NCBI RefSeq assembly: GCF_002127265.1
Contig: NZ_NFUU01000001.1
Coordinates: forward strand, 2,054,040-2,118,039
DNA: 64,000 nt
Reading direction: 5' to 3'
DNA from: Hydrogenophaga sp. IBVHS1
Lineage (GTDB): Bacteria > Pseudomonadota > Gammaproteobacteria > Burkholderiales > Burkholderiaceae_C
Shown here: in pieces, positions 1 to 64,000 of the stretch
Layout: every line of letters begins with the position of its first letter
Numbering within the stretch: the first letter of the stretch is position 1
Notes under the pieces: model-generated
What the model saw: the letters and a program-made list of their open reading frames with translations, nothing else
Database searches by the model: none
What the model was told of the DNA's origin: nothing
Position numbers and translations under genes: made by a program

Positions 1-883
1 GCAACGGCGCCAGCGGCAAACGGGGATCGGGTTCACGCCCATCGGCCAGCCGCTGCAGGGCGGCCGCTCGCGAGGCTTCCAGGAAGTCGAGCATGATGGG
101 CGAGCTGTCGGCCAGCGCGTCCCGTCCGTGGTGGAACTCCGGATGCCACTGCACGCCGCGAGCGTAGGAATCGCCGCTCCAGCGAATGGCCTCCACCAGG
201 CCATCCAGCGTGGACACCGCTTCTACGACCATGCCCTTGCCGATTTCCGCTACGGCCTGGTGATGAATGCTGGTCACGCGCAACTGCGAGGCGTTCGGGT
301 ACAGGCGGGTGAGTGCCGTGCCTTGCAGAAAAGTGACATCGTGCTCGTGCTGGTCGTACAGATCGGTTTCCACATGGGCGTGCGCGGCAGGACATTGGGT
401 GGCGATGTCCTGGTACAGCGTGCCGCCGAAGGCCACGTTGAGCAACTGCGCGCCGCGACACACGCCCAGCACCGGCTTCTTCTGCGCGACAAAGGTACGC
501 AGCAGCGCCAGCTCGTAACGATCGCGAACCACATCGCCTTGCCAGCGCGGGTCGATCGGCGTCTGGCCGTACGTCTGGGGTGCCACGTCGGCGCCACCCT
601 GCAGCACCAGCGCGTCAAGCTCCTGCACCACATGCTCAACCTTCAGATGCCGCGCCGCATGCTTGCTGTCGTGGGCCACGGCCGGCACCATGAAAGCCAC
701 GGCGCCGTGTTCCATGATCCAGTGCGCGAGAGACTGTTCGATGTACTGCAGGATCTTGTTGCGAAAACCCAATTCATGAGGCACCGAATGCAGCAACCGC
801 GCCGACACACCAATGCGCAGCGGACGCTCGGTAGGCACGGGAGGCAATTTGCGCCGGGAGGAAGCGATTGCGCGATCGGGCAT
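1..883 (-). CDS. Class I glutamine amidotransferase-like hydrolase (peptidase C26, PuuD-like), 3' end cut by window
   Basis: Likely hydrolyses gamma-glutamyl amide bonds (gamma-glutamyl-GABA hydrolase type) in the cytoplasm. About 294 residues are visible from an ATG at 883; the frame is still open at the window edge, so the C-terminus is missing. The nucleophile elbow reads GVCRGAQLLN with Cys142, and a later HPEF supplies the His-Glu part of the triad. LQGGADVAP near residue 95 is typical of the C26 family. The gene starts 19 bases after the rnr stop and may be co-transcribed with it. The substrate cannot be fixed from sequence; other C26 glutaminases are possible. Confidence 0.85.
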   Translation of the reverse strand, partial: MPDRAIASSRRKLPPVPTERPLRIGVSARLLHSVPHELGFRNKILQYIEQSLAHWIMEHGAVAFMVPAVAHDSKHAARHLKVEHVVQELDALVLQGGADVAPQTYGQTPIDPRWQGDVVRDRYELALLRTFVAQKKPVLGVCRGAQLLNVAFGGTLYQDIATQCPAAHAHVETDLYDQHEHDVTFLQGTALTRLYPNASQLRVTSIHHQAVAEIGKGMVVEAVSTLDGLVEAIRWSGDSYARGVQWHPEFHHGRDALADSSPIMLDFLEASRAAALQRLADGREPDPRLPLAPL

Positions 884-902
884 GCTCGTTCGCCTTCCTC
901 GT

Positions 903-3197
903 TCAGCGACGGCTTTTGCGTGATTTGCTGGCGGGGCTGCGCGCGCCACCACGATCGGTTTTCTTGCCCGCAGCCTTGCGCACCGCAGACTTCACCTCCA
1001 GCACCGGTGCAGAGGAAGAGGCACCCTTGCGGTTGCCAGCACCTGCATCCCGGCCGCGGCGAGACTTGTCGGTGCGACCCGAAGGCGGAGGGCCCTCGCC
1101 TGCACCCGCCTGGCCGGTCTTGTCGCGCATGGCCCGCAACAGCAGTTCGTCGTCGCCACTGACCAGACGGAAGTCGATGCGCCTGCCATCCAGGTCGACA
1201 CGGCTCACCTGCACCTGCACGCGAGTGCCCAGCGCATAGCGGATGCCGGTGCGCTCGCCACGCAGTTCCTGGCGCGCTTCGTCGAACCGGAAGTACTCGC
1301 CACCCAGCTCGGTAATGTGCACCAGCCCCTCGACGTACATCGCATCCAGCGTGACGAACAAACCGAAGCTGGTGACCGAACTCACCACGCCGCTGAACTC
1401 CTCGCCGAGGTGTTCGCGCATGTACTTGCATTTGAGCCAGGCCTCCACATCGCGGCTGGCCTCATCGGCGCGGCGCTCGTTGGCGCTGCAGTGCAGGCCG
1501 GCGGCCTGCCAGGCCAGCGTGTCCACCGAGGGCTTCTTCACCACCTCGCCTACTGCAAGCGGCTTGGCGCGGCTGGCCAGGCGTTTGCTGAGCTTGGCGT
1601 GGGCCTCACCTGGCGTAGGCAGGGCCGGCAGTTCGTAGCGCTTGCGCGCCAGAATGGCCTTGATCACCCGGTGCACGAGCAAGTCCGGGTAGCGGCGGAT
1701 CGGGCTCGTGAAGTGCGTATAAGCCTCGAACGCCAGGCCGAAGTGGCCGCTGTTGATCGGCGTGTAGATGGCCTGCTGCATCGAACGCAGCAGCATGGTG
1801 TGAATCTGCTGCGCCTCCGGCCGGTCTTTGGTGGCCTTGGCGATCTGCTGAAAATCGGCGGGCTTGGGGTTGTCGCCAATGGTCTGCGAAACGCCCATGG
1901 CCTTGAGGTAGTTGCGCAGGATCTCCTGCTTCTCAGGCGTGGGCCCTTCGTGTACACGGAAGAGCCCGGTGTGCTTGCCCTCGCTGATGAAATCGGCAGA
2001 GCACACGTTGGCCGCGAGCATGGCTTCTTCAATCACCTTGTGCGCGTCGTTGCGCGTGCGCGGAATGATCTTCTCGATGCGGCCGGATTCGTCGCACACG
2101 ATCTGCGTTTCGGTGGTTTCGAAGTCCACCGCCCCGCGCTCGCCACGCGCCATCAGCAACGCTCGGTACACATCGTGCAGATTGAGCAGGTAGGGCACCA
2201 ATGCCTTGCGCTGAGCGGCTTCGGGGCCGCGCGTGTTCTGCAGGATCGCGGCCACCTCGGTGTAGGTAAAGCGCGCGTGGCTGAACATTACTGCAGGATA
2301 GAACTGATACGCGTGCACCTCGCCCTTGGCGTTCACCAGCATGTCGCACACCATGCAGAGGCGCTCCACACCGGGGTTCAGCGAACACAGGCCGTTGGAA
2401 AGCTTCTCCGGCAGCATGGGGATCACTCGGCGGGGGAAATACACCGATGTGGCGCGGTCGTATGCATCTACGTCGATCGGCGAGCCGGTCTCCACATAGT
2501 TGCTCACGTCGGCGATCGCCACCAGCAAGCGCCAGCCTTTGCCCTTGCCCACCTTGGCGGGCTCGCAATACACGGCATCGTCGAAGTCGCGCGCGTCTTC
2601 GCCGTCGATGGTCACCAGTGGCACATCCCGAAGGTCCACGCGATGCTTGTGGTCGGCTGCGCGTACATGGTCGGGCAGCGCGCGGGCCTGCGCCAAGGCA
2701 GCATCAGAAAACTCGTGCGGCACACCGTACTTGCGCACCGCAATCTCGATCTCCATGCCGGGGTCGTCGATCTCACCCAGCACTTCCTTCACACGTCCGA
2801 CCGGCTGGCCGTAAAGCGCCGGCGGCTCGGTCAGTTCGACCACCACCACCTGGCCGGGCTTGGCCGAGCCGGTGGCCCCTTTGGGAATCAACACGTCCTG
2901 GCCGTAGCGTTTGTCCTCGGGTGCCACGAGCCAGACGCCACTCTCTTGAAGAAGACGTCCGATGATGGGTGAATCGGACCGTTCAACGATCTCGGTCACG
3001 CGGCCTTCGGGCCGCCCCTTGCGGTCCAGCCGCACGATGCGCGCCTTGACGCGATCCTTGTGCAAAACCGCCCGCATTTCATTGGACGGGAGGTAGATAT
3101 CGGCTTGTCCATCGTCGCGGATCACAAATCCATGTCCGTCGCGATGACCGGAGACAACACCTTCGTATTCGGCCAACAGGCTGCTTTTTTCGTTCAC
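903..3197 (-). CDS. rnr: Ribonuclease R
   Basis: Processive 3'-5' exoribonuclease that degrades structured RNA. The 764-residue protein has N-terminal cold-shock/OB regions, a central RNB catalytic domain with the Asp-rich stretch DGEDARDFDDAVY, an S1 domain (GVVSSVTSFGLFVTLD) and a Lys/Arg-rich tail, the usual RNase R layout. I chose the GTG at 3197 (VNEKSSLLAEYEG) because any further extension would run backwards through tRNA-Leu. Only 34 bases separate this start from the divergent tRNA, so transcription probably comes from within or beyond the tRNA, possibly by read-through from rimO. Confidence 0.95.
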   Translation of the reverse strand: MNEKSSLLAEYEGVVSGHRDGHGFVIRDDGQADIYLPSNEMRAVLHKDRVKARIVRLDRKGRPEGRVTEIVERSDSPIIGRLLQESGVWLVAPEDKRYGQDVLIPKGATGSAKPGQVVVVELTEPPALYGQPVGRVKEVLGEIDDPGMEIEIAVRKYGVPHEFSDAALAQARALPDHVRAADHKHRVDLRDVPLVTIDGEDARDFDDAVYCEPAKVGKGKGWRLLVAIADVSNYVETGSPIDVDAYDRATSVYFPRRVIPMLPEKLSNGLCSLNPGVERLCMVCDMLVNAKGEVHAYQFYPAVMFSHARFTYTEVAAILQNTRGPEAAQRKALVPYLLNLHDVYRALLMARGERGAVDFETTETQIVCDESGRIEKIIPRTRNDAHKVIEEAMLAANVCSADFISEGKHTGLFRVHEGPTPEKQEILRNYLKAMGVSQTIGDNPKPADFQQIAKATKDRPEAQQIHTMLLRSMQQAIYTPINSGHFGLAFEAYTHFTSPIRRYPDLLVHRVIKAILARKRYELPALPTPGEAHAKLSKRLASRAKPLAVGEVVKKPSVDTLAWQAAGLHCSANERRADEASRDVEAWLKCKYMREHLGEEFSGVVSSVTSFGLFVTLDAMYVEGLVHITELGGEYFRFDEARQELRGERTGIRYALGTRVQVQVSRVDLDGRRIDFRLVSGDDELLLRAMRDKTGQAGAGEGPPPSGRTDKSRRGRDAGAGNRKGASSSAPVLEVKSAVRKAAGKKTDRGGARSPASKSRKSRR

Positions 3198-3208
3198 TTT
3201 TGCTCTGC

Positions 3209-3214
3209 TATAAT
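3209..3214 (+). promoter_or_regulatory. -10 box for tRNA-Leu
   Basis: Perfect TATAAT located 17 bases before the mature tRNA-Leu 5' end. No convincing -35 hexamer is visible; the upstream bases are a T-run at the start of rnr. Confidence 0.6.
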
Positions 3215-3231
3215 TTCGTTTTTCCTGAAAT

Positions 3232-3316
<85 letters not shown>

Positions 3317-3324
3317 ATCATAAG

Positions 3325-3360
3325 GGCCAGCAAACGCAAGTTTGCTGGCCTTTTCCTTTT
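3325..3360 (+). terminator. Intrinsic terminator of tRNA-Leu
   Basis: An 11-bp perfect stem (GGCCAGCAAAC / GTTTGCTGGCC) with a GCAA loop is followed by TTTTCCTTTT. It lies 9 bases after the tRNA CCA. The opposite strand lacks a T-run, so it should terminate mainly rightward transcription. Confidence 0.9.
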
Positions 3361-3371
3361 GTGACGTGCCG

Positions 3372-4757
3372 TCAAATCGGCACTGCCAACAGGTCATGGC
3401 CTTGCGCAGCCACAACACGTGCCTTGGTGAATTCACCGACCTTCAAGGTCTTGCTGATCTTCTCCGGCGGCAACAGGCGCACCACGCCATCGATCTCCGG
3501 CGCGTCCGCATAGCTGCGGCCCACCCCGCCCTTCTTGCCCATGCCGGGCGCAGCATCCACAAGCACCTGCATGGTGGCGCCCACGCGCTGCTGAAGCTTG
3601 TCCGATGAAACGTTTTCAGCGACCGCCATGAAGCGCGCGCGACGTTCTTCGCGCAGTGCATCGGGCACCGCGTCGGGCAACGCATTCGCCGTTGCACCCG
3701 GCACCGGCGAGTAGGCAAAACATCCCGCACGATCAATGCGCGCCTCACGCAAGAACTCAAGCAGGTGATCGAACTCGGCCTCGGTCTCTCCTGGAAAACC
3801 GGCGATGAAGGTGCTGCGCACCACGATCTCGGGACACAGCTCGCGCCAGCGCGCAATGCGCTCCAGGTTCCTCTCACCGCTTGCAGGACGCTTCATGCGG
3901 CGCAACACATCGGGGTGGCTGTGCTGGAGCGGAACGTCCAGGTACGGCAGACACAGGCCTTCGGCCATGAGCGGGATGATGTCGTCCACATGGGGATAGG
4001 GATACACGTAGTGCAAGCGCACCCAGGCGCCATAGCCTTTCGCGAGCTCCCCGAGCGAGCGCACCAGATCGAACATGCGCGTCTTCACGGGTTTGCCGTC
4101 CCAGAAACCGGTGCGGTACTTCACGTCGACGCCGTAGGCCGAGGTGTCCTGGCTGACCACCAGCAACTCCTTCACACCGGCCTCGAACAGCTTGCGAGCC
4201 TCGGTCAGCACGTCGCCAATCGGCCGGCTCACCAGGTCGCCACGCATCGACGGGATGATGCAGAAGGTGCATCGGTGGTTGCAACCTTCGCTGATCTTGA
4301 GGTAGGCGTAGTGGCGTGGTGTGAGTTTGATGCCCTGCGGCGGCACAAGATCCACAAAAGGATCGTGAGGTTTGGGCAGGTGCTCGTGCACCGCACTCAT
4401 CACCTCGTGTGTGGCATGCGGGCCAGTCACGGCAAGCACGCTGGGGTGCATCTGGCGCACCAGGTTGCCACCGCCCTCGCCTTCTCGAGCGCCAAGGCAA
4501 CCAGTGACGATGACCTTGCCGTTCTCGGCCAGGGCTTCACCAATGGTGTCCAGGCTCTCGCGAACGGCGTCGTCGATGAAGCCGCAGGTGTTGACGATCA
4601 CCAGATCGGCGCCCGCAAACGTTTTGGAAGTCTGGTAGCCCTCGGCGCTGAGCTGCGTGAGGATGAGTTCGGAATCGGTCAGCGCCTTGGGGCAACCCAG
4701 GCTGACAAAACCGACTTTAGGGGCCGCCTTGGGCGGCGGTGCAAGCGTTTCTGACAT
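3372..4757 (-). CDS. rimO: Ribosomal protein uS12 methylthiotransferase RimO
   Basis: Radical-SAM enzyme that adds a methylthio group to the conserved aspartate of ribosomal protein uS12. The 461 residues match the family length. The N-terminal UPF0004 domain has its three cluster cysteines (LGCPK, NTCGF, TGCLG), the radical-SAM core has CNHRCTFC (CxxxCxxC), and a TRAM-like domain ends the protein. [14 protein letters not shown] leads straight into the conserved [16 protein letters not shown], which supports this start. phaR lies 44 bases upstream on the same strand. Confidence 0.95.
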
Positions 4758-4801
4758 GCCCGATTGTCTCAGACCTGCCCGAAGCCCGCCGAGGCCCGCG
4801 A

Positions 4802-5344
4802 CTAGCGCTTGAGTCCGAGCGCAGCCAGCATCTGTTCGCTGTTCTTCTGCATCTGCTCCTGCATTTGCGTGAAGGCGCTGCGGGACTGTTCGAGATAGGT
4901 GCCCATCATTCCCTGCATCATGGGCGACTGGACGTTCATGAACTGCTTCCAGGCCTCAGGATTGACGCTGGAGGACTGCTCGGTCATCTTGTGCTGCAGA
5001 TCCATGAAGATCTGCACGTTCTTCTCCAGGTAGGCGCCCATGAAGTCCTGCATGGCGTGTCCGTAGAAACGAATGATGTTGGCCAGCACCTGCTCGGTAA
5101 AGATCGGCACGCCCGCTGTCTCTTCTTCCAGAATGATCTGCAGCAGGATGCTGCGCGTCAGGTCGTCGTTGGTCTTGGCATCGCGCACAACGAACAGCTC
5201 GTTGTCCATCACCAGCGCCTTCACCTCGGCCAGCGTGATGTACGACGAAGTGTCGGTGTCGTACAGACGCCGGTTCGGGTACTTCTTGATCACGCGCACG
5301 GCGGGAGCTCGCTCACCGCCGCTGTCGGCCTTGGTTTTTTGCAC
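4802..5344 (-). CDS. phaR: Polyhydroxyalkanoate synthesis repressor PhaR
   Basis: DNA- and PHA-binding repressor that adjusts granule-associated protein expression to polymer content. The N-terminal PHB/PHA accumulation regulator domain shows the hallmark [21 protein letters not shown], and the C-terminal half is rich in Met and Gln ([16 protein letters not shown]), as in family members. A GTG start at 5344 gives 180 residues. An in-frame ATG at 5407 would add 21 residues unlike the family N-terminus, so the start is moderately certain. bdhA in the same window also points to PHB metabolism. Confidence 0.9.
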
Positions 5345-5470
5345 TGCAGGACTTTCTGGAAGGAGCGGGCCGGATCGCCCACCGTCTGCTCGGAGGATAC
5401 GGCACATTCTAAAAACCCGATTGCCACGGGCGAGCATGGGTTTTCCCTGTGCACAGGGCGAGGCCAGGGC

Positions 5471-5498
5471 AAAAAAAAGCCCAGCGGTGATGCCGGGC
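5471..5498 (-). terminator. Intrinsic terminator of tRNA-Val(GAC)
   Basis: Read on the minus strand, GCCCGGC-ATCACC-GCTGGGC (7 bp with one G-U) is followed by eight Ts. It lies 40 bases beyond the tRNA CCA end. Confidence 0.85.
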
Positions 5499-5537
5499 GT
5501 TTCCGAGGGATGACCTCATCGAGAAGAAGAATCGGAT

Positions 5538-5614
5538 TGGTAGGCGCGATTGGACTCGAACCAACGACCCCCACCATGTCAAGGTGGTGCTCTAACCAGC
5601 TGAGCTACGCGCCT
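5538..5614 (-). tRNA. tRNA-Val (anticodon GAC)
   Basis: A 77-nt tRNA with encoded CCA on the minus strand. The acceptor AGGCGCG pairs with CGCGCCT, the D-arm is GCTCAGCTGGTTAGAGC, the anticodon arm is CCACC-TTGACAT-GGTGG with GAC, and the T-arm contains GGTTCGAGTCC. Confidence 0.97.
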
Positions 5615-5635
5615 ACAAACGATTCGAAGCCTCGC

Positions 5636-5641
5636 AGTATA
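5636..5641 (-). promoter_or_regulatory. -10 box for tRNA-Val(GAC)
   Basis: TATACT on the minus strand about 22 bases before the mature tRNA, in the 41-base gap after the relA stop. The -35 is weak. Confidence 0.45.
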
Positions 5642-5655
5642 GCAGTTAGAAAAGC

Positions 5656-7968
5656 TTACTTGCGTCGAACCACGCGCACGCCAGCAACATCCCCCACCAC
5701 CGACATGGCGCGTGCCACCTGCCGGGCATCGGGAACCTCGATCGTGAATGTCATCCAGGCGATGCCCTTGACCGATTGGGTCTGCACGCCAATGACGTTC
5801 ATCTTCTCACGCGCAAACACATCGGAAATGTCGCGCAGCAAGCCCTGGCGATCAAGCGCCTCGATGGCCACGTCGACTGGATAGACGGATGGTTGCGCGT
5901 CACGCCCGCCTGCGGTCTGGCCACCCCATTGCACCTCGATCACACGATCGGGATTCTTGCGCTGGAGGTGGGCGAAGTCGGTGCAGTCGCTGCGGTGGAT
6001 GCTCACACCTTTGCCGCGGGTGACGAAGCCACCGATCTCATCGGGCGGGGCCGGCTTGCAACACCTGGCGAGCTGTGTCATGAGCGATTCCACGCCCACC
6101 ACCAGCACACCGCCACCCGTCTGCGCTGCCGATTTGCGCGGCTTTCTCAGCCAGACCGGCACTTCCGAGGGCGCCTCCGGCTCGGGCGGGCGAAGGTGCA
6201 CCTCGATCGCCCGCAGAGAGAGCTCGTCCTTGCCGACCTGTTCAAACAGTTCCTGCGCGGAGGAGAGACCCAGCGCCGTGGCCAGGTCGTCGTGCTTGAG
6301 CGCCGTCTTGCCCTCTCGCTGCAGCAACTTCTCTACCGACTCACGCCCGCGCGCTACCGTCTCCTCCATGGCCTGCGCGTTGAACCAGGCGCGCACCTTG
6401 CTCTTGGCTCGGTGGCTGACCAGATAGCCCAGCTCGGCATTGAGCCAGTCACGCGATGGCCCGCCCTCCTTGGCCGCCGTGATCTCCACCGTCTGACCGT
6501 TCTGCAACGGGGTGTTGAGCGTCACCATGGCGCCATCAACCCGCGCACCCCGGCAGCGGTGACCCAGATCGGTGTGCACGGTGTACGCGAAGTCCACGGC
6601 GGTTGCGCCCTGGGGCAGTTCGACGATGGCCGCGTCGGGCGTGAGCACGTAGATGCGGTCCTCAAACAGCCCAGGCGCCGCACCACTCAGGTCTCGCTCC
6701 CAGGCCAGCAGCTGGCGCAGAACCGCGATCTTGGCGTCGTATTCCGAGCTGGCCGACACCCCCGCGTAGCCCTTGGTTCCTGCCTCCTTGTAGGCCCAGT
6801 GCGCGGCCACTCCGTGCTCGGCGTGGTCGTGCATGGCGCGGGTGCGGATCTGGATCTCGAACGCTTTGCCCTGGTCGTCGCGCACCACCGTATGCAACGA
6901 CTGGTAGCCGTTGGCCTTGGGCTTGGCGATGTAGTCATCGAACTCGTCGGGCAGCGGGGAAAACTTCGAGTGCACGTGCGCCAGCACGGCGTAGCAATCT
7001 GCCACTTCGGGCACCACCACCCGCAAGGCCCTGATGTCGAAAACCTGTTCGAAGTCGAGCGACTTTCCACGCATCTTCTTGACGATGCTGTAGATGTGTT
7101 TGGGCCGACCCTGCACCGAGGCCTGCACGCCCTGGTGAAGCAGATCTTCCTCCAGCCGCTGCCGCACCTGCTCCACATGGGCTTCACGTTCGGCGCGCTT
7201 TTCATCCAGCAGGCGCGCCACTTCCTTGTAGGTGTGGGGCTCAAGGAAACGGAAGGCCAGGTCTTCCATTTCCCACTTGATCTGCCAGATCCCCAGCCGG
7301 TTGGCCAGCGGTGCGAACACATGCAGTGACTCACTGGCCAGAGCATCACCGGGCTCACCCTTGCAGGCAGCGAAGTAGCGCAGTGTCTGCAGGCGCGAAG
7401 CCAGGCGCAGCATGACCACGCGCAAATCGCGCGAAAAGGCCAACAGCATCTTGCGCACGTTTTCCGTCTGGCTCGCCGCGAGCTCGGAGACCAGCGTCTT
7501 GCCAGGCGCCGTCATGGGCAGGTCCTGCTCCTGAGCTGCCAGCCGTTCCACTTCCTTCTTGGCCTGCACTTCCGCGTGCTTGAGGCGCGCCTGGCGCTGC
7601 AACTGCACCAGTTTGGTGGTCTCCACCGCCAGCGCGGCGAAATTTTCGCCAAACGCTTTGGCAATCACTTCCTGTGGTCTGTTCAGATGCTGGCAGGCGT
7701 ACACGAGGTAGGAGGCGGCCTGCATGGCCTCGGAGCCACCAATCTCGCCGAGCACGCCCGCCACCGCATCGGCATGAGCAAGGATGTTTTCGCCGGTGTC
7801 GAGCTGCGCTTCTGCGAGCAGAGGCTCGGCAAAAGCGCGCGCACGCGCCAGTGCGTGGGCCTGTTTGGGCAGGCTGTCGGAAGTGGCGGCCACGATGGCC
7901 GATGGCACCACCGGCAACGAGAGCGTATCCGGGGCTTCGGGCTGGTTCAGTACTGCGGATCGTTTCAT
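5656..7968 (-). CDS. relA: RelA-type (p)ppGpp synthetase with degenerate hydrolase domain
   Basis: Makes the stringent-response alarmone on the ribosome. The 770 residues hold a pseudo-HD domain (about 40-200), a synthetase domain (about 235-365), a TGS domain (about 430-490), a conserved zinc-finger-like region with CC (LARCCKPAPPDEIGGF) and a C-terminal ACT domain. The HD metal ligands are missing (YACQHLNRP where active hydrolases have HDxxED), and the synthetase motif is EFDD at 342-345, the acidic EXDD form of monofunctional RelA rather than RXKD of bifunctional Rel/SpoT. The ATG at 7968 follows GGGAC. An alpha/beta hydrolase gene lies 19 bases upstream. Confidence 0.92.
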   Translation of the reverse strand: MKRSAVLNQPEAPDTLSLPVVPSAIVAATSDSLPKQAHALARARAFAEPLLAEAQLDTGENILAHADAVAGVLGEIGGSEAMQAASYLVYACQHLNRPQEVIAKAFGENFAALAVETTKLVQLQRQARLKHAEVQAKKEVERLAAQEQDLPMTAPGKTLVSELAASQTENVRKMLLAFSRDLRVVMLRLASRLQTLRYFAACKGEPGDALASESLHVFAPLANRLGIWQIKWEMEDLAFRFLEPHTYKEVARLLDEKRAEREAHVEQVRQRLEEDLLHQGVQASVQGRPKHIYSIVKKMRGKSLDFEQVFDIRALRVVVPEVADCYAVLAHVHSKFSPLPDEFDDYIAKPKANGYQSLHTVVRDDQGKAFEIQIRTRAMHDHAEHGVAAHWAYKEAGTKGYAGVSASSEYDAKIAVLRQLLAWERDLSGAAPGLFEDRIYVLTPDAAIVELPQGATAVDFAYTVHTDLGHRCRGARVDGAMVTLNTPLQNGQTVEITAAKEGGPSRDWLNAELGYLVSHRAKSKVRAWFNAQAMEETVARGRESVEKLLQREGKTALKHDDLATALGLSSAQELFEQVGKDELSLRAIEVHLRPPEPEAPSEVPVWLRKPRKSAAQTGGGVLVVGVESLMTQLARCCKPAPPDEIGGFVTRGKGVSIHRSDCTDFAHLQRKNPDRVIEVQWGGQTAGGRDAQPSVYPVDVAIEALDRQGLLRDISDVFAREKMNVIGVQTQSVKGIAWMTFTIEVPDARQVARAMSVVGDVAGVRVVRRK

Positions 7969-7987
7969 GACAGTCCCGTCGCCGTCA

Positions 7988-8908
7988 TCAAGCGGCCCAC
8001 AGAAAGGCCTCGATGGTTGCCACCTGTTCCTGCGCGACCAGCGTCGGCGCATGCCCCACGCCTTCAAAGGCGACGCATTCCGCTCTGGGGCCTCGGCGCC
8101 CCATCTCGGCGGCCGTGGCTTCGGTCAACAGATCCGACTGACGCCCGCGCAACAAAAGGGTTCGCGCGGTGATCGCGTCGTACAGAGCCCAGAGGGCGGT
8201 CTCGCCATCGCGCACCATCTGATGCGCCTGCGCCTGGTCGGGCATGTTGACCAGCGCCTTCACGGGCAGGGCAAGGGCGGGGTCGTAGTGCAACCACCAG
8301 CGGCCTTCACGCTCCCTGAGCATGGGAAGCGAAAGAGCACGCCATTGCTCGGCGGAATGGGGGCCGAAAGTGGAGGAAATCGAAGCCAGGTATTCGACGG
8401 CGGCGTCCTCATTGTCGAACGACGGGTTTTGCCCCAGATAGGTGCCGATCCTCTGCAATGCTTCCCACTGGACCACAGGCCCCACGTCGTTCAGCACCAG
8501 CCGGCGGATGGCCAGCCCAGGCTGCGCTGCCAGAGCCATGCCGATCAGGCCACCCATGCTGGTGCCCACCCAATCAATCACGAGGCCGGGGGTTTCTGCG
8601 CGCAGCTTCATGAGCAACGTCGCGAGGTCGGCGGCATACGTGGGAATCTGGTAACCCATGGGATCGGACAGCCAGTCGCTCTGGCCTCGCCCAGCCACGT
8701 CCACCGCGATCACCCGGGCGCGTTCGGAGAGCGCTCGAGCCAGGGTGTCGAAGTCGCGGCCCTGACGCCCGAGCCCATGCACACAGATCACCGCGTGGTC
8801 TGCATTTCCCGACCTGCAGGCCCAGTCCCAGTAGGCCATTCGGCGGGGCGCGCCGGTACTGGCGGCAGGTGCACCGACATCGAGATACTGCAGGGATGGT
8901 TCTTGCAT
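7988..8908 (-). CDS. Alpha/beta-fold hydrolase
   Basis: A 306-residue cytoplasmic serine hydrolase of unknown substrate. HGLGRQGRDFDTLARAL is the oxyanion-loop region, GTSMGGLIG holds the nucleophile serine, and VGHAPTL near the end carries the catalytic histidine. The ATG at 8908 gives MQEPSLQYLDVG; an in-frame TTG at 8962 would add 18 residues. It is divergent from bdhA (77 bases between starts), so a role in hydroxyalkanoate or ester turnover is plausible but unproven. The stop is 19 bases before relA, suggesting co-transcription. Confidence 0.8.
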   Translation of the reverse strand: MQEPSLQYLDVGAPAASTGAPRRMAYWDWACRSGNADHAVICVHGLGRQGRDFDTLARALSERARVIAVDVAGRGQSDWLSDPMGYQIPTYAADLATLLMKLRAETPGLVIDWVGTSMGGLIGMALAAQPGLAIRRLVLNDVGPVVQWEALQRIGTYLGQNPSFDNEDAAVEYLASISSTFGPHSAEQWRALSLPMLREREGRWWLHYDPALALPVKALVNMPDQAQAHQMVRDGETALWALYDAITARTLLLRGRQSDLLTEATAAEMGRRGPRAECVAFEGVGHAPTLVAQEQVATIEAFLWAA

Positions 8909-8985
8909 GGGGAGAGGTGGCCGAAGGCCTCCGTGATAATGCTTCAAGCGCTTTTCAACCAATCGTAATGGAACTGGAGTACCTC

Positions 8986-9756
8986 ATGCTTGCCAACAAG
9001 ACTGCCCTTGTCACCGGCTCCACCAGCGGCATCGGGCTGGGCATCGCCAAGGCCCTGGCGCGCCAGGGCGCAAACATCGTTCTGAATGGATTCGGTGATG
9101 TCGAAGGTCCCAAGGCAGAGATCGCCGCACTGGGCGCCAAGGTGGCCTACCACGGCGCCGACATGAGCAAACCCGCCGAGATCGAGGCCATGATGGCGTT
9201 CGCGGCAGCCACATTCGGGCAGGTGGACATACTGGTCAACAACGCGGGCATTCAGCACGTCGCCCGGGTGGAGAATTTCCCCGTCGAGCGCTGGGACGCC
9301 ATCATCGCCATCAACCTCACCAGCGCTTTCCTGGCCAGCCGCCTGGCGCTGCCGGCCATGCAAAAGGCCGATTGGGGTCGCATCATCAACGTGGCTTCAG
9401 TGCATGGTCTGGTGGGCTCTGCCGAGAAGTCGGCCTATGTAGCCGCCAAGCACGGCATCCTGGGCCTGACCAAGGTCACGGCGCTGGAAAACGCCACCTC
9501 CGGGGTCACCTGCAATGCAATCTGCCCCGGCTGGGTGCTGACACCCCTGGTGCAGAAACAGGTGGACGCCAAGGCGGCCGCGCTGGGGCTGTCCAACAAA
9601 GAAGCGACCAACCAGCTGCTGGGCGAGAAGGAGCCTTCCATGCAGTTCACCACGCCCGAGGAACTGGGCGAGCTCGCTGTGTTCTTCTGCTCCCCTGCGG
9701 CCAACAACGTGCGTGGGGTGGCGTGGAACATGGACGGCGGCTGGGCCGCCCAGTGA
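8986..9756 (+). CDS. bdhA: 3-hydroxybutyrate dehydrogenase (SDR family)
   Basis: NAD-dependent oxidation of D-3-hydroxybutyrate to acetoacetate, a step in PHB breakdown. The 256-residue classical SDR has the cofactor motif TGSTSGIGLG, the NNAG motif (LVNNAGIQHV) and the catalytic YVAAK preceded by SVHGLVGSAEKSA. The C-terminal LLGEKEPSMQFTTPEE is typical of bacterial BDH. The ATG at 8986 follows GGAG at suitable spacing. Together with phaR it supports an active polyhydroxybutyrate cycle. Confidence 0.9.
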   Translation: MLANKTALVTGSTSGIGLGIAKALARQGANIVLNGFGDVEGPKAEIAALGAKVAYHGADMSKPAEIEAMMAFAAATFGQVDILVNNAGIQHVARVENFPVERWDAIIAINLTSAFLASRLALPAMQKADWGRIINVASVHGLVGSAEKSAYVAAKHGILGLTKVTALENATSGVTCNAICPGWVLTPLVQKQVDAKAAALGLSNKEATNQLLGEKEPSMQFTTPEELGELAVFFCSPAANNVRGVAWNMDGGWAAQ

Positions 9757-9775
9757 AGCCTTCCGTTCGCGTTGG

Positions 9776-10537
9776 TTAACGCAACTGGACGGAGCCTGAC
9801 ACTGTCACGTTGACGGTGGATTTGCCGGCTTCCACCGGCACGGCGGCGTCGGACATGGCCGCCTTGGCCTCCATGGCCATCATGCGCGGCTGAATCGGAC
9901 GACCTTCCTGGTCGGCCGAACTCACCGCCACTTCGCGCAGGCTGTAGCCCGCGAAGCCGAAGCCCTTGGCCACATCGCTCGCACGCTGCTTGAAGCGCTC
10001 GATGGCAAGCGCCTGAACGTCGGCCTCCAGCTTCTGGCGCGCCTCACGAGAAAGCGAGAACCCCATGTTGCCCATGGTGAGCGTCTGGATCTTGCCCGCC
10101 GTGGAGCTGATCAACGCGAAATCGCGGCCCTCCAGCACCAACTCGGTGCTGCCCTGCCATCCATTGATCTTGCCGTTGCTGCCATAACGCGGATGCAGGC
10201 TGAACTGACCGGTGCGCACTTCAAGTTGCTGCGGTTTCGCGCTGGCACGTGCCACTGCAAGGGCAGCGTCGAGCGCCTGCTTGAGCTGGTTCTGCACCGT
10301 GACGGCGTCGGGCCCTTCACGCGTGGTGTTCAGGCTCATGCTTAACCAGTCCTGCTGCACTTCCATAAAGCCGCTGGCCGAGATGTTCACCACGTTGGCC
10401 GGCACGGGGGCCACGCCCTGCGCATGAGCCGGTGCGACTGCCAGCAGCCCAAGGGCCATGACAGCGGGCAGAAAAAACCTGGGGAAAGAGAAAGGGGAGG
10501 AAATGAGATTGAGCGAGCGAATCGAGGGCAAGGTCAT
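9776..10537 (-). CDS. Secreted SIMPL-domain (DUF541) protein
   Basis: Periplasmic or outer-membrane-associated protein of the SIMPL/YggE type, whose biochemical role is unclear. Of 253 residues, about 1-39 form a signal peptide ending PAHAQ; the remainder holds VNISASGFMEVQQDWLSMSL and MGFSLSREARQKLEADVQ, both typical of this domain. Its ATG overlaps the stop of the upstream 98-residue gene as ATGA, so the two are translationally coupled. The pair is divergent from ompR-envZ. Confidence 0.85.
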   Translation of the reverse strand: MTLPSIRSLNLISSPFSFPRFFLPAVMALGLLAVAPAHAQGVAPVPANVVNISASGFMEVQQDWLSMSLNTTREGPDAVTVQNQLKQALDAALAVARASAKPQQLEVRTGQFSLHPRYGSNGKINGWQGSTELVLEGRDFALISSTAGKIQTLTMGNMGFSLSREARQKLEADVQALAIERFKQRASDVAKGFGFAGYSLREVAVSSADQEGRPIQPRMMAMEAKAAMSDAAVPVEAGKSTVNVTVSGSVQLR

Positions 10538-10830
10538 GGCTTGGAACGGAAGTCGTAGGGAGGCTGGTCACGCAGCTGCTCGCGCAAGCGCTGGCGCTCT
10601 TCCACCGAAAGGCGGTAGGGCTTGCTGGTGTCGTCCATGTCATCAAAAGGCTGACGAAGCGCATCGCGCAGGCGCATCGGTCCCCGCACCTCGCTGCTGT
10701 CGCCCATGGAGATGGGCAGAACGGTCACGGGGACATCCGTTGGCACCGGATGCACGCGCTGACCGTCCTGTCCCGCCATCAATGGACTGAAGAAGGACAG
10801 CATCAGTACGCTCGTCAGAATGGATTTCAT
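10534..10830 (-). CDS. Small secreted hypothetical protein
   Basis: A 98-residue protein I do not recognise. MKSILTSVLMLSFFSPLMAG looks like a signal peptide, and the mature part is short, charged and proline-rich at the end (QPPYDFRSKP). The stop overlaps the SIMPL gene start by 4 bases, and the two probably act or are regulated together. It is transcribed away from ompR across a 169-base divergent region. Confidence 0.7.
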   Translation of the reverse strand: MKSILTSVLMLSFFSPLMAGQDGQRVHPVPTDVPVTVLPISMGDSSEVRGPMRLRDALRQPFDDMDDTSKPYRLSVEERQRLREQLRDQPPYDFRSKP

Positions 10831-10936
10831 GGTCCGCTCAAGTATGAACATGCCGCCGATTGTGTGATGTGCCCTCCGTGAAGTCGCTGCCAGCGCGGGC
10901 AACATCTGTAACAGCGTGTCAGGAAAATAAAATTTG

Positions 10937-10952
10937 AGTGCTGACAAGCACT
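10937..10952. promoter_or_regulatory. Inverted repeat in ompR upstream region
   Basis: AGTGCT-GACA-AGCACT, perfect 6-bp arms, in the divergent region between the small secreted protein and ompR. It could be an operator or a leader hairpin; nothing identifies the binding protein. Confidence 0.35.
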
Positions 10953-10973
10953 TGGCGCTGCCACAATCGAGTT

Positions 10974-10984
10974 TGTTACATATT
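10974..10984 (+). promoter_or_regulatory. OmpR-box-like sequence before ompR
   Basis: TGTTACATATT resembles the GTTACA half-sites of enterobacterial OmpR operators (known consensus), and an inverted TGTAACA lies at 10907-10913. The box sits about 16 bases before the ompR start, suggesting autoregulation (inference). Confidence 0.4.
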
Positions 10985-10999
10985 TCGGAAGTTGCTCCC

Positions 11000-11731
11000 A
11001 TGCCACAAAACAGTGTTCGCCCCAACAAGGTTCTCGTCGTCGACGACGACGTTCGCATCCGAGATCTGCTGCGCCGCTACCTGATGCAGGAAGGCTTCGA
11101 GGTCATGCTGGCCGAAGATGGAAAAGCCCTCAACCGGGTGCTGCAGCGCGATTCGGTCGACCTCATCGTGCTCGACCTGATGATGCCCGGCGAGGACGGC
11201 TTGTCCATCTGCCGCCGCCTGCGTGCCAATGGGGACCGCACGCCCATCATCATGCTCACCGCCAAAAGTGAAGACGTCGATCGCATCGTGGGCCTGGAGG
11301 TCGGCGCCGACGACTACCTCGGCAAGCCCTTCAACCCGCGCGAGCTGCTCGCCCGCATTCATGCCGTGCTCCGCCGCCGCCCGCCCACCGAAGTGCCAGG
11401 TGCGCCATCGCAAGACCAGGAGGTGGTCAAGTTCGGCCCGTTTGAGTTCGACCTCAGCTTGCGCACGCTGCGCAAGGACAGCGTGGACCTGCCGCTGACC
11501 ACCGGCGAGTTCGCCATGCTCAAGGCCTTGGTTCGCCATCCGCGCCAGCCGCTGTCGCGCGAGAAACTGGCCCAGTTGGCCCGCGGCCGGGAATTCGAGC
11601 CTTTCGACCGCAGCCTGGACGTGCAGGTTTCGCGACTGCGCAAGCTCATTGAAGAAGATGCCGCCTCGCCCCGCTACCTGCAGACCGTGTGGGGCGTGGG
11701 GTACGTGTTCGTGCCGGACGGCAATGCCTGA
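11000..11731 (+). CDS. ompR: OmpR-family response regulator
   Basis: Phosphorylation-controlled transcription factor paired with the next gene. The 243 residues hold a receiver domain (VLVVDDDVRIR acidic pocket, phospho-acceptor Asp in LIVLDLMMPGEDG, Lys in GKPFNPRELLAR) and a winged-helix DNA-binding domain ending SRLRKLIEEDAASPRYLQTVWGVGYVF written here only in part by family resemblance. The ATG at 11000 fits the usual OmpR N-terminus. The stop and the envZ start share one base (TGATG), indicating coupling. Confidence 0.93.
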   Translation: MPQNSVRPNKVLVVDDDVRIRDLLRRYLMQEGFEVMLAEDGKALNRVLQRDSVDLIVLDLMMPGEDGLSICRRLRANGDRTPIIMLTAKSEDVDRIVGLEVGADDYLGKPFNPRELLARIHAVLRRRPPTEVPGAPSQDQEVVKFGPFEFDLSLRTLRKDSVDLPLTTGEFAMLKALVRHPRQPLSREKLAQLARGREFEPFDRSLDVQVSRLRKLIEEDAASPRYLQTVWGVGYVFVPDGNA

Positions 11732-13134
11732 TGCCCGACGAGTCACGCGTTCCGTTCGAGACCCAGCCGGCCTCGCTGGAAACAGCGCCGGCACCGCTGG
11801 AGATGCGCCCCAACCGGGGCGTGAGCCTGTTCTGGCGCACGTTTCTCTTCCTCGCGCTGCTGCTCGTGGGCTGCATCGTCGCGTGGCTGCAGACCTTTCG
11901 GGCGCTTGAATACGAACCGCGTGCACTCCAGAGTGCAAACCAGCTCGCTTCGCTGGTCAACCTGAGCCGGGCAGCGCTGATCCACTCGGACGCCATTGCG
12001 CGCGTCTCGCTGATCAAGACGCTGGCCAACGAAGAAGGCTTGCGCATCGCGCCGCGTGAACCGACCGACACCTTCCGCCTCTACAACACCGACGCACTCA
12101 GCCGCAATGTGGCCGAGCGACTCAGCGGCCGCCTCGGGCCCGACACGCTGGTGGCGCGGGAGGTGAATGGCACGCCCGGGCTGTGGATCGGGTTCACCAT
12201 TGACGACGACCCCTACTGGCTGCTCACCGATCCTTCTCGCATCGGGCCCGTGGCCGGAACCACCTGGCTGATCTGGCTGGGCACGGCCGCGCTGCTCTCG
12301 CTCACTGGCGCAGCCTTGATTGCAAGGCTGATCAACCGCCCGCTGAAGAAGCTCTCTTTTGCCGCCAGCCGTGTGCGCGAAGGCGACTTCAACGCCAGCC
12401 AGCTCAACGAATCGGTGGCCACGAGCGAGATCCGCGAAGTCAACATCGGCTTCAACCGGATGGCCCAGCGCCTGTCCAAGATCGAGCAGGACCGCGCGCT
12501 CATGCTCGCAGGGATCTCCCACGATCTGCGCACGCCGCTGGCGCGCCTGCGGCTGGAAACCGAAATGAGCGTGGACGATCCCCAGGCGCGCGAGCACATG
12601 GCGGCCGACATCGAGCAGGTCAACGCCATCATCGACAAATTCCTCGACTACGCGCGACCCGACCACATCAAGCCCGAGCGCGTGAACCTCAACCAGGTGG
12701 TGGACGCCGCGATTTTCTCCGTCGGACAGGACCCCAACACCGTCATCACCACCAGCATTCCGACGCAGACCATCGTGATGGGCGATGCAGTGGAACTCCA
12801 GCGTGTCTTCGCCAACCTGCTGGAGAACGCCATGCGCTACGGCAAGGACCCCGACACGGGTGTGACACGGGTGGAAATCGCAGCCAAGACCAAGGACGAC
12901 TTCGTGCTGATCAAGCTGCGGGACTACGGCCAGGGCGTCAATCCCGACCAGATCGAGCAACTGACACAGCCCTTTTTCCGCGGCGACGTTTCTCGCACAG
13001 CAGCCACCGGCACCGGCTTGGGCCTGGCCATCGTGGATCGCGCCATTGCGCGCATGGGTGGGCGCTTTGCGGTGGCCAACAGCAGCACCGGTGGCCTCGC
13101 GGCTCACATGAAACTGGTCAAGGCGTCTTCCTGA
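11731..13134 (+). CDS. envZ: EnvZ-type sensor histidine kinase
   Basis: Inner-membrane kinase that phosphorylates the preceding regulator. The 467-residue protein has two membrane segments ([16 protein letters not shown] near 40 and [20 protein letters not shown] near 195) flanking a periplasmic sensor, then a HAMP region, the H-box [14 protein letters not shown], the N-box LLENAMRYG and the G-box [11 protein letters not shown]. It overlaps ompR by one base. Its 3' end overlaps the convergent ispF stop by 17 bases, leaving no room for a terminator between them. Confidence 0.92.
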
Positions 13135-13618
13135 GCAGCAACACGATGGCGCGCGCCTCCATGCTGAGGCCCGCCCCCACCGGGCCGATCTTCTCGGCAG
13201 TCTTGGCTTTCACATTGACCTGATCTTTTGACACGCCCAGCGCGATGGCGATGCGCTCGCACATGGCGCCGATGTGCGGCGCGAGCTTGGGTGCCTGCGC
13301 GATGACGGTGCTGTCCACATTGCCGATGTCGAAACCCGCCGCGCGCACGCGCCTCGCCGCCTCGGCCAGCAGCACGGTGGAATCTGCGCCTTTGAAATGC
13401 GGGTCGGTGTCGGGGAAATGACGGCCAATATCACCCAGCGCCGCGGCGCCCAGCAGGGCATCGGTGATGGCATGCAGCAGCACGTCGGCGTCGGAATGCC
13501 CGAGCAAACCATGCGTGTGCGGAATGTTCACCCCGCCAATGATCAGCGGCCGACCTGTCACGAGCGCGTGGACGTCCCAGCCTTCGCCGATCCGGAAGGT
13601 GGGCAGGTGGGTGTTCAT
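13118..13618 (-). CDS. ispF: 2-C-methyl-D-erythritol 2,4-cyclodiphosphate synthase
   Basis: Fifth step of the MEP isoprenoid pathway, forming MEcPP from CDP-ME 2-phosphate. The 166 residues include the zinc-site motif [10 protein letters not shown] near the N-terminus, [18 protein letters not shown] and the C-terminal [20 protein letters not shown] segment typical of the family. ATGA overlap with the upstream ispD stop indicates a coupled ispDF unit. Confidence 0.96.
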
Positions 13619-14364
13619 GAGCGGCTCCTGAGTACGGCTTCTGCCAGCGCGAAGTCTTCGGGGTAGGTGACCTTGAAGTTCTGCGCGCTGCCGCGCACCA
13701 GCAAGGGATGGTGACCGGCCAGTTCCATGGCGCTGGCCTCGTCAGTCACGCCAGCGAAGCCGTGCTTCTGATGCGCGGCCAGTGCGTCCCGCAACGCGCC
13801 CAGGCGGAACATCTGCGGCGTCTGGGCCAGCCATTTGTCCACGCGATCGACTGTGCTGGCCACACGGCCGCCCTCCTCGGCCTTCAGCGTGTCGGGCAAG
13901 GGCAGTGCCAGCAGGCCACCCACGGCGTCGCCAAGGCAGGCATCAATCAGGTGGTCCACCTGCGCCGGTGTGACCAGACAGCGCGCGGCATCGTGCACCA
14001 GCACCCAGTCTTCCGCGTTCGCACCTTGTTCCAGCAAGGCCAGCAGGCCGTTGAAGACGCTTTCGGCACGGGTCGCGCCGCCGCATCGCGCGAGCAAGGT
14101 GCCCACGGGCTGCGATGCCCACCAGGCGTCTTCTGGCGCGATGACGACCACGCAGAGATCCACACGGGGCACGGCGCGCAGCGCGGCCAGCGTGTGCATC
14201 ACCAGCGGCTGGCCGGCAATGGGCTGGTATTGCTTGGGGAGTTCAGTACCAGCCCGGGAACCCACGCCCGCACAGGGCAGCAGCGCGTGGCAGCGGGGGG
14301 TGGGATGGGAGGTCAATTCGGTCGGGGCATCGGGCATGGGTGCCTGCATTCTAGAATCAGCCAT
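13615..14364 (-). CDS. ispD: 2-C-methyl-D-erythritol 4-phosphate cytidylyltransferase
   Basis: Third MEP-pathway step, transferring CMP to methylerythritol phosphate. The 249 residues have the nucleotide-binding motif [19 protein letters not shown] (Cys where many members have Ala), [13 protein letters not shown], and [14 protein letters not shown]. Three ATGs (14364, 14349, 14337) could start it; the extra N-terminal residues are unconserved, so the true start is uncertain by up to nine codons. It overlaps ispF by 4 bases and is divergent from mfd. Confidence 0.93.
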
Positions 14365-14459
14365 CGCACCCCCGGCCCAACAGGCCGAGGGTGTTCGTCA
14401 TGGTCAATCTGGCCTCCTACAAGCTCAAGTCCAACCCTGCTCCGTTTTTCCGTCTTCTC

Positions 14460-17400
14460 ATGGACTTGCCCAAACTCTCTCCTGGCAAACGCCACACCCT
14501 GCCCCTGCCAGGCGGCTCGGCCGATGCCCTGCTGGTGGCCCGACTGGCCGCGCGTGAAAAGGCCGCTGGCCGGCTGACTGCGATCGTTACGGCAGATGCC
14601 AACGACGCACAGCGCCTGATCGATGAAATGGCGTTCTTCGCGCCGGAGCTGCGCTGCGCGCTGTTTCCCGACTGGGAAACGCTGCCTTACGACACCTTCT
14701 CACCGCACCAGGACCTGATCAGCGAACGCCTGGCCACGCTCTGGCGGATTTCTCAGCGCGACAAGGACACCGGCGCCGACGTGGTTCTGGTGCCCGCCAC
14801 CACCGCGCTGTACCGGCTGGCTCCGCCCGCCTTCCTGGCCGGCTATACCTTCCACTTCAAGGTCAAGCAGAAGCTTGACGAAGCCAAACTGAAAGGCCAG
14901 TTGACCCTGGCCGGCTACCAGCATGTGACACAGGTGGTGAGCCCGGGCGAGTACGCGGTGCGTGGCGGCCTGATCGACCTCTTCCCGATGGGCAGCCTGG
15001 TGCCCTACCGCGTGGATTTGTTCGACGACGAGATCGACAGCATCCGCACCTTCGATCCCGACAGCCAGCGCAGCCTGTACCCGGTGACAGAAGTGCGGCT
15101 GCTGCCAGGCCGCGAGTTCCCCATGGACGACGCGGCACGGGCACGCTTTCGCAGCCGCTGGCGGGAGTTGCTGGAGGGCGATCCGACCAAGAGCCGCATC
15201 TACAAGGACATCGGCAACGGTGTGGCCACCGCCGGCATCGAGTACTACCTGCCGCTGTTCTTCGACGACACCGCCACCGTGTTCGACTACCTGGGCGCTG
15301 ATGCCACCGTTGTGCTGCACGGCGAACTCGAGCCCGCGTTCCAGCGTTTCTGGCAGGACACCAAGGACCGCCACCGCCTTTTGAGGGGTGACCCGGAACG
15401 ACCGGTGCTGCCTCCAGAGGCCTTGTTTCTGGACGCCGAGCAGTTCTACATTCGCGCGAACCAGCACGCGCAGCTCGCTCTCAAATCCGTTCGCCCTGAG
15501 CTAGTCGAAGGGCTTGGTGAGGCTTCGACAGGCTCAGCCCGAACGGCATTTGCAGAAATCAACGGCTTGCCCGACCTCTCGGTGCTGCGCGGCGCGGAAG
15601 ATCCGCTCGCACGACTGCAAGGCCACATTCGCAACACCACGCACCGCGTGCTGCTGCTGGCCGAGAGCGATGGACGACGCGAGAGCCTGCTCGATTTTCT
15701 GCGCGCCAGCGGCTTGAATCCGCCGGTGGTCGACTCGCTGGCCGAGTTCCAGGCGAGCGACGAAAAGACGGGCATGGCCACCGCCGCGCTCACGGTGGGG
15801 TTTTCATGGCTCGACGAGGGCATCGACTTCGTCACCGAGACCGAACTCTTCGCCGCTGGCCCCACCACGCGCCGGCGCAAGAAGCAGGAGCAGGTCAGCG
15901 ATGTCGATGCGCTGATCAAGGATCTCTCCGAACTCAATGTGGGCGACCCGGTGGTGCACAACGCCCATGGCATTGGCCGCTACCGGGGTCTGGTGAACAT
16001 GGACATGGGGGAGAAAAACCCCGACGGCTCGCCCGCGCTGCAGGAGTTTCTGCACCTGGAATACGCCGACAAGGCGGTGCTCTACGTACCGGTGAGCCAG
16101 CTGCAACTGATTGGCCGATACACCGGCGTGAGTGCCGACGAAGCCCCGCTGCACAGGCTGGGCAGCGGGCAATGGGAGAAGGCCAAGCGCAAGGCGGCCG
16201 AACAGGTGCGCGATGCGGCGGCCGAACTGCTCAACATTTACGCACGCCGCGCCGCGCGCCAGGGCCACGCCTTCCGCTATTCGGCACAAGACTACGAGGT
16301 GTTCGCCAACGACTTCGGCTTCGAGGAAACCGCCGACCAGCGCGCCGCCATCCACGCCGTCATTCAGGACATGATCAGCCCGCGCCCGATGGACCGACTG
16401 GTCTGCGGCGATGTCGGCTTCGGCAAGACCGAAGTGGCGCTGCGCGCCGCCTTCGTGGCCGTGACCGGAGGCCGCCAGGTGGCATTTCTCGCCCCCACCA
16501 CGCTGCTGGCCGAGCAGCACTTCCACACGTTGACCGACCGCTTTTCGAAGTGGCCGGTGAAGGTGGCCGAGATGAGCCGCTTCCGCTCCACCAAGGAAAT
16601 CAACGCAGCGGCCAAGGGCCTGGCCGATGGCTCGGTCGACATCGTGGTCGGCACGCACAAGCTGCTCAGCGAGAGCGTGAAGTTCAAGGACCTGGGCCTG
16701 CTCATCATCGACGAGGAACACCGCTTTGGCGTGCGGCACAAGGAGCAGATGAAGGCCATGCGTGCCGAGGTGGATGTGCTCACGCTCACCGCCACCCCGA
16801 TTCCACGCACACTGGGCATGGCGCTCGAAGGCCTGCGAGACCTCTCGGTGATCGCGACCGCGCCGCAACGCCGCCTGGCCATCAAGACCTTTGTGCGCAA
16901 CGAAGGCAATGGCGTGATCCGCGAGGCGGTGCTGCGGGAATTGAAGCGCGGTGGGCAGGTCTATTTTCTGCACAACGAGGTGGAAACGATCGAGAACCGC
17001 CGGCAGAAGCTGGAAGAAATATTGCCCGAGGCGCGCATTGCGATTGCACACGGCCAGATGCCCGAGCGCGAGCTGGAACGCGTGATGCGCGACTTTGTGG
17101 CCCAGCGCTACAACCTGTTGCTGTGCTCCACCATCATCGAGACCGGCATCGACGTGCCCACGGCCAACACCATCGTGATGAGCCGCGCCGACAAGTTCGG
17201 CCTGGCGCAGCTTCACCAGCTTCGTGGACGGGTGGGTCGCAGCCACCACCAGGCTTACGCCTACCTCATGGTCCCCGACACCGAAGGCCTGACCAAACAG
17301 GCTTCGCAGCGGCTGGACGCCATCCAGCAGATGGAAGAACTCGGCAGCGGCTTCTACCTGGCCATGCACGATCTGGAGATTCGCGGTGCCGGTGAGGTGC

Positions 17401-17981
17401 TGGGCGAGAACCAGAGCGGCAACATGCTGGAGGTGGGCTTCCAGCTTTACAACGAGATGCTGAGCGAGGCCGTGCGCTCGCTCAAGGCCGGCCGCGAGCC
17501 CGATCTGCTCTCGCCGCTCTCGGTCACGACCGACATCAACCTGCACGCACCCGCTTTGCTGCCCAGCGACTACTGCGGCGACGTGCACCTGCGCCTGTCG
17601 TTCTACAAAAAGCTTGCCACTGCGAAGAACACCGATCAAGTGGACGCGCTTCTCGAGGAAATAGTAGACCGCTTCGGCAAGCTGCCACCGCAAGCGCAGA
17701 CGCTGATTGATGTGCACCGCCTGCGTTGCATCAGTGCACCCTACGGCGTGGTGAAGGTGGACGCTGCGCCCGGCGTGATCCAGATCACCTTCCGCGCCAA
17801 CCCGCCGTTCGACTCGATGCGCATCATTGAGCTGATCCAGAAGAACAAGCACATCAAACTGGCCGGCAACGAAAAACTGCGCATCGAGCGCGCGCTCCCC
17901 GAGGTGAAAGATCGGGTGCAGATGGTGCGGGACGTGCTGCGCTCGCTCGGCCAACCCTTGAAGCAATCCGAACCCGCATGA
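14460..17981 (+). CDS. mfd: Transcription-repair coupling factor Mfd
   Basis: ATP-driven translocase that removes stalled RNA polymerase and recruits UvrA. About 1173 residues: UvrB-homology N-terminal domains, the RNAP-interaction region, a RecG-like helicase with GDVGFGKTEVALRAA (Walker A), the DEEH box in LLIIDEEHRFGV, and a C-terminal D7/TRCF domain. The start at MDLPKLSPGKRHTLPLP matches the family N-terminus; an ATG at 14400 with an upstream GAGGG would add 20 residues. Residues 343-363 are encoded by a 60-bp palindromic dispersed repeat inserted in frame. The stop overlaps serB by 4 bases. Confidence 0.95.
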   Translation: MDLPKLSPGKRHTLPLPGGSADALLVARLAAREKAAGRLTAIVTADANDAQRLIDEMAFFAPELRCALFPDWETLPYDTFSPHQDLISERLATLWRISQRDKDTGADVVLVPATTALYRLAPPAFLAGYTFHFKVKQKLDEAKLKGQLTLAGYQHVTQVVSPGEYAVRGGLIDLFPMGSLVPYRVDLFDDEIDSIRTFDPDSQRSLYPVTEVRLLPGREFPMDDAARARFRSRWRELLEGDPTKSRIYKDIGNGVATAGIEYYLPLFFDDTATVFDYLGADATVVLHGELEPAFQRFWQDTKDRHRLLRGDPERPVLPPEALFLDAEQFYIRANQHAQLALKSVRPELVEGLGEASTGSARTAFAEINGLPDLSVLRGAEDPLARLQGHIRNTTHRVLLLAESDGRRESLLDFLRASGLNPPVVDSLAEFQASDEKTGMATAALTVGFSWLDEGIDFVTETELFAAGPTTRRRKKQEQVSDVDALIKDLSELNVGDPVVHNAHGIGRYRGLVNMDMGEKNPDGSPALQEFLHLEYADKAVLYVPVSQLQLIGRYTGVSADEAPLHRLGSGQWEKAKRKAAEQVRDAAAELLNIYARRAARQGHAFRYSAQDYEVFANDFGFEETADQRAAIHAVIQDMISPRPMDRLVCGDVGFGKTEVALRAAFVAVTGGRQVAFLAPTTLLAEQHFHTLTDRFSKWPVKVAEMSRFRSTKEINAAAKGLADGSVDIVVGTHKLLSESVKFKDLGLLIIDEEHRFGVRHKEQMKAMRAEVDVLTLTATPIPRTLGMALEGLRDLSVIATAPQRRLAIKTFVRNEGNGVIREAVLRELKRGGQVYFLHNEVETIENRRQKLEEILPEARIAIAHGQMPERELERVMRDFVAQRYNLLLCSTIIETGIDVPTANTIVMSRADKFGLAQLHQLRGRVGRSHHQAYAYLMVPDTEGLTKQASQRLDAIQQMEELGSGFYLAMHDLEIRGAGEVLGENQSGNMLEVGFQLYNEMLSEAVRSLKAGREPDLLSPLSVTTDINLHAPALLPSDYCGDVHLRLSFYKKLATAKNTDQVDALLEEIVDRFGKLPPQAQTLIDVHRLRCISAPYGVVKVDAAPGVIQITFRANPPFDSMRIIELIQKNKHIKLAGNEKLRIERALPEVKDRVQMVRDVLRSLGQPLKQSEPA
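15487..15546. repeat. REP-like palindromic repeat inside mfd
   Basis: Imperfect inverted repeat: left arm CCGTTCG-CCCTGAGC-TAGTCGAAG, right arm CTTCGACAGGCTCAG-CCCGAACGG, with about 12 bases between. It is read through in the mfd frame as SVRPELVEG...ASTGSARTA, a peptide I recall recurring in unrelated proteins of this bacterial family. The surrounding Mfd sequence is normal on both sides. Confidence 0.8.
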
Positions 17982-18709
17982 CCACCACCACAACCACTGA
18001 ATTCGCCCCGGGCCTGACCATTCGGGGCTTCACGCCGCCCTTGAAACTGAGCGACTACAAGCTCATTGCGTTCGACATGGACTCCACGCTCATCAGCATT
18101 GAGTGTGTGGATGAGATCGCCGACGCCGTGGGCAAGAAGGCCGAAGTGGCTGCCATCACCGAGGCCGCCATGCGCGGCGAGATTGGCGACTACAAGGAAA
18201 GCCTGCGCCAGCGCGTGAAGCTGCTGCGCGGCGTGACCGTGGCCGACATGGAGCAGGTCTACACCGAACGCCTTCGCATCAATCCTGGCGCTGCCGAACT
18301 CATCACCGCCTGCAAGGCCGCTGGCTTGAAGGTGCTGCTGGTTTCAGGCGGCTTCACATTTTTCAGCGAACGCGTGCGGCAGACACTGGGCATTGACTTC
18401 ACCCGCGCGAACATGCTGGAAGTGGAGAGCGGCCCCAACTGTGGCCAGCTCACCGGGCGCATGGTGAACCAGGCGTGGGGAGACATTTGCGACGGTACGG
18501 AGAAGCGGCGCACGCTGCTGGAAGTGGCCTCGTTGCTCGGCATCGAAGCCTCGCAATGCATCGCCATGGGCGATGGCGCCAACGACCTGCCGATGATGGA
18601 TGTGGCCGGACTCTCCGTGGCCTACCACGCCAAGCCTGCCGTGCGCGCGCAAGCCATGGTGGCCATCAACGAAGGCGGGCTCGACAGGCTGCTGGAAATT
18701 CTGCGCTGA
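17978..18709 (+). CDS. serB: Phosphoserine phosphatase
   Basis: Last step of serine biosynthesis, hydrolysing O-phosphoserine. The 243-residue HAD enzyme shows motif I FDMDSTLISIECVDEIAD (nucleophile first Asp), motif II in LLVSGGFTFF, and motif IV GDGANDLPMMDVAG. It lacks the N-terminal ACT-like domain of some SerB proteins, having only a short leader. ATGA overlap with mfd implies coupled expression. Confidence 0.95.
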   Translation: MTTTTTTEFAPGLTIRGFTPPLKLSDYKLIAFDMDSTLISIECVDEIADAVGKKAEVAAITEAAMRGEIGDYKESLRQRVKLLRGVTVADMEQVYTERLRINPGAAELITACKAAGLKVLLVSGGFTFFSERVRQTLGIDFTRANMLEVESGPNCGQLTGRMVNQAWGDICDGTEKRRTLLEVASLLGIEASQCIAMGDGANDLPMMDVAGLSVAYHAKPAVRAQAMVAINEGGLDRLLEILR

Positions 18710-18764
18710 CCGTATCCGTTTCTGTGTGACACCGTACAGACCCAGGTTTTTTTGAGGTGGAGAG

Positions 18765-18792
18765 TGGGGTCACCTTCAACAAGGAGACCCCA
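18765..18792 (+). promoter_or_regulatory. Hairpin enclosing the lipoprotein ribosome-binding site
   Basis: TGGGGTC (18765-18771) pairs perfectly with GACCCCA (18786-18792), whose last base is the A of the ATG. The 14-base loop contains the AAGGA Shine-Dalgarno core. It could modulate translation initiation; this is inferred from complementarity only. Confidence 0.4.
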
Positions 18793-19025
18793 TGAACACC
18801 ACATCTCGCATTTCTTCCAGATGGATCGCCCTGGCCGCCACCCTCACAGTGGCTGCCTCTCTCTCCGCCTGCGGCGGCATGACACGTCAGCAGCAGAACA
18901 CCGCGATTGGTGCGGGCGTCGGCGCTGTAGGCGGTTCGGTGCTCACCGGCGGCAGCACCCTTGGCACTCTCGGCGGTGCCGCGGTGGGCGGCATCATCGG
19001 CAATCAGGTCGATCCCAAGAAATAA
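18792..19025 (+). CDS. Glycine-zipper lipoprotein (OsmB/SmpA-like small lipoprotein)
   Basis: A 77-residue outer-membrane lipoprotein candidate. The signal peptide ends in the lipobox LSAC (Cys25 or thereabouts) and the mature part is a glycine zipper, GAGVGAVGGSVLTGG then GTLGGAAVGGIIGNQ, as in OsmB-like and YmgG-like proteins. AAGGAG lies five bases before the ATG. Function is not established; such proteins are often stress-induced. A GC-rich hairpin follows the stop. Confidence 0.8.
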   Translation: MNTTSRISSRWIALAATLTVAASLSACGGMTRQQQNTAIGAGVGAVGGSVLTGGSTLGTLGGAAVGGIIGNQVDPKK

Positions 19026-19044
19026 CCGCTGTGATCGAGGACAG

Positions 19045-19076
19045 CGCGCGGGCGTGGTTCAGCCGCCCGCGCGTTT
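19045..19076 (+). terminator. GC-rich hairpin between convergent genes
   Basis: A 10-bp perfect stem CGCGCGGGCG / CGCCCGCGCG with a 9-base loop, followed by TTT. It serves the lipoprotein gene side; the loop contains the stop codon of the convergent SUI1-family gene. The short T-tract makes it a weak intrinsic terminator. Confidence 0.55.
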
Positions 19077-19421
19077 GACGCGGTACCCGGCGGCCTGCAG
19101 TGCCGTCATAACGCGTTCCACGTGATCGCCCTGGACTTCGATCACGCCATCCTTCACGGTGCCACCGGAGCCGCATGCGGCCTTGAGTTGCTTCGCGAAC
19201 GCGGTCAGTGCGATGGCGTCCAACGCCAGGCCCTTGACCAGCGTGACGGCCTTGCCGCCCCGCCCTTTCGTTTCACGAGACACGCGCACCACACCGTCTC
19301 CCACAGGCGCCGGGGCAGCCTGCTTGCAAAGGCATTGCGCCACAGGCTGGCGACAGGCCGGACACATGCGACCAGCGTCTGTGGAATAGACCAACCCGCC
19401 GGCAGATAGCTTGTTCTTCAT
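19059..19421 (-). CDS. yciH: SUI1/eIF1-family translation factor YciH
   Basis: Bacterial homologue of eIF1, implicated in start-site fidelity and stress translation control in other species. The 120 residues have an N-terminal zinc-knuckle-like cluster (MCPACRQPVAQCLC) and a C-terminal SUI1 domain with GRGGKAVTLVKGL and ACGSGGTVKDGVIEVQGDH, the conserved signatures. It is divergent from the DEAD-box helicase gene, 38 bases away. Confidence 0.9.
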   Translation of the reverse strand: MKNKLSAGGLVYSTDAGRMCPACRQPVAQCLCKQAAPAPVGDGVVRVSRETKGRGGKAVTLVKGLALDAIALTAFAKQLKAACGSGGTVKDGVIEVQGDHVERVMTALQAAGYRVKRAGG

Positions 19422-19459
19422 GGCTGCCGATGGTACCGGGCGCTACACTGCCCCGATCC

Positions 19460-20710
19460 ATGCCATTCATCGCCCTGGGCCTCGCGCCCGACCTCGCCCG
19501 CGCCGCCGACGAACTCGGCTTCTCCACGCCCACGCCCATTCAAGTTGAGGCCATCCCGGCCGTGCTCGCCGGCACCGACCTGCTGGCCACCGCCCAGACC
19601 GGCTCCGGCAAGACCGCCGCCTACGTGCTGCCGCTGTTGCAGCGGCTCACCGCGTCTTCACCGCCCAACGGCCCCCGGCCTGTGCGAGCGCTGGTGCTGG
19701 TGCCCACGCGCGAACTCGCGGCGCAGGCCGGCGAGGTGGTGCGCAGCCTGGCTCAACACCTGCCTCTGCGGCCCAAGGTGGCGGTGGCGTTTGGTGGCGT
19801 GTCCATCAACCCGCAAATGATGGCCTTGCGAGGTGGAGCCGACGTGGTGGTGGCCACCCCGGGGCGCCTGCTGGATCTGGTGGAACACAACGCGCTCAAA
19901 TTGAATCAAGTGCAGATGCTGGTGCTCGACGAAGCAGACCGCCTGCTGGACCTGGGCTTTGCCGACGAACTGGCGCGCGTGCTGGCGCTGCTGCCACCGC
20001 AGCGACAAAACCTGTTTTTCTCCGCCACGTTTCCTGAGTCTGTACAGGCCCTGGCCGATGGCCTGCTGGTGCAACCCACGCGCATCGACCTTCCCGTCGC
20101 CGCGTCGACTACAGACGCCGTGGTGCTGCAACGGGCCATCCTCGTCGACAGCGCACGGCGCACCACCTTGCTTCGCCAGCTTATCAAGGAGCACGCATGG
20201 GAACGCGTGCTCGTGTTCGTGGCCACGCAGCATTCGGCGGAGCGTCTTGCGGCCAAGCTGCACAAGGGCGATCTGTACGCCACCTCGTTTCACGGCGGTT
20301 TGAGCCAGGGTGCGCGCCAGCAGGCTTTGGCCGAGTTCAAGGAAAAGCGGTGGGACGTGGTCGTGACCACCGACCTCGCCGCGCGGGGCATCGACATCGA
20401 ATCGCTGCCGGTGGTGGTGAACTTCGATTTGCCGCGGTCGGCGGTGGACCACGTTCACCGCATGGGGCGCACCGGGCGCGCCGGTGCGGGCGGCGTGGCG
20501 GTGAGTCTGGTGAGCCCGGGCACGCTGGCGCACTGGCGCCTGATTGAAAAGCGCCAGGGCATGAGCCTGCCACTGGAAGTGCTGCCGGGCTTCGAGCCCA
20601 CCGAGACCACACCACCCCCTTCACCGGGCAATGGCGGCATCAAGGGCCAGCGGCCCAGCAAGAAAGACAAACTGCGCGCGGCAGCGGCCGCCGATCCAAA
20701 AGCCGCTTGA
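19460..20710 (+). CDS. DEAD-box RNA helicase (RhlE-like)
   Basis: ATP-dependent RNA unwinding in ribosome assembly or RNA decay. The 416 residues contain a Q-motif (FSTPTPIQVEAIP), ATAQTGSGKT (motif I), VPTRELAAQ (Ia), VLDEADRLLDLG (DEAD), FFSATF (SAT) and HRMGRTGRAG (VI), followed by a short basic tail (PSKKDKLRAAA). The ATG at 19460 precedes the Q-motif by the expected distance. The tail is short compared with many RhlE proteins, so the subfamily is uncertain. Confidence 0.9.
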   Translation: MPFIALGLAPDLARAADELGFSTPTPIQVEAIPAVLAGTDLLATAQTGSGKTAAYVLPLLQRLTASSPPNGPRPVRALVLVPTRELAAQAGEVVRSLAQHLPLRPKVAVAFGGVSINPQMMALRGGADVVVATPGRLLDLVEHNALKLNQVQMLVLDEADRLLDLGFADELARVLALLPPQRQNLFFSATFPESVQALADGLLVQPTRIDLPVAASTTDAVVLQRAILVDSARRTTLLRQLIKEHAWERVLVFVATQHSAERLAAKLHKGDLYATSFHGGLSQGARQQALAEFKEKRWDVVVTTDLAARGIDIESLPVVVNFDLPRSAVDHVHRMGRTGRAGAGGVAVSLVSPGTLAHWRLIEKRQGMSLPLEVLPGFEPTETTPPPSPGNGGIKGQRPSKKDKLRAAAAADPKAA

Positions 20711-20718
20711 GCGCGGGC

Positions 20719-21921
20719 CTACAGGCGGGCGATCAACCGGGGCACGTTGACCAGCACCTTGACCTCGCCCGGCGCCAGGCTGGCCTTGATTTCAAAAGCG
20801 GGGTCTTGCGTGTCGCGCAAGACCGGTTCACCCAAAGCAAGTCCCTGGCGTCCGACGATTGCAAACACCAGTGGCGCATGGGCTCTGGCGCCCCGCCGCG
20901 CCACCACACCCAGCTCGCCGCTGGCCAGGCGCACATAGCTGCCTGGCGGGTAGAAACCGATCTGCTTCACGAACAGCGCTCCCAGCGGGTCGGGCTGCCC
21001 CTCTGGACCCAGGTAGAGTTCCCGCGCCACCTGCTGCGAAAGCAGACCTCCCCTGCCCTGACGCGGGCTCAGCCTCGCCACATAGCCGTCCGCCATCTGC
21101 AGGAGTCGCTGCGCGGTGCCTCCAATCCGCTTGCCTTCGGGGTAACCGGTGCCGTCGGACCGCTCGTGGTGGTCTCCCACCAGTTGCAACCAGAGGGGGT
21201 CTCTCACGCCGAATCGCTTCAGCGCAGCCACGCCCAGCGCGGGATGCTCGTGCACCGCCTGGCGTTGCGCTTCGGACAGCGCACTCCCTTGCCGCGCCAT
21301 CGCGTCGTGCGTGCGCGTCATGCCGATGTTCATGGACAGCGCGGCCCGAAAGAGCGACGACTGTTCAGCAGGTGACAGACCAGCAGCGGGCGCCAGCAGT
21401 TCGCAGATGCCTGCCGACAGCAACGCATGCGTCGTGCTGTAGCCCACCCGCACGTCGAACAGCAACTGAACCAGCGCCAGCAAGCTTTCGTCCGGGCTGG
21501 AGCGCCAGCATCGCTCGGCACGTTGCGCCACCTGCTGCAGGCGCTTCAGAAACTGGCTTTCGTCGCCCGCTTGGTGGAGCAAGGTGGCCAGCGTGGCGTG
21601 CAAGTCCGGCCACACCCGATGCGCCCGCTCATCGTCTTCGGTCGGCGCCGCTCGCACCTCCACCATGTGGGTCAGTCCGGCGATGCGGCTGATCGACTCA
21701 TTGGTGCGCACCATGCGGTCCAGCTCGGCGGTGTAGCTGTAAGACCAGGCCTGCCAGTCGCTCTCGCGCACCATGGGCGCATGCAGCATGAGATGCCCAC
21801 GGTGCTGCTCCGAGGTGATGGGCTCCCCTTTGCGCAGCAACAGCACACCTTTCGGATCCCACACATTGACGGGAACCGGCTGGTTGAGAGCGATCACCTC
21901 CAGAGGCAGCGGCTTGTACAT
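20719..21921 (-). CDS. HD-GYP-like protein with degenerate HD site
   Basis: A 400-residue soluble protein related to cyclic-di-GMP phosphodiesterases. HHERSDGTGYPEG at 251-263 is a clear GYP-type signature, but the HD(xx)K motif is replaced by MNIGM at 197-201, removing metal ligands and the lysine. It may therefore bind rather than cleave cyclic dinucleotides (inference). The N-terminal 150 residues and the C-terminal 90 are not recognised. It is downstream of tRNA-Val on the same strand but separated by a terminator. Confidence 0.75.
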   Translation of the reverse strand: MYKPLPLEVIALNQPVPVNVWDPKGVLLLRKGEPITSEQHRGHLMLHAPMVRESDWQAWSYSYTAELDRMVRTNESISRIAGLTHMVEVRAAPTEDDERAHRVWPDLHATLATLLHQAGDESQFLKRLQQVAQRAERCWRSSPDESLLALVQLLFDVRVGYSTTHALLSAGICELLAPAAGLSPAEQSSLFRAALSMNIGMTRTHDAMARQGSALSEAQRQAVHEHPALGVAALKRFGVRDPLWLQLVGDHHERSDGTGYPEGKRIGGTAQRLLQMADGYVARLSPRQGRGGLLSQQVARELYLGPEGQPDPLGALFVKQIGFYPPGSYVRLASGELGVVARRGARAHAPLVFAIVGRQGLALGEPVLRDTQDPAFEIKASLAPGEVKVLVNVPRLIARL

Positions 21922-21973
21922 CCCGTCAATCTAAGCGCCTTCTGGCCCGGGGAAAGCGCCGATAAGAAGCAGA

Positions 21974-22005
21974 AAAGCCTGCAAGTTCAAGAACTTGCAG
22001 GCTTT
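21974..22005 (-). terminator. Intrinsic terminator of tRNA-Val(CAC)
   Basis: On the minus strand AAAGCCTGCAAGTTC is followed after two bases by its perfect complement, ending in CTTTT. It lies 7 bases beyond the tRNA CCA, which also insulates the HD-GYP-like gene. Confidence 0.88.
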
Positions 22006-22012
22006 CTGGGTC

Positions 22013-22087
22013 TGGTGGGCGGTGCAGGGTTCGAACCTGCGACCCCTGCCGTGTGAAGGCAGTGCTCTACCACTGAGCTAACCGCCC
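22013..22087 (-). tRNA. tRNA-Val (anticodon CAC)
   Basis: A 75-nt tRNA with encoded CCA. The acceptor GGGCGGT pairs with ACCGCCC, the D-arm is GCTCAGTGGTAGAGC, the anticodon arm is CTGCC-TTCACAC-GGCAG with CAC, and the T-loop is GGTTCGAACCC. It is the second valine isoacceptor in the window. Confidence 0.96.
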
Positions 22088-22120
22088 GATTGATCTGGAC
22101 CGATCTTTCGGAAGCCTCAG

Positions 22121-22126
22121 ATTATA
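22121..22126 (-). promoter_or_regulatory. -10 box for tRNA-Val(CAC)
   Basis: TATAAT on the minus strand with CTGAAG 17 bases upstream (22144-22149) as a possible -35, overlapping the dnaQ stop. The mature tRNA begins 33 bases downstream. Confidence 0.65.
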
Positions 22127-22145
22127 GCCAGGTTTAAACGCGCCT

Positions 22146-22853
22146 TCAGCTGGCCTGCAACGCACGCCACAAGGTCTTGCCCTTGCTGGCCTTGTCCAGG
22201 TCGAGCAGCAAGGCGTCGTGCGCCTGCGCTTCGTGTTCGTTGGCCAGCAGCACGGGCAGCTCGAAGCGGCTCAGGTCCAGTTGTTCGGTGACACCGCCCT
22301 CGCCGGGACTGTCGCCCAGGTCGATCAGCAGGGCGTCCTGCCCGCGCGTCATGTTGATGTACACATCGGCGAGCAGCTCGGCATCGAGCAATGCACCGTG
22401 CAGCGTTCGCCCGGAGTTGTCCACGCCCAGGCGGTCGCAGAGTGCGTCCAGTCCGTTGCGCTTGCCGGGGAACATTTCCTTGGCCATCACCAGGCTGTCT
22501 GTAACCTGGCCAATGACCGTGTGGATTGGCGCCTTGCCAATGCGCTGCAGTTCCTTGTTGAGGAAGCTGATGTCGAACGGGGCGTTGTGGATGATCAGCT
22601 CGGCGTCGCGCAGGTACTGGAGCAGTTCGTCTGCGATGGCGCCGAACTTGGGTTTGTCTCTCAGGAACTCGTTGCTGATGCCGTGCACCTTGAGTGCATC
22701 TTCGTGGCTGTCGCGCTCCGGGTTCACATAAAAGTGCAGGTTGTTGCCGGTGAGCTTGCGGTTGAGCAGCTCCACGCAACCGATCTCGATGATGCGGTCG
22801 CCGTTGTCTGCAGACAGGCCCGTGGTCTCCGTATCAAGGACGATCTGGCGCAT
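22146..22853 (-). CDS. dnaQ: DNA polymerase III epsilon subunit (proofreading exonuclease)
   Basis: 3'-5' proofreading subunit of the replicase core. The 235 residues show Exo I VLDTETTGL (Asp and Glu ligands), Exo II IHNAPFDISFLN and Exo III HGALLDAELLADVYINM, followed by a short linker and a C-terminal region for polymerase alpha binding. Its start ATG shares one base with the ferredoxin stop, so dnaQ sits at the end of the isc operon, an arrangement linking a replication gene to Fe-S assembly transcription. Confidence 0.94.
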   Translation of the reverse strand: MRQIVLDTETTGLSADNGDRIIEIGCVELLNRKLTGNNLHFYVNPERDSHEDALKVHGISNEFLRDKPKFGAIADELLQYLRDAELIIHNAPFDISFLNKELQRIGKAPIHTVIGQVTDSLVMAKEMFPGKRNGLDALCDRLGVDNSGRTLHGALLDAELLADVYINMTRGQDALLIDLGDSPGEGGVTEQLDLSRFELPVLLANEHEAQAHDALLLDLDKASKGKTLWRALQAS

Positions 22854-23191
22854 CAGTGCTTTTCCTTGGCGTGGTTGATCGAGTACTTGGGAATCTCCAC
22901 CGTCACGTCCTTTTGTGCCAGCACCGCCTGGCAAGACAACCGCGAGTTGGGCTCCAGCCCCCAGGCGCGGTCCAGCAGGTCTTCTTCCGTTTCATCGGGT
23001 TCGTTCAGGCTGTCAAAGCCTTCACGCACGATCACGTGGCAGGTGGTGCAGGCGGCGCTCAAGTCGCAGGCGTGCTCAATGTTGATCTTGTTGTCCAGCA
23101 GGGCTTCGCAGATCGATGTGCCCATGGGCGCTGTGATGGTGGCGCCCGCCGGACAGTATTCGGGATGGGGGAGGATCTTGATCGTGGGCAT
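22853..23191 (-). CDS. fdx: Isc-type [2Fe-2S] ferredoxin
   Basis: Electron donor for Fe-S cluster assembly. The 112-residue adrenodoxin-type ferredoxin has CDLSAACTTC plus a distal Cys (RLSCQAV) for the cluster, and the acidic DETEEDLLDRAWGLEPNSRLSC region typical of Isc ferredoxins. It overlaps dnaQ by one base and follows hscA by 14 bases. Confidence 0.95.
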   Translation of the reverse strand: MPTIKILPHPEYCPAGATITAPMGTSICEALLDNKINIEHACDLSAACTTCHVIVREGFDSLNEPDETEEDLLDRAWGLEPNSRLSCQAVLAQKDVTVEIPKYSINHAKEKH

Positions 23192-23205
23192 GCGAGTGGA
23201 TTTTT

Positions 23206-25077
23206 TTAAACTTCTTCGAGCTTCTTGCCGGAAAGGGCCTGCTGAATGCCGCGGTTCATGCGCAACGCAGCGAAAGACTCCGTGCCTTTGGCGAGCGCGG
23301 TGGTGGCGGCTTCGATTGCGGCTGCGTCTTCGCTGCCCACGATCGCAGCCAGGCTGGCCATCAACTCATCGATCTGCTGAAGCTCTGCGGGTGCGAGCAG
23401 GTCGGCGTCGGCCGCAAGCGCGGTGCGGGTGGCGGCAATCATGCGGTCGGCATCCACACGGGCTTCGACCAGTGCTCGCGACGCGATGTCTTGTTGCGCG
23501 GTGGCAAAGCTGTCTTGCAACATGGCCGCAATCTGCTCGTCGCTCAGGCCGTAAGCGGGCTTCACATCCACCCGCGCTTCCACGCCACTGCCCTGCTCTC
23601 TGGCGCTCACCGAAAGCAAGCCATCGGCATCGACCGTGAACGTGACGCGGATGCGCGCGGCGCCGGCCACCATGGGCGGGATGCCGCGCAGTTCAAAGCG
23701 CGCCAGGCTGCGGCAGTCGGCCACCAGATCGCGCTCACCCTGCACCACGTGCAGCGCCAGCGCGGTCTGGCCGTCCTGGTAGGTGGTGAAATCCTGCGCG
23801 CGCGCGGTCGGTATGGCGCTGTTGCGGGGCACGATGCGCTCGACCAGGCCGCCCATGGTCTCGATGCCCAGCGAGAGTGGAATCACGTCGAGCAGCAAGA
23901 GATCGCCGTCGCGGCTGTTGCCGGCGAGTGCGTTGGCCTGAATGGCGGCACCCAGGGCGACCACTTCATCGGGGTTGAGGTTGGTCAGCGGCTCGCGTTC
24001 AAAAAACGCGCCCACGGTGCGACGGATGATCGGCATGCGGGTGGATCCACCCACCATGACCACGCCCTGCACTTCATCTTTGGACACGCCGGCATCGCGC
24101 AGCACCTTTCGCACGGCGGTCATGGTGCGGGCGGTGAGTGCGGCGGTGCAGGCCTCGAAATCAGACGGCGAAACGGCCTGCTCGATGTGCCACCCGGCCA
24201 CGCTGGAGCGAAACATTTCGCTGCTCGAAGACGACAAGGTTTCCTTGACGCGGCGCGCCTCGGCATGCACGGCCGCACGTTCCGAGGCATTGAGCGCAGC
24301 GCTCACGCCCTGCTGCGCCAGCGCCCAGGCCGCCAGGGCCTGGTCGTAGTCGTCACCGCCCAATGCGGAATCGCCACCTGTGGCCATGACCTCGAACACC
24401 CCTTTGGTCAGGCGCAGGATGGAGATGTCAAAGGTGCCGCCGCCCAGATCGTAGATGGCGTAGATGCCTTCGGAACCGTTGTCCAGGCCGTAGGCAATGG
24501 CGGCAGCGGTCGGTTCGTTGATCAGGCGAAGCACATGGATGCCGGCGAGCTGGGCCGCATCTTTCGTGGCTTGGCGCTGGGCATCGTCGAAGTACGCGGG
24601 CACCGTGATCACGGCACCGTACAGCTCGTCGTCGAAACTGTCTTCAGCGCGAAAGCGCAGCGTCGCAAGGATCTCAGCGCTGACTTCCATCGGCGTCTTG
24701 CGGCCCGCCACGGTTTCAACCACGGCCATGCCGTCTTGCTCGACCACGTTGTAGGAGAGCTTGTCCACGTCAACCACCTGGGCTAGGCTGCGCCCCATCA
24801 GGCGCTTGACGGAGCTGACGGTGTTGGCGGGATCCTGAACCTGCGCGGCCAGCGCATCGAAACCAATCTGTCGACCAGCGCCTCCCTGCACTGGGTCCAG
24901 GTAGCGCACCACACTGGGAAGAATCACGCGACCGTCGTCGGCGGGCAGGCATTCTGCGATGCCGTGGCGCACTGCGGCCACCAGGGAATGCGTGGTGCCC
25001 AGGTCGATGCCCACGGCCACGCGGCGCTGGTGGGGATCCAGGGACTGGCCGGGTTCGGAAATCTGCAGGAGCGCCAT
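23206..25077 (-). CDS. hscA: Fe-S assembly chaperone HscA (Hsp70 type)
   Basis: ATPase chaperone that, with HscB, releases clusters from IscU. The 623 residues show [12 protein letters not shown] (phosphate 1), [13 protein letters not shown] (phosphate 2), [11 protein letters not shown] (adenosine) and a substrate-binding domain with the short C-terminus normal for HscA rather than DnaK. It lies between hscB (34-base gap) and fdx. Confidence 0.95.
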
Positions 25078-25111
25078 GGGTCAGGAATCAGTAGGAACAG
25101 GAAACAACCGG

Positions 25112-25636
25112 CTATTGTCCCAGCAGTTCGATGCGGTTCTCCACATCGCTGGCAAAGCGCTCAACGAACATAAGGGCTCTGACCTGACTGGCGAGCGCGG
25201 GCCAGTCGTGTTGTTCGTCGGCCGTGGTCTGCAGGCCCTGCAGCATCGATCGGCGCGTAGCGGCCACCTCGTCGGCCATTTGCTCCAGATCGGCAAGTTC
25301 ACTGGCTTCGTCAAGGTCTTCGCGCCACTGCATCTGCTGCATCAGGAACTCCGCCGGCATGGCCGTGTTGTTCTCAGCCTCGATCGGCGCGCCGTGCAGT
25401 TCGCAAAGGTAAGCCGCCCGTCGCAGCGGGTCCTTCAAACGCTGGTACGCCTCATTGATCCGAACCGACCATTGCATGGCCTGGCGCTGAGCCTGGGCGT
25501 CGGCGGTGGCGTGACGGTCTGGATGGACTTCGCGTTGCAGAAGCTTCCAGCGGTCGTCCAGGGCAGCGCGGTCCACTTCGAAACGCGGCGTGAGGCCGAA
25601 CAACTCGAAGTCATTCGATTGAAGATTCAGGTTCAT
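25112..25636 (-). CDS. hscB: Fe-S assembly co-chaperone HscB (J-domain)
   Basis: J-protein that delivers IscU to HscA. The 174 residues have DFELFGL at the start, the HPD motif in REVHPDRHATA and the C-terminal three-helix IscU-binding region (FLMQQMQWREDLDEA). MNLNLQSNDFELFG fits the family start, but no Shine-Dalgarno is visible: a terminator-like hairpin ends only about nine bases before the ATG. Confidence 0.93.
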   Translation of the reverse strand: MNLNLQSNDFELFGLTPRFEVDRAALDDRWKLLQREVHPDRHATADAQAQRQAMQWSVRINEAYQRLKDPLRRAAYLCELHGAPIEAENNTAMPAEFLMQQMQWREDLDEASELADLEQMADEVAATRRSMLQGLQTTADEQHDWPALASQVRALMFVERFASDVENRIELLGQ

Positions 25637-25677
25637 GGAAAGCAAAAGCCGCCGGCACTGGAGAGCACTGGCGGCTT
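25637..25677 (-). promoter_or_regulatory. Terminator-like hairpin between iscA and hscB (attenuator candidate)
   Basis: On the minus strand AAGCCGCC (25670-25677) pairs perfectly with GGCGGCTT (25646-25653) with further partial pairing inside, followed by TTTGCTTTCC and then the hscB ATG. It looks like an intrinsic attenuator that would lower hscBA-fdx-dnaQ expression relative to iscRSUA, or mask initiation. This is inferred from structure only. Confidence 0.6.
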
Positions 25678-25697
25678 GGGATGGGAGCGCGGACGCA

Positions 25698-26021
25698 TCA
25701 GATTCTGAAGCTCTCGCCGCAGCCGCAACGGTCGCGCTCGTTCGGGTTGTTGAAGCGAAAACCTTCGTTGAGGCCCTCGCGCACGAAGTCGAGCTGCGTG
25801 CCGTCGATGTAGGCAAGGCTCTTGGGGTCGACCAGCACCTTCACCCCGTTGTCTTCAAACACCACGTCTTCAGGCGCAATCTCGTCGGCGTATTCGAGCT
25901 TGTAGGCCATGCCCGAGCAACCCGTGGTTTTGACGCCCAGACGCACCCCCACGCCCTTGCCACGCTTGGTGATGTAGCGGTTGACGTGCCGTGCAGCGGC
26001 TTCGGAAATCGAGATGGCCAT
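25698..26021 (-). CDS. iscA: Fe-S assembly protein IscA (A-type carrier)
   Basis: Carrier that passes Fe-S clusters or iron to targets. The 107 residues have the three conserved cysteines, one in [14 protein letters not shown] and two in DRCGCGESF. It follows iscU by 12 bases. A hairpin separates it from hscB. Confidence 0.96.
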
Positions 26022-26033
26022 AAACCCGGGAAC

Positions 26034-26420
26034 TCAGTTGAGGTGCTTCTTGCGGTAGTCGTCCACCGCCGCCTTGATGGCGTCTTCGGCCAGGATGGAG
26101 CAATGGATTTTTACGGGCGGCAGCGCCAGTTCTTCAGCGATCTGGCTGTTCTTGAGCGCCGCAGCCTGGTCAAGCGTCTTGCCCTTGACCCATTCGGTCA
26201 CCAGCGAAGACGAGGCAATGGCAGAGCCGCAGCCGTAAGTTTTGAAGCGTGCGTCTTCAATCACGCCCGTGGTCGGGTTCACCTTGATCTGCAGTTTCAT
26301 CACGTCGCCGCAGGCGGGCGCGCCCACCATGCCGGTGCCCACCGATTCATCGCCTTTGTCGAACGAGCCGACGTTGCGAGGATTTTCGTAGTGGTCAACG
26401 ACCTTTTCTGAATAAGCCAT
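26034..26420 (-). CDS. iscU: Fe-S cluster scaffold IscU
   Basis: Scaffold on which the [2Fe-2S] cluster is built. The 128 residues carry the ligand cysteines in GAPACGDVMKL, FKTYGCGSAIASSS and PPVKIHCSILAEDAI, and LPPVK, the HscA-binding motif. It begins 12 bases after iscS. Confidence 0.97.
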   Translation of the reverse strand: MAYSEKVVDHYENPRNVGSFDKGDESVGTGMVGAPACGDVMKLQIKVNPTTGVIEDARFKTYGCGSAIASSSLVTEWVKGKTLDQAAALKNSQIAEELALPPVKIHCSILAEDAIKAAVDDYRKKHLN

Positions 26421-26432
26421 GTCGTTTCTCCT

Positions 26433-27650
26433 TCAATGCGCTGACCACTGGATGGTGGACAGGTCAATACCGTCTTTGAACATTTCCCACAGCGGGGACA
26501 ACTCGCGCAACTTCGCCACGTTTTCCTTGATGGTGGCAATCGCGTAATCGATCTCTTCTTCGGTCGTCCAGCGACCGATGGTCATGCGCAGGCTGCTGTG
26601 GGCGAGCTCGTCGCTGCGGCCGAGGGCACGCAGCACATAGCTGGGCTCCAGGCTGGCGGACGTGCAAGCCGAACCCGACGACACGGCCAGACCCTTGATG
26701 CCCATGATGAGCGACTCACCTTCAACATAGTTGAAACTCATATTGAGGTTGTGCGGCACCCGGCGGGTTTCATGGCCGTTGATGAAAACCTCTTCGACAT
26801 CCTTGAGGCCATTCAGCATGCGGTCGTGCAGGGCCTTGATGCGCTGGTTCTCTTGGTGCATTTCCGCCTTGGCGATGCGGTAGGCCTCCCCCATGCCGAC
26901 GATCTGGTGCGTGGGCAGCGTGCCCGAACGCATGCCGCGCTCGTGACCACCACCATGCATTTGCGCTTCGATGCGGATGCGGGGCTTGCGCCGCACGAAC
27001 AAGGCGCCAATGCCCTTGGGGCCATAGGTCTTGTGCGATGTCAGGCTCATCAGATCAACGGGCAGCGTCTGCAGGTCGATGTCGACCCGGCCGGTGGCCT
27101 GCGCGGCATCCACATGGAAGATCACGCCCTTCTCGCGGCAGATCGCGCCAATGGCTGCGATGTCCTGCACCACACCAATTTCGTTGTTCACGAACATGAC
27201 CGAGGCAAGAATGGTGTCAGGCCGGATGGCGGCCTTGAAAACCTCGAGATCGACGAGACCATCGGCCTGCACATCGAGGTAAGTGACCTCAAAGCCTTGG
27301 CGCTCCAGTTCGCGGCAGGTGTCCAGCACAGCCTTGTGCTCGGTCTTGACCGTGATGAGGTGCTTGCCCTTGGTCTTGTAGAAGTGCGCAGCGCCTTTCA
27401 GGGCCAGGTTGTTGGACTCTGTAGCTCCGCTGGTCCACACGATTTCACGGGGGTCGGCACCAATCAAGGCCGCCACCTGCTCACGCGCTGTTTCTACCGC
27501 TTTCTCCGCTTCCCAGCCCCAGGCATGGCTGCGCGAAGCCGGGTTACCGAAGTGTTCGCGCAACCAGGGAATCATGGCGTCCACCACCCGCGGATCGCAG
27601 GGGTTGGTGGCGCTGTAGTCCATGTAGATGGGAAAGTGCGGAGTGCTCAT
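26433..27650 (-). CDS. iscS: Cysteine desulfurase IscS
   Basis: PLP enzyme that supplies sulfur from cysteine. The 405 residues include [17 protein letters not shown] with the PLP lysine, and the mobile active-site loop [21 protein letters not shown] with the persulfide cysteine. A typical C-terminus ([11 protein letters not shown]) is present. It lies between iscR and iscU. Confidence 0.97.
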
Positions 27651-27687
27651 GGGTTACCGGGGAAAAGTGCGTGGTACTTGTGAGGTC

Positions 27688-28227
27688 TTACTTCGACGAC
27701 AGTGCAACACCGCCCAGCGCAAACACCGAATTGGGGGCGTTCACACGGATCGGCTTGACCACTGGCGCGCTGGAAATGGCGCGCTTGATCATCGGGGCGT
27801 TCTCCACCACGACACCTTTGGCCAGTTGCTCGTTCACCAGTGACTGCAGCGAAACGGAGTCGAGGAAGTCGACCATCTTGGCGTTGAGCGCGGCCCAGAG
27901 TTCGTGCGTCATGCAGCGATGGCCCTCGCCCAGGCAGTTTTCCTTGCCGCCGCACTGCGTGGCGTCGATCGGCTCGTCCACCGAAACAATGATGTCGGCC
28001 ACGGTGATGTCGGCGGCCTTGCGGCCAAGGGTGTACCCGCCGCCGGGGCCGCGGGTGGACTCCACCAGTTCGTGGCGACGCAGCTTGCCGAAGAGTTGCT
28101 CCAGATAAGAGAGCGAAATCTGCTGGCGCTGGCTGATGGCAGCCAGCGTGACGGGGCCGTTGTTCTGGCGCAGGGCCAGGTCAATCATGGCGGTGACCGC
28201 AAAGCGGCCTTTGGTCGTGAGGCGCAT
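27688..28227 (-). CDS. iscR: Fe-S cluster regulator IscR
   Basis: Rrf2-family repressor of the isc operon that senses [2Fe-2S] status. The 179 residues start MRLTTKGRFAVTAMIDLAL with AAGGAG upstream, hold the winged helix (ISLSYLEQLFGKLRRHELVES) and three cluster cysteines in CGGKENCLGEGHRC; the last spacing is one residue longer than in E. coli IscR. The C-terminus is about 15 residues longer than E. coli's. Confidence 0.95.
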   Translation of the reverse strand: MRLTTKGRFAVTAMIDLALRQNNGPVTLAAISQRQQISLSYLEQLFGKLRRHELVESTRGPGGGYTLGRKAADITVADIIVSVDEPIDATQCGGKENCLGEGHRCMTHELWAALNAKMVDFLDSVSLQSLVNEQLAKGVVVENAPMIKRAISSAPVVKPIRVNAPNSVFALGGVALSSK

Positions 28228-28345
28228 TTTCAAGCTCCTTGAGGTGTTGGCTTGACTGTCGTGGTACGGCTCAGAGGCCGGCTTTCGCCGGCTCGAACCC
28301 CTTCTCCACCCGCCCCGACCCTTAAAGGGTCTGTTGATCGAAGGC
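28228..28345 (-). promoter_or_regulatory. iscR leader with small hairpins
   Basis: Roughly 120-base untranslated leader between the operator and the iscR ATG. It includes the 15-bp palindrome GACCCTTTAAGGGTC and the tetraloop hairpin GCCGGC-GAAA-GCCGGC. No known riboswitch was recognised. Confidence 0.35.
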
Positions 28346-28371
28346 TTTCCCGACTGTTTTCGTCGAGTATA
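28346..28371 (-). promoter_or_regulatory. IscR type-1 operator overlapping iscR -10 box
   Basis: The minus strand reads ATACTCGAC, six bases, AGTCGGGAAA, fitting the published type-1 IscR consensus (ATASYYGAC...AGTCRRSTAT) at nearly all positions. TATACT at 28366-28371 is a plausible -10 that overlaps its upstream edge, so occupancy by holo-IscR would block transcription. Confidence 0.75.
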
Positions 28372-28495
28372 TCTTAAAACCCACTGAACTGGTCGGCATC
28401 TTAGCGGATTGGCCGGTCTGTCCAAGACAAATTGCCGTTGCGACCACTCGGCCACAAAGGAGACTGAGCGGTTCAAACGCCGACAGTTCCCGATT

Positions 28496-30616
28496 TCAGG
28501 CGATGTTTTCGCGGCCGGAGGCGCCAAACACCTGCGCCTTGAGGCGACCCAGCTGGTCGCGCACGCTGGCGGCTTTTTCAAACTCCAGGTTTCGGGCATG
28601 TTCGAGCATGAGCTTTTCCAGCCGCTTGATTTCCCGCGCCACGTCCTTTTCGCTCATGTCGTCGATGCTGGCGCGGTGCGCGCTTTCCGCGGCGAGTCGA
28701 TCAGCCTCCTTGCCCGCCTTCTCGCTGTAAACGCCATCGATCAGGTCCTTGATGCGCTTGTTGATGCTGCGCGGCTCGATGCCCATGGCGAGGTTGTGCG
28801 CAACCTGCCGGGTGCGGCGCCGGTTGGTTTCATCCATCGCCTTCTTCATCGATTCGGTGATTCGATCGGCGTAAAGAATGGCTCGGCCGTTGAGGTTGCG
28901 GGCGGCGCGGCCGATGGTCTGGATCAGGCTGCGCTCGGACCTCAGGAAACCTTCCTTGTCGGCATCCAGAATGGCCACCAGCGAGACCTCGGGAATGTCC
29001 AGGCCCTCGCGCAACAGGTTGATCCCCACCAGCACATCGAACGAGCCCAGCCGCAAGTCGCGCAGAATTTCGACGCGCTCGACCGTGTCCACATCGCTGT
29101 GCAGGTAGCGCACCTTGACGCCGTTTTCGGTCAGGTAGTCGGTCAGCTGCTCGGCCATGCGTTTGGTGAGCGTGGTGATCAGCACGCGTTCGTTCTTCTC
29201 GACGCGGATGCGGATTTCCTGCAGCACGTCGTCCACCTGGTGGGTGGCCGGACGCACCTCGAGTTCGGGATCCACCAGGCCGGTGGGCCGCACCAGTTGC
29301 TCCACCACCTGGCCCGAATGGGTCTTCTCGTAGTCGGCGGGCGTGGCCGAAACAAACACCACCTGGCGCATGCGCTGTTCAAACTCCTCCAGCTTCAGGG
29401 GCCGGTTGTCCAGCGCGCTGGGCAGACGGAAGCCGTATTCCACCAGCGTCGTCTTGCGAGCCCGGTCGCCGTTGTACATGCCGCCAAACTGCCCCATGAG
29501 CACATGGCTCTCGTCCAGGAACATCAGCGCATCCTTGGGAAGGTAGTCGGTCAGGGTGGAAGGCGGCTCGCCCTGCGAACTTCCGGCGAGGTGGCGCGAG
29601 TAGTTCTCGATGCCCTTGCAGTGCCCGACCTCGCTGAGCATCTCCAGGTCGAAGCGGGTGCGCTGTTCAAGCCGCTGGGCTTCCACCAGCTTGCCCATGC
29701 CCACCAGCTCCTTGAGCCGGTCGGCCAGCTCCAGCTTGATCGCCTCCACGGCGTGGAGCACCTGTTCGCGCGGGGTTACATAGTGGCTGCTGGGGTAGAC
29801 CGTGAAACGCGGAATCTTCTGGCGCACCTTGCCGGTGAGCGGGTCGAACAGTTGCAGCGTTTCGACCTCGTCGTCGAACAGCTCGATGCGAATCGCCATC
29901 TCCGAATGTTCGGCGGGAAAGACGTCGATGGTGTCGCCGCGCACGCGGAACTTGCCGCGTGAAAAGTCTTGCTCGTTGCGGGCGTACTGCATGCGCACGA
30001 GCTGGGCTATCAGATCGCGCTGGCCGATCTTGTCGCCCGTTCGCAGCGTCATCACCATCTGGTGGTAGCTCTCGGGCTTGCCAATGCCATAGATGGCCGA
30101 AACCGTGGCCACGATCACCACGTCGCGCCGCTCCAGAATGCTCTTTGTGCAACTCAGCCGCATCTGCTCGATGTGCTCGTTGATGGCGCTGTCCTTCTCG
30201 ATGAACAGGTCGCGCTGCGGCACATAGGCCTCGGGTTGGTAGTAGTCGTAATAGCTGACGAAATACTCAACCGCGTTCTTCGGAAAGAACTCGCGAAACT
30301 CGCTGTAGAGTTGGGCGGCCAGCGTCTTGTTCGGCGCGAACACAATCGCCGGGCGACCCAGGCGGGCGATCACGTTGGCCATGGTGAAGGTCTTGCCGGA
30401 GCCGGTCACCCCCAGCAGGGTCTGGAACACCTCGCCGTCGTTCACGCCCTCCACCAGCTGGCGGATCGCCTCGGGCTGGTCGCCGGCAGGCTGGTAAGGC
30501 AGGAAAAGCTCGAACGGCGAACCGGGAAACTTCAGGAGTTCGCCTTCCGGGGGCGATTCATTCAGGCCTTCAGGCAGCGGATCTTTCGGCGTCGGGGGCA
30601 GGGTCGTCTGAGGCAT
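28496..30616 (-). CDS. uvrB: UvrABC excision nuclease subunit B
   Basis: Damage-verifying helicase-like subunit of nucleotide excision repair. The 706 residues show [16 protein letters not shown] (Walker A), the beta-hairpin region [25 protein letters not shown] (motif II), and a C-terminal UVR domain ([24 protein letters not shown]) for UvrC contact. The ATG at 30616 lies inside the end of the upstream DUF6172-type gene (47-base overlap). Confidence 0.96.
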
Positions 30617-30935
30617 CGGTTGATTGTGCCGGATGGTCGCGGTCAGCATCGGCCCTCGGTCTGCGCACACCTGGCTTGGCCAGGATTTCCACATAGGCCT
30701 GCTCACCGCCCTCACGCGCCACAGCGTCGAGGTGGCTCATCACGGCCGAGAGGTGCACCACCTCGGCGGTTTCCTTCGCGGCCCCGACTCGGCAATCGAA
30801 ATCGAGGAAATCCACCCCCTCGGGCAACTCACGGCGGCGTTCCCGCTTGAGGTACTTGCGGATTTCGTGCTTCACAGCTTCGAGCACGCGGTCGCGGTGA
30901 CGGCCTTCTTGGGTGAGGGGAAAGAGTTTTCTCAT
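30570..30935 (-). CDS. Small conserved protein, DUF6172-like
   Basis: A 121-residue protein of unknown function. The N-terminal half ([21 protein letters not shown], then [25 protein letters not shown]) matches a conserved proteobacterial family; the tail is Asp/Ala/Pro-rich and low complexity ([21 protein letters not shown]). It overlaps uvrB out of frame by 47 bases, so the tail is constrained by uvrB's start region. Divergent from the exonuclease gene. Confidence 0.75.
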
Positions 30936-31010
30936 GGCGGTCTGGCGCGGGGCGGTCAATATCGGGGTAGGAGGGCGCGATTATGCGCGTCGGAGTATCC
31001 TCGGGCGCCC

Positions 31011-31613
31011 ATGCAGTCCCACGAACAACACCCTACGCCCAGCAAGGATGAGATCGCCCTGCTCGAACCGTTCGAGCGGCTGGGGCTTGACCGGATTGCG
31101 CTGGTGAGCACGGCCGCCCACGCGCGCGAAGCCTGCGCCGAGCTGGCCGACCACGCGGTGTGGGGATTCGACACCGAGTCCAAGCCCACGTTTCTCAAGG
31201 ATCAGGTGTCCGACGGGCCACACATCGTGCAGCTTGCCACCCTGCAGCGCGCCTGGGTGTTTCAGCTGCAAGAGCCCGAGTGCCGCGCCCGGGTGGCGGA
31301 GTTGCTGGCCCACGCGGGCCACACCAAAGCCGGCTTCGGCCTGGGCGATGACACCCGACGCATCGTCGCCAAGCTGGAAGTGGCCCCCGCGGGTGTGCTC
31401 GATCTGAACACCGTGTTCCGTTCGCGGGGTTACCGCAAGGACATGGGCGTCAAGGGTGCGGTGGCGGTGTTGTTCAACCAGCGCTTCATCAAGTCCAAGA
31501 AGGCCGCCACCTCGAACTGGGCGCTCCCTCGCCTGAGCGAAGCGCAGTTGGTCTACGCCGCAAACGACGCCTGGGCCGCGGCGCGGGTTCACGAAAAACT
31601 CGGGCTGAGGTAA
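31011..31613 (+). CDS. 3'-5' exonuclease (DEDD/RNase D-like)
   Basis: A 200-residue single-domain exonuclease. The four acidic ligands are visible: WGFDTESKPTF (Asp, Glu), KAGFGLGDDTRR (Asp) and VYAANDAWAAARVHEKL (Tyr and Asp, DEDDy type). It lacks HRDC domains, unlike full RNase D. The ATG at 31011 is the first in-frame start after the divergent DUF6172 promoter region. DNA or RNA preference cannot be read from sequence. Confidence 0.85.
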   Translation: MQSHEQHPTPSKDEIALLEPFERLGLDRIALVSTAAHAREACAELADHAVWGFDTESKPTFLKDQVSDGPHIVQLATLQRAWVFQLQEPECRARVAELLAHAGHTKAGFGLGDDTRRIVAKLEVAPAGVLDLNTVFRSRGYRKDMGVKGAVAVLFNQRFIKSKKAATSNWALPRLSEAQLVYAANDAWAAARVHEKLGLR

Positions 31614-31625
31614 GCGCCCCTCTGC

Positions 31626-31838
31626 TCAACGCCTCCGCAGCGGCGTGAGCAGGTCACTCAGGCCGTTGTGGTCGATTTCGTGCATGAGCGCCAGCAGGCG
31701 CCCCACCTCGCCGGTCGGAAAACCCTCGCGCGCAAACCAGTTCAGGTAGTTCCCCGGCAGATCGGCGATGGCCCGCCCCTTGTACTTGCCGTAGGGCATT
31801 TCCACCGTGAGCAGGCGCTCCAGATCTTCTGGCTTCAT
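31626..31838 (-). CDS. DUF3820-family small protein
   Basis: A 70-residue protein with MPYGKYKGRAIADLPGNYLNWFAREGFP, the hallmark of DUF3820 (sometimes called a quorum-sensing-regulated factor; function unknown). An ATG at 31859 would add seven residues; both starts are possible. It is convergent with the exonuclease gene (12-base gap) and divergent from the SDR. Confidence 0.8.
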   Translation of the reverse strand: MKPEDLERLLTVEMPYGKYKGRAIADLPGNYLNWFAREGFPTGEVGRLLALMHEIDHNGLSDLLTPLRRR

Positions 31839-31872
31839 CAAATATGTCCAATGGTCCATCTATTGAATATGA

Positions 31873-31891
31873 TGAACGTTTGTTCCGTTCA
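31873..31891. promoter_or_regulatory. Inverted repeat upstream of SDR gene
   Basis: TGAACG-N7-CGTTCA lies in the 68-base region between the divergent DUF3820 and SDR genes, just before the SDR Shine-Dalgarno. It is a candidate operator; no regulator is adjacent. Confidence 0.35.
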
Positions 31892-31906
31892 ACAGGAGAT
31901 TCAACC

Positions 31907-32737
31907 ATGGCTGCATCGCCACAGGGGGAAGACCAGTCCCCCGTGCCTGACTACGGCAGCCTCTTGCGGCTGGACCGGCAGGTGTTCATCGTTCTGGGGG
32001 CCGGCCAGGGCATTGGCAGGCAGACCGCCCACGCGCTGAGCCAGGCCGGCGCCACCGTGGTCTGCGTGGGCCGGCGCGCCGATGCCACCGAGGCCATCGC
32101 CGCCGAGGTGGGAGGCATCGCCCTACTGGGGGACGCCACCGTGCGGGCCGACATGGAGCGCATCGCCGCCGAGGTGATGAAGCGGTATGGCCACATCCAT
32201 GGCCTGGTCGACATTCTGGGCATGCCGCGCGTCAAGCCGCTGGTGGACTTCACCGACGAGGACTGGGACTGGCAGTTCAACGTTGGCCTGCGCCATGCCT
32301 TTCTCTCGCTCCAAATCGTCGGCCCCCTCATCGGCCAGAGTGGCGGGGGCGCCATGGTGTTCGTGAGCTCCACGTCCGGCAAGGTGATCTCATCCAACCG
32401 TGCGGCCTATGCTTCCAGCAAGGCCGCGCTGCAGCAATTGGTGAATGCCGCGGCCATCGAGTTCGGTCCGATGAAGGTGCGCGTGAATGCGGTCGCCCCA
32501 GGCCTGGTGACCACGCCGCGCGTGCGCACCACCATCGCGCACGACACGCTGGCCCAGTCCGCCGCGCTCTACCCGCTGGGTGAGGTCGGCACACCGCCTG
32601 AGATCGCCTCGGTGATCCTGTTCCTCGCCAGCCGCATGAGCTCGCACGTCAACGGCCAGACGGTGTTCGCTGAAGGTGGTGTGACAGGCCGCTCACCCAC
32701 CTACGCCACCAGCTCGGCCCAGCTGCCCCGCACCTGA
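31907..32737 (+). CDS. Short-chain dehydrogenase/reductase
   Basis: A 276-residue NAD(P)-dependent oxidoreductase of unknown substrate. It has the cofactor motif GAGQGIGRQTA (an unusual GAGQGIG instead of TGxxxGIG), a YASSK catalytic pair with VSSTSGKV upstream, and the usual C-terminal DGG-like AEGGVTGRSP. The NNAG motif reads VDILGMPR, so it is diverged. AGGAG sits eight bases before the ATG. Confidence 0.8.
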   Translation: MAASPQGEDQSPVPDYGSLLRLDRQVFIVLGAGQGIGRQTAHALSQAGATVVCVGRRADATEAIAAEVGGIALLGDATVRADMERIAAEVMKRYGHIHGLVDILGMPRVKPLVDFTDEDWDWQFNVGLRHAFLSLQIVGPLIGQSGGGAMVFVSSTSGKVISSNRAAYASSKAALQQLVNAAAIEFGPMKVRVNAVAPGLVTTPRVRTTIAHDTLAQSAALYPLGEVGTPPEIASVILFLASRMSSHVNGQTVFAEGGVTGRSPTYATSSAQLPRT

Positions 32738-32759
32738 GCGCCCAGGAGCCGTCTGCAGC

Positions 32760-33962
32760 TCAGAGCGCCTGGGCCAGGCGCGCCACGCCTTCCTCGATCT
32801 TGTCCAGGCCCACGGTGGCAAAAGAAAGGCGCAAGGTCGAGAGGTCGGGCTGGCTGGCGTAAAACGGCGCACCTGGCACGAAGGCCACGCTTTTCTCGAT
32901 GGCGCGTCGGGCAAACTCGCCGCCGTCTTTCACCTTGCCACCCGCACCGGTAAGGCGCGCCCACACAAACAGGCCGCCCTGGGGCTGCACAAACGAGATC
33001 GCATCGCCCATCTCGCGCCGCAGCGCATTCCCCATGGTGCTGGCGCGCTCCGCGTACACCGCTCGCACCCGCGCCAGCGTGTCGGGCATGCGGCCCGCCT
33101 TGAGGTACTGCGCGGCGGTGGCCTGCGCAAAAGTGCTGGTGTGCGCGTCGCTGAACTGCTTGCACATGGTCGCCTTGGCCAGCAGCTCTTCAGGCCCCAC
33201 CATCCAGCCCACGCGCAGGCCGGGGCTGAGCACCTTGCTCAGCGAACCGCAGTGCACCAGCAGCTCCCGGCTGCCCGGCACGGATGCACTCATGTTCAGC
33301 AAGCTGGGCGGTGGCGCGTCGGTGAAGTAGAGATCGCCATAGGGATCGTCCTCCACGATCAGCGTCTGGTGCTTCACCGCCATCTCCAGCACCCGCTGGC
33401 GTCGCGCCTGGCTGAGCATGGCGCCGCTCGGGTTGCCAAAGGTGGGAATGAGGTAGACGAACTTGGGCTTGTGCTGCTCGATCAGCTTCTCCAGCACGTC
33501 GACCTGCACACCGTCGCCGTCCACCGGCGCGCTGATGAGTTCAGCGCCATACAGGCGGAAGCACTGGATGGTGGCCAGGAAGGTCGGACCTTCGACGATC
33601 ACCTTGTCGCCCGGCGAGATCATGGTCTTGCCCAGAAGATCGAGCGCCTGCTGGCTGCCGGTGGTGACGATCAGGTTGCCGGGGCCCACGCCCTGGGCAC
33701 CCTTGCTGCCCATGAAAGTGGCCAGCTGCTCGCGCAGCGGCTGGTAGCCCTCGGTGGCGCCGTATTGCAGGGCGCCACCGGCTTCTTCGGTCAGCGCGGT
33801 GTTCACCGCTTCGCGGATGCCCTCCACGTCGAACAGGGCGCTGTCGGGGAAGCCGCCGGCAAAGCTGATGATGCCGGGCTTGCCCAGCAGCTTGAAGAGT
33901 TCGCGAATGGCGGAGGTTTCAACGTTGTTGAGTCGGTCGGCGAAGGGAATCGTGAAGGACAT
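32760..33962 (-). CDS. PLP-dependent aminotransferase (class I/II fold, LysN/2-aminoadipate type)
   Basis: A 400-residue fold-type I aminotransferase. SLSKVLSPGLRVGW carries the PLP lysine, PTFGNPSGAML the Asn/Pro cofactor contacts and IVEDDPYGDLYF the conserved Asp-Tyr. The N-terminus ISFAGGFPDSALFD resembles aminoadipate/multi-substrate aminotransferases (and the MocR effector domain), but no HTH is present. Substrate unproven. It is divergent from nth. Confidence 0.85.
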   Translation of the reverse strand: MSFTIPFADRLNNVETSAIRELFKLLGKPGIISFAGGFPDSALFDVEGIREAVNTALTEEAGGALQYGATEGYQPLREQLATFMGSKGAQGVGPGNLIVTTGSQQALDLLGKTMISPGDKVIVEGPTFLATIQCFRLYGAELISAPVDGDGVQVDVLEKLIEQHKPKFVYLIPTFGNPSGAMLSQARRQRVLEMAVKHQTLIVEDDPYGDLYFTDAPPPSLLNMSASVPGSRELLVHCGSLSKVLSPGLRVGWMVGPEELLAKATMCKQFSDAHTSTFAQATAAQYLKAGRMPDTLARVRAVYAERASTMGNALRREMGDAISFVQPQGGLFVWARLTGAGGKVKDGGEFARRAIEKSVAFVPGAPFYASQPDLSTLRLSFATVGLDKIEEGVARLAQAL

Positions 33963-34034
33963 GGCAGCAGCTCTGGTGAGTTCGGGAAAAACCAGCCCGC
34001 ATTGTCGCCAATTCATTGGATAGACTCCTCGCCG

Positions 34035-34670
34035 ATGAACGCCGCCGCCATCGAAGCCTTCTTCGCCACGCTCAAAAGCGCCAACCCCAGCCCGCAATCC
34101 GAACTGGAATACACCACCGTGTTCGAGTTGCTCGCCGCTGTGCTGCTATCGGCTCAGGCCACCGATGTGGGCGTGAACAAGGCCACGCGCAAATTGTTTC
34201 CCGTGGCCAACACGCCGCAGGCCATGCTGGACCTGGGCCTGGAAAGGCTGGAGGGCTACATCAAGACCATCGGCCTTTTCCGCAGCAAGGCAAAGCACCT
34301 GATGGAGACCTGCCGCATTCTGGTGGAGCGGCACGGTGGAGAAGTGCCCTCCACGCGCGAGGCGCTGGAAGCGCTGCCAGGCGTGGGCCGAAAAACGGCC
34401 AACGTGGTGCTCAACGTGGCCTTTGGTCAACCGGCCATGGCGGTGGATACCCACATCTTTCGCGTCGGCAACCGCACCGGGCTGGCGCCAGGCAAGACGC
34501 CACTGGCGGTGGAACAGCAGCTCATGAAACGCGTGCCGGCCGCCTATGCGGTGGACTCGCATCACTGGCTGATTCTGCACGGGCGCTATGTGTGCCAGGC
34601 ACGCAAACCGCTGTGCCCGCGCTGCGCGGTGGCGGCGCATTGCGATTTCAAACCCAAGACCCAGGCCTGA
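34035..34670 (+). CDS. nth: Endonuclease III
   Basis: DNA glycosylase/AP lyase for oxidised pyrimidines. The 211 residues have the helix-hairpin-helix LPGVGRKTANVVLN with the catalytic Lys, VDTHIFRV with the catalytic Asp, and the C-terminal [4Fe-4S] ligands in CQARKPLCPRCAVAAHC (C-x6-C-x2-C-x5-C). Its stop is three bases from the convergent cobalamin-operon end. Confidence 0.96.
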   Translation: MNAAAIEAFFATLKSANPSPQSELEYTTVFELLAAVLLSAQATDVGVNKATRKLFPVANTPQAMLDLGLERLEGYIKTIGLFRSKAKHLMETCRILVERHGGEVPSTREALEALPGVGRKTANVVLNVAFGQPAMAVDTHIFRVGNRTGLAPGKTPLAVEQQLMKRVPAAYAVDSHHWLILHGRYVCQARKPLCPRCAVAAHCDFKPKTQA

Positions 34671-34673
34671 GCT

Positions 34674-35228
34674 TCAGAGATCGACCGAAGTCCAGCCGCC
34701 CGGCTCCGGCGCTTCTTTCGGCCACTCGCTGGCCTCGCGGATGTGTGGGCTGCCACTCTCCACCACATGACGCACCGCCCGGATCACGCCGGCATGCGTT
34801 ACCCAGACCACCTCGCTCGAGGTTGCCGGCCTCAGATCGGCAAGGGCTGCTGCCACCCGGTACAGCAGTTGTTGTGTGCTCTCGGCGCCGCCAAAGCGGT
34901 GGTGCGCGAAGTCGGCGATCCAGTCGTCGAAGGCGCTGCGCGGAATGCTCGCCCAGGCATGGAGCTCCCATTGGCCGAAGTCCATTTCATTCAGGCGCAG
35001 GTCGATGCGCGCGGCTCGAAGATCAGGCCGCTCTGCCTGCAGGGCGCCGGCGAGTTGTTGCGCGCGCAGCAGGCCCGACACCCACACCGGCGTGCCCTCG
35101 GACAAGAGCGGCGCAAACGCCTTCGCGGCCTTCCGGGTCAGGCTCGAATCGGCAGGCACATCGCTGGCGCCATAACAAAGGCCCGGGGCCAGCACCACGG
35201 GCGCATGGCGCAACAGCCAGAGCTTCAT
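34674..35228 (-). CDS. cobC: Histidine phosphatase, probable alpha-ribazole phosphatase
   Basis: Probably removes the phosphate from alpha-ribazole-5'-phosphate (or adenosylcobalamin phosphate) in nucleotide-loop assembly. The 184-residue phosphoglycerate-mutase-like protein has LLRHAPV with the phospho-His and a second His in VWVTHAGVIR. It is the last gene of the B12 operon and overlaps cobS by ATGA. Context gives most of the specificity. Confidence 0.85.
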   Translation of the reverse strand: MKLWLLRHAPVVLAPGLCYGASDVPADSSLTRKAAKAFAPLLSEGTPVWVSGLLRAQQLAGALQAERPDLRAARIDLRLNEMDFGQWELHAWASIPRSAFDDWIADFAHHRFGGAESTQQLLYRVAAALADLRPATSSEVVWVTHAGVIRAVRHVVESGSPHIREASEWPKEAPEPGGWTSVDL

Positions 35229-36040
35229 GACGGGACGCCCAAGGCGAGCACCGCGCCCACGTAAAACATCACCTCGCCCACCTGCTGCGTGGCACCCAGG
35301 CCGTCGCCGGTGAAGCCCTGCAGGCGCCGGCGCAGCAGGCGCCACATCCACACCAGCCCGAGCAGCGAGCCCATCACGGCACTCACCCAGAGCCAGGGCG
35401 CTGGCATCCACCAGCACACACATGCCATGGCCAGCGCCCACCAGAGCAGGCCGGCAAGCAAGGCGCCGTTGCTGATGCTCTCTGCCAGCGGATTGCTTTT
35501 CGATTGCGGCGTGTCGCCCACGTGGGGCAGTGTGCGGATCACCAGCAGCGGGACCGTGCGCGAAGTGACGTGGGCAGCAAACAGGGCGAACACGGCCAAC
35601 GTGGCATTGGCCTGCGCCAGCAAGACCAGCAGCGCCACCTTGGCCAGCAGCGCCAGCACCAGCGCGATCGCGCCATAGCTGCCGATGCGCGAATCCTTCA
35701 TGATCTCCAGTGCGCGTTCGCGGTCGGGGCTGCCGCCGAGGCCATCGGCGAGGTCGGCCAGGCCGTCTTCGTGAAAAGCGCCGGTGAGCAACACGCTGAA
35801 GACCGTGCTGGCGATGGCCGCCACCCAGGGCGCAGCGGGCAAGCTGGGCAGCAGCCACAGACATGCGCCAAAAACCAGCGCGCTCAACCCACCCACGATC
35901 CAGCCCACACCGGGGAAATGCGCCGCACTCGCGCGCAGCATTGCGGGGCTGAAGCCCACCCAGTTGGCCAGCGCGCCCGTGACGGGAATGCGGGTGAAGA
36001 ACTGCACGGCCAGCAGGAAGTGGCGCACGAACAGAATCAT
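35225..36040 (-). CDS. cobS: Adenosylcobinamide-GDP ribazoletransferase (cobalamin synthase)
   Basis: Membrane enzyme that joins adenosylcobinamide-GDP and alpha-ribazole. The 271 residues are highly hydrophobic with several membrane segments, and include FFTRIPV near the N-terminus and the conserved HEDGLADLADGLGGS metal-binding motif. It overlaps cobT and the phosphatase gene by four bases each. Confidence 0.94.
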   Translation of the reverse strand: MILFVRHFLLAVQFFTRIPVTGALANWVGFSPAMLRASAAHFPGVGWIVGGLSALVFGACLWLLPSLPAAPWVAAIASTVFSVLLTGAFHEDGLADLADGLGGSPDRERALEIMKDSRIGSYGAIALVLALLAKVALLVLLAQANATLAVFALFAAHVTSRTVPLLVIRTLPHVGDTPQSKSNPLAESISNGALLAGLLWWALAMACVCWWMPAPWLWVSAVMGSLLGLVWMWRLLRRRLQGFTGDGLGATQQVGEVMFYVGAVLALGVPS

Positions 36041-37080
36041 GTCTGCAGCGGCTCCTGGGCTTCGCTGCGCGAAACGCCCGCGCCCTCGAAGCTGGCCATT
36101 TCGCGCAGGAGCGCGCAGGCGCTCACGAGCAACGGCCACGCCAGCGCCGCTCCCGAACCTTCGCCCAGCCGCAGGCCCATATCCAGCAGCGGCTCGGCCT
36201 TGAGGTGTGCCAGCATCAGCGCGTGGCCGCGCTCGCCAGAGCGGTGGGCGAACACGCAGCGCTGCAACACGGCCGGCTGCAACCTGGCGGCCACCAGCAC
36301 CGCCGCGCTGGCGATGAAGCCGTCCACCACGATCACCCGGCGCTCGGCTGCGGCCTGTTGCACGGCACCCACCAGCGTGGCGATCTCGAAACCGCCGAAG
36401 GCCGCCAGGGCTTCCAGCGGCGCTCTGGCCTCGGCGTGCAGCGCCATCACCTGGCGCAACACGTCGATCTTGCGCAGCACGGCATCGGCGTCGAGCCCGG
36501 TGCCCGCACCTGTGACGTCAGCCACCGCCAGACCGCCCAGGCGCGCCAGCAACATCGAGGCGGCCGATGTGTTGCCAATGCCCATTTCGCCGAGCAGCAG
36601 CGCATTGCCCGGCAGGTCGCTCACCATGTCGCGTCCGTTCTGAATGGCCTGCTCGCACTGCGCCGCGCTCATGGCCGGGCCGGCCAGTGCATCGGCCGTG
36701 CCGTGCGCGATCTTGCGGATGAGCAGGCCATCACGCGGCTCGAAGTCGTGGTTCACGCCACAGTCCACCACCGTGAGGCCAATGCCGTGCTGACGAGCGA
36801 GCACGCTCACCGCCGCGCCACCGGCGAGGAAGTTTTCCACCATCTGCCAGGTCACATCGCTCGGGTAGGCCGATACACCGCGCGCGGCCAGGCCGTGGTC
36901 GGCGGCGCACACCAGCATTTGCGGATCGCGGAGTTGCGGCTGGGCGCTGCCCAGGATCAAGCCGATGCGCTGGGCCAGCGCCTCGATGCGGCCGAGCGAG
37001 CCTACGGGCTTGGTCTTGTTGTCCAGCACGCGCTGCAATTGGGAGGCAAGTTCGGGCTGCTGCAGGTCGGCAATGTTCAT
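36037..37080 (-). CDS. cobT: Nicotinate-nucleotide:dimethylbenzimidazole phosphoribosyltransferase
   Basis: Activates the lower ligand base as alpha-ribazole phosphate. The 347 residues show the N-terminal KTKPVGSLGRIE, GEMGIGNTSAASML and the catalytic Glu in RLGEGSGAALA near the end. Overlaps cobS by ATGA and follows cobQ by two bases. Confidence 0.95.
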   Translation of the reverse strand: MNIADLQQPELASQLQRVLDNKTKPVGSLGRIEALAQRIGLILGSAQPQLRDPQMLVCAADHGLAARGVSAYPSDVTWQMVENFLAGGAAVSVLARQHGIGLTVVDCGVNHDFEPRDGLLIRKIAHGTADALAGPAMSAAQCEQAIQNGRDMVSDLPGNALLLGEMGIGNTSAASMLLARLGGLAVADVTGAGTGLDADAVLRKIDVLRQVMALHAEARAPLEALAAFGGFEIATLVGAVQQAAAERRVIVVDGFIASAAVLVAARLQPAVLQRCVFAHRSGERGHALMLAHLKAEPLLDMGLRLGEGSGAALAWPLLVSACALLREMASFEGAGVSRSEAQEPLQT

Positions 37081-37082
37081 GG

Positions 37083-38534
37083 TCAGGGAGCGATGAGTTG
37101 ATCGAGCACACCGGGCTCGAAATGGGTCTGGACGAAATCGGCCAGACCGTCGAACACGGTTTCCAGCGTGGGCGCACTGGCGCCGAAAAGCGCATGCAGC
37201 ACGCGCGGATCTTCCAGCAGACCGTGGAGGTACACACCGAGCACGTTGCCCGCCGCGTTCTGCCAGCCCAGGCCACCCGGCAGCACCTCGCGCGCCAGAT
37301 CGCCTGCGGCGGCCATGGCCGGGTGCTGGGCCGTCTGGCCATGGTGAATTTCGTAACCTGAGGCGGACACACCCGTGAGCGAGGACCATGCGCCCGTGAG
37401 CGAACCAAATGTTGTCTGTGCATGCCGCACCGTCTTGTCGCGCTCGAACTGCGTCACCAGCGGCAGCAGGCCGAGGCCTGGGGCATTTCCGTCGATGCCA
37501 TGGGGGTCGATCAGCGCCTCGCCCAGCATCTGCAAGCCACCGCACACACCCAGCACCGCCCCGCCCTTCGCGGCATGCGCTGCCACGGCACGGTCCAGGC
37601 CCTGTGTGCGCAGCCAGGCAAGGTCGGCCGCCGTGGACTTGCTGCCGGGCAGCACGATCCAGTCGGCCGCAGCGCAGTCGGCCGGCGTGCGCGCCCAGAC
37701 GAGGCGCACGCCCGGCACGTTCTTGAGCGGCTGAAATTCGTCGAGGTTGCTGATTCGGGGGTACGCCAGCACCGCGACGGTCTTCGTCACCGCGCCGCTC
37801 GCACGCGTCCGGTCATCGAACACACCGTCTTCTTCCGGCAGGCCATGCTGCCACCACATGGGCAACGTGGCCACAGTGGGCACACCTGTGAGGTCCTCCA
37901 GTTGCTGCGGCGCGGGTGCCAGCAGACTGGCGTCGCCCCGGAAGCGGTTGAGCACGAAGCCGTGGATCAGCGAGCGCTCATGGGGCGGCAGCAGCGCCCA
38001 GGTGCCGTAGAGATGGGCGAAGGCGCCGCCCCGGTCGATGTCGGTCACCAGCAGGCAACGCGCGCCAGCGTGCAGGGCCACGCGCATGTTCACCACATCA
38101 CTGTCGTGCAGGTTGATCTCGGCGGGAGAACCGGCGCCCTCGATGACCACCACTTCGTTTTCTGCCCGCAAGGCATCCAGCGCAGCGGCCAGTTGCGGCC
38201 ACACGTGCAGGCTGCGCCCGCGCCACGGCATGGCGGAAAGATCGTCGCTCACCTGCCCCATCAGCACCACCTGGCTGCGCGTGTCGGCCTCCGGCTTGAG
38301 CAGCAGCGGGTTCATGCGCACGTCGGGTTCGGCACGCGCGGCCAACGCCTGGAAGTACTGGGCAGAACCGATTTCACCGCCCTGCACCACGCGGGCGTTG
38401 TTGCTCATGTTCTGCGCTTTGTACGGCGCCACTTTGAAACCTTGCCGCGCGTAGTGGCGACACAGCGCCGTGGTGAGCCAGCTCTTGCCGGCACCGCTGG
38501 TGGTGCCCAGCACCATGACGCAGCGGGCCTTCAT
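37083..38534 (-). CDS. cobQ: Cobyric acid synthase
   Basis: Glutamine-dependent amidation of four corrin side chains. The 483 residues have a dethiobiotin-synthetase-like N-terminal domain (LGTTSGAGKSWLTTAL, then KAQNMSNNA) and a class-I-like amidotransferase domain with the Cys in GAVLGVCGGLQMLG and His in GVYLHGLLED. Overlaps the upstream decarboxylase gene by four bases. Confidence 0.95.
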   Translation of the reverse strand: MKARCVMVLGTTSGAGKSWLTTALCRHYARQGFKVAPYKAQNMSNNARVVQGGEIGSAQYFQALAARAEPDVRMNPLLLKPEADTRSQVVLMGQVSDDLSAMPWRGRSLHVWPQLAAALDALRAENEVVVIEGAGSPAEINLHDSDVVNMRVALHAGARCLLVTDIDRGGAFAHLYGTWALLPPHERSLIHGFVLNRFRGDASLLAPAPQQLEDLTGVPTVATLPMWWQHGLPEEDGVFDDRTRASGAVTKTVAVLAYPRISNLDEFQPLKNVPGVRLVWARTPADCAAADWIVLPGSKSTAADLAWLRTQGLDRAVAAHAAKGGAVLGVCGGLQMLGEALIDPHGIDGNAPGLGLLPLVTQFERDKTVRHAQTTFGSLTGAWSSLTGVSASGYEIHHGQTAQHPAMAAAGDLAREVLPGGLGWQNAAGNVLGVYLHGLLEDPRVLHALFGASAPTLETVFDGLADFVQTHFEPGVLDQLIAP

Positions 38535-39508
38535 GCTGCAGTCTCCCGCTGCATCAACAAGGCGAGGCGCAGCGCATCCTGCGCCTCGGGCGACTGCACG
38601 CTCAATCGCCAGTGGCCCGGCAACCCGAAAGACCGTGCGTCGCGCAGTTTGATGCCATGGGCGCGCAGCGCAGCCACGTCGATCGGATGCGGCGCCTGGC
38701 CGCAGAAGTAGTTGGCTTCGCTCGGCAGGCAGCGCCATCCGAGCGAAGACAGCGTCTCCAGCTGGCGGGCTTTCCACACGCTCAACCGCTCGCGGCTCTG
38801 CGCCAGCCAGTCCTGCGCCGCTGGCGACACCCAGGCCTGCAACAGCGCCACCGCGTGCACACCCAAAGGCCACGACGGTGCCAGACGATCGAGCGCCGAG
38901 ACCTCTGCCCGAGCGTGCACCGGCGAAACGGCATAGGCACCGCGCACCCCGGTGAGGCCCAGCGCCTTGTTGGGCGTCCAGACCTGCCACACACGATCAA
39001 AGGCATGGCGCGGCAGGCTGCTGCTGCCCTGCAACCGAAGGGGCTCGTAGGCGAGGTCCAGCACCGTCACCGCGCCTGAAGAAATCACCTGTGGCGCGAA
39101 AGGCTCTGCTCCACCGAGTGGGCTGCTGGGCTCGCACAGCCAGGCCAGTTGGGCTTGCGCCGGGTCGTTTGCTCGCTCAAGTCCCCAGCATGCGGCAGCC
39201 GAGGCGTAGTCGCCATACGCCAGCTCGGGCAACCAGACGCGCTGACCACCTTCGCGTGCCACCCACGCCGTGATGCGTGCCACGAATTCGCTCGCGCTGG
39301 CAGCGAGCACGATGCGCGCAGGGTGCACCGCATGGAACGCGGCCAGCGATTCCCGCAGCACCTTGTAAGCGGGATCGGGATAGTGGCGGGCATCGGCCTG
39401 TTGAACCGCCAGCAGCGCAGACGGGCACGGTCCACAGGCGTTGGCATTGGTGGAAAAATCCCACTGCGGTACGCCCAGAGCGTCGGCGCCTCCGTGTTCC
39501 CGCGTCAT
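38531..39508 (-). CDS. cobD: Threonine-phosphate decarboxylase (CobD/CobC type)
   Basis: Makes the aminopropanol phosphate linker from threonine phosphate. The 325-residue PLP enzyme, aminotransferase-like, has DFSTNANACGPCPS near the start (usual DFSxNxNPxG, here diverged at Pro), and the PLP lysine in WTPNKALGLTGVRGAY. Overlaps cbiB and cobQ by ATGA. Gene naming follows the Salmonella scheme; the Pseudomonas name is cobC. Confidence 0.9.
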   Translation of the reverse strand: MTREHGGADALGVPQWDFSTNANACGPCPSALLAVQQADARHYPDPAYKVLRESLAAFHAVHPARIVLAASASEFVARITAWVAREGGQRVWLPELAYGDYASAAACWGLERANDPAQAQLAWLCEPSSPLGGAEPFAPQVISSGAVTVLDLAYEPLRLQGSSSLPRHAFDRVWQVWTPNKALGLTGVRGAYAVSPVHARAEVSALDRLAPSWPLGVHAVALLQAWVSPAAQDWLAQSRERLSVWKARQLETLSSLGWRCLPSEANYFCGQAPHPIDVAALRAHGIKLRDARSFGLPGHWRLSVQSPEAQDALRLALLMQRETAA

Positions 39509-40479
39509 GGCGCCACACTCCACATCCACATCCACATCCACACCGCCGCCATCAACGCCGAAGCGGCCAGCACCACCACCACACGCTCTGCCAGTTGCAG
39601 GGCCCGTGCCGTGTCCGCCGGTTGCGCCAGCCGGCCTTCTCCGTGCAGCACATACACGCCGGGTTTGGCCAGCCGCACGCCGAGTGCGAGCGCCATCGCG
39701 GCCATGGGCCAGCCGCTGTTGGGCGATGGCGTGAGCCGCGCCTGCGCAGGCCATGCGCACCAGCCACGCAGCGATCCCATCACACTGAGCAGTGCGCCGG
39801 TGAGGCGCGCGGGCAGCCAGGAAAGCACATCGTCGGCCCGCGCCGCCCACTTGCCGGCCCATGTCCAGACGCGGCCATCGCGTTCGCCCCGGTAGCCCCA
39901 CATGGCGTCGGCGGTGTTGGCGAATCGGTAGAGCGCAGCACCGGGAAGCCCGGCAATGGCAAACCAGAACAGCGGTGCGACCACCGAGTCGTTGAGGTTT
40001 TCGGCCAGCGATTCGATGGCGCTCTCGCGCACCTGCGAAGCGTCGAGCGCGCTGACATCGCGGCTCACCAGCCACGACAGGCGTTCGCGGCCTGCCGCCA
40101 GCGAATCCGCCAGCGCGCCTTCCACCGCCTGCACTTCGGAGTGAAGCATGCGCCAGGCGAGCAAAGGCTTGAGCAGCAGGCCCAGCGCCAGCGCCTGCAA
40201 CCACCACGCCCACTGCGCGGTCCACCACCACAGGCCCAGCGACACGCCCACCACCAGTGCCGCGCCCAGGCACCACGCCACCGCGCCCAGCACAAATGAT
40301 CGAAATTGTTGCGAGTTGCCAGTGGGCGCAATACGCCGGCCCATGAACGCCAGGTAGCGTCCCATGCCCACCACCGGATGCCAGCGCGCCGGGGGCTCGC
40401 CAAACAGGCGGTCTACGGCCAGCGCCACCAGCACGGCCAGAGGCCATGTGAGGTGGGGAGCGTGCGAATCGGGCCACAT
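39505..40479 (-). CDS. cbiB: Adenosylcobinamide-phosphate synthase CbiB
   Basis: Membrane protein that attaches aminopropanol (phosphate) to adenosylcobyric acid. The 324 residues include DRLFGEPPARWHPVVGMGRY, ESLAENLNDSVVAPLFW and NTADAMWGYRGERDG, the family signatures, plus several hydrophobic helices. The C-terminal helix ends with WMWMWMW encoded by a four-copy 6-bp repeat. It starts 14 bases after cobO. Confidence 0.94.
   Translation of the reverse strand: MWPDSHAPHLTWPLAVLVALAVDRLFGEPPARWHPVVGMGRYLAFMGRRIAPTGNSQQFRSFVLGAVAWCLGAALVVGVSLGLWWWTAQWAWWLQALALGLLLKPLLAWRMLHSEVQAVEGALADSLAAGRERLSWLVSRDVSALDASQVRESAIESLAENLNDSVVAPLFWFAIAGLPGAALYRFANTADAMWGYRGERDGRVWTWAGKWAARADDVLSWLPARLTGALLSVMGSLRGWCAWPAQARLTPSPNSGWPMAAMALALGVRLAKPGVYVLHGEGRLAQPADTARALQLAERVVVVLAASALMAAVWMWMWMWSVAP
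39519..39542 (-). repeat. Hexanucleotide microsatellite in cbiB
   Basis: Four perfect copies of TGTGGA (minus strand) at the 3' end of cbiB, encoding alternating Trp-Met. Copy-number change would keep the reading frame. Confidence 0.85.
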
Positions 40480-40493
40480 GGAGATGGCCGATC

Positions 40494-41159
40494 CTAGTCT
40501 TCGATGCCGCGTTGCGCGGGAATGCCGGCCTTGAACGCGTGCTTGACCAGCGTCATCTCGGTCACCGTGTCGGCCAGCTCAATGATTTCGGCCGGGCAGC
40601 GCCGGCCGGTGACCACCACATGCACATGCCGGGGACGATCCCGCAGCGTCTGCAGCACATCGTCCAGCGGCAGCCAGCCGTAGATCAGCGGATAGGTGAG
40701 TTCGTCGAGCGTCACCATGAAATATTCACCACCGAGAATGGCCGCGCGCGCCTTCTGCCAACCGTCGCGCGCGAGTTGCGCGGAATGTTCAAGGTCCTGG
40801 CTCTTCCAGCTGAACCCGTCGCCAAGACCCTCGATCAATGGCCCCCACGCTCCACCGCTGCGCGGGTCGCTGCCCCCCGAGGGGGCTGGGCCACCTTGGG
40901 GGCGGCCCGGCGGTGGCCCGATTTCGGCGAGCATTTCAAACACGCGGTGCTCGCCAAAGCGGGCGCTGGGCACTTTCATGAACTGGAAGATCTTCACCAG
41001 TTTGCCGTGCACGTGCGTGCGGCCAAAGGCGCGCAGTGCCAGGCCGAATGCCGCCGTGCTTTTGCCCTTGCCGTCGCCTGTGTGCACGATCAACAGACCC
41101 CGGCGTTCGCCCTCGGGTTTCTCGTAGCGCTTTTCGGTCGGAGGCGTTTCAATCTGCAT
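40494..41159 (-). CDS. cobO: Corrinoid adenosyltransferase (CobO/BtuR type) with repeat-encoded insertion
   Basis: Adds the adenosyl ligand to cob(I)alamin or corrinoids. The 221 residues contain the P-loop VHTGDGKGKSTAAFGLALRA and the conserved DELTYPLIYGWL and TGRRCPAEIIELADTVTEM. Between FGEHRVFEMLAE and LIEGLGDGFSWKSQDLE there is an extra Gly/Pro-rich stretch of about 27-30 residues (about 79-107) absent from typical homologues; it is encoded by a palindromic dispersed repeat. The ATPase gene ends 17 bases upstream. Confidence 0.93.
   Translation of the reverse strand: MQIETPPTEKRYEKPEGERRGLLIVHTGDGKGKSTAAFGLALRAFGRTHVHGKLVKIFQFMKVPSARFGEHRVFEMLAEIGPPPGRPQGGPAPSGGSDPRSGGAWGPLIEGLGDGFSWKSQDLEHSAQLARDGWQKARAAILGGEYFMVTLDELTYPLIYGWLPLDDVLQTLRDRPRHVHVVVTGRRCPAEIIELADTVTEMTLVKHAFKAGIPAQRGIED
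40841..40920. repeat. GC-rich palindromic dispersed repeat inside cobO
   Basis: About 80 bases with outer arms CCACCG / CGGTGG, an inner CCCCC-GA-GGGGG core and CTGGGCCACCTTGGGG. I recall very similar elements between genes in Comamonadaceae. Here it is translated in frame as GPPPGRPQGGPAPSGGSDPR followed by SGGAWGP. Confidence 0.75.
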
Positions 41160-41176
41160 GGGGTTGTCCTGGTGAG

Positions 41177-41938
41177 CTATCGAGGCAGTGCGACCCACTG
41201 GTCGCCCAGCGGATGGATCGCGACGCGGTGATCAAACACGTGTTCGAGGGCGTGGTGGGTGACGGGGTCGTCGCAGGCGCCCTGGTGCCGCACACGGCCA
41301 TCGGCGACCACCACCATGTGGTCGGCGTGCAGCGCCATGCCGATTTCGTGCAAGACACTCACTACGGTCTTGCCACTCGCGACCAGATCGCGAACGAGCA
41401 GCAGCCAGTCGGCCTGGTGCGGTGGGTCCAGATTGGCCAGGGGCTCGTCCATCAGCAGCACATCAGCGTTCACCGCGAGCAAGCGCGCCAGCAGCACGCG
41501 CTGGCGTTCTCCGCCCGAGAGCGCGCCCAGCGGGCGGTGGCGCCAGTCCCAGGCCTGGGTAGCGCGCAGAGCCTGTTCGACCGCCGAGCGATCGGCCTCG
41601 GAAGGTGGCGCCAGCCAGGGCTGGTGAGGAAGGCGGCCGAGCATGGCCACATCCCAAACGCTGAGGTCGTCTGCACCCTGCTCGCCCTGCCCCAGCCAGG
41701 CGAGGCGACGCGCTCGTTCCCGGCCCCGCCACTGCGCCAGTGGTCGGCCGAACAACTGCACCTCTCCGCTGTGGGGGAGCAAGCCGGCCAGCGCCTTGAG
41801 CAAGGTGGACTTGCCCGCACCGTTGGGGCCGACCACGCTGGTCCATCGCGCGGCGGGCAGTGCCACGTCGATGCCGTGCAGCACCTGGGTGCCGCCCAGC
41901 GATACGCCGATGGCCCGGGCCTGAATGGCGTGGCTCAC
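41177..41938 (-). CDS. btuD: Cobalamin ABC transporter ATPase BtuD
   Basis: ATPase of the B12 importer. The 253 residues have Walker A VGPNGAGKSTLLKALAG, the signature LSGGERQRVLLARLL, Walker B VLLMDEPLANLD and the switch His in VSVLHEIGMAL. GTG start at 41938 overlaps the btuC stop (GTGA). Iron-siderophore ATPases are the closest alternative, but the operon context fixes cobalamin. Confidence 0.92.
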   Translation of the reverse strand: MSHAIQARAIGVSLGGTQVLHGIDVALPAARWTSVVGPNGAGKSTLLKALAGLLPHSGEVQLFGRPLAQWRGRERARRLAWLGQGEQGADDLSVWDVAMLGRLPHQPWLAPPSEADRSAVEQALRATQAWDWRHRPLGALSGGERQRVLLARLLAVNADVLLMDEPLANLDPPHQADWLLLVRDLVASGKTVVSVLHEIGMALHADHMVVVADGRVRHQGACDDPVTHHALEHVFDHRVAIHPLGDQWVALPR

Positions 41939-42939
41939 AGCACGCTCCCCGGCTGCCGACGTCGATGCATCAACCACAACAGGTAGCTGCCGCCGAGCAC
42001 CGCGGTGAGCACGCCCACCGGCAGTTCCTGCGGTGCGATCACCCAGCGCGCGAGCACGTCCGCCGCCATGAGCAGCAGCCCACCCATCATGGCGCTGAGC
42101 ACCACCAGCCGCCCGTGCGTGGTCTTGACGATGGAGCGCACCAGGTGCGGTGCCGCCAGCCCCACGAACGCGATGAGACCGGTTTGAGCCACGGCGGCCC
42201 CGGTGGCCATGGCCAGCACCGCCACCAGCGCCATGCGCACCGCCGCCAGCGGCAAGCCAAGGCTGATGGCGGTGGCTTCGCCCAGGGCCAGCCCATCGAG
42301 TACGCGTCCGAGCGACGAAGCGATCAGCACCGAGGCGAACAACATGCCCGCCATCACACCGCAAGCCGGCCAGCCGACAAACCCGGTGCTGCCCAAGGTG
42401 AAGCCTTGCATGGCCTGCAGGATGTCGGGCGCGGCGATGGTCACCAGATCGCGTGCAGCGCCCAGCACCACACCCACGATCACGCCGGCCAGCAAGAGAC
42501 GCAAGGTGTGCTGCACGCCCTTGGCCAGTGCCAGTGTGAGCACCACGCCCAGCACAGCGCCGGCAAAGGCCGCGCCCGTGAGACCCAGGCGCACCAGCCA
42601 CTGGGTGGCAAAGGGGGACGTGCCGAACAGCGCCAGCGCCAACGCGACACCCAAAGCCGCGCCCGAAGCGCTGCCCAGCAAAAAAGGATCGGCCAGCGGA
42701 TTGCGAAACAGGCCTTGCGCCACGGCGCCCGCCAGCCCCAGCAGGCCACCCGCCATCCAGGCACCCAGCGTGCGCGGCAGGCGAATGTCCCAAAGAATCT
42801 GCCAGGCCACCGGGTCGTGGCGGGCATTCAGCACGCTGTCGAATCCCGTGCTGCCCACACCCGCGCCCAGCAGCAACACGGCCAGCGCCACCAGCAGCAG
42901 GCCGACCCCGAGCCACAGGCTGCGCTGCGCACCCGTCAT
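41935..42939 (-). CDS. btuC: Cobalamin ABC transporter permease BtuC
   Basis: FecCD/BtuC-family inner-membrane permease of 334 residues with about ten hydrophobic segments. It contains RLPRTLGAWMAGGLLGLAGAVAQGLFRNPLADPFLLG and GLAAPHLVR motifs of the family (only partly quoted by role). Overlaps btuF and btuD by four bases each. Confidence 0.92.
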   Translation of the reverse strand: MTGAQRSLWLGVGLLLVALAVLLLGAGVGSTGFDSVLNARHDPVAWQILWDIRLPRTLGAWMAGGLLGLAGAVAQGLFRNPLADPFLLGSASGAALGVALALALFGTSPFATQWLVRLGLTGAAFAGAVLGVVLTLALAKGVQHTLRLLLAGVIVGVVLGAARDLVTIAAPDILQAMQGFTLGSTGFVGWPACGVMAGMLFASVLIASSLGRVLDGLALGEATAISLGLPLAAVRMALVAVLAMATGAAVAQTGLIAFVGLAAPHLVRSIVKTTHGRLVVLSAMMGGLLLMAADVLARWVIAPQELPVGVLTAVLGGSYLLWLMHRRRQPGSVL

Positions 42940-43817
42940 GGCATTCCCTTCTGTGAGATGCAGCGCGCCATCACGCGCGCCGCCTCCGCCATGCGCGGGC
43001 CGGGGCGCACCAGCACGTCGGATTCTTCGGGCGTGAACACGCACACGTGCTCTCCACGAATGGCGCGCAGTCCCGCCCAGCCGGGGCGCTGCTCCAGACC
43101 CTGCACGTTGCGCGAGCCGATCATGATGAGGTCGGGGTCGGCGCGCACCACGTACTCCGGGTTGATTCGGGGAAAGGGCCCGAGCTTCGGATCGACAATG
43201 TTCTGCACACCCAGACGCGTCATCAGTTCGCCGATGAAGGACCGCGCGCCAGCCGCGTACCCGCCGGTGCTGACCTCGTAGTACACGCGCAGCGATCGCG
43301 CCTGAGGCGGCAGCGACTGCGCGGCGGCCGACACACCGGCATCGATGGCGCGCCAGATGCGCAACGCGTCCGGCACTTCGAGCAACTGGCCCAGCAAGCC
43401 CATGACGCGCTGCGCATCTTTCGACGTGCGAGGCTCCAGCGCCAGCACCTTCAGACCCAGCGATTCCAGCCGCTGCACTCCGCGCGATGACGTGGCCATC
43501 AAGACCACATCTGGCTTGAGCGCCACGATGGCCTCGATGTTCGGATCGATGCCGCCGCCGGCCTGGGGCAGGCTGCGCACCTGCGCGGGAAAGTTGGAGT
43601 ACCGGTCCACCCCCACCAGACGCTCGCAACGCCCGAGCTCGCAGACGGTTTCGGTCAGCGACGGCAGCAGCGACACGATGCGCTGCGGCGACTGCGCGAG
43701 CTGCAGGGTCACGCCCCGGTCGTCGGTCACCTGCACGCTGGCGGCCTGCACCGCACCCACAAAGAGAAAGCTGGTGCACAGCGCCCACCAGCCACGAAGC
43801 GTCAACACGGATCTCAT
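42936..43817 (-). CDS. btuF: Periplasmic cobalamin-binding protein BtuF
   Basis: Substrate-binding component of the B12 importer. The 293 residues begin with a signal peptide ending VGAVQA; the mature part has RIVSLLPSLTETVCELG and LVGVDRYSNFP, a helical-backbone class III binding protein. Overlaps cobU and btuC by four bases. Confidence 0.92.
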   Translation of the reverse strand: MRSVLTLRGWWALCTSFLFVGAVQAASVQVTDDRGVTLQLAQSPQRIVSLLPSLTETVCELGRCERLVGVDRYSNFPAQVRSLPQAGGGIDPNIEAIVALKPDVVLMATSSRGVQRLESLGLKVLALEPRTSKDAQRVMGLLGQLLEVPDALRIWRAIDAGVSAAAQSLPPQARSLRVYYEVSTGGYAAGARSFIGELMTRLGVQNIVDPKLGPFPRINPEYVVRADPDLIMIGSRNVQGLEQRPGWAGLRAIRGEHVCVFTPEESDVLVRPGPRMAEAARVMARCISQKGMP

Positions 43818-44377
43818 CTCGCCTCTTTCAGGGTCATTGGCAGTCCTGCCGCCATCAGGGTGACCCGCTCGCAAGCCGCAGCCACCGCCTGGTTCAAGCC
43901 GCCGAGCGCATCCACGAAAGCGCGCACCTCGCGGCCCATGGGGATCACGCCGAGGCCAATCTCGTTGCCCACCAGCACCACCGGTCCCGGCGCCGCCGCG
44001 ATCGCACGGCAGAACGCGACCTGGGGCGCTTCGACATCGACAGGCGTCCCCACGGCGGGCATCAACAGGTTGGTCAGCCACAGCGTGAGGCAGTCCACCA
44101 CCACCAGTGTGTGCGGCGTGCTGTGCGCGCTCAACGCCTCGGCCAGCGCGATGGGCTCCTCTACGGTCGCCATGCCGGGCACACGCTCGGCGCGGTCACG
44201 TTGATGGCGGGCAATGCGCTCGCGCATCTCCTCGTCCCAAGCCTGGCCGGTGGCGATCAGCACCGCGTGGCGTGCCGTTGCGCCATCGAGCCATTGACGG
44301 GCCAGGGATTCCGCCCGGCGCGATTTGCCACTGCGTTGCCCGCCCAGGATGAATTCGCTGCGAGCGATCTCAGCCAT
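43814..44377 (-). CDS. cobU: Adenosylcobinamide kinase/guanylyltransferase
   Basis: Bifunctional enzyme that phosphorylates adenosylcobinamide and adds GMP. The 187 residues show the P-loop LGGQRSGKSRRAE, the GTP-linked His in ERIARHQRDR, VVDCLTLWLTNLL and VGNEIGLGVIP. It overlaps the upstream binding-protein-like gene by eight bases and btuF by four. Confidence 0.95.
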   Translation of the reverse strand: MAEIARSEFILGGQRSGKSRRAESLARQWLDGATARHAVLIATGQAWDEEMRERIARHQRDRAERVPGMATVEEPIALAEALSAHSTPHTLVVVDCLTLWLTNLLMPAVGTPVDVEAPQVAFCRAIAAAPGPVVLVGNEIGLGVIPMGREVRAFVDALGGLNQAVAAACERVTLMAAGLPMTLKEAR

Positions 44378-45191
44378 GGCGGTGCATCCAGTCGGTGACG
44401 ATGCGGTGTATCTGGTCCACGCCGTCGGTGAGCGCGGCGGGACCGGGCTGAAGGATGTCGGCCGACTTGATCTCGAACAACTGCCCGTTCTTCACCGCGT
44501 TCACGTCTTGCCAGCCGGCGCGGGCGGCCACTTTCTCGGGCCGGAATTTCTTGCCACACCAGGAGCCTATGACGATGTCCGGATTGCGCTGCACGATCTG
44601 CATGCCGTCGCCGATGATGCGGTCCTTGCCCAGCGGCATCACCGCAAGCTCGGGAAACACGTCGTCACCACCGGCGATGCCCATCAGTTCGGACACCCAG
44701 CGGATGCCGCTGATGTGCGGTTCGTCCCATTCCTCAAAGAACACGCGTGGCCGGCGTTTGCCGCTGGCCTCCAGCGCGGCCACTGCGTTCCGGATGCCGT
44801 CAAGCCGCGCTCGGGTGGTGTCGATCCAGGCCAGCCCCTGTTCGGCGCAGCCCACCATGGCCGCCACCTGGTAGAGCATGGAAAGAATTTCGTCCACGCT
44901 GCGCTGGTTGAACACCGTGACCTGCACGCCCGCGCGAATCAACAAAGCCGCAATGTCGGCCTGCAGGTCGGAAAAACCAAACACGCAGTCCGGTTTCAGC
45001 GCCAGGATCTTGTCGATCTTCGCGCTGAGAAACGCACTGACCTTGGGTTTTTCTTCTCTCGCGCGGCGCGGCCGCACCGTGTAGCCCGAGATGCCCACGA
45101 TGCGGTGTTCCTGCCCCAGCAGGTAGAGCCACTCGGTGGTTTCTTCGGTGAGGCAGACGATGCGCTGCGGGCCCAGGGCTGCCGTGTTCAT
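44370..45191 (-). CDS. Cobalamin-binding-protein-like protein without signal peptide
   Basis: A 273-residue class III substrate-binding-protein fold (RIVCLTEETTEWLYLLGQEHRIVGIS; LALKPDCVFGFSDLQADIAALL). It starts MNTAALGPQ with no signal peptide, so it is probably cytoplasmic, unlike BtuF in the same operon. It might handle corrinoid inside the cell or deliver it to CobU/CobO (inference). Overlaps cobB by four bases. Confidence 0.85.
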   Translation of the reverse strand: MNTAALGPQRIVCLTEETTEWLYLLGQEHRIVGISGYTVRPRRAREEKPKVSAFLSAKIDKILALKPDCVFGFSDLQADIAALLIRAGVQVTVFNQRSVDEILSMLYQVAAMVGCAEQGLAWIDTTRARLDGIRNAVAALEASGKRRPRVFFEEWDEPHISGIRWVSELMGIAGGDDVFPELAVMPLGKDRIIGDGMQIVQRNPDIVIGSWCGKKFRPEKVAARAGWQDVNAVKNGQLFEIKSADILQPGPAALTDGVDQIHRIVTDWMHRHG

Positions 45192-46519
45192 GCGTCCCCT
45201 TCCGCCAGGAACAACGAGGCCGTTGCTTCGGGGCTGGATGCGAACCAGGCGTGGAAGTAACTGGCTTGCAGCGAACCGGCCTGGTACACCGCCTCGCCGT
45301 TTCCGCGCGCCGATTCGGTGAAGCGCACCGGCTCCAGTGTCGATTCACAGCGCGAGTAATGGAAGGTATGGCCGCGCAAGCTGCCTTCCGGCAGCACGAG
45401 TTGTTGCGGGCCCAGGGCAGCCAGACGCTGCTGCATGGCCACGCGCCCGGGGAGCAGGCCCCACATGGCGTGTTCATCACCATCCAGTGTGGTGAGTTGA
45501 TCAAAGAGCGGCATCATGCCGCCGCATTCTGCCCACACCGGCCGCCCCGCCTGGACGTGCGCGGCCAGGCTGTCGCGACAGGCCCGGCCCGCGGCCAGCG
45601 TGGCGGCATGCAGCTCGGGATACCCACCGGGCAGCCACACGGCATTGCACGCGGGCAGCGGCTGGTCGGCCAGCGGGGAGAAGAACACCAGCTCGGCGCC
45701 CAGCGAGCGCAGGGCGTCTAGATTGGCTGGGTAGATAAAACAGAACGCCGCGTCGCAAGCGACGGCGATGGTCTTGCCCTTGAGCAAGGGAGGCACCGCC
45801 GCAGGGGTCGTGGGAGCTTCAAACGGCACCGCCCAGCGCACAAGCGCGGCAGCGTCCATGCGGCCCAGTGGCGTGCGGGCCAGTGCGTCGGCGGCGGCAT
45901 CCAGGCGCGCCAGCGCATCCGGCAATTCGGCAGCCACCGTCAGGCCGAGATGCCGCTCTGGCAAGGTGAACGCGGCGTCGCGCATCACGGCACCAAGAAA
46001 ACCATCAGCGCCGCCGGAGCCGCCGCTACCCAGCGCCTCCTCCAGCATCTGCGCATGGCGTTCACTGGCCACGCGGTTGGCCAGCACGCCGGCCCATGGC
46101 AGGCCGGGCCGGAAATGGCGAAGGCCGAACGCCATGGCACCGAACGTGCCGGCCATCGCCGAGGCGTCGATCACCGCCAGCACCGGCAGGCCGAAGCGCA
46201 GTGCGAGATCCGCCGCGCTGGGCTCGCCGTCGAAGAGGCCCATGACCCCTTCGACCACGATCAAATCCGATTCGAGCGCAGCAGCATGCAGCCGCGCCCG
46301 GGCGTCGTCTTCGCCCGTCATCCACAAGTCGACGTTGTGCACCGGATGGCCGGTAGCCAGCGCGAGCCAGTGCGGGTCCAGAAAATCGGGACCGCACTTG
46401 AACGCCCGCACGCGCCGCCCAGCGCGCGTGTGCAGGCGCGCCAGTGCCGCGGCCACTGTGGTCTTGCCCTGGCCCGAAGCCGGAGCTGCCACAAGAACGG
46501 CCGGGCAGAGCTGCGTCAC
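45188..46519 (-). CDS. cobB: Cobyrinic acid a,c-diamide synthase
   Basis: Glutamine-dependent amidation of the a and c side chains. The 443 residues have VAAPASGQGKTTVAAALARL at the start, KCGPDFLDPHW, and an amidotransferase domain with Cys in WAECGGMMPLF and the C-terminal SYFHAWF His. Its presence implies de novo ring synthesis elsewhere or salvage of early corrinoids. Also called cbiA. Overlaps btuB by four bases. Confidence 0.95.
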   Translation of the reverse strand: MTQLCPAVLVAAPASGQGKTTVAAALARLHTRAGRRVRAFKCGPDFLDPHWLALATGHPVHNVDLWMTGEDDARARLHAAALESDLIVVEGVMGLFDGEPSAADLALRFGLPVLAVIDASAMAGTFGAMAFGLRHFRPGLPWAGVLANRVASERHAQMLEEALGSGGSGGADGFLGAVMRDAAFTLPERHLGLTVAAELPDALARLDAAADALARTPLGRMDAAALVRWAVPFEAPTTPAAVPPLLKGKTIAVACDAAFCFIYPANLDALRSLGAELVFFSPLADQPLPACNAVWLPGGYPELHAATLAAGRACRDSLAAHVQAGRPVWAECGGMMPLFDQLTTLDGDEHAMWGLLPGRVAMQQRLAALGPQQLVLPEGSLRGHTFHYSRCESTLEPVRFTESARGNGEAVYQAGSLQASYFHAWFASSPEATASLFLAEGDA

Positions 46520-48351
46520 TTCTTCGGCGCCCAGTTGAGCGTCACGTAGGCCGCGCGGCCAGGCTGGTTGTACCCATACGCCGTTTCGTAGAACTTGTCG
46601 CCCACGTTGTTCAGGCGCAGCGCCAGCGACCAGTCCTTGTTCAAGGCGTAGCGCGCATGCAGATCCACCGTGCCGAAGCCGGGCAGGCGCTGCGTGTTGG
46701 CCGCGTTGTCAAATCGGTCGGACACCAGTTGCATCGAGGCACCCCAGTTCCAGGCACCCATGCGGTGGTCCAGGCTGGCAATGAGCACCTCGTCGGCGCG
46801 GCGCTGCAGCTTCAGGCGGTTGGCCTGGTTGCGGGCATCGAGCAACTCCAGGCTGGTGAACCAGCTCCAGTCGCCCGCCGCACCGGTGTACGCCAGCGAC
46901 CAGCCTTCCATGCGCGCGCGCGGCACATTGACCACCACCGGCTGGGTGGTGATGAAACCGCGCACCCGGTTGTCGAAGCGGGTGAGCTTCACTTCGTGCA
47001 GGCCCTGGGAGTAGGTCAACCCCGCCTCGCTGTTCTTGCCGCGCTCGGGTTGCGTGGTGGGGTTGCCGTTGAAGAAAGGCGACACGTAGTAGAGCGTGTT
47101 GAACGACGGCATCTTGAATGAAGTGCCGTAGGCAACGTGCGAACGCCAGTTGGGCGTGAGCTGAAAGCCGTAGCTGGCGAAGCCGGTGGTGGCGCCACCG
47201 AATTGCGAGTTGTCGTCACGACGCAGGTTGGCCTGCCAGAGGTGACGGCCCGCCTGACCGGTCAGGCCCACGAAGGCGGCATCGGTGGTGCGCGAGTTCA
47301 CCGCATAGGCTTGCGTACCCGACACCGCTTCCTTGATGGATTCAGCGCCCACGAGCAGACTGCCCAGCGAGGTGTTCCAGTCGTGTTGCAGCGTCCACTG
47401 CGTCTGCGCAGTGTCGAACACCGCGGGTGCACCCGGTGCGCTGTAGCTGTCGGACTTGTCGTCGCTGCGCGAGAGGCTCAGGCGGGTTCGCGATCCCGCC
47501 GACCACTTGCGCTCCAGGCCCCAGGCCGCCACGCGGGTGGTGGCCACCGAGCGCACGTCAAAGGTGCCCGGGCCCTGATCGAACCGGCTCACGCTGTCGG
47601 CCTGCGTGAACTGCACATCGGTGGCCCAGCCCGGTGCGATGGCCCAGCGCAGCGATGCGGCAAGGCTGTCCTGCTCGAAGCCGTCCTTGTCCGGGTTGTG
47701 GTTGCCGAAGGCCACCTTGGGGTTGGTGGACGAGAACCCGTCTTCGCTCAGGGTGCCCACGCTCAGGTTGTAGGTGATGGCGTCGTTGCCACCGCTCAGG
47801 CCGGCGGTGGCCGCGCGGTGGCCGAAGCTGCCCAGCGTCACGCCGGCCTGCGGATGAAATCCCTTCTCACCGCGCTTGGTGAAAATCTGCACCACGCCCC
47901 CCACGGCATCGCTGCCGTACAGCGCGGAGGCGGGCCCCTTCAGCACCTCGATGCGCTGGATGGCGCTGAGCGGAATGTTGTCCAGCACCGCTGAACCGGC
48001 GGTGCTGGAGCCATAGCGCACGCCATCGATCAGCAGCAGCATGTGGCGGGTTTCGGTGCCACGGATGAACAACCCCGATTGCTTGCCAAGCCCGCCATTG
48101 GCGCTCATTTGCAGGCCTGCGTTGCGGGCAAGCAGTTCGGACAGCGACCGGCCCGCAGATTGCTCGATCACCTCGGACTCGATCACCACGACGTCACTGA
48201 GTACGGCGTCGGTGCGGGTTTCGACCCGTGTCGCGGTGACGACCGTTTCCTTGAGCAAGGCGACGGTTTCGGTCTGGGCGTGGGAAGGGGAAGCGGCCAG
48301 CATGGCCAGAGACAGCACGGCCAGGGGCGCGCGCAGATTGCGGTTTTTCAT
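46516..48351 (-). CDS. btuB: TonB-dependent cobalamin receptor BtuB
   Basis: Outer-membrane vitamin B12 receptor. The 611 residues begin with a signal peptide (MKNRNLRAPLAVLSLAMLAA, cut after SHAQ), then a TonB-box-like ETVVTATR, the plug domain (RSLSELLARNAGLQM, YGSDAVGGVVQIFTKRG) and a beta-barrel ending in an aromatic-rich strand (AAYVTLNWAPKK). No clear Shine-Dalgarno precedes the ATG. It heads the B12 operon behind a riboswitch. Confidence 0.93.
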   Translation of the reverse strand: MKNRNLRAPLAVLSLAMLAASPSHAQTETVALLKETVVTATRVETRTDAVLSDVVVIESEVIEQSAGRSLSELLARNAGLQMSANGGLGKQSGLFIRGTETRHMLLLIDGVRYGSSTAGSAVLDNIPLSAIQRIEVLKGPASALYGSDAVGGVVQIFTKRGEKGFHPQAGVTLGSFGHRAATAGLSGGNDAITYNLSVGTLSEDGFSSTNPKVAFGNHNPDKDGFEQDSLAASLRWAIAPGWATDVQFTQADSVSRFDQGPGTFDVRSVATTRVAAWGLERKWSAGSRTRLSLSRSDDKSDSYSAPGAPAVFDTAQTQWTLQHDWNTSLGSLLVGAESIKEAVSGTQAYAVNSRTTDAAFVGLTGQAGRHLWQANLRRDDNSQFGGATTGFASYGFQLTPNWRSHVAYGTSFKMPSFNTLYYVSPFFNGNPTTQPERGKNSEAGLTYSQGLHEVKLTRFDNRVRGFITTQPVVVNVPRARMEGWSLAYTGAAGDWSWFTSLELLDARNQANRLKLQRRADEVLIASLDHRMGAWNWGASMQLVSDRFDNAANTQRLPGFGTVDLHARYALNKDWSLALRLNNVGDKFYETAYGYNQPGRAAYVTLNWAPKK

Positions 48352-48448
48352 GAAAGAGAACACAAGCTTGAGTGCCCTCACCGTCTTCCCCGACGGTGCT
48401 TGGGCGTCACGGCGGCGCGGCCGTTGCCGGACGCACCACCACCTCGTT

Positions 48449-48665
48449 GGCCGGTATCCGGGCTGGCAGAACAACCTTCATCGCCTTCCCAGACGACAGG
48501 CGATGTCGTCCAGTGGCTGCGTGATGAAAGCGGAGTGGCCGCGGCAGGGTGTGCCTGGCTTCTCGTCTGCTTACCGTTGCGGGGGCAGCGCAGGTTAGGT
48601 CTGTCCCGTGGGACTTCCCCTCCTGCTTCCCGTTGAACTGCGGCATGCGAACCACACCGCGAGCA
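48449..48665 (-). ncRNA. Cobalamin riboswitch (B12 element)
   Basis: The minus strand shows the conserved core in order: GGGAAGCAGGAGGGG, GCTGCCCCCGCAACGGTAAG, the B12 box GCCACTGG at 48510-48517, GGGAAGGCGATG and the closing CCCGGATACCGGCC. Boundaries are approximate. It should repress btuB and the whole operon when adenosylcobalamin is plentiful. A hairpin CACCGTC-GGGGAA-GACGGTG lies between it and btuB, without a T-run, so control may be translational. Confidence 0.93.
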
Positions 48666-48677
48666 CCAACAGCGCGC

Positions 48678-48683
48678 ATTCTA
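48678..48683 (-). promoter_or_regulatory. -10 box for the btuB operon
   Basis: TAGAAT on the minus strand just upstream of the riboswitch, with TTGGCC about 15 bases further up as a weak -35. Confidence 0.45.
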
Positions 48684-48707
48684 AGCCGCAGCAGCTCGGG
48701 CCAACCC

Positions 48708-48713
48708 TACAAT
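48708..48713 (+). promoter_or_regulatory. -10 box for zapB-like gene
   Basis: TACAAT 24 bases before the ATG at 48737, in the divergent region shared with the btuB promoter. Confidence 0.4.
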
Positions 48714-48736
48714 GCGAAAACTGCGAATCCCCAACC

Positions 48737-48976
48737 ATGGCCGATCCCAAGCATCTTGACCAGATCACCGAGCGCGTGGAGCGGCTGCTGCTGCGACACG
48801 AAGAACTGCAGCGCACCAACTCGTTGCTGGTCGAGCAGGTGCATGCCTTGCAGGCCGAGCGCGATTCGCTCAAATCCCGGCTGATGGCCGCGCGCGCTCG
48901 CATCGACGCGCTGCTCGACCGCCTGCCACCCGGTGTGGCCGATGCCATCAAAGACAGCCGAAAGGAAAAATCATGA
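48737..48976 (+). CDS. Small coiled-coil protein, ZapB-like/TIGR02449 family
   Basis: A 79-residue, almost entirely coiled-coil protein (MADPKHLDQITERVERLLLR, then EELQRTNSLLVEQVHALQAERDSL). It precedes zapA, where such proteins are commonly found in beta- and gammaproteobacteria, and may act with ZapA at the Z-ring (inference). Confidence 0.8.
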   Translation: MADPKHLDQITERVERLLLRHEELQRTNSLLVEQVHALQAERDSLKSRLMAARARIDALLDRLPPGVADAIKDSRKEKS

Positions 48977-49037
48977 GCGCAGCGATGGGCCGACCCAAGC
49001 CAGCTCGCACCGCAGTGCGAAGCACGGAGGTATTTCA

Positions 49038-49420
49038 ATGAGCAAACCTGGCAGCAAGCAGATCGAAGTGCAGATCATGGGCCAGAGCTACCTGCTCTCC
49101 TGCCCCCCGGCGGCGAGGCCTCGTTGCTCGACGCGGTCGAGCGCGTCGACACCGCCATGTGCCGCATCCGCGATGCGGGCAAGGTCAAGGCGCGTGACCG
49201 CATCGCGGTGCTGGCTTCGCTCAACCTGGCGTTCGAGTTGTCGCAGAAAGAAGCCGTGGCCTTTCAGGCGTCTTCTTTCGGACAGGCCGAAAACAGCGCG
49301 TTCGCGGAAGCGGGTGGCGCGTTCGAGAGCGAGCCACTGGACCCGCAAACGCAGGCCCGCGTGGACGAACTCATGCGCCGCCTGGACCAGACCCTCGACA
49401 AGGACGGCCGACTGCTTTGA
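49038..49420 (+). pseudogene. zapA: Cell division protein ZapA, frameshifted at a C6 run
   Basis: FtsZ-ring-associated protein. The first 23 codons (MSKPGSKQIEVQIMGQSYLL, SCP) are in one frame and the rest (EASLLDAVERVDTAMCRIRD ... RLDQTLDKDGRLL) in another; together they form a normal 127-residue ZapA. The break is at six Cs at 49103-49108; one more C, or a -1 slip giving TGC CCC CCC GGC, restores the frame. It could be a sequencing error, a real mutation or slippage. The 6S RNA follows directly, the usual neighbour. Confidence 0.85.
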
Positions 49421-49483
49421 CGTGCCGCTCGTCATTCACAGTCATTTCTCGACCGATGGTCCACATCCCGTCCCTACCGCGCC

Positions 49484-49489
49484 TACAAT
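49484..49489 (+). promoter_or_regulatory. -10 box for 6S RNA
   Basis: TACAAT ends seven bases before the predicted 6S RNA 5' end, the expected distance. The -35 is poor. Confidence 0.6.
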
Positions 49490-49496
49490 CCAAAGC

Positions 49497-49667
49497 GTCT
49501 GCAGTGCGCGCCGGGCTTTATATTTCCTTGAACCAATGCTCATAGAGCCCGGGCTTGGTACATTGCGTGGCTGGTGCGAGCGTCTCGCGTCAGACGAACC
49601 CGAAGCCACGCTGCCCTCGCCCACCTGAACCCCGGTTCAGGATGCCGGTCCGGCGGCACTTGCAGAC
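49497..49667 (+). ncRNA. ssrS: 6S RNA
   Basis: A 171-nt transcript whose ends pair (GTCTGCA / TGCAGAC). It has the conserved 3' part CACCTGAACCCCGGTTCAGG followed by GCCGGTCCGGCGGCAC, closely like the 6S 3' half, and a 5' half CCTTGAACCAATGCTC forming the expected opposing strand of the large bulge. It lies just downstream of zapA, the classical 6S position. It binds the housekeeping RNA polymerase in stationary phase. Confidence 0.88.
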
Positions 49668-49674
49668 ACCCTTC

Positions 49675-50490
49675 ATGCCTTTCGAACCCCTGCTGATTGT
49701 TGAGCTGGCCGCACTCGGCGTGGCCACTGGTTTCCTCGCTGGCCTGCTCGGCATTGGCGGGGGCATGCTGATGGTTCCTTTCATCACCTTCATCCTTGCA
49801 GGAAGAGGTGTGGAAGCAGACCTCGCCGTCAAGATGGCCATCGCCACCTCCATGGCCACCATCATCTTCACGTCCATCTCGAGCGTGCGTGCGCACCACA
49901 AGCGCGGGGCCGTGCGTTGGGACATCGTCAAGGGCCTGGCGCCTGGCATCGTGCTGGGCTCCATCATCGCCAGCCTGGGCGTGTTCGCCTTGCTCAAGGG
50001 CTCGTGGCTGGCGTTGTTCTTTGCAGCGTTCGTGGGCTTCTCGGCCACGCAGATGCTGCTGGACAAGAAACCCAAGCCCACGCGCACGCTGCCGGGCACG
50101 CCCGGCCTTGTGGGTGCCGGTGGCGTGATCGGATTCCTCTCCGGACTGGTGGGCGCGGGCGGCGGTTTTGTCAGCGTGCCCTTCATGACCTGGTGCAACG
50201 TGAGCATCCACAACGCGGTGGCCACCAGCGCCGCGTTGGGCTTTCCGATCGCACTGGCCAACGCCATCGGGTACGTCATCGCCGGCCAGGGCCTGAAGGA
50301 TCTGCCAGCAGGATCGGTGGGCTACATCTACATCCCCGCGCTGGTGGTGATTGCAAGTGTGAGCGTGCTGATGGCCCCGCTGGGCGTGAAGGCGGCACAT
50401 GCGTTGCCAGTAAAGTCGTTGAAGCGGGTGTTTGCAGGGCTGTTGTACCTTCTGGCCGCCTACATGCTCTACAAAGGCATCACAGCCTAG
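49675..50490 (+). CDS. TauE/SafE-family sulfite/anion exporter
   Basis: A 271-residue integral membrane protein with about eight hydrophobic segments and the family motifs ATGFLAGLLGIGGGMLMVPF and GFLSGLVGAGGGFVSVPFM (internal repeat). The substrate is unknown; sulfite, sulfoacetate and other organosulfur anions are known for relatives. It starts eight bases after 6S RNA and could share its transcript by read-through. Its stop overlaps the rraA stop tail to tail (CTAG). Confidence 0.88.
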   Translation: MPFEPLLIVELAALGVATGFLAGLLGIGGGMLMVPFITFILAGRGVEADLAVKMAIATSMATIIFTSISSVRAHHKRGAVRWDIVKGLAPGIVLGSIIASLGVFALLKGSWLALFFAAFVGFSATQMLLDKKPKPTRTLPGTPGLVGAGGVIGFLSGLVGAGGGFVSVPFMTWCNVSIHNAVATSAALGFPIALANAIGYVIAGQGLKDLPAGSVGYIYIPALVVIASVSVLMAPLGVKAAHALPVKSLKRVFAGLLYLLAAYMLYKGITA

Positions 50491-50987
50491 AGCTTTCTGT
50501 CCGCGACGACGATCCCGTCTTCGTCGGCGTAGAGCCAGTCGCCGGGCCGCACCCACACACCCTGGATGCGCACGGCCACATCGCGCTGGCCTTCGTTGCG
50601 GCGCTCGGTGGGCAGCGGCATGCTGGCCAGCGCATAGATGCCGGTGTTGCATTGAGCCAGCTCGGCGACGTCGCGCACGCAGCCGTCGATCACCACGCCG
50701 GCCCAGCCGTTGCGCGCGGCGGCTGCACCCAGGTTGCCGCCGAGCAGCGCGCGGCGCATCGAAGCGCCGCCATCGACCACCAGCACCCGGCCCTCACCTG
50801 CGCTCTCCACCGCCGACTTCACGAACGAGTTGTCTTCAAAACATTTGACGGTAACCACCGCGCCGGCAAAGCGCGTCACGGCGCCGAAACTCTTCCACAC
50901 CGGCGGGAGCACACGAAAGGCGCCACTGGTGTCGTTCTTGTGTGCATCGCACAGGTCGCAGGTGGGGATGAAATGGAGGGAAGTCAT
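50487..50987 (-). CDS. rraA: RraA-family protein (regulator of ribonuclease E activity)
   Basis: Either an RNase E inhibitor or a 4-hydroxy-4-methyl-2-oxoglutarate-aldolase-like protein; both share this fold. The 166 residues include GGNLGAAAARNGWAGVVIDG and VRDVAELA with the conserved Arg-Asp, and GVWVRPGDWLYADEDGIVV. The length and N-terminus (TCDLCDAHKNDTSGAFRVL) fit RraA. Upstream are 284 bases with no recognised gene. Confidence 0.88.
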   Translation of the reverse strand: MTSLHFIPTCDLCDAHKNDTSGAFRVLPPVWKSFGAVTRFAGAVVTVKCFEDNSFVKSAVESAGEGRVLVVDGGASMRRALLGGNLGAAAARNGWAGVVIDGCVRDVAELAQCNTGIYALASMPLPTERRNEGQRDVAVRIQGVWVRPGDWLYADEDGIVVADRKL

Positions 50988-51271
50988 GGTGCAACTCACG
51001 AAAGAAAGCAGAGAAAAGCCGGTGAGGAATTGAAGCAGAAACCACGCGTGCGCCACAGGAGAAAAGCACCACCGAGAAGGCACTCGGCCGGCGCAGCGCC
51101 CACAAGTGTTGTTTTCCCGGCCAAAAACCGCCACTTCCCGCTCTCAAAGCTTGAAAAAACTGCGCTCTCCACCTTGGATTGAGCGTGCAACTCCATTAGC
51201 ATCCGAGACACCAGCGAGAAAGCGCGTTTTCCGCTGGGAAAACAAGTCAACTTCTAGAAGGAAATTCAACC
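50988..51271. other. 284-base non-coding gap before the SWIB fusion
   Basis: No convincing ORF, tRNA or known RNA was found. It should hold the promoters of rraA (leftward) and the SWIB-fusion gene (rightward); TTGAAA at about 51149 and AT-rich bases near 51195-51240 are weak candidates. Confidence 0.4.
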
Positions 51272-51709
51272 ATGGCAACTGCGAAAAAAGCTCCCGCTAA
51301 AAAGGCGGCTCCGGCCAAGAAGGCCGCTCCCGCGAAGAAGGCTGCACCGGCAAAGAAGGCAGCTCCCGCGAAGAAGGCTGCACCGGCAAAGAAGGCAGCC
51401 CCAGCCAAGAAGGCCGCTCCCGCCAAGAAGGCGCCGGCCAAGAAGGCTCCTGCCAAGAAGCGCACTCCCAACGCCGCGTTCATGAAAGCGCTCACCCCGA
51501 GCGCCGCTCTGGCTGCGATCGTGGGCGCCAGCCCTCTGCCGCGCACCGAAGTCACCAAGAAGATCTGGGACTACATCAAGAAGAACAAGCTGCAAGACTC
51601 GGTGAACCGTCGCATGATCAATGCCGACGCGAAGCTGAAGGAAATCTTCAAGAAGGCCCAGGCCTCGATGTTCGAGATGACCAAGCTGGTCAACGACCAC
51701 CTGAAGTGA
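51272..51709 (+). CDS. Histone H1-like Lys/Ala/Pro-repeat protein with C-terminal SWIB domain
   Basis: A 145-residue DNA-binding-type protein. Residues 1-64 are a near-perfect KKAAPA tandem repeat, like bacterial H1/AlgP-type tails; residues 68-145 form a SWIB/MDM2-like domain (FMKALTPSAALAAIVGASPL, DYIKKNKLQDSVNRRMINAD). AGAAGGA precedes the ATG. It probably coats or condenses DNA (inference). A strong terminator follows. Confidence 0.88.
   Translation: MATAKKAPAKKAAPAKKAAPAKKAAPAKKAAPAKKAAPAKKAAPAKKAAPAKKAPAKKAPAKKRTPNAAFMKALTPSAALAAIVGASPLPRTEVTKKIWDYIKKNKLQDSVNRRMINADAKLKEIFKKAQASMFEMTKLVNDHLK
51287..51455 (+). repeat. 18-bp tandem repeat coding for KKAAPA
   Basis: About eight to nine copies of an 18-base unit (AAGAAGGCNGCNCCNGCN) with only synonymous differences between copies. 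Length variation would preserve the frame. Confidence 0.8.
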
Positions 51710-51747
51710 TCCTCTCCCGCGCGCCCCATGCGGGTGCGCAGGTTCCC

Positions 51748-51781
51748 AGCAAAGCCGGCACCAGCCGGCTTTGCTGTTTTT
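51748..51781 (+). terminator. Intrinsic terminator of the SWIB-fusion gene
   Basis: A 12-bp perfect stem AGCAAAGCCGGC / GCCGGCTTTGCT with an ACCA loop, followed by GTTTTT. Confidence 0.92.
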
Positions 51782-51831
51782 GCGGGGCAAGAAGCCGGCC
51801 CGGGCACGTACATGTGAGAAACTGCAACCAG

Positions 51832-51855
51832 ATGCAAATACCCCCACAGGCATGA
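51832..51855 (+). CDS. Possible 7-codon leader ORF before the cyclase
   Basis: ATG ... GCA TGA encodes MQIPPQA and ends in ATGA overlapping the cyclase start. It could couple translation of the cyclase to the leader, but has no clear ribosome-binding site and may be chance. Confidence 0.2.
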   Translation: MQIPPQA

Positions 51856-53684
51856 CACCGAGCACCCAATCCCACCCGACGACAGCCCCCGCCCCGCAGG
51901 GCGATCTGTCTGCGATGCCGCCTCTGCCACAGCAGCGGCACAAGGTGGTGCTGGTGCTTGATCTGGTGGAATCGGTGCGCCTCATGGCCGCCAACGAGGC
52001 TGCTGTCATCAACCAGTGGCGCGGCTTCATGCACCACGCCACCACCCAGGTGCTGCCGGCTTGCCACGGGCGGCTGGTGAAGAGCCTGGGCGACGGTTTG
52101 CTGGCCGAGTTCGATCAGCCCATTGATGCGGTCAAGGCGGCGCTGGCGCTGCACCGTTACTTTGCGCCACTCAACCAGACACTGCCGTCGGCCCAGCAGC
52201 TGCACCTGCGCGCGGGCATCAACGCAACCCACCTGTATGTGGATGAGAACGATGTGTATGGCCAGGGCGTGAACCTGGCCGCGCGCGTGGCCGACCTTGC
52301 TTCGCCGGGGGAGACCCTGGTCACCGCGAGCGTGTTCGACAGCATCGTGATCGGCGTGGACGCCGAGGTGGAAGACCGGGGCGAGAGCTACCTCAAGCAC
52401 TGGCCGGAGCCGGTGCGCACCTGGATGCTCTACCCGGTGTCCAGCGATTCGGCCGCCGTGCGACCGCGTGTGCCCGAGGGTGTTGCAGCCGACTTCCGGC
52501 CTTCGATTGCCGTGGTGCCCTTTGAAACACGAAGCCACGCGGCCGAGCAGTACGTGATCGGCGAACTGATCGCCGACGGCGTGATCGCCCAACTCTCGCG
52601 CAGCCAGAACCTGCGCGTGATCTCGCGCATGTCCACCACCGCATTTCGCGGTCGTCAGCGAACCGCCGACGAGATTGGTCAGCGGCTCGATGCTTCATTC
52701 GTTCTCGGTGGCAGCTACGTCACCTACGGCGACAAGGTCGTGATCATGGCCGAGCTCTCCGACAACCGGCGCGGCGAGGTGATCTGGGCCGAACGACTCA
52801 CCGGCGACACACACGATCTTCTGGAAACGCACAGCGATCTGCTCGACGCGCTCTGTGGCGCCTGCGCCAAGGCGTTGCTCAACGAGCTGGTGCAGCGCAC
52901 GCTGGTGTTGCCGGTGCCGCAACTGGACAGCAACGCCCTGATGCTGGGCGGCATCACGCTCATGCACCGTTCCACGCCGCGCGATCTGCAGCGCAGCCAG
53001 CAATTGCTCGAAGCCGTGGTGCAGCGCCACAAGCGCGTGGCCACGCCCTGGGCATGGCTGGCCAAGTGGCACATCATGCAGGTGGTGCAAGGGCTCTCCG
53101 GGGAGCCTACGCGAGATTTCAAACGGGCCATCGACACGGCCGACCGGGCTCTGGATCTCGAGCCGTCCAGCTCGCTGGCGATGGCGATCAAAGGGCACGC
53201 GCTGTGCCACCTCGGTGAAGACGTGGATGCCTCGCGCCGCCTGCTGCTGGAGGCTTCGCAGAGCAACCCCAACGATGCCATGGCCTGGCTCTACAACAGC
53301 GTGTGGTCCCAGATGTGGGGCAAGGCCGAGGATTCCGTAACCGAAGCCGAGAACGCCTTGCGCCTCTCACCGCTGGATCCGCAGAAGTACTACTTCGAGA
53401 TGATGCTGGCGGCCAGCTACGCGGCGCTCGGCCGCTGGGAGCAGGTGATCGAGCAATGCAATTCGTCGCTCAAGAAAAACCGGTACCACCTGCCCACGAT
53501 CCGTTCACTCATGACCGCGCAACACGAGTTGGGATCGAAGGAAGAAGCCCGCAAGACCTTCGAGGTGCTGCTGGCGCTGCAACCCGATCTGACGCTGGAA
53601 AAGTATCTGTCATCGGGCGGTGAGAGTCCGCTGCGACGCCGTGTGGCCAAAGTCATGGAGTCGCTGGGTCTGCCAAGAAGGTGA
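51852..53684 (+). CDS. Class III adenylate/guanylate cyclase with TolB-like and TPR regions
   Basis: Soluble 610-residue signalling protein that probably makes cAMP. The cyclase homology domain (about 30-200) keeps both metal Asps (Asp37 in VLDLVES, Asp81 in LGDGLLAEF), and DVYGQGVNLAAR with Asn141/Arg145 for the transition state. Then comes a TolB-like domain (IAVVPFETRSHAAEQYVIG, FRGRQRTADEIGQRLDASFV), then TPR-like helices (about 390-590). No membrane segment or signal peptide. No good Shine-Dalgarno precedes the ATG. The next gene starts 19 bases on, indicating an operon. Confidence 0.85.
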   Translation: MTPSTQSHPTTAPAPQGDLSAMPPLPQQRHKVVLVLDLVESVRLMAANEAAVINQWRGFMHHATTQVLPACHGRLVKSLGDGLLAEFDQPIDAVKAALALHRYFAPLNQTLPSAQQLHLRAGINATHLYVDENDVYGQGVNLAARVADLASPGETLVTASVFDSIVIGVDAEVEDRGESYLKHWPEPVRTWMLYPVSSDSAAVRPRVPEGVAADFRPSIAVVPFETRSHAAEQYVIGELIADGVIAQLSRSQNLRVISRMSTTAFRGRQRTADEIGQRLDASFVLGGSYVTYGDKVVIMAELSDNRRGEVIWAERLTGDTHDLLETHSDLLDALCGACAKALLNELVQRTLVLPVPQLDSNALMLGGITLMHRSTPRDLQRSQQLLEAVVQRHKRVATPWAWLAKWHIMQVVQGLSGEPTRDFKRAIDTADRALDLEPSSSLAMAIKGHALCHLGEDVDASRRLLLEASQSNPNDAMAWLYNSVWSQMWGKAEDSVTEAENALRLSPLDPQKYYFEMMLAASYAALGRWEQVIEQCNSSLKKNRYHLPTIRSLMTAQHELGSKEEARKTFEVLLALQPDLTLEKYLSSGGESPLRRRVAKVMESLGLPRR

Positions 53685-53703
53685 AACACCTAAGGAGGAA
53701 AAC

Positions 53704-53835
53704 ATGAGCAGTGGCATGAGCAGTGGCATGAGCAGCGGCATGAGCAGTGGCATGAGCAGCGGCATGAGCAGCGGCATGAGCAGCGGTATGAGCAGTGGCA
53801 TGAGCAGCGGCATGAGCAGTGGCATGAGCAGTGCG
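53704..53835 (+). repeat. 12-bp minisatellite, 11 copies, at a start codon
   Basis: Eleven adjoining 12-base units ATGAGCAGYGGY (last one ends GCG). Every unit carries an in-frame ATG, and each differs only synonymously at two positions. It begins at the first codon of the haloperoxidase-like gene. Confidence 0.95.
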
Positions 53836-54831
53836 GTGGTTTCCGCCGACGCCCTGATCCTCAGCCGTGCCGCCATCGTCGGGCCGTTCCGTGGTGCGGT
53901 GCTGAACGTGAACGAACCTGGTTTCAATCAACCCGGCAATCTTGCGCTCTGGGCCGACGGGCCGCGCCATGAGGCGGTGTTCAGCGAATTGGTCGAAGGC
54001 CTGCTTTTCAAGACGCGATCCGGGCCGAAGGACGCATCGCTGGAGTTCGCAAACCTGCAAGCCAGCACCCTGCAGCGCAAGACACTGGTGCGACTGCGCG
54101 CCCCCACCAAGGCGCAGTTCCAGAAGCAGCTCGACCTGGTGGCGGCCTACGCCGATCTTCGCGCCGATCGCGCCGCCGAGATCGTGGACCAGAAGGCACC
54201 ACCCATCGAGTTCTGGTCGGCCGTGGCGGGCCTCACAGCGCACCGCCACAAGAAAACGCTGCAACTGATCGACCTGGTGTTTTCGCTATGCGTGCTGGTG
54301 GAGATGCGTTTCAAGCACATCTTTGCCATCATCCGCCCGGTGCAGTTCTCGCCGCAGATTCAACCCATGATCGAGACACCGGGACACGGCAGCTGGCCCA
54401 GCGGGCACGCCACCGAGGCCTTCGCGGTGGCGGTGCTGCTCGAGCTGCTGATGGACGCCGCACCAGGCGCGGGCAGCCCTCCCAACGGATCCCTCTGCCA
54501 CGAGCAGCTCCAGCGCCTGGCCGCGCGCATCGCCACCAACCGTGTGGTGGCCGGCCTTCACTTCCCGGTGGACAGTGCGGTGGGTCGGCTGCTGGGCACA
54601 GCGCTGGCCGAGTTTCTGGTGGCGCGCGCCACCGGTGCGCGCGTGCACGAACGTAGGTTCGACGGCCGCTTGTTTGAAGGCGCCGATGGCGCCGCGCTGG
54701 ACTTCAGCCTGCACCAGTCGATGGACCACACGCACGGCCATGCGTACACACGCTCAGCCAGCACGGTCGCCGTGGGCAACGCGCCCTTGTTGAACTGGCT
54801 CTGGGAGGAAGCGCGCAAGGAGTGGAAATGA
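53704..54831 (+). CDS. PAP2/vanadium-haloperoxidase-like protein with N-terminal MSSG repeats
   Basis: A 375-residue soluble protein. Residues 1-44 are ten MSSG plus one MSSA units. The catalytic core has the three PAP2 motifs: Lys204...Arg211-Pro212 (KHIFAIIRP), PSGH at 232-235 (WPSGHATEAF), and Arg280...His286 (RVVAGLHFPVD), as in vanadium haloperoxidases and acid phosphatases. No transmembrane helices typical of membrane PAP2 enzymes are seen. AAGGAGG precedes the ATG. ATGA overlap with the protease gene means tight coupling. Haloperoxidase versus phosphatase activity is undecided. Confidence 0.83.
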   Translation: MSSGMSSGMSSGMSSGMSSGMSSGMSSGMSSGMSSGMSSGMSSAVVSADALILSRAAIVGPFRGAVLNVNEPGFNQPGNLALWADGPRHEAVFSELVEGLLFKTRSGPKDASLEFANLQASTLQRKTLVRLRAPTKAQFQKQLDLVAAYADLRADRAAEIVDQKAPPIEFWSAVAGLTAHRHKKTLQLIDLVFSLCVLVEMRFKHIFAIIRPVQFSPQIQPMIETPGHGSWPSGHATEAFAVAVLLELLMDAAPGAGSPPNGSLCHEQLQRLAARIATNRVVAGLHFPVDSAVGRLLGTALAEFLVARATGARVHERRFDGRLFEGADGAALDFSLHQSMDHTHGHAYTRSASTVAVGNAPLLNWLWEEARKEWK

Positions 54832-56750
54832 ACTGGACACCGCTCCCCACGGGTGTCTTCACCGGCATTCACTGGAGCGCGCCGGGTGCCATCAACGGGC
54901 AGGACCCGTATCTGGCCTGGGCCGAGGCCGACCACTTTGCGGGCTACCGGCGGGGCCGTGGCCACAAGCCGCCGAAGTGGCTGCCCCTGGTGATCGAGCT
55001 TGCGGTTGGCGCCGACGTACCGGCGCTGGTGGCGGCATCGTCCACCGCCTGGCTGCAGATTCCTCGCGTGTACCTGAGCGTGCCCGCGCTGCGCTTCTGC
55101 AGTGCGCGCGTGAAGCCTCGTTTCTTCGAGCGCCTGCGCGAAAACGCCCATCTGCGCGGCCTGATCAAACGCCTTGAACTCGGTTTGCCGGTGGACGAAC
55201 ATGCCAACGCCATCATCGATCCCTGCACACACGGTGGCCACCCCATAGCACCCGGGCACCTCCTCGCCGGCCCCGTGCTGGGCGTGATCGACGGCGGGCT
55301 GGCGGTGGCCAACAGCGCCTTTCTGGACGGCCATGGCCGCACGCGGGTGAAGCACTTCTGGCGGCAGGACGCTTACCAGAATGGCAACTGGCCGGGCAAC
55401 GAACCACGCCATCGAAAGCCGCTCGACCCGGCACGCGCGGGCCCCACGCCGCGCGACATGGGTTACGGCCACGAACTCTCTGGCGCCGCCATCGACAACG
55501 CCATGGCCTTCTACACGCGTCACCACCAGCTCGACGAAGACGCGCTCTACCGGCACCTGCAGCTGTGGGATCTGAGCAAGCCGGTGAACCATGGCACGCA
55601 CGTGACCAGCCAGGCCTGTGGCGCGGGCACGCTGCTGCATCCCAGGGACGACGAAGCCAGCCGCTGCGACATCCTGGCGGTCAAGCTGGATTGGTCCAAC
55701 GTGCTCGACACCTCGGGCGGCGCCATGAATGTGAGCGTGCTGGATGGGTTGATGTACATCCTGGCGCGCTGCGCACCCGGCGCTCAGGTGGTCGTCAACA
55801 TCAGCTGGGGCACGCTGGCCGGGCCTCACGATGGCAGCTCGATCCTGGAGGCAGCGATGGACCAGCTCATCGAGCTGTACGCCGGGCGCCTGCGGATCGC
55901 GGTGCCCGCGGGCAATGCCTACCAGAGCCGAACGCACGCCAACGACGAATTGCGCAACAAGCCGCAGCACCTGCACTGGTGCGTGCAGCCCGACGACCGC
56001 ACCCAGAGTTTTCTGGAGATCTGGCTGCCCGAAGGCGCGGAGGGTGTGCGCATCTGCGTGACGCCGCCGGGTGGCCGCCCGGCGCTGCCAGAGCGAGGCA
56101 TGGGCGAATCGGGCCTGTGGCTCGATGAAGCGGGGCGCCCGCGGTGCGGCCTGATTTTTCCTGAGCGTTCTGCGCTGGGTCGTCGTGGCACCTGCGCCCT
56201 GCTCGCGCTCGCACCCACTTTCAGCGATAAACCGGACAAGGCCACCGCGCCCTTCGGCGTGTGGCAGGTCACCCTCACCAAGGCAGGCAACAAGCCGGTG
56301 GTGTGGGATGCCTACATCGAGCGCGACGACGTGGCACTGGGGGTGTCCACGGGGGCACGACAGTCGTATCTGGAAGACGCCAGGTACGACAACAGCGGCA
56401 ACATTGGCGCGTTCGTCGACAACCCCGCCAATCCCACGCCGATCCGGCGCAGCGGCACTTACAACAGCCTCTCCACCGGCATGCGCACCGTGAGCGCGGG
56501 CGGCACACGGCGGCATGCATCACCCAGTGGTCAATTTGCGCTCTACTCGCCGCGTCGCCCCGATCCGGACGCAGGCCGGCCACAGCGACCCTACGTGAAG
56601 AAAGTGCCCGACACGCTGTACCCCAGCGACGACAACCCAGCGCTGTGGGGCGTGCTGGGCGCGGGCAGCCTGAGCGGAAGTGTGGTGCGCCTTGCGGGCA
56701 CGAGTTCATCGTCGCCGCAACTGGCGCGCGACCTGCTCAACAACCTCTGA
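54828..56750 (+). CDS. Subtilisin-like serine peptidase (S8 family), leaderless
   Basis: A 640-residue protease. The triad is visible: Asp155 in LGVIDGGLAVANSAF, His255 in NHGTHVTS, Ser626 in LAGTSSSSPQLA (usual GTSxATP, here GTSSSSP); the oxyanion Asn lies in VPAGNAY. Residues 1-150 are an unrecognised N-terminal domain and 320-600 include a C-terminal insertion of unknown fold. No signal peptide, so it likely acts in the cytoplasm. Third gene of the cassette, overlapping gene two by ATGA; stop is three bases from the convergent Crp gene. Confidence 0.85.
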   Translation: MNWTPLPTGVFTGIHWSAPGAINGQDPYLAWAEADHFAGYRRGRGHKPPKWLPLVIELAVGADVPALVAASSTAWLQIPRVYLSVPALRFCSARVKPRFFERLRENAHLRGLIKRLELGLPVDEHANAIIDPCTHGGHPIAPGHLLAGPVLGVIDGGLAVANSAFLDGHGRTRVKHFWRQDAYQNGNWPGNEPRHRKPLDPARAGPTPRDMGYGHELSGAAIDNAMAFYTRHHQLDEDALYRHLQLWDLSKPVNHGTHVTSQACGAGTLLHPRDDEASRCDILAVKLDWSNVLDTSGGAMNVSVLDGLMYILARCAPGAQVVVNISWGTLAGPHDGSSILEAAMDQLIELYAGRLRIAVPAGNAYQSRTHANDELRNKPQHLHWCVQPDDRTQSFLEIWLPEGAEGVRICVTPPGGRPALPERGMGESGLWLDEAGRPRCGLIFPERSALGRRGTCALLALAPTFSDKPDKATAPFGVWQVTLTKAGNKPVVWDAYIERDDVALGVSTGARQSYLEDARYDNSGNIGAFVDNPANPTPIRRSGTYNSLSTGMRTVSAGGTRRHASPSGQFALYSPRRPDPDAGRPQRPYVKKVPDTLYPSDDNPALWGVLGAGSLSGSVVRLAGTSSSSPQLARDLLNNL

Positions 56751-56753
56751 AGC

Positions 56754-57404
56754 TCACCAGCGCGCTGGCAGCGGTTTGATGAGCCAGATCCAGCGGTCGC
56801 GCACGGCGATGTAGCCACCGGTCTCCAGGTCTTTCAACAAGCGGCTCACCATCTCCCGAGAACAGGCCAGGTGTTGCGCCATCTGCTGGTGCGTCAGGCG
56901 CTCGCTCAGGCAGCGCTCGCCGTGCTCGTCGGGCGCGCGCGCCATTTCGTTGAGCAGGCGAACCAGGCGCCCGTACACATCGATCAGCGCCACGCTGCGC
57001 GCGCTGTCGGTGGCCAGGCGGGCGCGGCGGATGAGCCGGGCCATGAGTTCCAGCGCGAACTCGGGTTGTGCGGCGATGTATTCCAGCAGCGTGGCACGGG
57101 ACACCACCGCGCAGGTGGTTGCCTCGGCGGCTTCCACATTCGCCGAGCGTGGGCCGCCATCGAGCGACATCTCGCCCACATACTCAAGCGGTCCGTACAT
57201 GCCCAGGGTAAGTTCGCGGCCCTGGTTGTCGGCCACGAAAGCGCGCAGTCGGCCCTGCAGCACGATGTAGAGCGTGTCGCCGGTTTCGCCCTCCTGGATC
57301 AGCAGAGCCCCGCGCCGGTAGCGCCGCGCTACACCGAGGGCGGCCAGGGCTTCAATGTGGTGGGAACTGGGGGATTGGGTCAGGGCAACGGCGGGGGCGG
57401 GCAT
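56754..57404 (-). CDS. Crp/Fnr-family transcription regulator
   Basis: A 216-residue regulator. The N-terminal cNMP-binding domain has VGEMSLDGGPRSANVEA, keeping Glu78, Arg86 and Ser87 of the cAMP phosphate-binding cassette, and the C-terminal winged helix has LTHQQMAQHLACSREMVSRLL. No Fnr-type N-terminal cysteines. It may therefore sense a cyclic nucleotide, possibly from the cyclase 3 kb away (inference). It starts six bases after the LuxR-type gene on the same strand. Confidence 0.87.
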   Translation of the reverse strand: MPAPAVALTQSPSSHHIEALAALGVARRYRRGALLIQEGETGDTLYIVLQGRLRAFVADNQGRELTLGMYGPLEYVGEMSLDGGPRSANVEAAEATTCAVVSRATLLEYIAAQPEFALELMARLIRRARLATDSARSVALIDVYGRLVRLLNEMARAPDEHGERCLSERLTHQQMAQHLACSREMVSRLLKDLETGGYIAVRDRWIWLIKPLPARW

Positions 57405-57410
57405 CCGGGC

Positions 57411-58109
57411 TCACGGGTGGGAAAACTCCGTGGCATTGTGCGGCATCGGCGTGATGATGCGCAAGGCGGGCACCACCGGCGGCAAGCTGTTGACGCGGTG
57501 CAGCAGCCGGCGGATGCTGGGCGCTCCGGCCTTCTCGCGCAGCGTCTTGATCTGGCTGCGCACGGTGGACTGCGCCACGCCGTGCTGCTTCGCGATTTCC
57601 GGAATGGCCAGGCCACGGCACAACCCCATGAGCACCGATTCCTCGCTCGGGCTCAGGTTGAGCGTGCGGGCAAACATGCGAACTGCCAGGTTGTCGCAAG
57701 TGTTCTGGCGAGACAGCAACACCAGCACGGAAGGCGGGTCTGCCTCGAGCGGATGGCTCAGCGGGGTGAAGGCCATGGAGAGCTCACGCTCACCCTGCGC
57801 CATCAGCAGCAAGCGCCGCTGGCCCCGGAAAGAAGCTTCCATGGCCTGCTGGATCTGGGCCGTGAAGCCAGCGTTGCTGCCGAGCAAGCTGTTGCCATAC
57901 GACATGATCACGCGCCCGCTCGCCAGCTCGTGCCGCGCGAGGTGGTTCGCATGGAGGATGCGACCCTGGGAATCAATCACGAGCATGCCGTAGTCGATCT
58001 CGTCGAACACCCGCATGAGCACCTGCTGTCCCACCTGGGGCCGAGCACCGGGTTTTTCCGGCATTGCCTCGGTGCCGCCGTTCCAAGCCGCTTCAGTTGC
58101 CTGCCACAT
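57411..58109 (-). CDS. PAS-domain LuxR-type transcription regulator
   Basis: A 232-residue regulator with a PAS-like sensor (about 30-140; IDYGMLVIDSQGRILHANHLAR) and a LuxR-type HTH (about 150-212; LNLSPSEESVLMGLCRGLAI, VAQSTVRSQIKTLREKAG). AGGGG precedes the ATG. Probably one transcription unit with the Crp-like gene. Signal unknown. Confidence 0.85.
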   Translation of the reverse strand: MWQATEAAWNGGTEAMPEKPGARPQVGQQVLMRVFDEIDYGMLVIDSQGRILHANHLARHELASGRVIMSYGNSLLGSNAGFTAQIQQAMEASFRGQRRLLLMAQGERELSMAFTPLSHPLEADPPSVLVLLSRQNTCDNLAVRMFARTLNLSPSEESVLMGLCRGLAIPEIAKQHGVAQSTVRSQIKTLREKAGAPSIRRLLHRVNSLPPVVPALRIITPMPHNATEFSHP

Positions 58110-58204
58110 GCCGATCCCCTTGTTGATGGATGGCTCAGTCTAGGCAGGCGGGTGGTGCTCAGGGTGTGTGCGGGTGCCCCGTGGTTTGTGATGTATTCAC
58201 ATGT

Positions 58205-59905
58205 CTACGCGGAGCGCAGGGCGTTCTGCCGGATGGCGCTCAGCGTGCCGCGCGTGGTGATCACGTCCACATCGATCATCATCTCGATCACGCTGCCGCC
58301 GGGCGCTGCCAGGGCGCGCTGAAGCGCGGGTTCGAACTCTGCCGTGTGGGTGATGCGCTCGGCCGCGTAGCCATACGCACGGGCGAGCGCACAGAAGTCC
58401 GGGTTGGCCAGGCCTGATCCGCTTTCGCGCGCCGGGTATTCGCGCTCCTGGTGCATGCGGATGGTGCCGAAGCTGCCGTTGTTGAGCAGCAGCACGATGC
58501 TCTTCGCGCCATGCTGCGCGGCCGTGGCCAGCTCCTGGCCGTTCATGAGGAAGTCCCCGTCGCCCGCGATGGTGAACGCCGTACGCCCAGTGAGGATGGC
58601 CGCACCGATGCCCGCCGGCACGCCGTAGCCCATGGCGCCGTTGGTGGGTGCGAGCTGTGTCTTGTGACCCTTGGCGAGGCCGTGGTAGCGGAAGAAGCGG
58701 TGCAGCCAGCTCGCGAAGTTGCCCGCGCCGTTGGTGAGCACCGCGTCGGCCGGCAAGTGCTGCTGCAGTGTGTGAATGATCGCCGGCATGTCGATCGTGC
58801 CGGGCAGCACCACGCCACCGTTGGCGGGGTCGATGTTGGCCAGGTAGTCGGCATGGCAAGCCTGCGCCCATGAGGCCCACGGCAGTTCGGGCGGCGCAGT
58901 CAGCACCTCCAGGCTGCGCGCCGCGGCGTTCATGGTGGCGTTGATCCCCAGCGTGGGCTGGTACACGCGGCCCAGCTCTTCGGCGCTGGCGTGCACATGC
59001 ACCAGCTTCTGCTTGGGCAGTGGTGCCTCGATCAGCGTGTAGCCACCCGTGGTGGACTCGCCCAGGCGCGGACCGAGGGCAATCAGCAGATCGCTCTCGC
59101 GCACCCGCTTTGCGAGTGCGGGGTTGATGCCCAGACCCACGTCGCCGGCGTAGAGCGCATGGTGGTTGTCGAAGGTGTCCTGGAAGCGGAAGGCATTGGT
59201 CACCGGCAGTTGCCAGTTTTCGGCAAAGCGCTGCAGCGCGGCGGCGGCCAGCGGTGTCCAGCCGCCGCCCCCGGCAATGATCATGGGGCGCTGGCTGGCC
59301 AGCAAAAGCGTGCGCAGTTCGCGCAGCGAACCCGGGTCGCTCCAGGCCTGCACCGGCTCCACGCGGGGAAGCGGCGTCGCGTCCACCTTCTGCGTCAGCA
59401 TGTCTTCAGGCAGCACCAGCACCACGGGCCCTGGTCGCCCATTCATGGCGGTGGCAAATGCGCGCGCCACGTACTCGGGAATGCGGCGGGCGTCGTCGAT
59501 GCGCTCCACGCGCTTGGCCATGCCGCGTGTGGACGGACCGAAGAAGGAGGCATAGTCCACCTCCTGAAAGGCCTCGCGGTCGCGCGCGTCGCTGGCCACG
59601 TCGCCCACGAACAGCACCATGGGGGTGGAATCCTGGAACGCGGTGTGCACGCCAATGGAAGCGTTGGTGGCGCCTGGTCCGCGCGTCACGAAGCACACGC
59701 CGGGGCGCCCGGTGAGCTTGCCCTGTGCTTCGGCCATGAAGGCCGCTCCGCCTTCCTGGCGGTTGGTCACGAAGCGAATGCGTTCGGCGTGGGCATGGAA
59801 GCCGTCGAGCACGGCGAGGTAACTTTCACCTGGAACGCCAAAGGCGTGCGTGACACCTTGAGCGATCAGGCATTCAACGAGCAGGTGTCCGGCGATCTGG
59901 GGCAT
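58205..59905 (-). CDS. Acetolactate-synthase-like ThDP-dependent enzyme
   Basis: A 566-residue thiamine-diphosphate enzyme. FGVPGESYLAVLDG and NRQEGGAAFMAEA carry the catalytic Glu, and GDGDFLMNGQELATA ... LLNN is the ThDP-binding motif. The FAD-domain region is ALS-like but substrate residues cannot be assigned, so it may be a catabolic decarboxylase or carboligase rather than a biosynthetic IlvB (no small subunit nearby). Divergent from the TetR gene over 39 bases containing a palindromic operator. Confidence 0.85.
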   Translation of the reverse strand: MPQIAGHLLVECLIAQGVTHAFGVPGESYLAVLDGFHAHAERIRFVTNRQEGGAAFMAEAQGKLTGRPGVCFVTRGPGATNASIGVHTAFQDSTPMVLFVGDVASDARDREAFQEVDYASFFGPSTRGMAKRVERIDDARRIPEYVARAFATAMNGRPGPVVLVLPEDMLTQKVDATPLPRVEPVQAWSDPGSLRELRTLLLASQRPMIIAGGGGWTPLAAAALQRFAENWQLPVTNAFRFQDTFDNHHALYAGDVGLGINPALAKRVRESDLLIALGPRLGESTTGGYTLIEAPLPKQKLVHVHASAEELGRVYQPTLGINATMNAAARSLEVLTAPPELPWASWAQACHADYLANIDPANGGVVLPGTIDMPAIIHTLQQHLPADAVLTNGAGNFASWLHRFFRYHGLAKGHKTQLAPTNGAMGYGVPAGIGAAILTGRTAFTIAGDGDFLMNGQELATAAQHGAKSIVLLLNNGSFGTIRMHQEREYPARESGSGLANPDFCALARAYGYAAERITHTAEFEPALQRALAAPGGSVIEMMIDVDVITTRGTLSAIRQNALRSA

Positions 59906-59917
59906 GCGATTGACTTT

Positions 59918-59935
59918 ATTAACCCATTGGTGAAT
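59918..59935. promoter_or_regulatory. Candidate TetR operator, copy 1
   Basis: ATTAACCCATTGGTGAAT lies between the divergent ThDP-enzyme and TetR starts. It matches the palindrome upstream of tctC at 13 of 18 positions, with both outer arms conserved. Confidence 0.7.
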
Positions 59936-59944
59936 TATTACGGC

Positions 59945-60595
59945 ATGAGCTCTGCACCCACACCCCTGCTGGAAGAGCGTCTGCGCGACGCCGACCGATC
60001 TCAGAATACCATCCTGATGGCCGCGAGAGACGAGTTCTCGGAGCACGGCCTGGGTGGTGCGCGCATGGACCGCATCGCCGAGCGCGCGGGGCTGAACAAG
60101 CGCCTCATCTACTACTATTTCGAGGACAAGGAAAAGCTGTTCCAGGCCGTTCTGGAGCAGGTTTATCGCGACATCCGGGAGCAGGAGCGTGAGCTCAACC
60201 TGCTGCACCTGAAGCCCGAAACCGCGGTGCGCCGTCTGGTGGAGTTCACCTGGAACTACTACCTGGAGCACCCGGAGTTCCTCACCCTGCTCAACAGCGC
60301 CAACCTGCACCGCGCGCGCCATCTCCAGCAATCGGAACGGGCGCGCCAGCTCAACTCCCCGCTCGTGGCCACCCTGGGCGAGGTGCTGGAGCGCGGCAGG
60401 GTGGAAGGCACGTTTCGCGGCGGCATCGACCCGGTCCAGCTCTATGTGTCGATCGCCGGTCTGTCCTACTTCTACCTCTCCAACAACCACACGCTCTCGG
60501 CCATCTTTGGCCGCGACCTGATGACGCCCAAGGCGCACAGCGAGCGGCTCTCGCACATGTGCGACGTGATCCTAGGGTATGTCCTTAGAAGCTGA
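59945..60595 (+). CDS. TetR-family transcription regulator
   Basis: A 216-residue repressor-type protein. The N-terminal HTH reads ILMAARDEFSEHGLGGARMD followed by IAERAGLNKRLIYYYFEDKEKLF, and the C-terminal ligand domain is helical and of the type found in RutR-like regulators (weak). It is divergent from the ThDP enzyme and 76 bases upstream of tctC; the shared operators suggest it controls both units. Confidence 0.88.
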   Translation: MSSAPTPLLEERLRDADRSQNTILMAARDEFSEHGLGGARMDRIAERAGLNKRLIYYYFEDKEKLFQAVLEQVYRDIREQERELNLLHLKPETAVRRLVEFTWNYYLEHPEFLTLLNSANLHRARHLQQSERARQLNSPLVATLGEVLERGRVEGTFRGGIDPVQLYVSIAGLSYFYLSNNHTLSAIFGRDLMTPKAHSERLSHMCDVILGYVLRS

Positions 60596-60635
60596 GCGAT
60601 CGGGCGTCTTGACGCTGGAATTCGCGCCTCCTACG

Positions 60636-60653
60636 ATTCACCAGTCAGTGAAT
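60636..60653. promoter_or_regulatory. Candidate TetR operator, copy 2
   Basis: ATTCACCAGTCAGTGAAT, arms ATTCAC/GTGAAT, located 18 bases before the tctC start. Same family as the palindrome at 59918. Confidence 0.7.
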
Positions 60654-60671
60654 TAAACTTGGAGACAACGC

Positions 60672-61679
60672 ATGAAGACCGTCCTGCCCTTTCGCCGCCT
60701 GTTGATCACTTCCCTGCTGGCCGTGGCCTCGACCAGCGCCCTCGCCCAGTGGAAGCCCGACCGCCCGATCACGCTGATCGTGCCGTGGGCGCCGGGTGGC
60801 TCCACCGACCAGGTGTCGCGCGTGACCGCCGCGGAACTGGAGAAGCACCTGGGGCAGAAGATCGTCATCATGAACCAGCCCGGCGCTTCGGGCTCGGTGG
60901 GCACCAAGAACGCCATGGCCGCGCCGGCCGACGGCTACACCTGGACCGCCGGCGGCGCCAAGGACCTCGGCACCTACAAGGTGCTGGGCATGCTCGACAC
61001 CTCGGCCAGCGACTGGAACCTGTACCTGAACGTGGCGCACATCGCCGTGGTGGGCGTCAACGCCGACACGCCCTACAAGACCATGCCCGAGCTGCTGGCG
61101 GCCATGAAGGCCAACCCGAACAGCATTTCGGTGGCCACCGCCGGCGTGAACTCCAGCGGCCACTCGGCCATCGAGGCGCTCTCTCGCGCCGCGGGCGTCA
61201 CCTACAAGCACGTCACCTACGACGGCGGCGCGCCCGCTGCGGTGGCCGCCGCCTCTGGCGAAACGCAAGTGACCACGCAGCTGGCCGCCGAGCAGACCGA
61301 CATGATCCGCGCCAAGAAGATCCGCCCGCTGGCGGTGGTGGGCGACAAGTCGATCGAGATCGAAGGCTTCGGCACCATCCCGCCGCTGTCGCAGTTCATC
61401 CCCGGCTTCAAGGATCCGATCAACTACTTCGGCATCTTCGTACCCAAGGCTGCGCCACCCGAAGTGAAGCAGACGCTGGACAGGATCTGGGCGACCGAGA
61501 TGTCCAAAAGCGATGCCTTGAAGAAGTACGCGCAGGCGCGCGGCGCCATGTTCGCCCCGATGGCGGGTGACGATGCGCAGAAGGCGGTGTTCCCGGCCAT
61601 CCAGTCTTACGCCTGGACCCAGCAGGCCGCCGGCAAGGCCAAGGTGTCGCCCGACACCGTGGGCATTCCCAAGCCCTGA
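60672..61679 (+). CDS. tctC: Tripartite tricarboxylate transporter substrate-binding protein (TctC)
   Basis: Periplasmic binding protein of 335 residues with a signal peptide ending ALAQ. It has PDRPITLIVPWAPGGSTDQVSR, NQPGASGSVGTKNA and VNSSGHSAIEALSRAAGV, the Bug/TctC family signatures. Substrate unknown. Heads a tctCBA operon. Confidence 0.93.
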   Translation: MKTVLPFRRLLITSLLAVASTSALAQWKPDRPITLIVPWAPGGSTDQVSRVTAAELEKHLGQKIVIMNQPGASGSVGTKNAMAAPADGYTWTAGGAKDLGTYKVLGMLDTSASDWNLYLNVAHIAVVGVNADTPYKTMPELLAAMKANPNSISVATAGVNSSGHSAIEALSRAAGVTYKHVTYDGGAPAAVAAASGETQVTTQLAAEQTDMIRAKKIRPLAVVGDKSIEIEGFGTIPPLSQFIPGFKDPINYFGIFVPKAAPPEVKQTLDRIWATEMSKSDALKKYAQARGAMFAPMAGDDAQKAVFPAIQSYAWTQQAAGKAKVSPDTVGIPKP

Positions 61680-61700
61680 CCTCACGCAACGGGACATCAC

Positions 61701-62192
61701 ATGACCGAGGGCGGAACAACCGCCCGCTCCGACCTTTGGGGCGGCGCGGCGTGGGCAGGCTTTGGCCTGCTGATCCTGGGGGAGTCTTTGCGCATGGACC
61801 GCTACGAGGCCATGGGCGCGGTGCTCTACACCATGCCGGGCTTCGTGCCCGGCATGCTGGGCAGCGTGGTGGGCCTGCTGGGCCTGGTGCTCATGCTGCG
61901 AGGCTGGCGCCGCAAGCTTCGCGAATCGGCATCGGACGATGAGGCCGTGCGGGTTTTCAACCGGCGCATCGCCATCACCATGGTGCTCAGCCTGGTGTAT
62001 GCGGGCCTTCTGATCGGGCGCGCACCGTTCTGGCTGGTCACAGCCCTGTTCGTCACCGCGTTCGTGGCCAGTTTCGCACCCGACGACCAGCCACTGGTGC
62101 GCCGCGTCACCGTGTCCCTGCTCGCCGGCGTCCTCACCTCTGCGGTCGTGACCCTGGTGTTCCAGTACGTCTTCCTCGTCCGCCTCCCCTGA
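61701..62192 (+). CDS. tctB: Tripartite tricarboxylate transporter small membrane subunit (TctB)
   Basis: A 163-residue protein with four hydrophobic segments, as expected for the small integral subunit; conserved features are few in this family, so the call rests on length, topology and its place between tctC and tctA (9 bases). Confidence 0.9.
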   Translation: MTEGGTTARSDLWGGAAWAGFGLLILGESLRMDRYEAMGAVLYTMPGFVPGMLGSVVGLLGLVLMLRGWRRKLRESASDDEAVRVFNRRIAITMVLSLVYAGLLIGRAPFWLVTALFVTAFVASFAPDDQPLVRRVTVSLLAGVLTSAVVTLVFQYVFLVRLP

Positions 62193-62201
62193 TCTCTGCC
62201 C

Positions 62202-63701
62202 ATGTTCGACGGACTGTTTCTCTTCGGCCAATCGATCGTTCGTTTCGGCACGCCCGAGACGATCTTCTTCGCCTTGCTCGCCTCGCTCGTCGGCGTGGTC
62301 ATGGGCGCCCTGCCCGGCCTGACGGCCACCATGTCGCTGGCCCTGATGACCACGCTCACGATCAAGCTGCCACCCGAACAGGCGCTGCTGATCCTGATCT
62401 GCACCTACGTGGGTTCCATCTACGGCGGATCGCGCTCGGCGATCCTGCTCAACATTCCGGGCACACCGGCCTCGGCCGCCTCTTGCCTCGATGGCTACCA
62501 GCTCGCCCGCCAGGGCATGGCCGGTCGCGCCATGGGCATCGCCACCACCGGCTCGGTCATGGGCACGCTGATCGGCATGTTCTTTCTTGCGGCCTTCACC
62601 CCGGTGCTCGGCGGCCTGGCGCTGAAGTTCGGCGCCTACGAATTCTTCTGGCTGGCGCTGTTCGGTGTGATCATCGCCGGCACTCTCACGGGTGACGATC
62701 CGCTCAAGGGCTGGATCGCCGGCATCGCGGGCCTCTTCATCGCCACCATCGGCCAGGAACCGCAGTACGGCTACGAGCGCTTTGCCTGGGGCGTGCGCGA
62801 TCTGGCCGGCGGCATCCAGCTGGTGCCCGCGCTGGTGGGCGCATTCGGATTTGCCGAGCTGCTCACGGCCATGCGCAACCGGCAGGCGCCAGTGAAGATC
62901 AGCGCATTCGACACCGTGATTCCCAAACTGCGCGACGTGGCGCAGTACTGGCGCACCATCCTGCGTTCGGGCCTCATCGGCACCGGCGTGGGCATCGTGC
63001 CCGGGGTGGGAGAAGACGTGGCGGCCTGGTCTTCCTACGCTGCGGCCAAGCGCGCCAGCAAGGAAAAAGAGAAGTACGGCAAGGGCTCGGTGGAAGGACT
63101 CATGGCCGCCGAGACGGGTGACAACGCCTGTGTGCCCGGCGCCATGATTCCCGTGCTCACGCTGGCCATTCCCGGTTCGGCCCCGGCTGCGGTGCTGATG
63201 GCTGCCATGATCATTCACGGCGTCAAGCCTGGCCCGCTGATCATGGTGGAGAACCCGCAGTTTGTGTACGACGTGGTGGCCATGATGCTGTTCGCCACCA
63301 TCGGCATCCTCATCTACGGCCTCGTGCTCACCAAGGCACTGGTGCAGGTGCTGCGCGTGCCCCAGCACCTCATCGTGCCCATCATCTTCGTGCTCTGCGC
63401 GGTTGGCAGCTTCGCCATCGCCGGTCGCCTGTTCGACGTGTACGTGATGCTGGCCTTCGGCCTCATCGGCTTCTTCCTGCGGCATTTCGGCTACCCCATG
63501 GCGCCACTGGTGCTGGGCATTGTGCTGGGCGACTTGCTGGAAAAGAACCTGCGCCGCGCGCTGATCCTGTCGGATGGCGACCTCTCCCCCTTCTTCACGC
63601 GCCCCATTGCCGGCACGGTGGCGGCCATGATCTTCGCCACCATTGCCTGGAAGCTGTGGTCGCTGTATCGCCGCCGACCCTCGAGCAAGGTGGTGACATG
63701 A
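62202..63701 (+). CDS. tctA: Tripartite tricarboxylate transporter large permease (TctA)
   Basis: A 499-residue permease with about twelve membrane segments. It contains GVVMGALPGLTATMSLAL, YGGSRSAILLNIPGTPASAA and GVGIVPGVGEDVAAW, hallmarks of TctA. It overlaps the isomerase-like gene by ATGA. Confidence 0.95.
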   Translation: MFDGLFLFGQSIVRFGTPETIFFALLASLVGVVMGALPGLTATMSLALMTTLTIKLPPEQALLILICTYVGSIYGGSRSAILLNIPGTPASAASCLDGYQLARQGMAGRAMGIATTGSVMGTLIGMFFLAAFTPVLGGLALKFGAYEFFWLALFGVIIAGTLTGDDPLKGWIAGIAGLFIATIGQEPQYGYERFAWGVRDLAGGIQLVPALVGAFGFAELLTAMRNRQAPVKISAFDTVIPKLRDVAQYWRTILRSGLIGTGVGIVPGVGEDVAAWSSYAAAKRASKEKEKYGKGSVEGLMAAETGDNACVPGAMIPVLTLAIPGSAPAAVLMAAMIIHGVKPGPLIMVENPQFVYDVVAMMLFATIGILIYGLVLTKALVQVLRVPQHLIVPIIFVLCAVGSFAIAGRLFDVYVMLAFGLIGFFLRHFGYPMAPLVLGIVLGDLLEKNLRRALILSDGDLSPFFTRPIAGTVAAMIFATIAWKLWSLYRRRPSSKVVT

Positions 63702-64000
63702 GGCTTTCGTTGTGCAACGAGGTTCTGCTGCCGCTGCCGCTGGACGCGCAATGCCAGGCCGCCGCGCGCATGGGCTACGACGCGCTGGAGATCGCGCCCT
63801 TCACGCTGACTGCCGACACCGAAGCGCTTGACGCGGCCGCGGCCCACCAGGTGCGCGGCACCGCGCACAGCCATGGCCTGGAGATCTCCAGCCTGCACTG
63901 GCTGCTGGTGAAACCCGAGGGGCTTTCACTCGTCACCGACGACATGACCCTGCTGCGCCGCACGCTTGATCTGTTGCGCCGCCTGATCGAATTCACCGCC
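63698..64000 (+). CDS. Sugar phosphate isomerase/epimerase-like protein, 3' end cut by window
   Basis: The visible 101 residues (MRLSLCNEVLLPLPLDAQCQ, ARMGYDALEIAPFTL, GLEISSLHWLLVKPEGL) fit a xylose-isomerase-like TIM barrel. The gene runs past the window edge. Coupled to tctA, it likely acts on the transported substrate or its product. Confidence 0.8.
   Translation, partial: MRLSLCNEVLLPLPLDAQCQAAARMGYDALEIAPFTLTADTEALDAAAAHQVRGTAHSHGLEISSLHWLLVKPEGLSLVTDDMTLLRRTLDLLRRLIEFTA

Follow-up and report, generated by a model that had tools for sequence, protein, structure and literature searches.

The mfd locus and its palindromic element

The stretch analysed here (the window), 64,000 nucleotides of Hydrogenophaga sp. 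IBVHS1, carries on its forward strand the gene mfd for the transcription-repair coupling factor (14460..17981). The open reading frame is listed from a GTG at 14391 (14391-17981, 1196 aa) and was identified in a profile search by NCBIfam TIGR00580, which scored 989.9 bits where its cutoff is 800; the larger Mfd model NF007966 scored 1302.3 bits, slightly below its own cutoff of 1329. Most full-length homologue matches begin at residues 15-24 (mostly 20-24 in one search), so that the true start is probably the ATG at 14460, the letters of which were confirmed. In E. coli, Mfd is conserved yet non-essential, in contrast to the 'essential-type' label given to the protein in a preliminary description of this DNA.

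Within mfd, in frame at codons 366-386, lies a REPIN-like inverted dimer of 60 bp (15487..15546, forward strand), recognized by its inverted repeat, its absence from most aligned Mfd sequences and its dispersal. The arms of the repeat (15487-15510 and 15523-15546) are 24 nt each, 83% complementary and 12 nt apart, and the element translates to S-VRPELVEGLGEASTGSART-A, 21 residues of Mfd, which bears out the earlier claim of a 60-bp REP-like inverted repeat read through in the Mfd frame. Sequence and unit structure divide the dimer into unit 1 of the 'CC' type (15487..15513, forward strand), in which a GTTCG tag is followed by the stem-loop CCCT..AGGG and which encodes VRPELVEG; a spacer (15514..15520); and the inverted unit 2 of the 'GG' type (15521..15546, reverse strand), in which GGCT..AGCC is followed by CGAAC and which encodes ASTGSART. 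The 23-base half-site, allowing up to 3 mismatches, occurs 19 times in the same genome compared with 0 for its reversed control, so the palindrome is not a product of chance. Rfam matches all fell below their family thresholds and were put down to fortuitous similarity between hairpins; the best, mir-2830, was full-length (15481-15553, minus strand) and scored 23.5 bits against a gathering threshold of 70.

Our Mfd alignment comprises 111 rows, two of them duplicates (L077 is the window protein Q itself, and L166 a record of L078). The preliminary description had expected homologues to lack the 21 residues, and the family is indeed present in only eight rows (Q, L077, L078, L166, L079, L105, L212 and L199) and absent from 103. 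By alignment, 15487-15546 is confirmed as an insert in Mfd relative to its homologues.

A variable linker shared by several repeat families

The insert lies in a variable linker that follows the UvrB-homology module (15453..15592, forward strand), delimited by the 111-row alignment, an alignment to E. coli Mfd and predicted model confidence. Its commonest length is 38 residues by one alignment measure. Internal inserts of at least 8 residues were confined to this linker, with residue 304 (8 residues, in three of the 111 rows) as the one exception, in a census that set aside both ends of the protein, where starts are not set. On the solved E. coli Mfd the site falls at about residues 340-355 by our own count on the alignment, again after the UvrB-homology module, and structure 2b2n, a 344-residue N-terminal chain, gives a match that ends at query residue 357. 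The modules of Mfd are described as connected via flexible linkers (PMC7864632). The AlphaFold model of this part of Mfd is poor (mean pLDDT 57.1), with values below 50 at model residues 125-153, across the linker.

Linkers that are longer and have no palindrome visible by eye occur in seven rows (L186, L192, L195, L203, L205, L206 and L230), indicating that the linker is generally variable, which fits tolerance and weakens any special tie to repeats. Empty linkers are present in relatives of the window Mfd. Among the aligned rows we found no clean pair of empty and filled linkers with a target-site footprint, as the filled and empty alleles are too different from each other.

To judge from their sequences, four unrelated repeat families occupy this one linker across Comamonadaceae. 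The first, family A, is that of the window palindrome, and it is found in Hydrogenophaga (Q, L078/L166, L079 and L105) as well as in the Mfd of Variovorax sp. CF079 (L212) and Xenophilus aerolatus (L199). Family B, with the core GCTGCCCCCCGAGGGGG, fills the linkers of L088/L169 and L101, with apparent shorter relatives, by eye, in L180 and L093; among the loci at hand its core has five further occurrences in four other loci (L317 twice, L320, L322 and L368). Family C is seen in a Ramlibacter Mfd (L194) as TGTC-ATCCCGGA-CTTGG-TCCGGGAT-CCA, and family D in a Polaromonas Mfd (L243), where CCCTCTCCC..GGGAGAGGG is present twice; the same family lies at 63 places in that Polaromonas genome (up to 1 mismatch; control 0). 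The family D palindrome was also seen at 13-16 places in the Ramlibacter (L194), Variovorax (L212) and Xenophilus (L199) genomes. A quick Mfd tree of 110 rows, built with the linker removed and with good support for 37 of its 101 inner branches, requires a minimum of 6 changes for family A, 4 for family B and 12 over all states, and the well-supported branches alone force 2 changes for A and 1 for B relative to the other labelled rows; each change may be a gain, a loss or a transfer.

Family A is a dispersed family of hairpin units

The family A core TTCGACARGCTCAG was found in 55 of 67 Hydrogenophaga genomes, the copy number over all 67 ranging from 0 to 116 (reversed control, 0-2 per genome). 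A slightly longer core is present in 54 of 398 genomes of the phylum, 20 of which hold at least 10 copies by our count. Multiple genome copies of the palindrome, as the preliminary description envisaged, are thus borne out both in relatives and in the genome of the window itself, which holds 14 elements, four dimers and 10 single units; four further rows were left out of this count (C1:2498526 and C3:201866, ordinary gene sequence; C1:401395, with 3 mismatches; and C3:523829, truncated). Exact dimers number 206 in 27 of the 67 Hydrogenophaga genomes, and the lengths of the 75 that we read cluster at 68, 70 and 71 nt with a minor class at 56, to which the window dimer belongs (56 nt from GTTCG to CGAAC; 5 of 75).

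Each family A unit is a hairpin in its own right, with a 5-bp stem and an 11-nt loop, and its stem covaries: the dinucleotide that follows GTTCG is complementary to the one that follows GAAG in 145 of 150 units, against a mean of 65 and a maximum of 82 on shuffling. Of the 75 dimers read, 71 combine arms of opposite type, mostly CC with GG (expected 57%, binomial p 4e-13), and a further 36 dimers from genomes G010 and G012 gave 34 of opposite type, with 70 of their 72 units complementary. Equalizing the arms in silico made the long hairpin stronger by 12.7 kcal/mol on average (71 dimers). Bertels and Rainey put forward a less stable clover form as the one recognized by RAYT (PMC3116915); a rule of opposite arms would favour such a form, or would avoid the loss of long perfect palindromes. 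The rule suggests how the elements may keep an open two-hairpin form and escape becoming one long perfect palindrome.

No link found between the transposase of the genus and the family

The preliminary description had also proposed a test for an associated REP-type transposase, and such an association was not borne out. Genes matching PF01797, the REP-type Y1 transposase (RAYT), occur in 58 of 67 Hydrogenophaga genomes, in two copies in two genomes and otherwise in one, and their number stays at about one per genome whether family A copies number 0 or more than 100. The half-site, allowing up to 4 mismatches, is absent from all 31 RAYT loci that we read (2.1-3.3 kb), that of the window genome included. 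A 16-kb version of the latter locus contains one 4-mismatch match, inside an open reading frame that we take to be pilN. The genome's own Y1 transposase gene (L062:10028-10729, equal to C1:457027-457728) is flanked by GGGGTCAG, of the GGGGWSAS form, and it is among the 14 of 31 loci with the inverted flanks GGGGTCAGA on both sides. With no family A copy in the 31 loci, unrelated copy numbers, and inverted flanks of the transposase's own, RAYT as the linked mover of the family is unsupported and was rejected.

Copies inside genes

Half of the 14 elements in the genome of the window lie in genes, those for DinG, MutL, pyruvate dehydrogenase E2, UvrC, Tex, Mfd and, less surely given its N-terminal position, CysN. 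In G010, genes hold 11 of about 72 elements (DnaE2, RecG, MutL, Tex, ArsA, a formate dehydrogenase-like protein, BoxA, acetoacetate-CoA ligase, Lpd, an HsdM-like methyltransferase and urea carboxylase), and in G012, 18 of about 63 elements fall in 14 genes (UvrA, Tex, PurL and biotin carboxylase twice each, and UvrD, Mfd, MutL, HtpG, AlaS, kynureninase, an MmdA-like protein, GatB, a formate dehydrogenase-like protein and acetoacetate-CoA ligase). The presence of the same peptide in unrelated proteins, mentioned in the preliminary description, is thus found in named genes. Each of G010 and G012 has 109 half-sites, 100 of which were listed and underlie the element totals; these are approximate, as one element may be divided between loci that overlap. 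Genes are counted at a minimum, since the codon-score step missed Tex and CysN in the window's genome, both of which were confirmed by family search. Tex is named by Pfam in that genome only, and by likeness in the other two, and the formate dehydrogenase-like protein, biotin carboxylase, MmdA, the HsdM-like methyltransferase and UvrD score under their own model cutoffs. We left out ten open frames to which no family could be assigned at 1e-10, some of them probably non-genes (L248, L272, L306, L308, L315, L331, L336, L289, L367 and L379), together with L050, where the open frame runs antisense across an intergenic copy, and elements at locus edges.

Although five of the six reading frames of a unit are open, the copies in named genes use them unequally (VRxExVEx 29, STxSxRT 24, LRQAQxER 8, FALSLSKG 0 and FDRLRAN 0). 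All 61 units in family-supported genes are in the three hydrophilic frames and none is in a hydrophobic one, a count that leaves out one four-mismatch chance match near the Mfd start, suggesting that hydrophobic readings are purged. Open reading frames were found blind to the frame of the element, and the chance of the pattern is 2e-7 for 30 distinct sites by recount, on the assumption that sites are independent of one another and that all frames have equal probability. Profile hits, where they show the position, place the inserts in loops and linkers, whether between domains or within them, and the host genes keep an open frame.

Counting genes shared between genomes once, the three genomes give 25 distinct host genes with family support. 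Eight of these encode repair proteins or error-prone polymerase (Mfd, MutL, UvrA, UvrC, UvrD, RecG, DinG and DnaE2). Controls were 40 element-free open reading frames from G010 and G012, of which 21 (20 distinct) have a family at 1e-70 and 19 are unnamed, and no repair gene was found among the 20 distinct named controls. The difference (8/25 versus 0/20) has a Fisher p of 0.006, or 0.004 with hosts also held to 1e-70 (8/22) and 0.0002 when unnamed controls count as non-repair, in a comparison whose controls are few, shorter (mean 442 aa) and near elements, and uncorrected for length, linker content and expression. If the background share of repair genes is assumed to be 5%, a binomial test gives p 2e-5.

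RecG of G010 (L323:1911-4244) carries an array of decayed copies, about 60 residues long, directly before its TATPIPR segment, and similar decayed VRAEP arrays are seen in DnaE2 (L255), ArsA (L260) and UvrC (L053). The MutL linker is filled in all three genomes read (L046, L328 and L382), with a different accretion in each, and the Tex proteins of the three genomes share one position for the single-unit reading ASTGSART (L056, L337 and L305), with a dimer elsewhere in the Tex of G012.

A probably tolerant linker and the alternatives

The explanation that we prefer, with a probability of about 0.82, combines tolerance of the linker and purifying selection with some spread by short-tract recombination. 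The element would be one copy of a dispersed REPIN-like family, composed of a pair of small hairpin units that are inverted relative to each other, and probably mobilized as single-stranded hairpins by a Y1-type enzyme acting in trans. The flexible linker of Mfd may tolerate the additional hydrophilic, probably disordered peptide, and genic copies would survive mainly in linkers and loops and in the hydrophilic frames (VRPEPVEG, STGSART and LRQAQPER), other landings presumably being removed through selection. The four unrelated families would share the Mfd linker because it tolerates many frame-keeping inserts of such size. The insert itself is presumably neutral, and the insert-bearing Mfd is likely to be produced and working. 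The suggestion in the preliminary description that the element enters genes as a tolerated linker is supported, in that it lies in the variable Mfd linker with the frame kept.

The filled allele of the window's lineage has probably also spread between species as a short recombination tract. In the mfd of L079 (genome G032), the bins 5' of the element are 90-96% like L085 of its own clade, whereas the 45 nt directly 3' of it resemble L078 (91%) far more than five members of its own clade (46-54%), and beyond these 45 nt the sequence is again 82-95% like L085. This local mosaic makes it probable that the filled linker allele moved between Hydrogenophaga species. The flanks of the element, moreover, are common to L077, L078 and L079 and absent from L080-L087. 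Both observations would also suit an origin in which no insertion took place in this lineage and the linker was imported already filled, on an mfd tract that another bacterium contributed by recombination. We regard this as possible but less likely than not: the stretch that departs from the clade spans only about 120 nt, element included, no donor was found, and other versions of the element are present in Variovorax, Xenophilus and G016. Such an origin is compatible with our preferred explanation and merely shifts the insertion one step back.

Tolerance of linkers alone leaves the excess of repair genes unexplained. Fixed linkers of a limited set of repair proteins might be preferred niches for palindromes beyond mere tolerance, either because slightly weakened repair pays by way of the mutation rate or because hairpin DNA, as a substrate of these very enzymes, is kept there, a reading that takes in the excision and mismatch repair proteins Mfd, UvrA, UvrC, UvrD and MutL together with RecG, DinG and DnaE2 and, for Mfd, several unrelated families; we regard it as doubtful. 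A second-order form of selection, in which inserts in repair genes are favoured for impairing repair and so increasing mutation rates, would draw on the same excess of repair-class hosts and on the like bias reported for other REP families (PMC3733652). It is less probable still, as the inserts, where profile hits reveal their position, sit in loops and linkers of genes that stay open, long multi-domain genes may merely tolerate inserts, and the controls are few and short. Domestication of the peptide, for instance for a role in the movements of domains D1-D3, which move greatly during the Mfd cycle (PMC7864632), could account for an insert kept with few changes in two species whose Mfd is 95% identical. 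We consider it very unlikely: the close relatives L080 and L081 have no insert, family and length vary among filled linkers, the L079 form has been rearranged to three repeat units with the frame kept, and the L105 copy has decayed. That the segment is an ordinary conserved part of Mfd, palindromic by chance, is ruled out on both counts, the family being absent from 103 of 111 Mfd rows and the same letters recurring across the genome and across Hydrogenophaga, and nothing was found in its favour.

The locus is a natural experiment, in which a single linker of a well-studied repair protein holds four unrelated families and the empty form is present in relatives.

Comparison with known systems

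Intragenic REPs, their bias towards repair genes and the tolerance of linkers were already published in 2013. Di Nocera et al. (2013; PMC3733652) describe GTAG and CGTC REPs inside genes, often genes of replication and repair (Uvr proteins, recBCD, DNA polymerase I and DnaE2), with REPs at about the same site in recB of two Xanthomonas species; they offer flexible linkers as one explanation and speculate that REPs modify repair proteins to give mutators. The exclusion of frames and the excess of repair genes found here make that speculation testable in sister strains. Searches of the literature for the half-site letters and the encoded peptides, which did not extend to figures and supplements, matched no paper, and among the matches listed for the taxon and for intragenic REPs nothing was on point by title. 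Within the literature searched, the GTTCG-tagged family, the use of one Mfd site by more than one family, the exclusion of two frames, the rule of opposite arms and the counting of controls against which the repair excess is set appear to be new.

As described for REPINs and REPs (PMC3116915, PMC3733652, PMC2817692), family A consists of short palindromic units in inverted dimers with preferred spacing, the unit being a hairpin with compensatory changes, dispersed, mostly extragenic and patchy between species. It differs from GTAG REPs in that the copies retrieved with its pattern bear the tag GTTCG at the end where those have an unpaired GTAG, and from REPINs in its 5-bp stem and 11-nt loop, in the opposite type of its dimer arms, in the absence of copies beside the 31 RAYT loci and, compared with REPIN doublets, in its many single units (10 of 14 in the genome of the window). 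The genome's own Y1 transposase resembles TIRYT in its inverted GGGGWSAS flanks (PMC3733652), and these flanks are unlike the Mfd palindrome.

The CGTC REPs are defined by a tag CGTC, TGTC or CCTC, a stem of 8-9 bp, a loop of 4-5 nt and a tail that is mostly CCA (PMC3733652). Family A shares with them, as they are described there, the lack of a dedicated transposase, inverted dimers, intragenic copies and insertions in repair genes, whereas its tag, stem and loop depart from the published definition; family C, in the Ramlibacter Mfd, fits CGTC REP features by our reading of its letters. The Rickettsia palindromic elements, as told in PMC3733652, are palindromes inserted in frame into genes for probably functional proteins, and family A, although from another lineage, is likewise translated in frame in varied proteins (25 distinct genes). 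The resemblance to the Rickettsia repeat peptides noted at the outset therefore holds in the sense that family A works like those elements, set beside it here by description.
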